Positions 1 through 37,898 of a stretch of DNA of 37,898 bases are shown here, in pieces; position 1 is the stretch's first letter, and the number at the start of each line of letters is the position of its first letter. Under the pieces are notes generated by a model. That model made no database searches. It saw only the letters and a program-made list of their open reading frames with translations, and was not told the DNA's origin. This DNA is from a virus: the IMG/VR virus record IMGVR_UViG_3300028563_000042, positions 1 to 37,898 of that record; one strand, 5' to 3'. The position numbers were made by a program, and so were the translations under genes.

Positions 1-149
1 TATATTTCTAATAAGATTTTTTTTTAGTGTTGACTATAAAACTCAATTCTTTGTATTCTATTTTTCAAATTTTGTACTTCAGAAATGAGTTTAAAAATAC
101 ATAAGAAACATATCCCGCAAACAAAGTATAAAAACTCAATCATTTTTAA
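1..149. repeat. Left copy of terminal direct repeat
   Basis: Positions 1-149 match 37750-37898 base for base except at 21-23 (TTT here, AAG in the right copy). The stretch 24-149 is perfect. It is AT-rich, has no gene, and carries two near-identical boxes, TATAAAACTCAAT at 35-47 and TATAAAAACTCAAT at 127-140. It is either the assembly overlap of a circular genome or a true direct terminal repeat. Confidence 0.95.
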
Positions 150-152
150 CCT

Positions 153-326
153 CTATTTTATTTTATTTTTATAAATATCATAAATAACACTAATGGCAAC
201 ATCTTTTGAAATACTTACATGAGAAGAAAATTTCAATACTTTTCCAATTTTAACATTACTTAAATCTCTTGGCTCCTGAGGTGGTTTTTTTGGCGCTGGT
301 GGTGGTTCACGGTTTTTATCGTCCAT
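153..326 (-). CDS. 57-aa proline-rich small protein, unknown function
   Basis: The product starts MDDKNREPPPAPKKPPQEP, a proline- and charge-rich N-terminus of about 20 residues, followed by a more ordered, lysine-ending C-terminal part. It has no signal peptide or membrane segment. The start at 326 is chosen because AAGGA lies just upstream and the ATG comes directly after the endolysin stop (328-330). A longer reading to 365 would run into the endolysin gene. It is the last leftward gene before the terminal repeat and sits between the endolysin and, across the circle, the membrane protein at 37437-37697, so a lysis-related role is possible but unproven. Confidence 0.6.
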   Translation of the reverse strand: MDDKNREPPPAPKKPPQEPRDLSNVKIGKVLKFSSHVSISKDVAISVIYDIYKNKIK

Positions 327-327
327 A

Positions 328-789
328 TTATTTTCCTTCGTAATAAGATTTAACATATTTCGCATAATTAGCTAAAAAATCTATGCGAGTTGCAGCCCCC
401 TTGGGTGTGTTGTAATATTGCTTGTAATAATCCCACATGGCATCGATATTACCAAATTGTGGAATAGCTTCTTTAACGCGGAGATAATGCAGCCGGCATA
501 ATAATGTCGCGTATCTTAAATCATATATTAGATTATTGGCTGTATTAATTTTGTATATTGGAGGAATTCTTGTGTCACAATATTTTCGTATATCGTCATG
601 GGTCGCATCTTCCATTTGATAAATACCCTTAGCGATTGAAACAGGAAATTGAGCTAAATATGTACCCATATTTGATTCTTGTGCGCACGTTAATGCGAGC
701 AATTGCTCTGCCGCAGGGCTATATAAGTCCAATCCCTTGAGAGTCGGTTGAATAATTAGCTCGATGAGCTGTTTAGTGTTTATACCCAT
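328..789 (-). CDS. Endolysin, lytic-transglycosylase-like muralytic enzyme
   Basis: The 153-aa protein has the lysozyme/transglycosylase signature: an alpha-helical N-terminal segment ending in ALTCAQESNMG with the likely catalytic Glu38, followed by GIYQMEDATHDDI, the GxYQ(ME)P-type motif seen in phage transglycosylase-fold proteins. It would cut peptidoglycan at the end of infection. It has no signal peptide, so it would need a holin. The start at 789 is preferred over one at 813 because GGAG sits five bases upstream and the ATG overlaps the previous stop (TAATG). It lies in the leftward small-gene operon, not with the virion genes. Identification is by motif only; the catalytic Glu is inferred. 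Confidence 0.75.
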   Translation of the reverse strand: MGINTKQLIELIIQPTLKGLDLYSPAAEQLLALTCAQESNMGTYLAQFPVSIAKGIYQMEDATHDDIRKYCDTRIPPIYKINTANNLIYDLRYATLLCRLHYLRVKEAIPQFGNIDAMWDYYKQYYNTPKGAATRIDFLANYAKYVKSYYEGK

Positions 790-971
790 TATTTCTCCGT
801 GTTTGCTAAGCAAAACGAACTGTCAAGAAAAACTTGACTGTTCATAAAATCTATACATTTGAGGCATACAAGATTGCCATCAGGGCCAATCTCACAGCAT
901 TCACCATAAGCTTTGCATTCAATGCATATTCCAGTCGGGGGTTTATAGGGTTCGCTCACGTTTATTTGCAT
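789..971 (-). CDS. 60-aa CxxC mini-protein, probable zinc ribbon
   Basis: The short protein has cysteines arranged as CIEC...CC and CLKC, two paired-cysteine knuckles about 18 residues apart, which is typical of small treble-clef or zinc-ribbon proteins. Its start has a strong AAGGAG site, and it overlaps the upstream 113-aa gene by ten bases and couples to the endolysin by TAATG. Function is unknown. It resembles the other CxxC mini-proteins of the same operon (2858-3088, 3088-3297) in layout, not in obvious sequence. Confidence 0.6.
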   Translation of the reverse strand: MQINVSEPYKPPTGICIECKAYGECCEIGPDGNLVCLKCIDFMNSQVFLDSSFCLANTEK

Positions 972-1303
972 GATTGCTCCTTCTTTTGAAGATTTATATA
1001 TTTGATCCCCATGTGAGCATATATAACTTCTTCCCGATATTCTTCGATGGAGTCTATATATTCTTTATATTTTATCTTGCATTCAGCGAGATGATTTGGT
1101 ATTTGAATAGCAGCCGTTTTCAAACAATCGATACACAATTTACTGCCCAATATGTTTATCAAGCATAAATCCGGATATTGCATTTCCCATTCATATCTAA
1201 ATCCATAGCAAAAATCTTTATTATCATACCACTCTCGGGAGCAGCTCACATATAAAGTATCCTTAAATTTCTTTCTTACTTCGTAAGTTAGTTCATCAAT
1301 CAT
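962..1303 (-). CDS. 113-aa cysteine-containing protein, unknown function
   Basis: The product has about six scattered cysteines, including one CIDC pair, and a charged, probably helical second half with many Glu, Lys and Tyr. No membrane segment is seen. The ATG at 1303 overlaps the stop of the upstream membrane mini-gene (ATGA) and has GGAGG upstream, so the start is well placed. I do not recognise the family. A metal-binding or protein-interaction role is the most that can be said. Confidence 0.55.
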   Translation of the reverse strand: MIDELTYEVRKKFKDTLYVSCSREWYDNKDFCYGFRYEWEMQYPDLCLINILGSKLCIDCLKTAAIQIPNHLAECKIKYKEYIDSIEEYREEVIYAHMGIKYINLQKKEQSCK

Positions 1304-1437
1304 TGCGCCTCCTTAATTTCTAAAAATGTTTTCTTTAGATCATATTCTGTGAATAAGTCTGCGATGTTGTATATAAATACAGTTATTATTAGCATTATTA
1401 TCATAATCGGGATGTATTCATAGAAATCGCTAGACAT
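1300..1437 (-). CDS. 45-aa single-pass membrane protein
   Basis: The reading frame is MSSDFYEYIP followed by a long aliphatic stretch (about residues 9-25, rich in Ile, Met and Leu) and a charged C-terminal tail. It begins inside the 3' end of rusA (stop at 1430), has an excellent AAGGAGG site and ends by ATGA overlap with the next gene, so it is very likely expressed. One membrane helix with a charged cytoplasmic or periplasmic tail fits a small holin-like or membrane-adaptor protein, but nothing beyond topology supports this. Confidence 0.55.
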   Translation of the reverse strand: MSSDFYEYIPIMIIMLIITVFIYNIADLFTEYDLKKTFLEIKEAQ

Positions 1438-1789
1438 GCCCTACCTCCTTAATCATTAAATATATACCTTCAGCATCTGTCACAGTCTTGGCAAAACTAC
1501 ATGAGACTATTTGATTGTCATCCAAATATGCAATTCCATTCAATGCGTCAAAAACTAGCTTTCCCAGGTTATCTATATCAACTCGACAAGCTTTCTTGAA
1601 CTGGAAGATAGCCGTCAGATATACGGGGTTTTTAGTAATCTCAATCCTATTCGCAAGCATATATGCAGTCACTGTCCAGGCAATTATCTCTTCAGCTTGA
1701 AGCGTCTTCTGTGGGGTATAAACTCGTCCTTTGCCAAATCTCGGGCGTCCCTTAGGAACCGGTTTCATGGGGATGAAGAGTTCAATCAT
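1430..1789 (-). CDS. rusA: RusA-family Holliday junction resolvase
   Basis: The 119-aa protein matches RusA in length and in all key features: N-terminal KPVPKGRPRFGKGRVYTP, the acidic catalytic pair Asp71 and Asp73 in VDIDNLGKLVFDALNG, Lys77, and the third acidic site at YLDDNQ (Asp90/91). In E. coli RusA the equivalent residues are D70, D72, K76 and D91. It is a homodimeric endonuclease that cuts four-way junctions, and would resolve recombination or replication intermediates before packaging. The start at 1789 (ATG, with GAGAAG upstream) is preferred over the in-frame TTG at 1795. It works logically with the RecT and exonuclease genes at 33.7-35.4 kb. Confidence 0.93.
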   Translation of the reverse strand: MIELFIPMKPVPKGRPRFGKGRVYTPQKTLQAEEIIAWTVTAYMLANRIEITKNPVYLTAIFQFKKACRVDIDNLGKLVFDALNGIAYLDDNQIVSCSFAKTVTDAEGIYLMIKEVGHV

Positions 1790-1949
1790 CTGCAACTTCT
1801 CTTTCTTTGTGAAACTGCTCTAAAGCCTCCCTGTATCGCTTTGTGGCCTCTTGCATGGCAATCCTATTGTCTATGGTGCTGTGCCTTTTAAATCTCTCTG
1901 AGGCGTCCATAAGATCTTCTTCGAGTATGTCTAATTCATATTGATTCAT
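1782..1949 (-). CDS. 55-aa helical, highly charged small protein
   Basis: The frame reads MNQYELDILEEDLMDASERF and continues as an almost uninterrupted amphipathic, Glu/Arg/Lys-rich helix. It starts inside the 3' end of the preceding 93-aa gene and ends inside the start of rusA, so it fills what would otherwise be a 150-base gap. Small coiled-coil proteins in this position may be accessory partners, but no family is recognised. Confidence 0.55.
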   Translation of the reverse strand: MNQYELDILEEDLMDASERFKRHSTIDNRIAMQEATKRYREALEQFHKEREVADD

Positions 1950-2217
1950 GATGTCCCTTTAGCTCGGCTATTTTAGATTCCCATCGATTGCATCTATCTG
2001 TTATTTCTTTCCGTCTTTTTATTTGCTCGGGTTCCTCTTCGTTCAATCTTATAAAATCGTATTTAAGGAGTTTATTGATAAATTCCATTCGCTCGGATTC
2101 GGCTTTGCGCGTTAAAACCAAGGCTTCTTCCATAAACTTAACCTGCTCTCGGGGAATGGATGTATCGTTTATATTTTTCACAGTGCCATTAGGTCCTTGG
2201 TACAATAATATTGCCAT
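1936..2217 (-). CDS. 93-aa hypothetical protein, helical C-terminus
   Basis: The protein begins with a short beta-like segment (MAILLYQGPNGTVKN) and then becomes helical and charged, ending LKGHHESI. GGAA-type ribosome binding sequence precedes the ATG, eight bases after the upstream gene's stop. No membrane segment or catalytic motif is visible. The short lead-in followed by a coiled coil suggests a binding protein, with function unknown. Confidence 0.6.
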   Translation of the reverse strand: MAILLYQGPNGTVKNINDTSIPREQVKFMEEALVLTRKAESERMEFINKLLKYDFIRLNEEEPEQIKRRKEITDRCNRWESKIAELKGHHESI

Positions 2218-2224
2218 TATTTCC

Positions 2225-2431
2225 TCACATTAAAGAATAGATGTCCCGCTGAGAAAGCTTAAGTACTTCATCGTATGGAATTTCATCTAGCTTTTCCTCT
2301 AAGAACCTTTCTTGATTCTTAAGTGTATCCCTTTTTTTGGGGTCATTACAAAATGTAAGCGCCCATTGAATGCCACCATAACAGATTAAGATTTTCTCCA
2401 AATCAATTATTTTGTGTTGCTTCTTTTCCAT
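2225..2431 (-). CDS. 68-aa hypothetical protein
   Basis: A small, mostly helical soluble protein with a central FCNDPKKRDTLKNQERFLEEK stretch and no recognisable motif. Its ATG lies within the 3' end of the excisionase-like HTH gene (overlap 2407-2431), which implies coupled translation. Function unknown. Confidence 0.55.
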   Translation of the reverse strand: MEKKQHKIIDLEKILICYGGIQWALTFCNDPKKRDTLKNQERFLEEKLDEIPYDEVLKLSQRDIYSLM

Positions 2432-2586
2432 TTATCTACATCCTCTTTTTTCCACCGTTTCATCTTTCGTGTAATAACTAAGCATGGCGCAAAATTTCCA
2501 AGCCTAACCAAGTTATTTAAAGTCCAACGAGATATATTTAAATATTCACATACCTCGCTTGGAGTCATGTACTGCTCATCTAGCAT
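2407..2586 (-). CDS. Excisionase/AlpA-type winged HTH DNA-binding protein
   Basis: The 59-aa frame contains MTPSEVCEYLNISRWTLNN followed by an R-rich wing and WKKEDVDKWKRS. This is the helix-turn-helix_17 layout of AlpA, Xis and MerR-like mini-regulators, in which MT.. EVA..L.. S..T... is followed by ...W....ID.W. It would bind DNA as a small transcription factor or, in temperate phages, as an excisionase. No integrase gene is present, so regulation is more likely. The ATG overlaps the stop of the 93-aa gene at 2580-2861. It falls below usual ORF-length cut-offs and is easy to miss. Confidence 0.8.
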   Translation of the reverse strand: MLDEQYMTPSEVCEYLNISRWTLNNLVRLGNFAPCLVITRKMKRWKKEDVDKWKRSNTK

Positions 2587-2861
2587 GCTTCCTCTTCCTC
2601 GCTCACATTTCTGTGAATATTAATGACATCCCATGGGGCTAATAGCTTGCTCATGCGTTTTGCATATTCACGCCCATGCTCAAGCTTCCCATCGATATTA
2701 CCAGGAATTCTCCACTCTGCCTTGTATCTGCCACCATCAAAATCATTTGCTCTGTAAAAAATGCAATGAACTTTGGAGCCTTTGTCATAAAAATAAAAAG
2801 TCGGATCGTCAAGGTTGTAAAGCAAAGTCAGGCCATTCCATTTAAATGCGGATATGTTCAT
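2580..2861 (-). CDS. 93-aa hypothetical protein
   Basis: The protein has a beta-rich first half (MNISAFKWNGLTLLYNL, then FYFYDKGSKVHCIFYRA) and an acidic C-terminus ending SEEEEAC. No motif is recognised. The ATG overlaps the upstream stop (ATGA), consistent with a tightly coupled operon. An acidic tail on a small beta protein is seen in some DNA-mimic or anti-restriction proteins, but that is only a resemblance. Confidence 0.55.
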   Translation of the reverse strand: MNISAFKWNGLTLLYNLDDPTFYFYDKGSKVHCIFYRANDFDGGRYKAEWRIPGNIDGKLEHGREYAKRMSKLLAPWDVINIHRNVSEEEEAC

Positions 2862-3088
2862 TCTTCTCCCCCTTTTCTTTGCTCTCTAGCGCGATTAACT
2901 AATGCAATGAATCTGGATGTTGTGCCAGTTTTGATACATTTTATGCAATTGTATCTTTCGCCATCTATCCGTAATGACTTGCAGTCATCTGTGCAAAAGA
3001 CGCAATTTATCTTGATTCTTCTATTTTTGAACTTAAGACGCTCAAACATCTTTATTTTCTCAAATAATTCATCAGATATATCTTTCAT
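2858..3088 (-). CDS. 76-aa CxxC/CxxC zinc-ribbon-like protein
   Basis: A basic, helical N-terminus (about residues 1-27) precedes CVFCTDDC and then CIKCIKTG, two cysteine knuckles 15-20 residues apart, and a basic C-terminus. This looks like a small zinc ribbon that could bind nucleic acid. It is coupled to both neighbours by TAATG and ATGA overlaps. Confidence 0.6.
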   Translation of the reverse strand: MKDISDELFEKIKMFERLKFKNRRIKINCVFCTDDCKSLRIDGERYNCIKCIKTGTTSRFIALVNRAREQRKGGEE

Positions 3089-3297
3089 TAATCCTCTCTA
3101 TAGAGCATTAATAAATCTGTTGCGCATTTTTTGCAAACTAGTATGTTTTCAACCCATCTGCCATCTTGACCAGAATACTGAATTCCGGCTATCTTTTTAA
3201 CGAAGTATTTACATATATCGCATTGGAACATCCATTCCTGCTCACCGATTAATTTCATTTCATAGATGATGTTGTCAATTTTACCCTCTGAGACCAT
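3088..3297 (-). CDS. 69-aa CxxC protein, possible zinc finger
   Basis: The product contains CDICKYFV and CKKCATDLL separated by about 25 residues, the spacing of a two-knuckle zinc site. The start at 3297 is chosen because a clear GGGAGGA site lies six bases upstream. The same frame is open to 3417, but that would overlap most of the upstream membrane gene and lacks a good start. The ATG of the next gene overlaps its stop. Confidence 0.6.
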   Translation of the reverse strand: MVSEGKIDNIIYEMKLIGEQEWMFQCDICKYFVKKIAGIQYSGQDGRWVENILVCKKCATDLLMLYRED

Positions 3298-3463
3298 AAA
3301 TAGTCCTCCCTTCATGCTTCCCGTCTCTGGCCTCAAAAAACTCCGGAAGATATAAGAAGCCAACAAAAAGAGTAATTGCCAGCATGAAAGCTGCAACTGT
3401 ACAAACAATATCCTCAAATGCCTCTCTCCAGGGAGAGCGTTTTACGGTTGCCATTTTGCGCAT
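3281..3463 (-). CDS. 60-aa single-pass membrane protein
   Basis: A short basic N-terminus (MRKMATVKRSPWREAFED) is followed by one hydrophobic segment at about residues 19-38 (IVCTVAAFMLAITLFVGFLY) and a charged tail. AGGAGG lies directly upstream. The topology suggests a cytoplasmic N-terminus. Candidate roles include a small holin or a superinfection-type membrane protein, and none is supported by family evidence. Confidence 0.55.
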   Translation of the reverse strand: MRKMATVKRSPWREAFEDIVCTVAAFMLAITLFVGFLYLPEFFEARDGKHEGRTIYGLRG

Positions 3464-3471
3464 GATGCCTC

Positions 3472-3630
3472 CTAATCATATATCTTGCGAAGCTCTCTTA
3501 ATATTTCAGCAATAGATTCATTAGTAATCTTTGCTTCTCTAATCGTATAAAAGAAATCATCTTCAAGTCTTAAGATTTCTTCATGCATCATATTGTCAGC
3601 GGCAATAAATGCCTCTTGTGCGTCGTTCAT
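3472..3630 (-). CDS. 52-aa acidic helical protein
   Basis: The frame MNDAQEAFIAADNMMHEEIL continues as an acidic helix with a final RELRKIYD. It lies exactly between the 70-aa and 60-aa genes and fills an otherwise empty 170 bases in this packed operon. GGGGACAC upstream is only a moderate ribosome site. No family is recognised. Confidence 0.5.
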   Translation of the reverse strand: MNDAQEAFIAADNMMHEEILRLEDDFFYTIREAKITNESIAEILRELRKIYD

Positions 3631-3651
3631 AGTGTGTCCCCTACAGATTTA

Positions 3652-3864
3652 CTATTCAAACCATTCAAAATAAAGATTAGATGAAATATTTAATCTATAC
3701 TTTTCCCCAATTTTGTACAAACTTCCGTACTTCCAATAACATCCTTCAGGCTTACCAATGGTAAATGTCAACAAAGAGCTGCCAGTATTCAAATACCGCT
3801 TAACATCAATTGCCTTTTTCTTTGCTAACCTATACTCACTTGTATTCCTATCCACAATTTTCAT
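3652..3864 (-). CDS. 70-aa hypothetical protein, first gene of leftward operon
   Basis: A small soluble, basic protein with mixed beta character (LLTFTIGKPEGCYWKYGSLY). AGGAGG sits seven bases before the ATG, about 30 bases downstream of the best leftward promoter (3893-3921), so this is probably the first and strongly translated gene of the unit. First genes of phage early operons are often host-takeover or regulatory proteins, but the sequence gives no direct clue. Confidence 0.6.
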   Translation of the reverse strand: MKIVDRNTSEYRLAKKKAIDVKRYLNTGSSLLTFTIGKPEGCYWKYGSLYKIGEKYRLNISSNLYFEWFE

Positions 3865-3892
3865 TGGTTCCTCCTGTTACCGTTATGGAGTA

Positions 3893-3921
3893 ACTATAGC
3901 GCAAGGTTGATTGTATTGCAA
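3893..3921 (-). promoter_or_regulatory. Leftward sigma70-type promoter of the small-gene operon
   Basis: Read on the minus strand, TTGCAA (3921-3916), a 17-base spacer and TATAGT (3898-3893) lie just upstream of the 70-aa gene. The next TTGCAA at 3931 faces the other way, giving back-to-back promoters. Confidence 0.65.
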
Positions 3922-3930
3922 GTAAATTGA

Positions 3931-3960
3931 TTGCAAAAGTGTAAAATAGTTGATGATAAT
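3931..3960 (+). promoter_or_regulatory. Rightward promoter for the 4046 gene and packaging operon
   Basis: TTGCAA (3931-3936), an 18-base spacer and GATAAT (3955-3960). Both divergent promoters use the same -35 hexamer, and the two TTGCAA sites are 15 bases apart within repeated TTGATT...TTGCAA text, a layout that could also be an operator. A further TTAAAATAG box near 4008 could be a second -10. Confidence 0.55.
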
Positions 3961-4045
3961 TAAGTTATACAGCTAGAAAGGGTAATAACAATCTAACTAA
4001 ATATGTTAAAATAGTATTGGATATGGGCTTAAAAGAGGTTTTAAT

Positions 4046-4219
4046 ATGATTGCTAAGCTTGAAATAGATAAGCTACACTATACTAGACGAGATAAAATTG
4101 AAGAGGCAATTAAGCTTATCGCAGAGATTGCCCCAGAGGTTTATTCGAAATGTAGCGTTCAAACAGCAATTAAAATTACACGCGCATATGGGCTGATTGA
4201 TTTGCTGATAAATGATTAA
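4046..4219 (+). CDS. 57-aa small basic/helical protein, unknown
   Basis: The reading frame starts MIAKLEIDKLHYTRRDKIEE and is a compact, helical protein ending IDLLIND. AGAGG precedes the ATG by about seven bases, and it is the first gene after the rightward promoter. Its helical, charged nature would suit a small regulator or terminase partner. No family is recognised. Confidence 0.55.
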   Translation: MIAKLEIDKLHYTRRDKIEEAIKLIAEIAPEVYSKCSVQTAIKITRAYGLIDLLIND

Positions 4220-4228
4220 GGGGCTGTA

Positions 4229-4693
4229 ATGACTATATGCATCCAGGATTCGCCTGAGACAGGTCGACAAGAATTAGGCGTTAAGCCAAATGGCAAGAAA
4301 TGGAACAATAATACCAAATATGAACCTGAGTTCTGCGATATGGTTATAGAAATGGGAAAGAAAGGCGCGACATGGGCGCAAATGGTATCAGCATGCGGAG
4401 TTGGAAAGGGAACCGCAGAAAACTGGAAGCTTCAATTTGAGGAATGGGCCAATGCTGTATCTGCTGCGCTGGCACATTCTGAGGCTTGGTGGGATAGCAT
4501 AGGTGCTGCCAACCTCGAATGGGTTAATAGTAAGGGCGAGCCGCAGATAAGGTCTGAAATATGGAAATTCCAGAAACAAACAGTATTCGGGGCCAAAGAA
4601 AGACAAGACTCAGTTATCGTCAATGTGACAGAGAATGCGGATGTAGATAAGGTTAACCAACTGGTGCAAAAACTCCACAAGGAGCAGATATGA
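4229..4693 (+). CDS. Terminase small subunit (probable)
   Basis: The 154-aa protein has KYEPEFCDMVIEMGKKGATW followed by an HTH-like segment (QMVSACGVGKGTAENWKLQF), then AHSEAWWDSIGAANL and an IWKFQKQTVFGAKERQ stretch. This order of an HTH with tandem Trp, an aromatic hinge and a region before an acidic tail is what is seen in phage DNA-packaging small subunits that recognise pac or cos DNA. It would bind viral DNA and hand it to the large subunit. Unusually, about 1.6 kb of tiny genes separate it from terL. The call rests on pattern and position, not on an exact family match. Confidence 0.7.
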   Translation: MTICIQDSPETGRQELGVKPNGKKWNNNTKYEPEFCDMVIEMGKKGATWAQMVSACGVGKGTAENWKLQFEEWANAVSAALAHSEAWWDSIGAANLEWVNSKGEPQIRSEIWKFQKQTVFGAKERQDSVIVNVTENADVDKVNQLVQKLHKEQI

Positions 4694-4818
4694 TATCTAC
4701 TGGCCTTACGGTAGGATTAGCTGTCATTGGTGCTATTGTGTTATTAATAGTGCTTGGAACTTTAATCCATGAGGCCATTACATGTTGCCAGGAAAGACTT
4801 AAAAGGAGACCTTCATGA
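4690..4818 (+). CDS. 42-aa single-pass membrane protein
   Basis: The frame MISTGLTVGLAVIGAIVLL is one hydrophobic helix of about 23 residues followed by a basic, double-cysteine tail (CCQERLKRRPS). It overlaps the small-terminase stop (ATGA) and the start of the next gene (ATGA), so it is part of the same message. A helix with a positively charged C-terminal tail fits a holin or inner-membrane spanin fragment, but this is topology only. Confidence 0.5.
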   Translation: MISTGLTVGLAVIGAIVLLIVLGTLIHEAITCCQERLKRRPS

Positions 4819-4997
4819 AAGGAAAGCCTGCAGAAAATATGTTCCATGGCATGACCGTTGATGAAGCTCATGGGGTATACAGAAATATCAGCAAAGAATA
4901 TTGGGCACATTTAGAAGCATGCTACGAAAACAATATGCCCCAGCATCTCAAAGACGATAGAGCAATTCAGCTTAGCAAGCTTGGTAGGGACATATGA
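4815..4997 (+). CDS. 60-aa hypothetical protein
   Basis: A small soluble protein with the segment VYRNISKEYWAHLEACYENN and a helical end. It is preceded by AAGGAG and coupled on both sides by ATGA overlaps. No motif is recognised. Several mini-proteins at 4.7-6.3 kb may be virion or packaging accessories. Confidence 0.55.
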   Translation: MKGKPAENMFHGMTVDEAHGVYRNISKEYWAHLEACYENNMPQHLKDDRAIQLSKLGRDI

Positions 4998-5170
4998 GTC
5001 AGCAAATCGAAGCTCCGAAAGATAGCCCAGATAAGGTAACACTGGTTATTGACCCAATCAGCAAACCATTACAATATGCTGAGCAAGCGATTAATGCGAT
5101 TGGAAATGGTTTTAAAAAAATGGGCCAAGGTATTAAGAAAGCCTTTACTCCTAAAAAGAAAAGAAGATGA
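4994..5170 (+). CDS. 58-aa lysine-rich protein
   Basis: The frame begins MSQQIEAPKDSPDKVTLVID and ends in a strongly basic tail, AFTPKKKRR. The tail would favour binding to DNA or RNA. The gene overlaps the previous one by ATGA and the next by ATGA. Function unknown. Confidence 0.55.
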   Translation: MSQQIEAPKDSPDKVTLVIDPISKPLQYAEQAINAIGNGFKKMGQGIKKAFTPKKKRR

Positions 5171-5496
5171 TAAAAAGCCTATCTGAAGTATACGAATCTC
5201 TACCGACTCGTTATAGCGTCGACTGGCACGTTAAGCTAATGCGCGGCATGATGGAAGAACCATATATAAAAGAGATGACAATATACGGCTGGCATAACTT
5301 GGTTTGGCTGCTAAAGCAGCTCAGGGATTTTAATACTTACGAATATAAGTTAAAGAGCACGCCAGAAGATGCTATAGTATATAAAGAGCTCGTCGAGAGA
5401 TTCAAGCAGCTGGATATACCAGAAGGTTTGGATTGCACGAATGAACTTAAAGAATGGTTTAAGGAGATTGATTATGCCCCTAAAGAAAGGCTCTAG
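5167..5496 (+). CDS. 109-aa hypothetical helical protein
   Basis: A soluble, mostly helical protein with a [15 protein letters not shown] segment and a second half built of Glu/Lys-rich helices. It overlaps its neighbours on both sides, with the next gene starting inside its 3' end. No catalytic motif is visible and the family is not recognised. Confidence 0.6.
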
Positions 5497-5632
5497 CAAA
5501 AAAGTCATTAGCGAAAATATCGCTATTGAGAGAAAAGCTGGCAAGCCCGAAAAGCAGGCCATCGCAATTGCATTTAGTGAGGCCGGTAAATCACGTAAAC
5601 CTAAACCCAAACCCAAAAGGAAGCCAAAATGA
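5474..5632 (+). CDS. 52-aa basic KGSSKK-type small phage protein
   Basis: The product starts [19 protein letters not shown] and ends [14 protein letters not shown], with the segment [16 protein letters not shown] between. This MPLKKGxSKK ... GKPxKQAxAIA pattern is a widespread family of very short proteins encoded among head genes of tailed phages (function unknown). ATG 5474 has AAGGAG upstream; an earlier in-frame start at 5441 has no such site. The C-terminus repeats PK dipeptides. Confidence 0.7.
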
Positions 5633-5877
5633 ATCTACATATCGGTAAAGAGCATCGCAAGCACAGCGAAAAAGAAATGTTTAACCATAAAGATGGTTTT
5701 GAGCATTTGCAAGATGGTCATGGTCATCCCAAGGCTCATATGGAATTAGAAGCATATCGCCATAGAATGGATGCCAAAATCGGCAAAGAACATAAAGTCG
5801 AAATGGGCATGCATAATGACGGCAAGATTGCCACTGCGAAGAACTTGAAACCTCATTCTGGCGTCAAAGGCTATTAA
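5629..5877 (+). CDS. 82-aa histidine- and lysine-rich protein
   Basis: The sequence is very rich in histidine (about 14 of 82) and lysine, beginning [16 protein letters not shown] and containing [19 protein letters not shown] and IGKEHK occur twice, which suggests an internal duplication. The composition would suit metal or nucleic-acid binding. It couples to the upstream gene by ATGA. No family is recognised. Confidence 0.55.
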
Positions 5878-5887
5878 TCGAGGCTAA

Positions 5888-6034
5888 ATGTCTGCATTGA
5901 TAGTGCTTTCAGTACTAACGTTCCTGGTTTCGGCTGGGAACGCAGTCATTTCTTACGATTTAAAAAAACAAAATGAACAATACAATGTAATCATCGTTGA
6001 GCCGGAAGAATGCCCCGAAAAGAGCAGCATATGA
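5888..6034 (+). CDS. 48-aa membrane-anchored or secreted mini-protein
   Basis: The frame has a hydrophobic N-terminal segment (MSALIVLSVLTFLVSAGNAV) resembling a signal anchor, followed by a polar, acidic tail ending CPEKSSI. A gap of 10 bases separates it from the upstream stop, and an ATGA overlap couples it to the next gene. The layout is like that of a small spanin or membrane peptide. Confidence 0.5.
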   Translation: MSALIVLSVLTFLVSAGNAVISYDLKKQNEQYNVIIVEPEECPEKSSI

Positions 6035-6315
6035 ATGAACGCATCATAGCTGAATTTGATTGCAAAGGCATAAAATGCGAGCTTTGGCTCAGCAAAAAAT
6101 ACGACTCTGATTTTCCTGATGGAAATGCCATTAAGGCTATTTGGTACGTAAAAATAATATTAGGAAATGAAACTGTCGACCTGCTTCTAAATATCCATCA
6201 ATATTCTTTTGATGAGGATGAAAAAGTTAAGTTTCATCCTATTAAAATTAGCAATTATTTACATAGAATCGATTTATTTATCCATAACTACATAAAGCAA
6301 AGGCATTCGACATGA
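6031..6315 (+). CDS. 94-aa hypothetical protein
   Basis: A beta-then-helix soluble protein starting MNERIIAEFDCKGIKCELWL, with a C-terminal stretch YLHRIDLFIHNYIKQRHST. The start at 6031 overlaps the stop of the preceding gene. The extended frame from 6010 lacks a good ribosome site. It is coupled to terL by ATGA. No family is recognised. Confidence 0.6.
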   Translation: MNERIIAEFDCKGIKCELWLSKKYDSDFPDGNAIKAIWYVKIILGNETVDLLLNIHQYSFDEDEKVKFHPIKISNYLHRIDLFIHNYIKQRHST

Positions 6316-7844
6316 ATCACGGCCTTCAAGGTACAGACTTATCTAAAGCCCATCTTCTCGGCAGCTTCATGACCTTTACAAGAACGTTTTTTGAGCTGCG
6401 TACAGGACGTGAGTTTCAAATTTCCAATCCCATCGGACGAGAATCGCATTTTATTACCATTGCAAAAGCCCTTAAACGCGTGTTTAATGGAGAATGCAAG
6501 CGGCTAATCATTAACGTTCCTCCGCGGTACGGAAAAAGTGAACTCATGCTTAACTTTGTAGCTTGGTCGCTTGCTAATTATCCAGACTCTAACTTTATTT
6601 ATACTTCATACGCCCAATCGTTGGCCGCACTTCAAACTCAAACGATACGCGATATCATGAGCATGAGCTATTACAAAGCCATGTTTGGTGTGGAGGTTGA
6701 CCCAGATGCAAAAGCCCGAGATGACTTCAGAACTAACTACGGCGGAAGAGTATTTGCAGCGGGCGCAGGAGGACCAATTACAGGCCGAGGCGCCGGCATT
6801 AAAGGGGTTAATAGATTCGGCGGATGTATCATTATCGATGACGCACACAAGCCAGAAGAAGTATCCTCAGATACCATTAGAGAAAAGGTGAATGAGTGGT
6901 TTTATAACACTTTGCAATCACGTACCAACGATAACACAACTCCAATCATAGCCATTGGTCAAATGCTCCACGAAGATGACCTACTGGCTAACCTGCGAAA
7001 GGTAGTCGATGATAATGGAAAACCTATCTGGGAAGTAATATGTCTTCCTGCATTAGACGGCGCTTATAACGCGCTCTATCCGGAAATGCATACCAAAGAA
7101 GCATTGATAGAAATGAAACGCATATCCCCCTATGTGTTTGCTTCCCAATATCAGCAAAATCCATTACCAGCCGGGGGTGGTATTTTCCAAAAGGATTGGT
7201 TTGTTGAGCTGGATACTGAACCTAAAATATTAAGTACATTTATTACAGTAGATACCGCTGAAACAGATAAAACATATAATGATGCTACCGTATTCTCCTT
7301 TTGGGGCATATATAAAATAGACTTTCGTGGAATAGACTCTGGCCTTTATGGCTTACATTGGTTAGACTGTAAAGAGATACGAGTCGAACCAAAGGATTTG
7401 GAGAACGAGTTCTATGATTTCTATACAACGTGTATGCGATATAAAGTTAGACCCTCTACAGCAGCAATCGAAAAAAAGTCTACTGGCGTTACTTTATGCT
7501 CTTCCCTCTCAAAAGTCCCCGGATTACGAATACTTGATGTGGAACGTACGAAAGCAGGTGGCAGTAAGACGGCTCGTTTCCTTGAGTGCCAACCCTACGT
7601 TGCCGCTAAGCGTATTACTCTCCCCAAAGGAGCACGTCATGCTGAGATGTGTAGCTTACATTGCTCGAAGATCACGGCTAATGACACGCATCGCCATGAT
7701 GACATTGCGGATACCATGCAAACAGCTATACAATGTGCTTTAATTGAAGGTACCCTACTACCTGTAGAAAACAGGCAAGATGAAGTAATGGATGCGCTTG
7801 TTACTCAGATGAACCAGATATCTTACTTAAGGCAGAGAATATGA
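6312..7844 (+). CDS. terL: Terminase large subunit (ATPase and nuclease motor)
   Basis: The 510-aa protein has the complete two-domain packaging-motor layout. The N-terminal ATPase carries a Walker A-like motif VPPRYGKSE at residues 69-77 and a Walker B motif CIIIDDAHK near 172. The C-terminal RNase H-fold nuclease has the first metal-binding Asp in FITVDTAETDKT (Asp314) and a late acidic motif, HRHDDIADTMQ, near residue 460. It drives DNA into the procapsid through the portal and cuts the concatemer. It begins by ATGA overlap with the preceding gene and ends by ATGA overlap with the portal gene. Headful versus unit-length cutting cannot be told from the protein alone. Confidence 0.95.
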   Translation: MNHGLQGTDLSKAHLLGSFMTFTRTFFELRTGREFQISNPIGRESHFITIAKALKRVFNGECKRLIINVPPRYGKSELMLNFVAWSLANYPDSNFIYTSYAQSLAALQTQTIRDIMSMSYYKAMFGVEVDPDAKARDDFRTNYGGRVFAAGAGGPITGRGAGIKGVNRFGGCIIIDDAHKPEEVSSDTIREKVNEWFYNTLQSRTNDNTTPIIAIGQMLHEDDLLANLRKVVDDNGKPIWEVICLPALDGAYNALYPEMHTKEALIEMKRISPYVFASQYQQNPLPAGGGIFQKDWFVELDTEPKILSTFITVDTAETDKTYNDATVFSFWGIYKIDFRGIDSGLYGLHWLDCKEIRVEPKDLENEFYDFYTTCMRYKVRPSTAAIEKKSTGVTLCSSLSKVPGLRILDVERTKAGGSKTARFLECQPYVAAKRITLPKGARHAEMCSLHCSKITANDTHRHDDIADTMQTAIQCALIEGTLLPVENRQDEVMDALVTQMNQISYLRQRI

Positions 7845-10066
7845 CGGACATAGCTAAAAAACATAAAGACCAGCTTGAACGCATTAAAAACAATATCGAG
7901 AATGCATACGATAGCTTTAAAGAAAACTATGACCGATATAATGAATTCCGAAATTTTGTTTTCGTCACCACAATGTCAGATAATGAAAAAACACTACTTT
8001 CCCAGCTAAAAAAACCACAAGTAGAATTTAACATTCTTGAAGCTTATATCAGCAGGCTTCGGGGCGAATTCAGTAAGCAAGAACCCTCGATTACTGTCTC
8101 TGCCAAGGCCGGAAAGGAAGTTGACGGGCAGTTGATTGAAGTAATCGAGGGACATATTAGGTATATTCTTCATGAAGCTAACAAGGCTGGGCTGGAATAC
8201 CATTGCTATACAGATACATTATCTGGCGGGTTCTCTGCCATGAAAGTCTACACTGACTATACCGGCGAGATGAGTTTCCATCAGGATATCTACATTAGGC
8301 GTGTCTTTGACCCAACGCTAGTAGGCTTTGACCCAATGTCTATGCGCGAAGATAAAGCAGATGCCGAGTATTGTTTCGAAATATTCCCTAAGCGCAAAGA
8401 AGACTTAGTTAGAGAATTCCCAGATGTAGATTTGAAGGGCGTTAAGTCTGCAAGCGCATCTCCTTCTATTGGTAAGTTCCAATGGTCATATAACCTCAAT
8501 GATGATGAAGTATTTTTAGTTGCTGACTATTATGAAAAGAAAAGAACCAAGAAAACTATCATCCTCTTATCAGATGGCCAAGTTATGACATCTAGTGATT
8601 ATGCTAAGTTCCTTGAGAATTGGGAAATGGAAGGAAGAATTGAGCAAGCGCCTATCCCAGTTGGAAAGCCAAGAACAACAGAAGTAACTAAGATTATCCG
8701 TTACAAACTGATGGGCAATGAAATATTAGATAGAGAAGAAACAGACTATAGAAATCTTCCCCTTATTTTTGTTGACGGAAACAGCATTCTGCAGAAGAAG
8801 AATGGAACAGGCGTTGTGCGTCAGATGACGCGTCCTTACGTTTATAATGCGAAGGGCGTGCAAAAGATGAAGAACTTTACGTTACAAACTTTATGTAACG
8901 ATATTGAGAATATGGGACCAGCTAAAATGATTGTGGCCAAAGATGCTATTCCTCCTCAATATTTAGATGCCTATGTAAATCCGCAGTCAGCCATTGTGTA
9001 TATCTATAATGCATTTAAGAATGACGATATCAACGTTCCACTGCCACCCCCTACGGCGATGCCAAGACCAATGATTCCGCCAGAAATCTCAAATGCGGCC
9101 ATTATGTCCGACCAGCTCGTAAGCAATATCCTAGGCTCTTTCGATGCATCCATGGCTCAAATGACACAACAGCAAATGAGCGGGAAAGCTGTTCAAGAAG
9201 TTTCTACGATGTCCAATGCGGCAGCGATGCCTTACGTGGTCTCATTCATGCGTGGGCTTCAAAGCGCTGCACAGGCCGTCATAGACTTAATTCCTTTGTA
9301 TTACACAACGCCTCGCACTATTCCTGTGATAGACAATGAGGGCAAGAAATCTTATGTGAAAATTAATCAGGAAGGCGCTATTTCTTTTGATTATGAGCAT
9401 GATGCTATACAGGTCAATGTTGAAGCAGGTATTTCGTTTAACTTACAACAAGACCGAGCGCTACAACAAATCAATGCGCTCATGCATGCAAGCCCAAAGA
9501 TTGCCAAGTTCTTCAGTGGCGATGGCATGAAGTATCTATTCAGCAATATGAACTTCAGGGGCGTGGAGCATATAGAAGAGGATGTGGAACAATTTGTAAA
9601 ACAAGAAGCGCAAATGGAGCAACAAATGATGCAAGCTCAGATGCAGCAGCCTAAAATGGAGCAGATGGCTATGCAAGTAGCGCAGCAACAGGTTCAATCT
9701 GAGCATCAAGTAGGTATGGCGAAGGTTCAGGTTCAAGCACAAGACGTAGAAATGAAGGCAGCAATGAAGATGGCAGAGCTAGAGCTACAAAACAAGAGGC
9801 TACAAATTGAGTTAGCTAAAGCTGTAGCGCAGATGCATGTTGATGAGCAAACACTTGGCATCGAGCAGCAAAGGGCTGACGACGAGCGTGTTAATACAGT
9901 TATTGATGCTGCCATTAAACAATCTGAGCATACCCATGGATTAGCGCATAAGCAGTTTGAGCGCAGCATGGCTGGATTGCAATCCGATCGCAATCATGAG
10001 ATAGCCTATCAAGGCAAGGAAACTAAAGCCGAAGAAGAGGCCGAAAAAAGAATATCGAAAGAGTGA
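7841..10066 (+). CDS. Portal protein (P22-like, long)
   Basis: At 741 aa it is close to the P22 portal (725 aa). The N-terminal and middle parts have the wing, stem and crown-type mixed fold, including SGGFSAMKVYTDYTGEM, and a GTGVVRQMTRPYVYNAKG motif. From about residue 585 the chain becomes a Gln/Met-rich helical tail (EQQMMQAQMQQPKMEQ), which matches the helical barrel that P22 portals extend into the head. Twelve copies form the DNA channel and the docking site for terminase. It follows terL directly, the usual order. The next three genes are on the opposite strand. Confidence 0.92.
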   Translation: MTDIAKKHKDQLERIKNNIENAYDSFKENYDRYNEFRNFVFVTTMSDNEKTLLSQLKKPQVEFNILEAYISRLRGEFSKQEPSITVSAKAGKEVDGQLIEVIEGHIRYILHEANKAGLEYHCYTDTLSGGFSAMKVYTDYTGEMSFHQDIYIRRVFDPTLVGFDPMSMREDKADAEYCFEIFPKRKEDLVREFPDVDLKGVKSASASPSIGKFQWSYNLNDDEVFLVADYYEKKRTKKTIILLSDGQVMTSSDYAKFLENWEMEGRIEQAPIPVGKPRTTEVTKIIRYKLMGNEILDREETDYRNLPLIFVDGNSILQKKNGTGVVRQMTRPYVYNAKGVQKMKNFTLQTLCNDIENMGPAKMIVAKDAIPPQYLDAYVNPQSAIVYIYNAFKNDDINVPLPPPTAMPRPMIPPEISNAAIMSDQLVSNILGSFDASMAQMTQQQMSGKAVQEVSTMSNAAAMPYVVSFMRGLQSAAQAVIDLIPLYYTTPRTIPVIDNEGKKSYVKINQEGAISFDYEHDAIQVNVEAGISFNLQQDRALQQINALMHASPKIAKFFSGDGMKYLFSNMNFRGVEHIEEDVEQFVKQEAQMEQQMMQAQMQQPKMEQMAMQVAQQQVQSEHQVGMAKVQVQAQDVEMKAAMKMAELELQNKRLQIELAKAVAQMHVDEQTLGIEQQRADDERVNTVIDAAIKQSEHTHGLAHKQFERSMAGLQSDRNHEIAYQGKETKAEEEAEKRISKE

Positions 10067-10073
10067 CAAATTG

Positions 10074-10241
10074 TCACAATTTAGATTTCATTTCCTCTCT
10101 AAATTTCTTAGCCCTAATTTCAAAAATGTAATCTAGTTTTGATTTAAGCAAATTAATGCATAGCTCATCAAATTCTTTTTCTTCCGGCGTCTTTTCTTCT
10201 GGGTGCCAGCCTCTTCCTAATATGCCTTTTTTAAATTCCAT
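10074..10241 (-). CDS. 55-aa small helical protein (last gene of leftward cassette)
   Basis: The minus-strand frame starts MEFKKGILGRGWHPEEKTPE and continues as a charged helix. AGGA lies upstream and the stop falls eight bases past the portal stop, so the gene neatly fills the space between the portal and the 80-aa gene. Function unknown. Confidence 0.5.
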   Translation of the reverse strand: MEFKKGILGRGWHPEEKTPEEKEFDELCINLLKSKLDYIFEIRAKKFREEMKSKL

Positions 10242-10260
10242 TCGGTTACATCCTAATAAA

Positions 10261-10503
10261 TCAATAACGACTTAAATCTGGCAGATCTTCCATCAGCCCA
10301 TCCATCATCTTTTCGATGTACACCAACATTTGGTCATCTGTTGTATTTTCGTCCCTATCGCTCCACTCCTTTCCTCTGCCGATACGGTTCAAGCGATATC
10401 TTGCCTGATATAAAGCGCTAGCTATTTGTTGCCAATTAAGCATGACAGTTAAATCATCTGTTGTAAAATCTTCATCAACTGTAAATGTAATTTTAATTGA
10501 CAT
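10261..10503 (-). CDS. 80-aa acidic protein of leftward cassette
   Basis: A small acidic protein (MSIKITFTVDEDFTTDDLTV) with a helical middle that ends MMDGLMEDLPDLSRY. It overlaps the start of its upstream neighbour (TAATG) and so is co-translated with the 92-aa gene. The family is not recognised. It is strand-reversed relative to the virion genes that flank it. Confidence 0.6.
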   Translation of the reverse strand: MSIKITFTVDEDFTTDDLTVMLNWQQIASALYQARYRLNRIGRGKEWSDRDENTTDDQMLVYIEKMMDGLMEDLPDLSRY

Positions 10504-10781
10504 TAGTTCACCAAGTTTTGTGTGGAATTTTCTTTAGCCACATATTTACTAAATAAATGATTAATGACGTCGCCAGTTATCTTCTCTTTGCCTTGGTCAG
10601 TTGCATATGTTTCAATCATGCAACATAGAAAATTAACTGCCACATCTAACATAATCTGACCGGCATGCCATTCGTTCAAGTTTTTATTTCTAGGAAGGTC
10701 AAAGAAATCACCAGATTCTTTTCTGAGCTTCTCAAATAATTTAACGGTTGCTTCATGTATAACTTGTTTATCGTTTGTCAT
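10503..10781 (-). CDS. 92-aa helical protein, first gene of leftward cassette
   Basis: The product starts MTNDKQVIHEATVKLFEKLR; the start at 10781 is preferred over an in-frame upstream one because AAAAGGGGGAA precedes it. The protein is helical with one hydrophobic patch (IMLDVAVNFLCCM) too short to be a sure membrane span. No motif recognised. A minus-strand promoter should lie in 10782-10880, where TGGAAC and TATACT (17 apart) are the best weak candidate. Confidence 0.55.
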   Translation of the reverse strand: MTNDKQVIHEATVKLFEKLRKESGDFFDLPRNKNLNEWHAGQIMLDVAVNFLCCMIETYATDQGKEKITGDVINHLFSKYVAKENSTQNLVN

Positions 10782-10872
10782 AGTTCCCCCTTTTAGGCAG
10801 TATAACATCTCAAACAGTAGTGTTCCACGTGAAACCATGACATCACATATAGTTAAAATAGTTAATAAAATA

Positions 10873-10901
10873 TTGCAATGCACAACATATAGTGCTATGT
10901 T
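10873..10901 (+). promoter_or_regulatory. Late promoter upstream of scaffold and capsid genes
   Basis: TTGCAA (10873-10878), a 17-base spacer and TATGTT (10896-10901). TTGCAA lies inside the palindrome ATTGCAAT. The site faces the scaffold gene 140 bases downstream and uses the same -35 hexamer as the divergent promoters near 3.9 kb. Confidence 0.55.
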
Positions 10902-10907
10902 TATGTG

Positions 10908-11041
10908 TGAGTGCCTCTACTCTGAAGAGGGCCGAAAGGCATATCGAGCATGGCGAGCATACATGCCAGTGCAACTACTGTGAAGTTGGCTAGAGATAGC
11001 ATCACCGTGACACCGGGCAAAGGTCAACAAAAGAGGGTTTT
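10908..11041 (+). other. Structured 5' untranslated segment before the scaffold gene
   Basis: This 134-base non-coding segment offers several short hairpins: TGCCT (10912-10916) with AGGCA (10937-10941), or alternatively GCC-GAAA-GGC (10931-10940) with a GNRA loop; GCATG (10948-10952) with CATGC (10962-10966); and CAACT (10972-10976) with AGTTG (10984-10988). A ribosome site AGAGGG ends it. The helices are individually short, so this is a candidate leader only. Confidence 0.4.
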
Positions 11042-11731
11042 ATGACTGAAGATTTACTTCAAAATCAGGCTGCGCCAAATGAAAATGCGCAAGCACCAAT
11101 TGCTCCTGCAGTGCAGGAAGAAATGGTGCCAAAGTCAGAGATGAACAGAGTGGCAAAAATGTTGCGTGAAACTTACTATGAAAAAGGTAAGGAAGACGCA
11201 ATGAAAAGCTCACAAAATGCAGCTCCGATGCAAGCACAGCAAATGGCCCAAGGCTCAATGTCTGAAGAGCAAGTTCGTCGATTAATCGAAGAACAAACTA
11301 CTAAGATGCAACAGCAACACCTGATGGCTAAAGACGCAGAACGTATTGTTAGCGAATTTGCTAGCAAGATGGATATGGGTAAAGAGGCCTATGAGGATTT
11401 CGAGGATTCCGTTAGAGAACTTGATTTGCGCTCTATCCCAGAGATAGTGCACCTTGCCAATTCTGTAGGAAACACGGCTGACGTCATGTATGACTTAGCT
11501 AAAAATCCCTACAAAATTGCTAATTTGAAAGTATTGGCTCAAACATCGCCGCAGCTCGCTAAAAAAGAGATGCAAAGATTGTCACAGTCAATAGATTCAA
11601 ATAAGGCAGCGGTACAGCAGGTCAATACGCGGGCTCCAGTAAGTCAGATGAAACCTTCAACAGGAATCGCTGATGGTGGAACCGGTATGACCTTGAAGGA
11701 TTTTAAGCGCGCCCCATGGGCACGTGGATAA
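11042..11731 (+). CDS. Scaffolding protein
   Basis: The 229-aa protein sits directly before the coat gene and has the expected composition: Gln-, Met-, Glu- and Lys-rich, mostly helical, with a coiled-coil middle (QMAQGSMSEEQVRRLIEEQ) and a short basic C-terminus (FKRAPWARG) like the coat-binding helix-turn-helix of P22 scaffold. It would nucleate and shape the procapsid and then leave. The ATG is preceded by AGAGGG. No homology search supports it; the call is by position and composition. Confidence 0.8.
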   Translation: MTEDLLQNQAAPNENAQAPIAPAVQEEMVPKSEMNRVAKMLRETYYEKGKEDAMKSSQNAAPMQAQQMAQGSMSEEQVRRLIEEQTTKMQQQHLMAKDAERIVSEFASKMDMGKEAYEDFEDSVRELDLRSIPEIVHLANSVGNTADVMYDLAKNPYKIANLKVLAQTSPQLAKKEMQRLSQSIDSNKAAVQQVNTRAPVSQMKPSTGIADGGTGMTLKDFKRAPWARG

Positions 11732-11792
11732 TCTAGACTAGAGTCATGGCGTAACCCTATCGGCTAATAAACTAGTTGATTGGAGATACATC

Positions 11793-13040
11793 ATGGCCGT
11801 GCCAAGTAATATTTTACAACAGGTACAAACGTACCAAATGAGTCAACTTGCCTTTTTAGGTAACTTTGGCTGCTTTATTCATACTTCTAACAAGAAGTTC
11901 CAGAATTTCGAAAACATGGTTGGTAACCTAGGCGACACGGTTAACTTCGAGTTGCCACCACGCTTTGTTTCGCAAGAAGGTCTGGTTGTTAATTACCAAC
12001 CCACGCAACAACGTTTGCAATCCTTAACAGTTAACCAAGCATATAACACTTCGTATGCATACACCGCACAACAAATGATTTTCAACGTTGAAGATTACAT
12101 GTTGCGTGTTGGTAAAGGCGCTGTGATGGAGCTTGCAACTCAAGTCGAATCCGACGTTGCTAAACTTGCTGAAACCCAACCCTACCGCTTCTTCGGTGAT
12201 GGCGTAACGCAAATCAACTCTTTTGGTCAATTGGCCAACATGTTGGCACAATACCGTACATACGGTTTTGCTAAAGATGGCATCAAGGTTTACTTATCTG
12301 ATATCGCTGTTCCACAAATCGTTAACTCCGGTTTGAATCAATTCGTTTTAGATCGTAACGAAGAAATGGCTAATAGTTGGATGGTCGGCGATTGGATGGG
12401 TGTAAGCTACTACCAATCAAACTTGTTGCCAGTTCATTTGGCAGGTAGCGTTGGTAATCTCGGTCAAGTTTTGACTGTTGTTTCTACTAATGATCCCACA
12501 GGTAATAACATCACTCAAATCACCTTCTCTGGTGCTAGCGCTTCTGACTTGAATGCTATCAAAGCATTTGACAGCCTGGAATTCCAAGATGGTGTTGTTG
12601 GTCAACCTAACTTGCGTTACTTAACTTTCGTCGGTCATAAACCAACCGCATTGAAAGTGCAAATCCAGGCCACAGCTGATGCAGCTTCTGATGGGGCTGG
12701 TAACGTAACAATCGATATCAACCCACCATTGTGCGCAACATTAGGCAATGCAAACCAAAACATCCAATTCAACATTGTTGCTGGCATGCAAGTAAAAGCA
12801 TTGCCTGACCATCGTTGCGGAATGGTTGTTGGTGGTGATGCAATGTACTTGGCTATGCCACGTTTGCCAGACCAATCTCCATTCTATACAGGTAACGAAA
12901 TGGATACCGATACCGGTGTTTCATTGCGCTTAACCTACGGTGCGGTACTTGGTCAAAACCAGCTCTGCTATGTCAACGACGTCATTTGGGGTAAAACAGC
13001 TCCAGGTGAATACTTGATGAAGATTGCCTTCCCTCTGTAA
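11793..13040 (+). CDS. Major capsid (coat) protein, P22-like HK97 fold
   Basis: The 415-aa product is similar in length to P22 gp5 (430 aa) and has its character: an N-terminal helical arm, a VGNLGDTVNFELPPRF segment and a beta-rich P-domain and insertion domain. It is compositionally distinct from its neighbours, with codons richer in C/G at third positions, as expected of a very highly expressed protein. TTGGAG precedes the ATG. About 415 copies would make a T=7 shell. A hairpin follows the stop (13056-13089). Confidence 0.9.
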   Translation: MAVPSNILQQVQTYQMSQLAFLGNFGCFIHTSNKKFQNFENMVGNLGDTVNFELPPRFVSQEGLVVNYQPTQQRLQSLTVNQAYNTSYAYTAQQMIFNVEDYMLRVGKGAVMELATQVESDVAKLAETQPYRFFGDGVTQINSFGQLANMLAQYRTYGFAKDGIKVYLSDIAVPQIVNSGLNQFVLDRNEEMANSWMVGDWMGVSYYQSNLLPVHLAGSVGNLGQVLTVVSTNDPTGNNITQITFSGASASDLNAIKAFDSLEFQDGVVGQPNLRYLTFVGHKPTALKVQIQATADAASDGAGNVTIDINPPLCATLGNANQNIQFNIVAGMQVKALPDHRCGMVVGGDAMYLAMPRLPDQSPFYTGNEMDTDTGVSLRLTYGAVLGQNQLCYVNDVIWGKTAPGEYLMKIAFPL

Positions 13041-13055
13041 TAAGAGGTATGCGGT

Positions 13056-13089
13056 AAGGGTGCTGAAAATAAAGCCCTCGGCACCCCTT
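13056..13089 (+). terminator. Hairpin after the coat gene (terminator or mRNA stabiliser)
   Basis: AAGGGTGC (13056-13063) pairs with GCACCCCTT (13081-13089) with one bulged base. No T-run follows, only CCCATTAGG, so it is more likely a partial terminator or an RNA-stability stem that sets coat versus downstream gene dosage. Confidence 0.5.
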
Positions 13090-13105
13090 CCCATTAGGAG
13101 GATAT

Positions 13106-13831
13106 ATGGCATTTACGTCTCAGCAATTAATAACCAATTCTTGGTATTTATCAGGGATTGTTTCTCGTGGACTGGAAACAGTTAGTGACGAGCAGATTTC
13201 AGATGGTTTATATAGATTAAATGGCTTTCTAGCCATGAAGTCAGCAGATTTAGGATTAATTCCATATTACCAAGTTGTAAGCGGCAACTTCATTGCTGGC
13301 CAGGAAGTGTATTTCATTCCTAACTTGATGCATATCGAATCATTGACGTTCTTTTTGAATCAACCTAATAGCGGCGATCCAATTCGATTCAGCATGAAAG
13401 AAGCAACACGCGAAGATTACTTTGCGACAGGTCGTGTTGAAAAAATAACAACATTGCCATACCAGTGGCATTTAGAACGTGTATTCGGCGGCGCAAATTT
13501 ATATGTTTATTATCTGCCTTTAGAAAATTACGCTTATCAGCTGGTTGGTAAATACCAATTATTTAGCACAGTTTTAAATCAAGATCTGTCACTTATATAT
13601 GACAATTTCTATATTGAATATTTAACGTATGGTCTTGCACAATATCTTTGTGAATATTACCAAGTTATACCGCCTCCATCGATGGTCAAACAATTAATGG
13701 CGTTTGAGAACCATATGCGTGATGTGAGCCCAATGGACTTAACAATGCGCAAGCTTGAGTACTTCAATACGCAGCAAGGCTTTATGTATGTGGATGCCAA
13801 CATAGCCCGCGGGTTCCGTCCCGTTAGCTAA
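13106..13831 (+). CDS. P22 gp4-like head-completion / tail accessory factor
   Basis: A 241-aa protein with TSQQLITNSWYLSGIVSRGL near its N-terminus, then an alternating beta/helix body and an aromatic C-terminus (GFMYVDANIARGF). It lies between coat and the gp10-like gene, the place of gp4 in P22 (166 aa), which binds the portal after packaging and begins the tail. The helical first 60 residues fit the gp4 family. It is longer than P22 gp4 by about 75 residues. AGGAGG lies upstream. Confidence 0.7.
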   Translation: MAFTSQQLITNSWYLSGIVSRGLETVSDEQISDGLYRLNGFLAMKSADLGLIPYYQVVSGNFIAGQEVYFIPNLMHIESLTFFLNQPNSGDPIRFSMKEATREDYFATGRVEKITTLPYQWHLERVFGGANLYVYYLPLENYAYQLVGKYQLFSTVLNQDLSLIYDNFYIEYLTYGLAQYLCEYYQVIPPPSMVKQLMAFENHMRDVSPMDLTMRKLEYFNTQQGFMYVDANIARGFRPVS

Positions 13832-13844
13832 CATAGGAATGTGA

Positions 13845-15491
13845 ATGTACCCTACGTCCGATATGCCAAAATCAGATGCATCACTCAAGATAGTGGGGTC
13901 AAACACGTTCGGAAGATTTGCCAAAATAAGCGCCGAACAAACATTTAATATGATGGTATCTGATGAATGGCTGGTGCCTACGCCTGGATATAAAAAAGCA
14001 TTAGAAATAGCGCCAGGACTGCCAGGACGTGGGATCTATGCCAGTGCGCGTGGCGGATTCATGATTGTTATTCTTGCTAACGTGGTTTATAGGGTAGAAG
14101 GTGCAATAGGTTTTCTAAACTACAGCGAGCTTTTCCGGCTTAACACTGTTTCAGGCGATGTATCAATCGACGAAAATATTGCATATCAAATAGCCATATG
14201 CGATGGCCAAGCTTTATGGATTTACAATTGGGGTATTGGCGATGTTACTCCTGCGACTTTGCCGACAAATACACAAACTGGGAATCTTATTATTCCTGGT
14301 TATGTCACTTACCATGATGGTTATTTCATTGTTCCAGATACTACCTCAGCCAATTGGTATTTATCCGCTCCTAATGACGGATTAAATTGGTTTTGGGGCG
14401 CTGGCGGATTGCCTGTTAATGGTGCCATACAAACGAAGCCAACCAACGCTAAAGCCGTTTTAAGAGCTCCTGGAAAGGGCAATCTAATCTATGTTTTTGG
14501 ATCAACCGTGACAGAGCTATGGAATAATTATGGCGCTCAACTGTTTCCATATCAGCGCAACAATGGCGTTTCAATCGATTATGGCTGCTTGAGCGCATCC
14601 ACAATTGGTGCCATGGATGAATATGTGGCTTGGCTCGGCTCTAACGAAAAATCAGGTCCAATTATTATGATTTCCAGAGGCGGTTCATTTGAGCATTTGT
14701 CAACGGATGGTATCGACTTTAAGCTTGCCGATTTAATCAATCCTGAGCAATCATATGGGTTCTTTTATAAAATTGACGGGCATGTATTTTACCAACTGAC
14801 ATTCTACTCACCAGAAGATAATTACACATTGCTTTACGATTTTAATACTAAGAAGTTCTTTTATCTAACTGATGAGAATATGAACTATCACATTGCGAAT
14901 GCTGTAGCTTTTTATAATGATACTTATTACTTCACAGATTTAAGAAGCGATGGGTCTATATATGAAATGAACTCACATTTTACTCAATATGATTACACGA
15001 TTGAGCCAATCATTAATCCAAGTGAAAATATATTTGGTGCCTATCAAATTCCTCGTGTGCGCATTTGCAATAACTTTAGACAGTTGGATACAAGCCGATT
15101 TGTAGCTGGAAGTCTAACCTTCACAATTGAGCAGGGGATGGATCCTTTTTATCAGCAAAGCGATTTATTTTATTTAACAACCGAAGACGGTTTTGTTATA
15201 TCAGAGGAAACACCAACAGGTTATGTAGGCACATTCCTGCAAACGGAACAAGTTTTAGAAGATTATGCCCCTCGAGTTGATATGAGCATTTCTAAAGATG
15301 GCGGTCAGACATTTGGAAGCTATATATCGCGCCCTATGAATCTATTGGGTGATCGTAAGAATAGAATGATATTTTGGAGGCTGGGAGCTGTTAACGATTT
15401 AGTCGTACAGTTTAGATTCTGGAGCAAGTCTCGGATTGTAGTATCTGATGGCGTATTCCAGGCCAGACCGATTGAAACAGGAGGCGCTTAA
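13845..15491 (+). CDS. P22 gp10-like packaged-DNA stabilisation / tail hub protein
   Basis: The 548-aa protein is a beta-rich chain with repeated short strands of propeller type and many Tyr, Phe and Gly residues, for example GYVTYHDGYFIVPDT and MDEYVAWLGSNEKSG. Position, size (P22 gp10 is 472 aa) and the strand-and-turn pattern all fit the P22 stabilisation protein that caps gp4 and plugs the portal. It starts at 13845 with AGGA upstream; its stop overlaps the next ATG (TAATG). Confidence 0.75.
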   Translation: MYPTSDMPKSDASLKIVGSNTFGRFAKISAEQTFNMMVSDEWLVPTPGYKKALEIAPGLPGRGIYASARGGFMIVILANVVYRVEGAIGFLNYSELFRLNTVSGDVSIDENIAYQIAICDGQALWIYNWGIGDVTPATLPTNTQTGNLIIPGYVTYHDGYFIVPDTTSANWYLSAPNDGLNWFWGAGGLPVNGAIQTKPTNAKAVLRAPGKGNLIYVFGSTVTELWNNYGAQLFPYQRNNGVSIDYGCLSASTIGAMDEYVAWLGSNEKSGPIIMISRGGSFEHLSTDGIDFKLADLINPEQSYGFFYKIDGHVFYQLTFYSPEDNYTLLYDFNTKKFFYLTDENMNYHIANAVAFYNDTYYFTDLRSDGSIYEMNSHFTQYDYTIEPIINPSENIFGAYQIPRVRICNNFRQLDTSRFVAGSLTFTIEQGMDPFYQQSDLFYLTTEDGFVISEETPTGYVGTFLQTEQVLEDYAPRVDMSISKDGGQTFGSYISRPMNLLGDRKNRMIFWRLGAVNDLVVQFRFWSKSRIVVSDGVFQARPIETGGA

Positions 15492-15796
15492 TGGATATCC
15501 CAGGATACCTAACAACGCCGGTAGTAGATAAGAATGGTTATTTAACCCCTGACTGGGAAAATATTATGACGCAGCTCTTAAATGAGCTACAATTAAACTT
15601 GTCAAATGAGGGTTATAAATTGCCTCAGCTGACACAAAGTCAAATTACTCAGTTACAGGCGATTGCTGCTATGGGACCAGAACAGGCTGCAAAATCAAAT
15701 TCAAACATGTTTTATAACATTACTTTGAATAATGCTGATTCTGCAAACATCTTTATTAATGGCGTCTTGTATAAGTTTACATTGACACCGGTTTAG
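15491..15796 (+). CDS. 101-aa probable virion protein
   Basis: A small protein with PDWENIMTQLLNELQLNLSNE then a polar helical middle and a beta-like C-terminus (INGVLYKFTLTPV). The NLSNEGY segment is common in small proteins encoded just after the head-completion genes of short-tailed phages. It might be a tail adaptor or needle-related piece. It couples to the gp10-like gene by TAATG overlap. Confidence 0.6.
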   Translation: MDIPGYLTTPVVDKNGYLTPDWENIMTQLLNELQLNLSNEGYKLPQLTQSQITQLQAIAAMGPEQAAKSNSNMFYNITLNNADSANIFINGVLYKFTLTPV

Positions 15797-15806
15797 GAGC
15801 GATAAT

Positions 15807-16391
15807 ATGGCATGGTACAACCCTTTTAGCTGGGGCGGCTCAGACAACAGTATGGAGGATGTCCAAGGATATCTATCTCAAATGGAGCCTATGCTACAAG
15901 AACAATATGGCCCATATAAAGAAGCAGGTTTAGAAGCTTTGCCAACGCTACAAAACCAATATTCTATGCTTTTGCAAAATCCTGGTGCTATCCAGGCATT
16001 ACTTGGTCAAGGCTTTGAGCAATCACCTGGATATCAATTTCAATTAGATCAAGCTATGAACGCAGCTAATCAAGCAGCTTCTGCTGGCGGCATGTTAGGT
16101 ACCCCAGCCCATCAACAACAAGCTATGGGCGCAGCTCAAGGTTTAGCTAATCAAGACTATTGGAATTACCTGGGAATGAACCAAGGTTTATACGGCCAAG
16201 GCCTGGCAGGAACGCAAGGTCTATTCGGAACAGGTTTTGATGCCGCAAATCAAATGGCTTCTGGACTCGGAAATATTTATGGCAACCAAGCCAATCTGGC
16301 TTATGGAAACATGCAAAGCCAAAATCAAATGCTTGGCAGCCTTTTAGGCGCAGGCTTAGGTGCTGGTATTTATGGATGGATGAATAAATAA
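15807..16391 (+). CDS. DNA ejection / internal virion protein (gp7-like)
   Basis: The 194-aa product is rich in Gly, Gln, Ala, Met and Asn with GFEQSPGYQFQLDQAMNAAN in the middle and a C-terminal glycine-rich hydrophobic helix (GSLLGAGLGAGIYGWM). That mix resembles P22 gp7-type ejection proteins, which are stored near the portal and leave with the DNA to span the cell envelope. It ends by TAATG overlap with the next gene. Confidence 0.65.
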   Translation: MAWYNPFSWGGSDNSMEDVQGYLSQMEPMLQEQYGPYKEAGLEALPTLQNQYSMLLQNPGAIQALLGQGFEQSPGYQFQLDQAMNAANQAASAGGMLGTPAHQQQAMGAAQGLANQDYWNYLGMNQGLYGQGLAGTQGLFGTGFDAANQMASGLGNIYGNQANLAYGNMQSQNQMLGSLLGAGLGAGIYGWMNK

Positions 16392-17620
16392 TGGCTGGAC
16401 CAATACCTTTGCTACAATTTAACCCTTATAACCCAATGCAAACAGCATTAGAAGCCGCCTTGGGAACGCATAGAGGATTGGGACAGGGTCGCGCACAGCA
16501 AATTCAAAATCAATTACAAGGCGCTAGGGTTCCTTTTGCAGGGCAAATAGCTGAAGAAGAATTATTGGCACAACAATTGCAAAATCAACTTCAAGGTTTT
16601 GGGGTTCAACAGAAACAAGCCGAAGCACCTTATTATGGGGAGCTTGCAGCTTTAGCACCTGAACAAGCAAGAAATGATATTGCATACAAAGAAGCAATGG
16701 CTCAATCTGCTCAGCAAAATGCAATCACAGCTGCTTTAGAAACAAAATTAAAACAAGCTAGAAATCCCTTGGAAATGGAGCAAATCTCAATTGCGCTTGA
16801 ACAAGCAAAAGCTCAAAAAGAATGGGATGATTATTTTCGTTCGGTTGGTGCATATACCCCAGAGCAAAAAAATATTGCTGCTATCCAACGTCAAAGACAA
16901 ATGGGGATGCAAGAACAACAAAGACAACCTGAGCAAATGCAGCCGGATGTTAATCAACCAGAATATTTTAGTTACTTATCTTCTCTGCCAGCTACAAATG
17001 AATTTGCACAAGATAGATATTTAAAATCTGCCTTAGATCAGATGTATATGACTGAGCCAGAAAAGGCCGCTTACTCAAAAAAATTAGAACAAAAAGCTGT
17101 GCAAGAGGAAAAAATGTTTGCGGAAACTACTGAAAATCTTTTTAAGGATGCTGAGGCAGTATCTCAAGCAAGAACAAATATTAAAAGAGCTGTTGATGCA
17201 TACGATAAATTAGCATTATATGAAAAAGGGGTATTTGGAGATGTTAATCCAAAATACTTATCTGAAAACGCACAGATTGTAGACAATGCAACTAGAAATC
17301 TGCAAAAACAATTAATAGAAACATTGCGAGGAACAGGAGCGGTATCAGAAGGCGATTTAAAACTTTTAGAAGCTATGTTACCGACAAGAAAAATGAATAA
17401 AGAAGCATTTATGAATGTTGCAGACTATATGACTGCTTTGCAAAATCGAGTAGAGCAACGAGTTGGTTTTTTTGAAGAAGGATGGAAACGTGGTATGGAT
17501 ACATCCCAAATTAAAAAAGATTGGGCAAAATACAACACAAAAAATTCATTAAACAATGATTTAGAAGTTATGAAACTTGAAAGATTGATGTCAGAAAGAA
17601 TGGCGGAGGGCATAGAATAA
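16391..17620 (+). CDS. DNA ejection protein, long helical (gp20/gp16-like)
   Basis: A 409-aa chain with a Gln/Ala-rich, coiled-coil N-terminal two-thirds (LLAQQLQNQLQGFGVQQKQ) and a C-terminal helical domain, ending with TALQNRVEQRVGFFEEGWK. It has few hydrophobic cores and no enzyme motif, as expected for internal virion proteins that unfold during ejection. It sits second in a run of three such genes, and both ends overlap neighbours (TAATG). The exact match to gp20 or gp16 cannot be decided. Confidence 0.6.
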   Translation: MAGPIPLLQFNPYNPMQTALEAALGTHRGLGQGRAQQIQNQLQGARVPFAGQIAEEELLAQQLQNQLQGFGVQQKQAEAPYYGELAALAPEQARNDIAYKEAMAQSAQQNAITAALETKLKQARNPLEMEQISIALEQAKAQKEWDDYFRSVGAYTPEQKNIAAIQRQRQMGMQEQQRQPEQMQPDVNQPEYFSYLSSLPATNEFAQDRYLKSALDQMYMTEPEKAAYSKKLEQKAVQEEKMFAETTENLFKDAEAVSQARTNIKRAVDAYDKLALYEKGVFGDVNPKYLSENAQIVDNATRNLQKQLIETLRGTGAVSEGDLKLLEAMLPTRKMNKEAFMNVADYMTALQNRVEQRVGFFEEGWKRGMDTSQIKKDWAKYNTKNSLNNDLEVMKLERLMSERMAEGIE

Positions 17621-18921
17621 TGGCCTGGAATGAAGAAAAGGAAAAAGAATTCCAAAAACTAAATGCCAAGCATGGAGATAAAATCCGCGCTAAAAAAGAA
17701 TATTCTACAATGGAAAAAATAGCTCAAAATCCTTTAATGCAAGGGGTAAGAGGCTTTGGCGATGTTTTGCATAACATGCCAAAAGCAGCATATTCCTCAT
17801 TAACAGGCGAAGAATATAATCCTCTTATTACAGGAAAAGGTACTGCTTATGAAGTTGGAAAAGGTACTGGAAGCATTGCCCCATGGTTAATTCCGGGCCC
17901 TCATCAAGCTACGATGCCAGCAAGAATCCTTACAGGCGGAATTGCGGGTGGACTTTTAAATCCACAGGATACGAGAGAGGGCGTTATAGAAGGATTAGAA
18001 TATGCTGCTATTGGTGAAGCTTTGCCACCAATCGCAAGAACTTTAGGAAAAGGCGTTAGTCAAGTTGCAAATAAATTTACTCGCGCTGAATCATTAAAAG
18101 ATTGGACACAAGCCATTCAAAAAGAATTTTCCAAAGAAAAAAACGCTGCCTTATCTTATTTAAAACCATTAGAAGAAAGGTTTGGGGCAACTAAATTTTC
18201 AGGGAAAATTAAAGAAGATATAAATAATATTTTCGAAGGTAATAAAGATTATTTGTCCAAACATGCAAAAACGCTTAAAAACGAATTCAATAAAACTCCT
18301 ACTTTGAAAATGGGACAAAAATTACAAAGCAGACTTGGAGAAGAAGCTAGAAAATTAGATCCATCAATAGGTGCAAATATGGATAGAATTGATGCTTTGG
18401 AAGAAATAAGAAGCTCAATCAAAAGACATCTAGGTGACACTTATGAACATTTAGAGCCAGGTGCAAAAGAAAAATATAATACATTCCTAAATGAATACGC
18501 CGCTGGTCCTGGGGTATTTGAAAATAATAAAATAACTAGCAAATTAATTAAGGGTAAAACTCATGGCATTACTCCAAGCAAACTAAATAAAGAATTGCAA
18601 ATAGGAATTGAAGGTGAATTTCCAAAAATATTACCACAGCATTATCTTGCGCAACTTGCTCCTGAAGTAAAGCAACAGTTAGGTAGAAGTGACATTTACC
18701 AAGGTTTGGCAGGAGGATTGGCTGGAACAGCCGCTTTTGGGCCTATGGGTGCAATAGCAGCAGGTCTTCCTAAAGCTGCAAGCTTTTTAAAACCTGATAT
18801 GAGTTTTTTAGTTCATGAGGAAATTGCAAGATTGCTTGGAAAAGCCGGAAAGCAATATCCGAAAGTTCGATCGGTTGGGATGGGAATTGGTTTGAATCCC
18901 GAATATGAGGAAATTAAATAA
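17620..18921 (+). CDS. DNA ejection / internal virion protein, third of trio
   Basis: The 433-aa protein is basic and Lys/Ala/Gly rich, with an early hydrophobic Gly-rich segment around residues 90-120 and a second near residues 365-385 (GGLAGTAAFGPMGAIAAG). These two segments could cross the envelope during injection, as proposed for P22 gp16-type proteins. Its codon use is more AT-rich than that of the coat gene. TAATG overlaps occur at both ends. Confidence 0.6.
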   Translation: MAWNEEKEKEFQKLNAKHGDKIRAKKEYSTMEKIAQNPLMQGVRGFGDVLHNMPKAAYSSLTGEEYNPLITGKGTAYEVGKGTGSIAPWLIPGPHQATMPARILTGGIAGGLLNPQDTREGVIEGLEYAAIGEALPPIARTLGKGVSQVANKFTRAESLKDWTQAIQKEFSKEKNAALSYLKPLEERFGATKFSGKIKEDINNIFEGNKDYLSKHAKTLKNEFNKTPTLKMGQKLQSRLGEEARKLDPSIGANMDRIDALEEIRSSIKRHLGDTYEHLEPGAKEKYNTFLNEYAAGPGVFENNKITSKLIKGKTHGITPSKLNKELQIGIEGEFPKILPQHYLAQLAPEVKQQLGRSDIYQGLAGGLAGTAAFGPMGAIAAGLPKAASFLKPDMSFLVHEEIARLLGKAGKQYPKVRSVGMGIGLNPEYEEIK

Positions 18922-21392
18922 TGGCATTAGACCCACACTTTGTAACAGCCCCATCACTACAAGAATATTTTGTAGACAAAGATTCTGGTCTTCCCCTTGC
19001 GGGTGGAAAAGTATTTTTTTATCATGATAGCGGTAATAGAGATATTCCCAAGCCTGTGTTTGAGCTTCAAGGAAATTCAGCTAATTATACTTATGCTCCA
19101 TTGCCAAACCCTATAATCCTTAGCGCAGTGGGGACAATACAAGATGACAATGGAAATGACGTTATTCCATATTATTATCCTTTTGATGCTGACGGCAATA
19201 CAGATTTATATTATATAGTCGTCCAAAGCTCTGGAGGCGTCCCTCAGTTTACTCGTTCTGCATGGCCAAATCCCAGCAGCGGCCAATCAACGCCAACAGC
19301 AGACACCCTATTTAACTATATTCCTAATGGTCAATTCTTAAATCATACCGATTTACCAAATACTACAACTCCTCCATATCTGCTTTCTGCAGGAACAAAT
19401 GTGCTAGCACAAGGTGGCTGGTCATTTGAGTTAGACAACCCTACGCCTGCTGGACTTGAATCATTAAATACTGCCAAATTTGTTGAGGCTGCGTTTCCAG
19501 CTGGGATCCCTCAATCCCCCAGATATGTACTAGAGCTTGATTGCGCCCGAGTCAACCCGCTTGATTTGGTAAAAAGATTAAGAATTAAATGGTTTGATGT
19601 TAATAAATTTTCATTCAATAATCCCGTGTATACTTTTGGATTTGCCGCGAGTGCGGTTTCTCCAATTTCTGTAACCATTAATGTTCACAAATTTTTTGGA
19701 ACAAATGGAAGTCCTACGGAAGACATTCCTATTGCAGTCACAACAATTCAATCCGGATCTGATGTGAGTATTGCATATCAATTTCAAATTCAATTTGGAA
19801 GCAATGACGGGACATTTATTGATAAAGTAAACAATAATGATTATGTTGCGATAGATATTATATTCCCTAACAATCTTACATATTCTGTTCAAATGACAGA
19901 TTTTATATTAGTTGCTGGGGATGTCGTATTAACAGGATATCCATTAGAAACAAATGCGGATATGATGACCCGCTCTGTCATGGGATGGGCTGATACTGTC
20001 GATCCATCGGGAATGGATTTATATCTCTCGCCAATTCTTACTAGGCAAGGGATGACTTGGGATTTATCCCAGATTGGTCAAATTGGCATGTCTGCATTGC
20101 CAATATCGAGCCCCAATTCCACCACGCCTATTCCAGACAATAATTTAATGCCATGTGACGGAAGCACATATTTGACTACAGGATTTTCAGCCAACGGAAT
20201 TCCATATAAAAGATTATTTAATTATTTGATTAATACCCCTTATAATAATGGCTTGCCTTTATATGGTACTGGCCCTAATTATGTCAGCGCTGTATATTTA
20301 TTCTCAGGAGCTGCTAATACCACATTTAGAATCAGCTGGAATACAGCTGGTGCAGGCTCTCCGCAAGCAGCAGATGGCGCAGGATTGGGGGCCACTGGAT
20401 TCACTTTTAGTCCTATTTATACATATAACGGCAGTACGACGGGTAGCGCAAACTTTGGATTGTTTGCATCAAATTTTGGTCCAAACCAAGTTCTGTTCAC
20501 AACAATCTCAGAGCATGGAACTCTATTAAATCCATCTGCAGGTAATAGTGGGTTTGTTTTTACAAATCAAAGTGAAATAGGACAATTCACGATAGTTAAC
20601 TATGCTGGGTTGCTTGCATTTCAAAAAAGCGCTTGGTCTTTCACAACTGTGTCTGGTGCTGCACTAGTAATAGCAGGAGCCGGAAGATATTTTCAATTTT
20701 ACAATGAAGGTAGTTCCCAACAATACTTTATGTGGTTCAATGTTGATGGAACAAACACAGCCCCTGCCGTAGCCGGATTGCCAATAGAAGTAAAAGTCAG
20801 CGCTACATATTCTGCCCAAGATGTGGCTGATTGCGTCAGAGAAGCTCTAAATGCATTCCAATCAACAAATATTATAGTAATTATTCCTGGCTCGGGCAGC
20901 TTAGAAGGAACATATTTTACATTTAATTCAAATCCTGCAAGTTTGTTAAGTTATTACGTTTGGTATTCATATTTAGATACAAGCTCTCCGCCAGCGGCAT
21001 CAGGAACCCCTATCAAGGTGTTGTTGCCGTTAGGAGCTGATGCAAATACTGTCAGAAATTTGACATGTCAAGCAATTAACTCATATCAATTTCAGGCTCC
21101 AGATTTTAAAGGAATGTTCTTCCGATGCGCTGATCCGGATGGTAATCTCGATTTTGATTCAGCCAATCGCATATCCAATGTTTCGGGTGTTTATGGTGCA
21201 AGACCTGGTACTTTTGAATACAGCCAATTTATAAATCATAATCACCAGCAAAATACTAATGCTTTTCCTGGTGCCGATATTGGAAGCCCAATAACAAGTA
21301 CTACTACTTATTTAGGTCCTGTAACAGGTTCTTCTGGCGGAACTGAAACAAGGCCTGTCAATACTTACATTTATCCATTTATTCGTTACTAG
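18921..21392 (+). CDS. Tail fibre / adhesin with collar-like receptor domain
   Basis: The 823-aa protein opens with a conserved attachment-like N-terminus (MALDPHFVTAPSLQEYFVDK, LPLAGGKVFFYHDSGN) of about 120 residues, a beta-rich shaft, then LMPCDGSTYL near residue 409 and APDFKGMFFRCADPDGN near 726. Those two motifs, followed by SQFINHNHQQ and a closing GGTETRPVNTYIYPFIRY, are the DG...L..PD.RG.F.R and NHNH features of phage tail-collar domains. In this position it should be the main tailspike or fibre. About 300 residues are inserted between the two collar motifs. Receptor unknown. Confidence 0.75.
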   Translation: MALDPHFVTAPSLQEYFVDKDSGLPLAGGKVFFYHDSGNRDIPKPVFELQGNSANYTYAPLPNPIILSAVGTIQDDNGNDVIPYYYPFDADGNTDLYYIVVQSSGGVPQFTRSAWPNPSSGQSTPTADTLFNYIPNGQFLNHTDLPNTTTPPYLLSAGTNVLAQGGWSFELDNPTPAGLESLNTAKFVEAAFPAGIPQSPRYVLELDCARVNPLDLVKRLRIKWFDVNKFSFNNPVYTFGFAASAVSPISVTINVHKFFGTNGSPTEDIPIAVTTIQSGSDVSIAYQFQIQFGSNDGTFIDKVNNNDYVAIDIIFPNNLTYSVQMTDFILVAGDVVLTGYPLETNADMMTRSVMGWADTVDPSGMDLYLSPILTRQGMTWDLSQIGQIGMSALPISSPNSTTPIPDNNLMPCDGSTYLTTGFSANGIPYKRLFNYLINTPYNNGLPLYGTGPNYVSAVYLFSGAANTTFRISWNTAGAGSPQAADGAGLGATGFTFSPIYTYNGSTTGSANFGLFASNFGPNQVLFTTISEHGTLLNPSAGNSGFVFTNQSEIGQFTIVNYAGLLAFQKSAWSFTTVSGAALVIAGAGRYFQFYNEGSSQQYFMWFNVDGTNTAPAVAGLPIEVKVSATYSAQDVADCVREALNAFQSTNIIVIIPGSGSLEGTYFTFNSNPASLLSYYVWYSYLDTSSPPAASGTPIKVLLPLGADANTVRNLTCQAINSYQFQAPDFKGMFFRCADPDGNLDFDSANRISNVSGVYGARPGTFEYSQFINHNHQQNTNAFPGADIGSPITSTTTYLGPVTGSSGGTETRPVNTYIYPFIRY

Positions 21393-21401
21393 GAGAACAT
21401 C

Positions 21402-21776
21402 ATGGCTCAACCGTTATCAATTATAAGGGACATCAATGGATATCCTACTACCGGCGAATTTCAATGTCTGGTATTTACGAATACAGCACAATATTTTACG
21501 TTAACTGCCAACTCAGTTACAACTGTAACAGTTCCAGCCGGCAACTATTCTAGATTGATGGCCAATATTAAAGCTGCGGTTGCTGCTGAAGATCCACTTG
21601 TTTGGGTTCTCCCTGCCGCATCCCCAACTTTAACGTTGCCTTCAGGAACAGTTGCTGCAACATTGGCTGAACTTAATCCAGGATGCAAAGTAGTTGTTCC
21701 TGGGCAAGTTTTGCAGTTTCTAACAAGCCAAACAGGCGTTAACGTTTCAATTACTTATTACGTACTACCAAGTTAG
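21402..21776 (+). CDS. 124-aa beta-rich virion accessory protein
   Basis: A small beta protein, Thr- and Val-rich (YFTLTANSVTTVTVPAGNYS), with no membrane span. AGGAGAA precedes the ATG. It lies between the collar adhesin and the fibre array and probably decorates or connects fibres. The family is not recognised. Confidence 0.55.
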   Translation: MAQPLSIIRDINGYPTTGEFQCLVFTNTAQYFTLTANSVTTVTVPAGNYSRLMANIKAAVAAEDPLVWVLPAASPTLTLPSGTVAATLAELNPGCKVVVPGQVLQFLTSQTGVNVSITYYVLPS

Positions 21777-21783
21777 GTGCTAA

Positions 21784-22710
21784 ATGAGCCAATATAATTC
21801 TAAGCCAATAACTCAGCTTCTTAATGGGAATACTGTTAAGATAACTGACGTATATCCAGCTGTGGATACTACAGATTTGACTCAAAGTCCGTCTGGAAGC
21901 ACCAAAAAGTATACGATTGGCGATCTTCAGTCATATATGGTAGCTGTAATAAGTGCAAGCAATATTAAAACGGCTATAGCATCGTCAACAGCTAATTTGA
22001 ATGCTGTTTATGTAAATAATCCTAGCGGCATGGCACCTGGTGTCGGCGCGACATTAACCAATGCTGGAGCTTTGGCAGCATTGGTACTTGATGGAGTAAC
22101 TACAACTGTTGGCATGAGAGTTTTAATTCCATTTCAAGCAAGTTCAGTTGAAAATGGCGTATATGAAGTTGTAAATCCTGGAAGTGTAAGCATTCCATGG
22201 GTTTTATCACGGGTACCTGATTTTGATGGAAGTGCATTGGGTAAAATCGTTCAAGGTGACTTTGTGGGTGTGCTTTCTGGGACTACATATGCTTTAAGCT
22301 TTTGGTTTATGAGCTCCCCAACAGTTGTAACGGTAGGAACTGATCCGATTACGTTTGAACGTCAAACAAATCCAATTCAATTTCCTTGGATTGATCAAAC
22401 AACTACAACAGCTTCTTTATTGCCAAACACCGGCTATACAACCAATGCTGGCGCCTCTTTAGTGACATACACGCTTCCTGTAAACTGTGCCGCAGGTACC
22501 GTAATCCAAATAGTTGGATTTAGCGCAGGAGGCTATACAATAGCTCAAAACGCGGGTCAACATATAGTAATGGGAAGTTCTTCAACAACTAGCGGTTTAA
22601 CAGGATCACTTACGCCGGTAAATACCGCTTATGGACTTGTATTAACCTGCATTATAGCTAATACTGTATTTCAGGTGACCTCATCTACCGGGCCATTTAC
22701 TTTAGTTTAG
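21784..22710 (+). CDS. Fibre-type protein with C-terminal adhesin module
   Basis: The first 80 residues carry a tail-fibre head (MSQYNSKPITQLLNGNTVKI); the middle has a 'trivial-object' fold seen in many fibre genes (GVYEVVNPGSVSIPWVLSRV). The last 110 residues are the FPWIDQTTTTASLLPNTGY - GTVIQIVGFSAGGYTIAQNA module, which recurs at the end of the 979-aa protein. It probably trimerises as a receptor-binding branch. Confidence 0.65.
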   Translation: MSQYNSKPITQLLNGNTVKITDVYPAVDTTDLTQSPSGSTKKYTIGDLQSYMVAVISASNIKTAIASSTANLNAVYVNNPSGMAPGVGATLTNAGALAALVLDGVTTTVGMRVLIPFQASSVENGVYEVVNPGSVSIPWVLSRVPDFDGSALGKIVQGDFVGVLSGTTYALSFWFMSSPTVVTVGTDPITFERQTNPIQFPWIDQTTTTASLLPNTGYTTNAGASLVTYTLPVNCAAGTVIQIVGFSAGGYTIAQNAGQHIVMGSSSTTSGLTGSLTPVNTAYGLVLTCIIANTVFQVTSSTGPFTLV

Positions 22711-22719
22711 GAGTTATGA

Positions 22720-24153
22720 ATGCCAACTAAGAATGCAGTCGATACCACGTTAGTTGGACAAACTGGAACGGGTGCTTTTGCAGGTTCAAATTCCCCAATT
22801 TTTGTTACTCCATCTCTCGGAGCTGCTTCTGCGGATAGCCTTTTACTTAATTCTTCTTATAGTTTGCCAACTTCAGACGGAACAGCCGGGCAGGTTTTAA
22901 CCACGACCGGACTCGGTGTTACTTCATTCCAAAATGCAGCTACCGGCACAATCAATAACGCTACTAATTTAGGCGGTGGGACTGCAACATTTGCAGGCGT
23001 ATCTGGCACTGATTTGACATTTAATACATATACGGCTGGCGCAAATATTAGCTTTAATACTGTTGGTAATTTAACAACGATATCTGCCTCGGGCGCTGGA
23101 ATTACTTTCCCCTATACAAATGCTTTTTGGGTATCACAATTCAGTGGAAGTGATACAAATTTAGGAACATCTATTGATACCCCATTCCTTACCGTCCAAC
23201 ATGCCATAACAGCTTCGGGAGTTACTCCTACGACTATTTATGTTGTAGATTCCGATGTTACTAACACTGAAACTATTTCTACTACTGGAGCGGGACAATC
23301 AATAACTATTTTTGCGCCTGGTACAGTCTTTGCGGGGTCATTTACAATAATTGCGGCCGATATAACGACTATTATAAGTTCATCCGTAAATAATCTTACA
23401 AATTACGGAAGTACATATATAGATTCTTCTTATGTAATAAATAGTACAAATGCGGGTCTTTTGTCTTTAAATACCTTATACATATATTCCAGAAATATTC
23501 TGGGATTAACATGTTCCGGCGGTACAACATATATTGATGTATCTACAATCAACACATTTTCGTTAACAACCAACGCGGTTGCATATTTAAGCGCTCAAAA
23601 TTATACCGGCATCACAAATGATGGAACCGGTATTCTAAATGGCGTCACAGGCGGCGTATTGCCCGGTATTAATGGAAGCTTTCAAATACCTGGTCAATTT
23701 ATAGGAGATAGTATTGCATTTAGCGATACTACCCATGGAATTGTTGGGACGACGATTGCAGACAATGCCGCAACAGGATATGTTGGTGAATTTATAACAA
23801 ACGTTATTTCATCACCTGTGAGCACAACAAATAACAGCGTTGTTAATGTTGGCTCTATAACTGTTGGGGCAGGTGACTGGGATATATATGGTCAAGTAGC
23901 TTTCGCAAACACAGCTGGTGTTATGGGACAATTATATGTTTGGACAAGTTTAACGTCTTCAACAGAACCTGTGCCATATTTAAAATCATTTGCAAATAAC
24001 AATGATTTTGCCCAAGCTCCATATGGTTTGCCTGCTCCGTTTTTGCGCGTAAATCGGAATGTTCCTACTGTTGTGTATCTTTCTGCAAAAGCAAATTTTA
24101 ATACTGGAGCAGGTTCATTTACTGGCGTTATATCTGCAAGACGTATTCGATGA
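22720..24153 (+). CDS. Tail fibre with shaft repeat, beta-helix and C-terminal jelly-roll tip
   Basis: The 477-aa chain has one shaft repeat (NLGGGTATFAGVSGTDLTFN, about residues 76-125), then a beta-helix start FWVSQFSGSDTNLGTSIDTP near residue 137, and a C-terminal 110-residue module (VGSITVGAGDWDIYGQVAFA ... FTGVISARRIR). The SGSDxNxGTxxxPFxTIQxAI sequence is the conserved entry to pectate-lyase-like right-handed helices, and the last module is a very common phage fibre tip. No catalytic residues for polysaccharide cleavage could be assigned. Confidence 0.75.
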   Translation: MPTKNAVDTTLVGQTGTGAFAGSNSPIFVTPSLGAASADSLLLNSSYSLPTSDGTAGQVLTTTGLGVTSFQNAATGTINNATNLGGGTATFAGVSGTDLTFNTYTAGANISFNTVGNLTTISASGAGITFPYTNAFWVSQFSGSDTNLGTSIDTPFLTVQHAITASGVTPTTIYVVDSDVTNTETISTTGAGQSITIFAPGTVFAGSFTIIAADITTIISSSVNNLTNYGSTYIDSSYVINSTNAGLLSLNTLYIYSRNILGLTCSGGTTYIDVSTINTFSLTTNAVAYLSAQNYTGITNDGTGILNGVTGGVLPGINGSFQIPGQFIGDSIAFSDTTHGIVGTTIADNAATGYVGEFITNVISSPVSTTNNSVVNVGSITVGAGDWDIYGQVAFANTAGVMGQLYVWTSLTSSTEPVPYLKSFANNNDFAQAPYGLPAPFLRVNRNVPTVVYLSAKANFNTGAGSFTGVISARRIR

Positions 24154-24176
24154 TTTTTTACTTAGGAGATTATTAA

Positions 24177-25370
24177 ATGGCTACTAACATCATAACTCAG
24201 AATCCATTTTCAGCCACTGGCGTTCGCCCTGGCCAATGGTTTCTGACTAGCTCAGAAGATTATGCGACGCTAATAGCTCCTGGGTATCTCAATTCTGTAT
24301 CATCTGCTGGATTAGAATTTCAGCCAAATGACATTATATTTGCACAATATAATGATGGTGCAAATTTTGGGATGTTTATTGTAACCGTCGACAACGGTGT
24401 ATACACAATGAATGTCTATAGCCCTAACTCAAACAGCTTTATATTTCAACATGTGCAGTTTGTTGCAAAAGGCGGTTCTGACCTTAATGCCGGCACATCA
24501 ATTGGCCTTCCAAAATTAACTATTCAAGCTGCTATTAATGCATTAAATCTTAGCCCATCAGTTACAGGTGTCGTTTTTGTCTTGGATGATGGTAATTATC
24601 AAGAAAATCTGATCATTTCTTATGGTGTGCAAATTTATGCTCCATCCGCATCAATTACTGCATCAAATTTGAATCCGACTGTTACTATTAATGACACTGG
24701 CATTAATACTGTTACAAATATTACTTGCGCACAATTAGCTAATTTTGGCGCAGGGTTATGCGTGAATTTATTAGGCGCACAATCTAATTTATTCTTATAT
24801 GCAAAAATTGTACAAGGTGACATGCATATAGAGGGTGGATTTATTGATGGAAATGTAGCTCAAGTTGCCTCAAATGTGCATGTAACATCAACAGGACAAT
24901 TTGCACCAAATATTATTAATGCCATATTCTTTACTTTAACATTTGATCTGGGTGCAACAATTGCTGGTAACATTCAATCAATTACAGGACCTGGTGTTAG
25001 CAATAATAATATTTATGGAAATCAAACTTTCATAAATCATGTAACTTATCAAATCGATCCATCTACAGAAACCGCAGGAAGAACAGTCGCTGCTTCAGAT
25101 AGCAATACCAGGATTGTTTATAACAATCCTGTAACTGGTGATTACACTCTTCCGCAAACAAGCGATGTGGCTATTCCAATAGGAACACAAATTACTTTCG
25201 TTCAGCTTGGTATTGGCGCGATAAGCTTCATTGCAGGGACCGGAGTTACTATCATTTCTAATCAACCATTGCCTGCCGGCACTAATGGCGCAGGGGCTGT
25301 TGTTTATGCATGGAAATATACAGACACTATCTGGATAGTTTCTGGCGACCTCGCATCCGTTGGACCATAA
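24177..25370 (+). CDS. Tail fibre/spike paralogue with beta-helix
   Basis: The N-terminal 90 residues (VRPGQWFLTSSEDYATLIAP) match the N-terminus of the 979-aa protein in layout, so they probably share a docking site. A beta-helix entry GGSDLNAGTSIGLPKLTIQA is near residue 98. The end resembles the tip module used in the 979-aa gene (QITFVQLGIGAISFIAGTGV). GGAGATT precedes the ATG. Confidence 0.7.
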   Translation: MATNIITQNPFSATGVRPGQWFLTSSEDYATLIAPGYLNSVSSAGLEFQPNDIIFAQYNDGANFGMFIVTVDNGVYTMNVYSPNSNSFIFQHVQFVAKGGSDLNAGTSIGLPKLTIQAAINALNLSPSVTGVVFVLDDGNYQENLIISYGVQIYAPSASITASNLNPTVTINDTGINTVTNITCAQLANFGAGLCVNLLGAQSNLFLYAKIVQGDMHIEGGFIDGNVAQVASNVHVTSTGQFAPNIINAIFFTLTFDLGATIAGNIQSITGPGVSNNNIYGNQTFINHVTYQIDPSTETAGRTVAASDSNTRIVYNNPVTGDYTLPQTSDVAIPIGTQITFVQLGIGAISFIAGTGVTIISNQPLPAGTNGAGAVVYAWKYTDTIWIVSGDLASVGP

Positions 25371-25394
25371 TTTAATTTAATTGGAGACATCAAC

Positions 25395-28334
25395 ATGGCT
25401 ACATCATTATCAGTACTTCAGTCAGGCGTGGTTGGTGTTAATCCACGTATATTATTTTTGGAAACAACAGAAGATCAGGCCATCGTGTTTGGTCCAGGAT
25501 TTATAAATGAACTTCAAAACAATTTAGAAACAAAAGTTCAGAAAGGAGACTTTCTGTTTGTTTTGTTTAATTCGGATTTGTTTCAAGAAATGGCTATCCC
25601 GCAATTTGATGCAAATGGGATCATCACATTACTTCCTGTGGCGGGTGATATCAATACAGGCGGTCCAATTGATGGCGGCCAAAATCTTGGATTTGGTGAA
25701 GGTGTATTTGCACAAGTAGCTGGTTCTTTAATGCAGTTTAAAACTTTAGTTGCTGGTACCAATGTAACACTTTCATCTGATGCAAATAGCATTACCATCA
25801 ACTCTACAGCATCAGGCACGGGAACGATTACAGGCGGCCAAAATCTCGGGGTAGGTGATGGAGTATATTCTGGCGTTTCTGGCCCAACAATGCAATTTAA
25901 ATCTCTTACACAGGGTGCAAATATTATATTAACCCCTGGATCAGATAGCATTGAAATTGCTGCTACGAGTTCCGCCGGCGGCACTATTACTGATGGTGTT
26001 AACTTAGGTGGTGGCAATCAAGTATTTGCGTCTGCATCTGGCGCTGACTTGCAATTCAGAACTTTGATTGCAGGCTCTGGTATCGACATGGTACAAGATG
26101 CTAATACAATTACTGTATCCGGGACTGGAAGCGGTGGAGGTGACATTACAGGCGGTACGAATATTGGTGGCGGCACTGGTGTTTTCGCTGGAACTGTGGT
26201 GCCTAATCTAGAGTTTAAGACATTATTTGCGGGTCCAAATATTAATATAACCAGCGATTCTACTTCCGTGACAATCGGAGCAACTGGTGGGGGGGGTGGA
26301 AATCATCTATATACCTACACACTTTGGGTGGCCCAAAATGGTAACAATTCAAATTCTGGCAGAAGCATCAATGAGCCATTACAAACGATTCAAGCAGCAT
26401 TAAATTTATGTGTGACAGGTTTCACAAACGTTATTAATGTAGTTGATTCTGGAATATATTTAGCATCATCAGCATATACGATACCTGCAGGAGCATATGT
26501 CATTATTAATGCTCCAGGCGCAAGAATTGGTAGCTTGTCTGCTTCTGCAAATTTATTTACCGGTACAAATGTAACTTCTTTCGAAATAATCTGTGATTAT
26601 TTAAATTGGGGACCAACTAAGAACCTATTTAATTTTACAGGAACAATAAATACTATAAATATTGAAGCAAGAACTGTTGTTGGTATTATTAATAATACCG
26701 GAAGCACAAATCTCTATGCAAAGATTACTCAATCTTTAAGTGGCGATATAACAAGTTCATCTTCTGGCACAACTTATATCGATGCTACTGGTTGCGATAT
26801 TGTAGGCTCTATCAATGATACAGGTCCTGCATCAGATAATATTGCTCTCACATATATAAGTGCAAACACACTGAGCGGCGATATCAGCTCAACAAATCAA
26901 CGCATATATGGAAACATTCAAAGCGTTGGTGGCACATTAAATCCTTTAGCCATTAATAATGGATTTTTTAATGGTGATGAATATTTGAATCAATGGCCAA
27001 TTCGAGGCGAGGTATATTCTTATGCCTATAGTTCTCCAACTTCAGGAATTTGGTCATTTTTTCCAGGTTATGTAAGCGGAAATCAGCAAATTATCATTAA
27101 TAGTACTAATGGTGTAATAACATTGCCATTAGGAGGCACGGTTCCTCCTGGCTGGAGAATGACTGCAATCCAAACCGTTAGAAGTAGCGGTGCAACAGTA
27201 CAAGTCCAATCACCTGATACATTCAATGGACAGTTTAATACTGGTAATCATTGTTATACAGGCGCAGGTAAGGCTGAGTTTATTCGCGGTCCTGCTAATA
27301 CAGGTGGCGGATATACTTGGGTTGCTGCAGGTAATGTGTTTCAGGTAAATGCCGCAGTTAATACTGGTGATTTATATGTATCACAAGATAATGGTAGTGA
27401 CACTGACGGCGATGGTTCTTTTGCTAATCCTTTTGCATCATTTAATGCCGCAATCACAGCAGCTGGATCTCCATCTGAGCGTTTAGTTATCATATGTAAT
27501 GATGCGGCTACATACCAAGAAAATATTACTATTGCTAATAGCAATATTAGTATATTTGCACCGGGTGCGACTATTGCGCCAACTTCAGGCGATGTAATTA
27601 CATTAACTTCATCAGCTTCTAACACAGGGATTGTATTTGCCTTTATTGAAGCACCTGTAGGTCAAAATGCTATAAATTCTACTGGAACAACAGCATTATC
27701 AATAACTGGTTCAATTATAGGAAATGTGACTACGAGTGCTGGCGGAACGATTACTATTGCCGGCCCTGCATTGCTTGGTAACTTGAACGCAGTAGTAGGA
27801 AATATTCGTTATATTGTTCAATTTAGATCAGGTACTAATACAGGAACTATTATAGGCTTAAACCCAGATGGATCAACTGCTCCTACCTTTACTGTTAATG
27901 ATTTTGTTTCAGATGGTTTAAGTTACCCTACAGCAGACGCCCCATCAGGTTATGTAGTTACTACTAATGGTGCCGGCGTACTAAGTTTACAACCACCTGC
28001 AGGCGGTGGATTGCCTTTTATTCCAGTCGCTGGAACTTCTCAGACTGCTGTAGCAGGTAATGCTTATGTTTGTCAAAATGCCGCTCAAACAACTGTTTTA
28101 TTGCCTGCAACATGTGCATTGGGCGATACCGTTCGTGTATATGGCCAAGGTGCGGGTGGCTGGACTTTACAAGCTAATGGTGGTCAAACTATTAATCTTG
28201 GTACATCTCCAACTTCAACAGGTGGTTCATTAACTTCTGCAGCAGCTAATGATTTGCTGGAAGTATCGTGCCTTGTTCCAAATACAACTTGGCAAGTTAA
28301 CTATGTATACTCTACTGGTTTATCTATAGCTTAA
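25395..28334 (+). CDS. 979-aa modular fibre: four shaft repeats, two beta-helices, two tip modules
   Basis: After a docking N-terminus (about 1-88), four tandem repeats of about 53 residues run from 90 to 300, each shaped like QNLGVGDGVYSGVSGPTMQF followed by L..G.NI......SI.I. A first beta-helix follows (LWVAQNGNNSNSGRSINEP, about 309-480). A tip-like module is near 535-650, and a second beta-helix (LYVSQDNGSDTDGDGSFANP) starts near 659. The C-terminal module is at 877-979. Repeats and modules recur in neighbouring genes. It is the largest protein in the genome and probably a long trimeric fibre. Confidence 0.75.
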   Translation: MATSLSVLQSGVVGVNPRILFLETTEDQAIVFGPGFINELQNNLETKVQKGDFLFVLFNSDLFQEMAIPQFDANGIITLLPVAGDINTGGPIDGGQNLGFGEGVFAQVAGSLMQFKTLVAGTNVTLSSDANSITINSTASGTGTITGGQNLGVGDGVYSGVSGPTMQFKSLTQGANIILTPGSDSIEIAATSSAGGTITDGVNLGGGNQVFASASGADLQFRTLIAGSGIDMVQDANTITVSGTGSGGGDITGGTNIGGGTGVFAGTVVPNLEFKTLFAGPNINITSDSTSVTIGATGGGGGNHLYTYTLWVAQNGNNSNSGRSINEPLQTIQAALNLCVTGFTNVINVVDSGIYLASSAYTIPAGAYVIINAPGARIGSLSASANLFTGTNVTSFEIICDYLNWGPTKNLFNFTGTINTINIEARTVVGIINNTGSTNLYAKITQSLSGDITSSSSGTTYIDATGCDIVGSINDTGPASDNIALTYISANTLSGDISSTNQRIYGNIQSVGGTLNPLAINNGFFNGDEYLNQWPIRGEVYSYAYSSPTSGIWSFFPGYVSGNQQIIINSTNGVITLPLGGTVPPGWRMTAIQTVRSSGATVQVQSPDTFNGQFNTGNHCYTGAGKAEFIRGPANTGGGYTWVAAGNVFQVNAAVNTGDLYVSQDNGSDTDGDGSFANPFASFNAAITAAGSPSERLVIICNDAATYQENITIANSNISIFAPGATIAPTSGDVITLTSSASNTGIVFAFIEAPVGQNAINSTGTTALSITGSIIGNVTTSAGGTITIAGPALLGNLNAVVGNIRYIVQFRSGTNTGTIIGLNPDGSTAPTFTVNDFVSDGLSYPTADAPSGYVVTTNGAGVLSLQPPAGGGLPFIPVAGTSQTAVAGNAYVCQNAAQTTVLLPATCALGDTVRVYGQGAGGWTLQANGGQTINLGTSPTSTGGSLTSAAANDLLEVSCLVPNTTWQVNYVYSTGLSIA

Positions 28335-28344
28335 GGAGATTAAA

Positions 28345-29607
28345 ATGGCAAGTCCTAGATTTAATAACATGATCAACAATGGGGCCTTTAATGGGACCCA
28401 GATATTTGTTTCGCAAACAGCAGGAAATGATTCTAATTCCGGAAGTTATGGGGCTCCTTTACGGACTCTTAATGCCGCAGTTGCATTAGCGGGTACTCCT
28501 AGTGAATATGTAACCATAAATATATTAGATGGCGGGACTTATGATGAAAATGTCACTCTAACCGATTTTATATGTATTAATGGTCCTTATGCGACTTTAG
28601 AGGCGTCGAGTGGCGATACTTTAACAATTAATCTCGTTGATGGTCATGGGACAGTTTTGGTCAATGTTGCTAATCTTAGTGTAAGAGGTGGCGGCAATTC
28701 TATTACCATTAGCAATGGCGGATTAAATTTAGCTTGCGCAAATAATCTTGTTGGAAATATTTCTAATTCAGGTTCATTGATCGTAAATACTGTTTATTTT
28801 AATGCATCTGTTATTTCAAATACTGGAGGAATTAATTATACATGCTTGGGAACACCTCCACTTAACGTAGGTACTATGTTCGGATTTTCCACAGGTGCAG
28901 CAGCATCTACCGGAGGCATCACGGCCGTAAGTGACATTACAACTGCAGGAAACTTTGCAACTACTGGCACAGGTTATATTCAAGCATTTCATGGTAATGT
29001 TTATGCAGGTGATTCTGCTGGCAATGCTGGGTCATTTGTTTCATATCCTGCCTCTGGTTCAACAGGTTCGTTAGTTGTTCAATCAACATCAAATACTGCT
29101 AATGTCAACACCACATTAACAAACCAAGCATCAAATGTTGGCACAACATTTGCATTGCCACATACATTTGTGAGCAATATTTCTCTGCTGGGTTCTTCGC
29201 TAGCTCAAGTAGAAAACAATGCAAACGTTATTTGGTCTGATACAGCAGTCCCTTACAATGCTATTGCTTCTGGAGCTAGCTTCAGTATATTATTTAATAA
29301 CTTTGCAGGAACATTTAGGGTTAGGGAGATTTATATAAATTCTCAGGGAACAAACTTTTCTGGTGGGGATAGAAATTTAGAAATATATGATGGAGTAACA
29401 TCATATTCTATTATTCCTGCTGTGACATTGCAGGCCCTTGTAAATGCCAGATGGGGAGATCCTGTAAATCTTCCATTTCCTGCCTCGGCATCTATTGCGA
29501 CTCCTACTACTCCTCCATATAATTTGCAGGTTCACTATCAAGGCGGAACGACAGATTATACGGCAGGCTCAATTACAATTACTGCATGCTGGGAAAAAAT
29601 AGCATAA
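28345..29607 (+). CDS. Tail spike paralogue, beta-helix plus C-terminal binding module
   Basis: The 420-aa protein starts MASPRFNNMINNGAFNGTQI and enters a beta-helix at FVSQTAGNDSNSGSYGAPLR, only about 20 residues in, so it lacks the docking domain of the two longer fibres. The C-terminal 130 residues (REIYINSQGTNFSGGDRNLE, ending GSITITACWEKIA) form a recognisable adhesin module common at phage fibre ends. The N-terminus is close to that of the next gene at protein and DNA level. Confidence 0.7.
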   Translation: MASPRFNNMINNGAFNGTQIFVSQTAGNDSNSGSYGAPLRTLNAAVALAGTPSEYVTINILDGGTYDENVTLTDFICINGPYATLEASSGDTLTINLVDGHGTVLVNVANLSVRGGGNSITISNGGLNLACANNLVGNISNSGSLIVNTVYFNASVISNTGGINYTCLGTPPLNVGTMFGFSTGAAASTGGITAVSDITTAGNFATTGTGYIQAFHGNVYAGDSAGNAGSFVSYPASGSTGSLVVQSTSNTANVNTTLTNQASNVGTTFALPHTFVSNISLLGSSLAQVENNANVIWSDTAVPYNAIASGASFSILFNNFAGTFRVREIYINSQGTNFSGGDRNLEIYDGVTSYSIIPAVTLQALVNARWGDPVNLPFPASASIATPTTPPYNLQVHYQGGTTDYTAGSITITACWEKIA

Positions 29608-29622
29608 CCAAAGGAAATTATC

Positions 29623-30846
29623 ATGGCAACGCTTAAATTTAATAATATGGTTAATAATGGACCATTTAATAAAGTTCAGATCTACGTATCTGGAGCTATC
29701 GGAAACGATGCCAATAGTGGAAGTTATGGTAGTCCCTTGAGAACATTTGGAGCAGCAATAACACTTGCTGCTTCCCATGCTGGATGTACAATTATATGTT
29801 TGGATAGCAATAGTTATAACGAAAATATAACAATGACAACTATATTTAACATATATGCTCCCAATGCAAGATTATCACCTTCATCAGGTGATGCAATAAC
29901 ATGCCAAACTGCATCCTCTAATCCTTCTATTACATTCAAAGATATAATTATAGGAAGTGGAAGTTGTTTAAATGTTCCAGGGGGATTTGGATCAGGCAAT
30001 ATATATCTTAATGTCGAATTTATGGATGGAACAGCGGGTGCTGCTGTATATAATGCTCAAAATGGTAATGTTTATATTAATGCAGAAATTATTAATGGTT
30101 CTTTATTAACTGGGGGAAGTGGCAATAATTACTATTATTCAAAAACAAGAAGCGGTTCCGACAGCGCCCAAACATTTGGGCAGTCATTTCCATTAACTCC
30201 TCCAGGTATCTCTACAATAAATGTTCAAACATTTACTTCTAATGGAACATATACACCAACCCCTGGAATGTCTCATTGTATCGTGGAATGTGTTGGCGGA
30301 GGAGGAGGTGGTGGTGGTGTTACTTCTGCCGCAGGCTCATCTGCAGCCGCGGGAGGCGGGGGTGGAGGAGCTTATGCAAAATCTGTTTTATCTGCGGCAA
30401 CTATTGGTGCATCTCAGGCGGTGACTATTGGAACTGGAGGTTCTGGTGGTGCGGCTGGAAATAATAACGGTGCTAACGGGTCAGCTTCTAGTTTAGGTAT
30501 TCTTGTCGAAGCCGATGGAGGAAGCGGTGGTTTAGGTGCTTCTGCGAGCGCATCATTTGGTTTTGGTGTTTTTGGCGCAGGTGGTGGATCTGGTGTTGGA
30601 CAATTGGTAGTCAATGGTAATGAAGGAACCTTAGGTCTATCATTTGGTGCTAATCTTATCGGCCTAGGCGGACCAGGTGGAAATAGTTTTTATGGTGTTG
30701 GCGGAGCACAATTAGTTAATCAGGCCGGCCAAAATGGATATAATTACGGATCAGGCGGAAGTGGAGCTTCATCTGCAAATACCGGAGCAGTTGCAGGTGG
30801 TAATGGAATGCCTGGTATTGTAATTGTTACTGAATATATTTCTTGA
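29623..30846 (+). CDS. Tail spike paralogue with glycine-rich adhesin tip
   Basis: The 407-aa protein begins MATLKFNNMVNNGPFNKVQI, nearly the same as the previous gene, with a beta-helix entry SGAIGNDANSGSYGSPLRTF. From about residue 202 it becomes a glycine-rich domain (FTSNGTYTPTPGMSHCIVEC, then runs such as GGGGGGGG), the architecture of polyglycine-type adhesin tips like those described for some T-even-type fibre adhesins. That tip would bind a receptor through loops between glycine helices. It is the last gene of the rightward block. Confidence 0.7.
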   Translation: MATLKFNNMVNNGPFNKVQIYVSGAIGNDANSGSYGSPLRTFGAAITLAASHAGCTIICLDSNSYNENITMTTIFNIYAPNARLSPSSGDAITCQTASSNPSITFKDIIIGSGSCLNVPGGFGSGNIYLNVEFMDGTAGAAVYNAQNGNVYINAEIINGSLLTGGSGNNYYYSKTRSGSDSAQTFGQSFPLTPPGISTINVQTFTSNGTYTPTPGMSHCIVECVGGGGGGGGVTSAAGSSAAAGGGGGGAYAKSVLSAATIGASQAVTIGTGGSGGAAGNNNGANGSASSLGILVEADGGSGGLGASASASFGFGVFGAGGGSGVGQLVVNGNEGTLGLSFGANLIGLGGPGGNSFYGVGGAQLVNQAGQNGYNYGSGGSGASSANTGAVAGGNGMPGIVIVTEYIS

Positions 30847-30863
30847 TATAAATAAATAATTAA

Positions 30864-30900
30864 AAGAAAACGCGCCCGTACATAAATGCAGAAGAGCGCG
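30864..30900 (-). terminator. Leftward terminator after the two minus-strand virion genes
   Basis: CGCGC (30871-30875) pairs with GCGCG (30896-30900); on the minus strand the stem is followed by TTTTCTTTT. Only five pairs are perfect, so strength is moderate. It separates convergent transcription. Confidence 0.5.
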
Positions 30901-30911
30901 CCATATATTGA

Positions 30912-31811
30912 TTAAATCAAACTCGTGCCAATACTGTCAACAAAACCTGTATTGTTAACCTGAATACTTCCACCAGCTCCGCTAAATTTATAAAAAATTT
31001 GAGTATCAGTTCCATTTGCATTTAACTGAGAAAGCAAAGAAAAGTTACCTTCTGATTGAGCGGTAGTTGTTGTATTACCAATCAAAACAACAAACGGGGA
31101 TGGAGCTGTTATTGCATCATATCCATCTGTTGAAAAGAAAATATCATCACCTGCTGTTCCGACTGCGAGACGATATGTAAATGTACAAAAAATACCATTT
31201 CTGAGAGGAACAATCCCCGCTTGGCCGCTAGGATTTGAAGTTAAGGAAATTGGACTATAGGTTGTAGCCCCAGCTCCGCTAAAACGAATTCTGGAAGTTT
31301 GTAATTGATATAGACGTTCGTTTCCATTGCCAGATTGTATCCACAAATTAATAGTACCCACGGGTCCAGTATTTGGACCATTGACACCGTTAACAAAGAT
31401 ATACCCTATTCTGCGATATGCATCATATCCTTCGGGTAAAAATTCATTGCCAGTTGCCACAACAACGGCTGGATTAACTAATGGATTGTTACTACCTGTA
31501 GTGGTTCCCGCGGTATTTGCGATGAGGTAAACACAATATACGGTGTTGTAGGTTGGAAGCAAGGTAGACATCGGAACCGGAAAACATCCATTTGGACCTG
31601 TGTTTCTAAGGTCAACAGTAATGTTTTGTAATCCTGTAGAAAGAGGATCAAATGATATAGCGTAATCAGAAATCAAATCTCGTGCCACGCCAGGAGAAAT
31701 TGTAAAAGTGTTAGCATCTACAACTGTTAAATTCAAACCAGAGATAAAAGGATCAGACCCATAATAAGGAGCAGTTTTGAATGTTTTAGGTTTAGGTCCA
31801 AAAAAAGCCAT
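30912..31811 (-). CDS. Paralogous virion-type protein A (299 aa)
   Basis: A beta-rich protein, starting MAFFGPKPKTFKTAPYYGSD, with the shared motif FLPEGYDAYRRIGYIFVNG near the middle. It is a clear paralogue of the gene at 31876-32760: both have SPGVARD or RPGYARA, GCFPVP or GCWPTA, TVYCVYLIA or TVFGIYVIA, VATGN(E/D)FLP.GYD.(Y/F)RR(I/V)G, and an end with FVDSIGTSLI or FTDSLGNNLF. Position beside the fibres suggests a decoration, fibre-base or receptor-binding protein. No catalytic site seen. Confidence 0.6.
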   Translation of the reverse strand: MAFFGPKPKTFKTAPYYGSDPFISGLNLTVVDANTFTISPGVARDLISDYAISFDPLSTGLQNITVDLRNTGPNGCFPVPMSTLLPTYNTVYCVYLIANTAGTTTGSNNPLVNPAVVVATGNEFLPEGYDAYRRIGYIFVNGVNGPNTGPVGTINLWIQSGNGNERLYQLQTSRIRFSGAGATTYSPISLTSNPSGQAGIVPLRNGIFCTFTYRLAVGTAGDDIFFSTDGYDAITAPSPFVVLIGNTTTTAQSEGNFSLLSQLNANGTDTQIFYKFSGAGGSIQVNNTGFVDSIGTSLI

Positions 31812-31837
31812 TGTTAGACTCCTTATTTGAATGCGAT

Positions 31838-31867
31838 AAAAACAGGGGAGGGACCAAAAGCCCTCCC
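31838..31867 (-). terminator. Stem-loop between the paralogous virion genes
   Basis: GGGAGGG (31846-31852) pairs with CCCTCCC (31861-31867), giving a 7-bp GC stem followed on the minus strand by CTGTTTTT. It is a good intrinsic terminator or attenuator and would lower expression of the downstream (299-aa) paralogue. Confidence 0.7.
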
Positions 31868-31875
31868 GAAACTGA

Positions 31876-32760
31876 TTAGAATAGATTGTTACCTAAACTA
31901 TCAGTAAACCCTGTTACCCAAATGCTAGCAACAGCGCCAGCATTACTGACGTTGTATTTAATGGCGGCATTTGTATTGGTTGCAAATACATCTGAGCCAG
32001 CAATACCGCATACAATCTCTGCGTTAACTTCGATGGGCTGAGAAGCAACGTTACCAATCAATGTAACAGGAGCCAATGTACCAGCAGTCAAAACGCTAGG
32101 CTGAACAGAAAGTACTTGACCAGCAACGCTTGGAGTTAAGCTCAAAGTCAATTGGGCATAGTTTGCATGGCCTGGCATTACAACACCATTCCCAGCCGTT
32201 AGGTCAAGAACAGTTGCTACAGTTGCACTACCACCTGTTAAAACAGGAACAGCATCTTGAACCATATATTCTCTGTCATTAGATGTGCCTGCTTGGATCC
32301 ATTTGATCAACAAACCAGTTCCCGAATCTACATAACAAAGACCAACACGTCTAAATACATCATAGCCAGGAGGCAAAAAGTCATTGCCAGTTGCAATAAC
32401 AGCAGAAACGTTAACAGCTGGGTTTAAGCTGCCACCGGTTGTTCCAGAGCTTTTTGCAATAACATAGATACCAAAAACAGTATTGCTTGCAAGTGTCAAG
32501 TCAGGGATAGCGGTAGGCCAGCAACCACCAGCGCCAACTACTGTTGTATCCAAGAAAATAACTGGATCGGTATTTGCTACGTTACCAGGATAAGTAATGG
32601 GAAAATCGTTTGCAAATGCGCGGGCATAGCCAGGTCTCAAAAACATTCTGGTTGTGCTAATAAAGTCCAAATGAAAACCGCTTACGCCAGCGGCGCTTGA
32701 AAAATCTGGGACAGTTGTAATGCCTGAAGTAGCTGAAGGTGAGGGAATTAAATAGGCCAT
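31876..32760 (-). CDS. Paralogous virion-type protein B (294 aa)
   Basis: The first gene of the leftward pair, starting MAYLIPSPSATSGITTVPDF, with FLPPGYDVFRRVGLCYVDSG and LIKWIQAGTSNDREYMV in the middle, matching the 299-aa paralogue. Codon use is richer in GC at third positions than the adjacent fibre genes, similar to the coat gene, which hints at high expression. A candidate promoter lies just upstream (32771-32798). A decoration or capsid-fibre role is plausible; it could also be a receptor-binding protein. Confidence 0.6.
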   Translation of the reverse strand: MAYLIPSPSATSGITTVPDFSSAAGVSGFHLDFISTTRMFLRPGYARAFANDFPITYPGNVANTDPVIFLDTTVVGAGGCWPTAIPDLTLASNTVFGIYVIAKSSGTTGGSLNPAVNVSAVIATGNDFLPPGYDVFRRVGLCYVDSGTGLLIKWIQAGTSNDREYMVQDAVPVLTGGSATVATVLDLTAGNGVVMPGHANYAQLTLSLTPSVAGQVLSVQPSVLTAGTLAPVTLIGNVASQPIEVNAEIVCGIAGSDVFATNTNAAIKYNVSNAGAVASIWVTGFTDSLGNNLF

Positions 32761-32770
32761 GATGTGTAAT

Positions 32771-32798
32771 CCTATAGGGCAAATGAATATGGTGTCAG
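32771..32798 (-). promoter_or_regulatory. Leftward promoter for the paralogous virion pair
   Basis: On the minus strand CTGACA (32798-32793), a 16-base spacer and TATAGG (32776-32771). Close to the gene's start codon (about 10 bases), so the leader would be very short or the true start slightly different. Confidence 0.4.
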
Positions 32799-32812
32799 TT
32801 AGGCAAATTTAC

Positions 32813-32841
32813 TTGCCTGCATCTCAAGATAAGTTTAGACT
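32813..32841 (+). promoter_or_regulatory. Rightward promoter for the 60-aa gene
   Basis: TTGCCT (32813-32818), a 17-base spacer and TAGACT (32836-32841), about 40 bases before the ATG at 32880. Confidence 0.45.
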
Positions 32842-32879
32842 ATATATGTAAGAAATACAATCTAACCATGAGAGGGCTA

Positions 32880-33062
32880 ATGCCAAGCAAAGTTATTGTT
32901 AAAAACAGAGAGTTACACGACATAGTAGATAGTCGCGATGTTATTCAATATATTATGAATATGCTAGAAAGCGGGGAATATGACCCTCGGGTTGACGATC
33001 TTAAGGTCTACACAGAAGAAGAATGGGAAGATATGAGGCCAAAAAGAAAATTAAGTAGATGA
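32880..33062 (+). CDS. 60-aa small acidic protein, orphan rightward gene
   Basis: The start MPSKVIVKNRELHDIVDSRD (32880) is chosen over 32868 because GAGAGGG lies just upstream. The protein is a soluble charged chain ending DMRPKRKLSR, and it converges with and overlaps by 12 bases the last gene of the recombination operon. It stands alone with its own promoter, which suggests independent regulation. Function unknown. Confidence 0.55.
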   Translation: MPSKVIVKNRELHDIVDSRDVIQYIMNMLESGEYDPRVDDLKVYTEEEWEDMRPKRKLSR

Positions 33063-33239
33063 TGTTCCATAAATATTTTCTATAACCTGGACTGATGGAA
33101 AAATAGGAACTCCTGCCTTTTCCTCATATCGACCACAATAAATGAGAAATTCTTCTATGTCCACAACGATTATTTGAGATCCGGATGGAGTCTCGAGGAT
33201 ATCTCCAAAAATTATGTCATTCCCGTTCTTGTCTTTCAT
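33051..33239 (-). CDS. 62-aa beta-rich small protein
   Basis: The sequence MKDKNGNDIIFGDILETPSG and following strands suggest a compact beta barrel, reminiscent of small YopX-like or SH3-like domains. It is the last gene of the recombination operon and overlaps its upstream neighbour by ATGA. The family call is weak. Confidence 0.55.
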   Translation of the reverse strand: MKDKNGNDIIFGDILETPSGSQIIVVDIEEFLIYCGRYEEKAGVPIFPSVQVIENIYGTSST

Positions 33240-33433
33240 TCTTTAGTCTCCTTTTCTTTTATTGTTGCAAGAATGCGATCAATAACACTGTTTATTTGCG
33301 CAGATCTCTCATATAAATTTTTAGCGTTCACATAAAACCCGACATTATTAAACTCCATAGAAATAGCGGAGAGATAAGAAGAGCAGTCTTTAAGAATCAT
33401 TAAATCATCAAGTGTTAACCCGTAAATTTTCAT
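33236..33433 (-). CDS. 65-aa hypothetical helical protein
   Basis: A helical protein starting MKIYGLTLDDLMILKDCSSY and ending with ATIKEKETKE. GGAGAA precedes the ATG. It shares the MKI(Y/F)G start with the next upstream gene (33453-33713) but little else. Function unknown. Confidence 0.55.
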   Translation of the reverse strand: MKIYGLTLDDLMILKDCSSYLSAISMEFNNVGFYVNAKNLYERSAQINSVIDRILATIKEKETKE

Positions 33434-33452
33434 TGATCATTCTCCTTAGAAA

Positions 33453-33713
33453 TCATTTTTTACACCCATTAAAATAATTAATTACTGGTTCACAATAATG
33501 CATAACAACGTTTTTATCTATTGGATAATAAAATCTTAAATAAAGCATTGTAAAATCCTCAAGAATCATTCTAGCAGCCCATCCTTCATCATTTTGAGAT
33601 ATATCAATGCTTAATATTTTAGAAAATAATGGCTCAGGAATAATTGAATCTATCTGCTCCGAATCTAGCGGAGCATGATAAAACTTCTTTAATCTAAAGC
33701 CAAATATCTTCAT
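33453..33713 (-). CDS. 86-aa hypothetical protein of recombination operon
   Basis: A mixed protein starting MKIFGFRLKKFYHAPLDSEQ with an aromatic C-terminal half (FTMLYLRFYYPIDKN). It is coupled to recT by a TAATG overlap, so it is made with the recombinase. It could be a recombinase partner or single-strand-binding factor, but no motif supports either. Confidence 0.55.
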   Translation of the reverse strand: MKIFGFRLKKFYHAPLDSEQIDSIIPEPLFSKILSIDISQNDEGWAARMILEDFTMLYLRFYYPIDKNVVMHYCEPVINYFNGCKK

Positions 33714-34555
33714 TATTCCCCTTTCAATCTTGCTTGAGATTCTCTGTAAATAGCCGACAGTTCTGCTCGTTTCTCATCTTCAAGGTGAAGTTCTTTAATG
33801 AGACTTGCTACCTCGGATAGTTCGTCCCAGTCAGATGCATTTTGCAACCTGTTTTTAACCTCATCAAATGTAAACATGACCACTTCTTCGGATTCTAGGG
33901 AAGGCTCTATAACTCTTGATTTAAGCTCTAACTTTTCATTAAGCTTTGCAGCATTGCTGGAGGCTGGTTCAATAGTGCGCCCATTGTTATCTTTCCAGTT
34001 CTCTTCCTCAGCATATGTACCGTTTAAAGCGGTCATAGCCATACGTATTGCTTGGCTTTCTGCAACCTTTTTAATCATGGTTGTTTTCATGGTTTTCCAT
34101 AAGGATTGCCCTTTATCATATTCGGATAGTTCGGCCCAAGAAAAGAAAGGACGGGTAGAGGACTTCATAAACACTAGGCAATAAGCGCCGACCAATCTTC
34201 CTCTGTCGCGAAAATTATATTTATGGCTAACAAGGCCAGTATTTGAATCATATGAGAAATCATCATTGGCGTAGACAGCATCAGCAATATGGCAATCATA
34301 GTTCGCATTACGCCCTATAGCCTTTCTATAACCATCTCTGCCGATAAATATCTGGGCAGCGCTATCGCCATATTTAACAGCCCATATTTCCTTTGTAAAC
34401 GGATTTAAACCTGTTGCAAGGCCTAACTGAACAAATACCTCAAACTCTGCATTTGTTAAGCTTTTGGCAAATGATTCCTTAATGACCTTTTTGTGCTCTT
34501 CTGATTGCCACATCAAAGACATTTTGTCGATTTCATTAGTGGTAGTTAAGTTCAT
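33713..34555 (-). CDS. RecT/Bet-family single-strand annealing recombinase
   Basis: The 280-aa protein has the Bet/RecT core: LGLATGLNPFTKEIWAVKYG, then IFIGRDGYRKAIGR, and a DKGQSLWKTMKTTMIKKVAE segment ending in the SQAIRMAM helix. These proteins coat and anneal complementary single strands exposed by the partner exonuclease. It is downstream of the exonuclease gene and overlaps it by TAATG. The C-terminal part (after about residue 195) is variable, as in the family. In lambda terms it plays the Beta role. Confidence 0.92.
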   Translation of the reverse strand: MNLTTTNEIDKMSLMWQSEEHKKVIKESFAKSLTNAEFEVFVQLGLATGLNPFTKEIWAVKYGDSAAQIFIGRDGYRKAIGRNANYDCHIADAVYANDDFSYDSNTGLVSHKYNFRDRGRLVGAYCLVFMKSSTRPFFSWAELSEYDKGQSLWKTMKTTMIKKVAESQAIRMAMTALNGTYAEEENWKDNNGRTIEPASSNAAKLNEKLELKSRVIEPSLESEEVVMFTFDEVKNRLQNASDWDELSEVASLIKELHLEDEKRAELSAIYRESQARLKGE

Positions 34556-35385
34556 TATATATGCTCCTCGTTATATGCCCAATATGGTAAATCTACGTCT
34601 TCAATAATCTCTTCATAACCAGGCCATTCATTGGCCTCTAAACATTGTTGATAAATCTTAGCCCCAATCTTATATTCCTCTCTGCCTTTTTCTAGCGCAG
34701 CCTCAGTCAATACGTATGCTTTAACCAGATAAGGCGGCTCTTTTGATACAACAAAAAGAACCACCTTGTCATAGTTGGTGCCTGTGATTGTGGTCAATCC
34801 ATCACACGCCATGGCACCCTGGCGATGATACCCATAATCGTATATAGAGCGACTAAACGAATGTGCCCTAACATCTTTAGTTGTTTTCACATCTAATATA
34901 AGAAACTCGTTATAGAAGTCGGGACGCGTCCTAAGAAGCGCCCCAGACTCCGCATCTATCCAGGCGATAGAATCCTCAACACATCCTTTGCCATGCAGCT
35001 TCTTAAACATGGCATGAGATGTTACCGCATCGGACATTGACTTCACTTGGGCCATTTGCTCTATGTTTAAAGCTTGCATGCCGGCGTTTTGTAACTCCAT
35101 ACGCGCGTACTCTTCTCTACCTGCAGTCGTACGTCTGTCGACCTTTGGCATTGTGTAATACATGCTATCAAACTTTTCTGGCTCTAAGCATAGAGTGTGT
35201 ACAGCAGATCCTATTACAAACTCATCTGATTCTTTACGTTCATATTGACCGGAAAGATATTTATACCAATACATTTTTGGGCAATTTGGCGGTATTAGCA
35301 AACCGAGCCCAGAATTACTGATGCCACTACTTTTGTGGTATAGCTCATTGGGTAAATCTTTATATATTCCTGGTGCGTTAATCAT
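34555..35385 (-). CDS. RecE-like PDDEXK exonuclease (DUF3799 type)
   Basis: The 276-aa protein has the RecE/AddB-type nuclease landmarks in order: GSAVH with His63, RTRPDF with Asp156, LDVKTT (Asp165-x-Lys167), and a final RQGAMACDG motif with Gln189. It would degrade one strand of double-stranded ends and leave tails for the RecT-type protein. The start MINAPGIYKD (35385) is preferred over an upstream in-frame one because GGAG precedes it, and it overlaps the stop of the 59-aa gene. Confidence 0.9.
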   Translation of the reverse strand: MINAPGIYKDLPNELYHKSSGISNSGLGLLIPPNCPKMYWYKYLSGQYERKESDEFVIGSAVHTLCLEPEKFDSMYYTMPKVDRRTTAGREEYARMELQNAGMQALNIEQMAQVKSMSDAVTSHAMFKKLHGKGCVEDSIAWIDAESGALLRTRPDFYNEFLILDVKTTKDVRAHSFSRSIYDYGYHRQGAMACDGLTTITGTNYDKVVLFVVSKEPPYLVKAYVLTEAALEKGREEYKIGAKIYQQCLEANEWPGYEEIIEDVDLPYWAYNEEHI

Positions 35386-35557
35386 TTTTAAACTCCGAGC
35401 CATCAAGCACAAATTCGCATTGCTTAAAACGCTCGATAGTTACTTCTGCATCAGCATCATATTCTGAATGACGCCTGCTTGATAATCGCGCATAACGTTC
35501 TTCTGCCAAAGTCTCGTAATCTGGATAATAAGCTTCAAAGTAATCGTCGTGTCTCAT
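35378..35557 (-). CDS. 59-aa acidic protein
   Basis: The minus-strand frame MRHDDYFEAYYPDYETLAEE is an acidic, Tyr-rich chain ending GSEFKND. It overlaps the exonuclease ATG, which argues for co-translation. It is likely an accessory of the recombination set. The start has only a modest upstream purine run. No family is recognised. Confidence 0.5.
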   Translation of the reverse strand: MRHDDYFEAYYPDYETLAEERYARLSSRRHSEYDADAEVTIERFKQCEFVLDGSEFKND

Positions 35558-35591
35558 ATACGCCCCCTACAAAAGTATGATTAAGCATACA

Positions 35592-35855
35592 TCAGAATTT
35601 CGGCATGCGCAAGTCTTTTTTTGACAAATCTGGTCTTAATTCAAAAATAGTTATTCTATCTTGCAGCATCCGTTCTAACCGATAAGCATATTGCTCGGTA
35701 ATCACCTTTCTGCCGCAATACCAGTCATTGACCGTTTGGCGAGATATTCCTAAGGATTCGGCTATTGCTGTCTGCGTTTTAAAGAACTTTAATAGTTTAT
35801 TTAGCCCTTTCAAATGCTTTTGAGTTGGAAATACGGTTTGAATTGGTTTTGGCAT
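35592..35855 (-). CDS. YdaS/Cro-like helix-turn-helix regulator
   Basis: The 87-aa protein has an HTH at about residues 28-48 (TAIAESLGISRQTVNDWYCG) and continues with ITEQYAYRLERMLQDRITIF then ELRPDL. The 'V(I)xxxxAxxxE...ITxxELRPDL' ending is the hallmark of YdaS-type Cro regulators of lambdoid phages and cryptic prophages. It should bind operators near its own promoter and control early transcription. It is the first gene of the recombination operon. No CI-type partner repressor is seen. Confidence 0.85.
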   Translation of the reverse strand: MPKPIQTVFPTQKHLKGLNKLLKFFKTQTAIAESLGISRQTVNDWYCGRKVITEQYAYRLERMLQDRITIFELRPDLSKKDLRMPKF

Positions 35856-35882
35856 AATTATCTCTGTCTGATAAAGCAGATT

Positions 35883-35888
35883 ATTATA
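35883..35888 (-). promoter_or_regulatory. Candidate -10 box for the YdaS/recombination operon
   Basis: TATAAT on the minus strand (35888-35883), a perfect match to the consensus, about 30 bases before the ydaS-like ATG. No good -35 hexamer is found at 16-18 bases, where only a T-run is present, so activation or operator control is possible. Confidence 0.45.
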
Positions 35889-35903
35889 CGCCTATTTTAG
35901 ATC

Positions 35904-35935
35904 AAAAAAAAGCCCCAACAATAAATGATGGGGCT
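35904..35935 (-). terminator. Strong leftward intrinsic terminator
   Basis: Read on the minus strand, AGCCCCA pairs with TGGGGCT (35929-35935 and 35911-35917), with an 11-base loop, followed by eight T (35911-35904). It would end any leftward transcript arriving from 36.1 kb before the regulator gene. Confidence 0.9.
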
Positions 35936-35936
35936 A

Positions 35937-35961
35937 TTTAAGTATTTGGACAATACTTAAA
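35937..35961. repeat. 10-bp inverted repeat, possible operator or RNA stem
   Basis: TTTAAGTATT (35937-35946) and AATACTTAAA (35952-35961) are exact reverse complements around five bases. The site is next to the regulator gene and its candidate promoter, so it may bind the YdaS-like protein. It also folds in the candidate small RNA and overlaps the arm of the neighbouring TACCACA stem. Confidence 0.6.
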
Positions 35962-36114
35962 AGACTACCACACTTCTCAAGATATGTGGTAATCTTTTGG
36001 TGTTCTATCGATGTTATCAAGTCTGTTCAAAGGAATGATAGCAGGACAGGACACCTATGTAAGCATTCGACACCCAAATTTCGAGGTAAAAATGTCAAAC
36101 ACCTACTGTTTTGT

Positions 36115-36143
36115 ATCATACACAATCAATATCACCATTGCAA
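36115..36143 (-). promoter_or_regulatory. Leftward promoter of the candidate small RNA
   Basis: TTGCAA (36143-36138 on the minus strand), a 17-base spacer and TATGAT (36120-36115), five of six bases to the -10 consensus. It shares the -35 hexamer of three other promoters in this genome. A DnaA-like 8-of-9 box, TCATACACA (36116-36124), overlaps it. Confidence 0.55.
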
Positions 36144-36261
36144 CCCCTTTATTTAAGTTAATAAAACAACAAAACTGCTCATGTTTTGAACAGTCTGTAA
36201 AAGCATTACAAGATAATCTATATGGGGCATGGGGATGCAAGATTTTGGGATCATACCTAGC

Positions 36262-36270
36262 TGTGGATAA
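36262..36270. other. Perfect DnaA box
   Basis: TGTGGATAA on the plus strand is the reverse complement of TTATCCACA, the strongest E. coli-type DnaA box. It lies in the non-coding region, 140 bases from the 8-of-9 box at 36116-36124. A single box is not enough to define an origin, but it marks this as a candidate replication or DnaA-control region. Confidence 0.5.
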
Positions 36271-36281
36271 CCCTATAAAAG

Positions 36282-36308
36282 AAAAAAGCCCCGGGTTTAA
36301 GCGGGGCT
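36282..36308 (-). terminator. Strong leftward terminator (works weakly rightward)
   Basis: AGCCCCG (36287-36293) pairs with CGGGGCT (36302-36308) with an 8-base loop; on the minus strand it is followed by six T (36287-36282). It would end leftward transcripts from 36.3-36.5 kb. Confidence 0.9.
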
Positions 36309-36311
36309 ATT

Positions 36312-36449
36312 TCATTTGGATTGATATTTTCTATAACCAATAGTAATATGTTTGTTCCTCAACGCACATTTTGCTAAAGGTACCCACTGTTCAAAATAGG
36401 AGTTAATATCAATGTCTGCCATGCTACTAGATAACTTATCATTTGTCAA
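36312..36449 (-). CDS. Possible 36-45 aa leftward small protein (uncertain)
   Basis: A minus-strand frame ends just before the 36282-36308 terminator and contains MADIDINSYFEQWVPLAKCA from the ATG at 36422; a TTG at 36449 would extend it to 45 residues. A good AGGAGG lies still further upstream (about 36472-36479) but no standard start codon follows it at the right distance in this frame. A different frame from ATG 36442 has GAGG and seven bases before it but encodes only 22 residues. Position ahead of a terminator is the main support. Confidence 0.25.
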   Translation of the reverse strand: MTNDKLSSSMADIDINSYFEQWVPLAKCALRNKHITIGYRKYQSK

Positions 36450-36464
36450 CCTCAATTTTAATAT
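36436..36464 (+). promoter_or_regulatory. Weak rightward promoter for the structured RNA
   Basis: TTATCA (36436-36441), a 17-base spacer and TAATAT (36459-36464). Each hexamer matches the consensus at four of six places. It would start a transcript near 36471, just before the first hairpin. Confidence 0.35.
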
Positions 36465-36493
36465 ATCTTTTGATACCTCCTAATCTTTCTTAT

Positions 36494-36826
36494 GGGACTG
36501 GGATTTATCGGGGAAACAACGTTGTGCCCAGTTCTATAGAATCTCAACTACAAGGCTATCCATGGTTGAGTACTGAGGGCGAATTGCTGGAACAGTGGGT
36601 GCACCTAAGCAATTAGAGAAAGCCAGCAAATGTTGAAGGGGCGTGCTGTCTGGCATAACTTCATAGACATGGTTCGGGTGACGCAAGAGAAACTTGTGTC
36701 CTGGCCCGAGCTATGTCTCTGCTAACGTACTATCCAGCATATTAACTAGATCTAGAATATAAATAGATCTTAATTCTAGGGATCTAGATCTCTATGCTAA
36801 TATTCTAAACAAAGGAGGGAGATCCC
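36494..36826 (+). ncRNA. Multi-hairpin structured RNA / candidate cis-regulatory leader
   Basis: At least six hairpins in a row: GGACTGGG with CCCAGTTC (36495-36502, 36527-36534); CTCAAC/GTTGAG (36543-36548, 36565-36570); AATTGCT/AGCAATT (36582-36588, 36608-36614); GCCAG/CTGGC (36622-36626, 36650-36654); a 14-bp stem 36665-36678 with 36705-36718 capped by an 8-bp stem 36680-36687 with 36693-36700; and AGCATA, CTAGATC, TAGAAT with their partners (36736-36798). No convincing reading frame lies inside. It ends in a ribosome site for a 19-aa leader. Not matched to any RNA family. Confidence 0.6.
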
Positions 36827-36829
36827 AAA

Positions 36830-36889
36830 ATGAAATCTATTAAGCAACAGATCTCCAAATCAAGGGCAAAGTTAAAAGGATTTAAATGA
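36830..36889 (+). CDS. 19-aa basic leader peptide
   Basis: The frame is MKSIKQQISKSRAKLKGFK with a strong AGGAGGG site (36813-36819) 10 bases upstream. It ends by ATGA overlap with the 126-aa gene, which itself lacks a strong ribosome site of its own, so translation of the longer gene probably depends on the leader. It is rich in Lys and Arg. It directly follows the structured RNA. Confidence 0.5.
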   Translation: MKSIKQQISKSRAKLKGFK

Positions 36890-37266
36890 TAACCATATTG
36901 ATATTAGTAAGCTTGTTAGGGCTTTATATTTTTGTAACTAAGAAACTTTTACCAAAAAAGGATGATTCTGGAGATATCTGGGCTCATACCATTATCAGAA
37001 ACAAGATAAATGCTTATTGGGGAAAAGATGTTTGCGTTGATTCATTTATAATGCCATTGGGAGCGTTTTCAGAAGAACCCTATAGCCTAGAGTGGCCACT
37101 AGACAGATTAATGATTGTAAGCGTTTTGGTTGAGTTTAACGGGCATGTTTCTGAGCATTCAGTACTTGTAGAAGAAATAACAGAAAAAACGATTACTGAA
37201 GCAGCTGGATCACTTATACTTAAGATAGATGCATATTTAGAACGTTTGACAATATCCGGATGCTAG
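36886..37266 (+). CDS. 126-aa membrane-anchored protein, unknown function
   Basis: An N-terminal hydrophobic helix (ILILVSLLGLYIFVTKKLLP, about residues 3-20) is followed by a soluble beta/helix domain that includes NAYWGKDVCVDSFIMPLGAF and a C-terminal helix. One membrane span with a globular domain could be a superinfection-exclusion, lysis-control or host-interaction protein. It lies downstream of a multi-hairpin RNA and leader peptide, which suggests tight control. No family is recognised. Confidence 0.6.
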   Translation: MITILILVSLLGLYIFVTKKLLPKKDDSGDIWAHTIIRNKINAYWGKDVCVDSFIMPLGAFSEEPYSLEWPLDRLMIVSVLVEFNGHVSEHSVLVEEITEKTITEAAGSLILKIDAYLERLTISGC

Positions 37267-37415
37267 GGTACTGTACGGTTAGTAGTCCCCTACAACTACG
37301 ACCTTGGCCCTGGATGGCTTTTCGAGTCTTCTAGGGTCATTTTAGAATGAGATGAAGTGCCGGGAAGGGTAATAGATATCCGCCTTTCATTCAAATAACT
37401 ATAGGAATCCCGGCA
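37264..37415. other. Structured non-coding segment between convergent genes
   Basis: Three stems in 150 bases: TAGGG (37264-37268) with CCCTA (37288-37292); GGCCCT (37306-37311) with AGGGTC (37333-37338, one G-U pair); and a perfect 8-bp stem TGCCGGGA (37358-37365) with TCCCGGCA (37408-37415). No T-run follows on the plus strand; on the minus strand TATAAT (37425-37420) is a possible -10 without a clear -35. Purpose unknown. Confidence 0.4.
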
Positions 37416-37436
37416 AGTCATTATACAACATTTAAA

Positions 37437-37697
37437 TCACTTTTGTTCTTTAACTGCTTTTTGAACTTCTTCGCCAAGCGTCAGAGCAGCTTTTATATCA
37501 GAATCAACTCCCAAGGTATCTTCGCTAGTATTTTCAAGACCAACTTGAACAACTCCAAGAAAGCTTTGTAGGGCACCAATTACTTCACCTGCCTTTTGAC
37601 TGGGAGTAAAAGCGGCGATACCAGCAGCCACAGATAGAATTGAAGAAAGGACTAATACAATATTAAGCATTGCTTTTTTAACTTTAGGGATGTTCAT
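37437..37697 (-). CDS. 86-aa single-span membrane protein, candidate holin or lysis factor
   Basis: The protein starts MNIPKVKKAMLNIVLVLSSI: a positively charged N-terminus, one hydrophobic segment of about residues 10-30 and a long, polar, helical tail (LGEEVQKAVKEQK at the end). On the circular map it follows the endolysin (328-789) and the proline-rich gene, on the same strand, across the junction. Position and topology fit a small holin or other lysis partner, but the single span and lack of a family match keep this tentative. GGAGAA precedes the ATG. Confidence 0.55.
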   Translation of the reverse strand: MNIPKVKKAMLNIVLVLSSILSVAAGIAAFTPSQKAGEVIGALQSFLGVVQVGLENTSEDTLGVDSDIKAALTLGEEVQKAVKEQK

Positions 37698-37734
37698 AAC
37701 TATTCTCCTGCGCTAATTGGGGACAATATAAGTC

Positions 37735-37751
37735 TAGCTTATTTTAAGCTA
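37735..37751. repeat. 17-bp inverted repeat upstream of the membrane gene
   Basis: TAGCTTA (37735-37741) and TAAGCTA (37745-37751) flank TTT. It lies about 40 bases upstream of the ATG at 37697 (minus strand) and could be an operator. Its right arm reaches into the start of the repeat shared with position 1. Confidence 0.5.
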
Positions 37752-37898
37752 TATTTCTAATAAGATTTTAAGTTAGTGTTGACTATAAAACTCAATTCTT
37801 TGTATTCTATTTTTCAAATTTTGTACTTCAGAAATGAGTTTAAAAATACATAAGAAACATATCCCGCAAACAAAGTATAAAAACTCAATCATTTTTAA
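37750..37898. repeat. Right copy of terminal direct repeat
   Basis: Matches 1-149 except AAG at 37770-37772 in place of TTT. On a circular map the sequence continues from here into the leftward operon at 153. Confidence 0.95.

Follow-up and report, generated by a model that had tools for sequence, protein, structure and literature searches.

Does the stretch of DNA between a regulator gene and a membrane-protein gene in an environmental phage encode an RNA, and if so, does this RNA control the gene behind it or act on its own? The question arises in a 37.9-kb virus record (IMG/VR IMGVR_UViG_3300028563_000042), whose whole length of 37,898 nt we analysed and call the window. An earlier note had described positions 36494-36826 as a multi-hairpin RNA with almost no coding potential, which would carry a ribosome-site switch in front of a short leader peptide. 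The letters and coordinates quoted there were all correct when rechecked against the sequence.

The locus in two related phages

The two 149-base ends of the window (1-149 and 37750-37898) are nearly identical (126 bases exact). It therefore probably closes into a complete tailed-phage genome, in which case the gene order of the RNA region would run across the join to a lysozyme-like gene (328-813). The genes of the window include those for a terminase, a portal protein, a capsid protein, RecT and RusA, and through the terminase, which is 84% identical, we traced a related environmental phage contig of 40,547 bp (G001). The RNA locus of the window is flanked by a divergent YdaS/Cro-type HTH regulator gene (35592-35855, minus strand; Pfam YdaS_toxin, E 2.6e-10) and by the gene of a 126-aa membrane protein with one helix (36886-37266, plus strand). 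Its counterpart in G001 occupies the same place, between that phage's own YdaS-type gene, whose product is 44% identical to the window regulator over 72 aa, and a gene for a one-helix protein of 125 aa. The order from the RNA through an array of AGATCT words to the membrane-protein gene is identical in the two phages. Between the RNA and the divergent regulator gene of the window, minus-strand hairpins with T runs at 35905-35936 and 36284-36310 resemble terminators that would shield the YdaS-type gene.

The ORF list and AlphaFold models (pLDDT 77) give the membrane proteins of both phages a single transmembrane helix, N-terminal in the window protein, followed by a predicted alpha-beta-beta-beta-alpha domain. 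The 126-aa protein has no sequence match in Pfam or PDB, and the G001 copy has one weak PHROG match, to a family of unknown function. Fold matches to HPF/RaiA (ribosome hibernation factors), LptE and porphobilinogen deaminase were set aside, as Z scores of up to 6.8 are background for such models.

Other parts of the contigs drew attention for different reasons. The window segment 11004-11065, around the start of a 229-aa ORF at 11042 and including about 38 non-coding bases, is 87% identical to G001, above the flanking coding DNA. In another phage contig (G003), the stretch L056:1-227 carries several copies of CACGAAATCTAAGCTAACTTACTTGA immediately ahead of a YdaS-like gene (228-470), an arrangement like that of an operator array. 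At 22720-30846 of the window, large ORFs in a row resemble one another in their N-terminal parts (such as VSQTAGNDSNSGSYGAPLRTL and VSGAIGNDANSGSYGSPLRTF), which suggests duplicated surface or fibre proteins.

Fold and conservation of the RNA core

Folding of 36480-36890 gave a minimum free energy of -123.9 kcal/mol (z -3.96), with none of 100 shuffles as good, and the core folded alone (36494-36745) gave a z of -3.93. The conserved structured core extends over about 255 nt (36490-36744, plus strand). Its homologue lies at C1:3136-3400 of G001, on the minus strand, where similarity was initially detected at 3138-3333. In a hand-adjusted alignment of these two sequences, on which all our pair counts rest, they share a fold whose 54 pairs make up five stem domains; all 54 are standard in the window and 53 in G001. 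Twelve of the pairs differ between the phages by two-sided compensating changes and ten by one-sided ones. When, as a control, all 3' partners were slid by 1-3 bases, the two-sided changes fell to 0-1, and about 31-37 pairs were broken in the window. The fold is thus far beyond chance, because G001 preserves it with compensating changes.

The stems differ in how they are supported. P1 (36494-36501 with 36528-36535; local z -3.9) has three two-sided and two one-sided changes in its eight pairs, and its loop carries TTATCGGGGA and CAACGTT, both nearly invariant in G001. P2 (36543-36548 with 36565-36570) has two-sided changes in three of six pairs. Both needed manual register and therefore lean on the fold; P3 to P5 also appear in the automatic alignment. 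P3 (36585-36590 with 36623-36628) shows one two-sided and one one-sided change and encloses two short helices, P3a (36595-36597 with 36602-36604) and P3b (36605-36608 with 36613-36616), the latter with a one-sided change. The single-sequence minimum prefers another partner for 36585-36590, and G001 favours P3. P4 (36630-36635 with 36651-36656) is the weakest helix, with several G-U pairs and one-sided consistent changes in three of six pairs, and has a near-invariant GAAGGGGCnTGCnGTCT in its loop. As neither P3 nor P4 belongs to the best single-sequence fold of either RNA, they stand on the comparison only. The long hairpin P5 (36666-36717) is the 14-bp stem topped by an 8-bp stem that had been noticed earlier, and folds by itself with a z of -6.6; its 21 counted pairs include five two-sided and three one-sided consistent changes and one mismatch in G001, where one G-U pair of the 14-bp stem is not kept. 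It is followed by a 3' tail, TCTGCTAACnTACyATCCAGCrTAT (36718-36744, plus strand), near-identical in G001. The near-invariant loops and this tail would fit binding by a protein or a second RNA, or else packing into a compact tertiary fold.

The core is 68% identical to G001 at aligned positions, with long near-invariant loops. At four-fold synonymous sites, identity is no more than 16-53% in the genes for terminase, portal, capsid, lysozyme, RusA and the membrane protein, and we conclude that selection holds the RNA. It is also better kept than the gene that it would control, whose product is only 24-26% identical to its G001 counterpart. The low coding potential reported for the region was confirmed by the ORF list and a frame check, and the homologue keeps the stems rather than a protein frame: the alignment has indels of 1, 2, 3, 5 and 7 bases, and both phages have stops in all six frames. 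Indels of 1, 2, 5 and 7 bases, together with stops in every frame, exclude a protein. One might still suppose that there is no RNA here, the fold being due to chance and the similarity to a protein or a DNA element, and the small number of sequences leaves some room for this. Set against the 12 two-sided changes, the frame-breaking indels and the stops in the six frames of both phages, such a reading is scarcely credible. As judged from compensating changes that preserve one fold in two sequences, the region is a conserved structured RNA, and the multi-stem RNA first proposed from the window letters is in this respect borne out.

The stretch before the membrane-protein gene

The conserved core stops at about 36744, some 140 nt before the gene and upstream of the region of the proposed switch. 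From there to the start codon the sequence varies between the phages, with the exception of a cluster of self-complementary words (36748-36791, plus strand), namely AGATCT at 36748, 36765 and 36786 and GGATCT at 36780. At the corresponding place G001 carries AGATCT four times, spaced by 17, 14 and 6, against 17, 15 and 6 in the window, and none of 200 shuffled genomes reaches such clusters. By this comparison the array is itself conserved, and it may serve either as hairpins in the RNA or as binding sites in the DNA.

The switch of the earlier note lies within this stretch. It held that GGGATCT has two mutually exclusive partners, one within the last hairpin and the other AGATCCC, and that the choice would control a 19-aa leader and the membrane protein. 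The complements GGGATCT/AGATCCC and CTAGATC/GATCTAG are indeed present, so that both pairings can be drawn, and in the ensemble of 36743-36900 their probabilities are about 0.06 for the last hairpin and 0.73 for the pairing with AGATCCC, next to the Shine-Dalgarno (SD) sequence. The leader ORF (36830-36889, plus strand; SD AGGAGGG at 36813-36819) can be read from the sequence, and its stop overlaps the start of the next gene (ATGA), which would permit coupling. As a switch, the pairings nonetheless do not stand out from chance: a complement of at least 7 bases arises in 8.6% of Markov-shuffled spacers, and the mean accessibility of AGGAGGG, 0.32, is that of shuffled spacers (median 0.35; 44% of shuffles as low or lower). 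Neither the leader ORF nor the pairing partners of the SD are conserved in G001, so that control of a leader peptide is not supported. The alternative pairings follow from the clustering of AGATCT, a word identical to its reverse complement. We therefore find the switch very unlikely; it looks like a coincidence.

Possible roles of the RNA

The absence of the RNA from known classes, which had been suspected, agrees with our searches. Rfam 15 gave no match to the whole window at the gathering cut-off, and no plausible match over the element of either phage at E values up to 10. DNA similarity searches of phage and plasmid collections returned short chance matches only, and DNA-pattern scans for the core, four of viral contigs and one of bacterial genome contigs, confirmed only G001. 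A search of related phage records and some 1,700 bacterial genomes with a covariance model (R1) gave no third member; two of the genome samples were largely the same, so that fewer genomes than this were distinct. Two weak matches were judged to be chance, since both overlap protein-coding ORFs. A structured region before a tRNA-Pro gene of another contig (G005) was tested as a relative of the RNA and is not one. This intergenic gap (L049:10433-10809, 377 bases) ends in the tRNA gene (10730-10806) and has a z of about -4.4, tRNA included. Its part before the tRNA (L049:10433-10729) matches nothing in Rfam, nor any DNA of the phage collection, and its tRNA-adjacent position recalls GOLLD and ROOL.

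GOLLD and ROOL are large folded RNAs of phages and prophages, supported by covariation and of unknown function; both families are held in Rfam, and they often lie beside tRNA genes, as a tendency and not a requirement (PMC12286853). The window RNA resembles them as a phage-encoded folded RNA supported by compensating changes, but has about 255 nt rather than several hundred and no match to an Rfam covariance model. The window also has no tRNA gene; G001 has a tRNA-Asn gene about 2.3 kb from the RNA. OLE RNA, of about 600 nt, is found in Gram-positive bacteria and associates with the membrane protein OapA (PMC12286853, PMC12265935). A membrane-protein gene also adjoins the window RNA, whose core is, however, only 255 nt long and without Rfam match, and whose neighbour protein has a single transmembrane helix. 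Size and the empty Rfam search thus exclude membership of GOLLD, ROOL and OLE. A further reading is a membrane ribonucleoprotein of a new class, in which the candidate RNA would be bound and tethered by the one-helix protein encoded directly behind it. Folds that bind RNA or ribosomes have the same arrangement as the alpha-beta-beta-beta-alpha domain predicted for this protein; we nevertheless consider such a particle unlikely.

With a confidence little above even, we favour the view that 36490-36744 (plus strand) is a stand-alone, trans-acting conserved phage RNA outside the Rfam families, with two known members. Transcription would run rightwards from a putative start between the divergent YdaS-type regulator and the RNA, which would fold on its own and work through its conserved loops, presumably in trans and with putative processing and a putative partner. 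The palindromic AGATCT hairpins after the core may separate it from the membrane-protein message. Our preference for a stand-alone RNA has three grounds: some 140 nt lie between the end of the core and the gene, this stretch varies, and the protein is conserved much less well than the RNA. There is no conserved leader peptide and no occlusion of the SD beyond chance, and we count both in its favour. Against it stand the number of sequences, two, the hand alignment of P1 and P2, the place of P3 and P4 outside the best single-sequence folds, and an order in both phages like that of a cis-acting element; nor was a convincing promoter or terminator that would delimit the RNA found around the core.

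This shared order makes a serious rival of a cis-acting 5' leader of the membrane-protein gene, in which the core would respond to a ligand, to the stage of infection or to a protein, perhaps the one encoded downstream, and control transcription through the gene or its translation. We give it an appreciable but clearly less than even chance. Complex folded 5' leaders are typical of riboswitches, and the RNA resembles riboswitch and attenuator leaders in lying folded upstream of a co-oriented gene. Orientation and order are the same in both phages, the segment from SD to start, AAGGATTTAnATG, is conserved, and the SD of the G001 gene is strongly paired (mean accessibility 0.20). This occlusion is within chance, with 10% of shuffles as low, and it is weak in the window (0.78 open). 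A riboswitch or attenuator also needs a conserved expression platform, and here there is neither such a platform nor a conserved leader peptide; apart from the AGATCT array, the phages differ in the stretch from core to start, and the gene has diverged far more than the RNA. The same array could alternatively be read as the GATC-rich element of a replication origin, with the RNA as its primer or R-loop transcript, as in ColE1, where RNAII is the replication primer RNA. This picture would fit the G-rich loops of the structured RNA and the conserved, AT-rich and GATC-dense stretch that comes after it in both phages. But the extremes of GC skew, and with them its switch, lie elsewhere, both in the window (minimum 3881, maximum 33107) and in G001 (38073 and 8612), and no initiator repeats were identified, which makes an origin highly improbable.

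To our knowledge, few phage-encoded structured RNAs besides tRNAs have a known role. The case also illustrates that self-complementary words, when clustered, can give the appearance of a switch. The RNA adjoins a regulator and a membrane-protein gene, and its modest size of 255 nt makes it suitable for probing, pull-down and structural studies. As a compact RNA of an environmental phage that is under selection and whose fold is backed by compensating changes, it is a tractable candidate for a new family.
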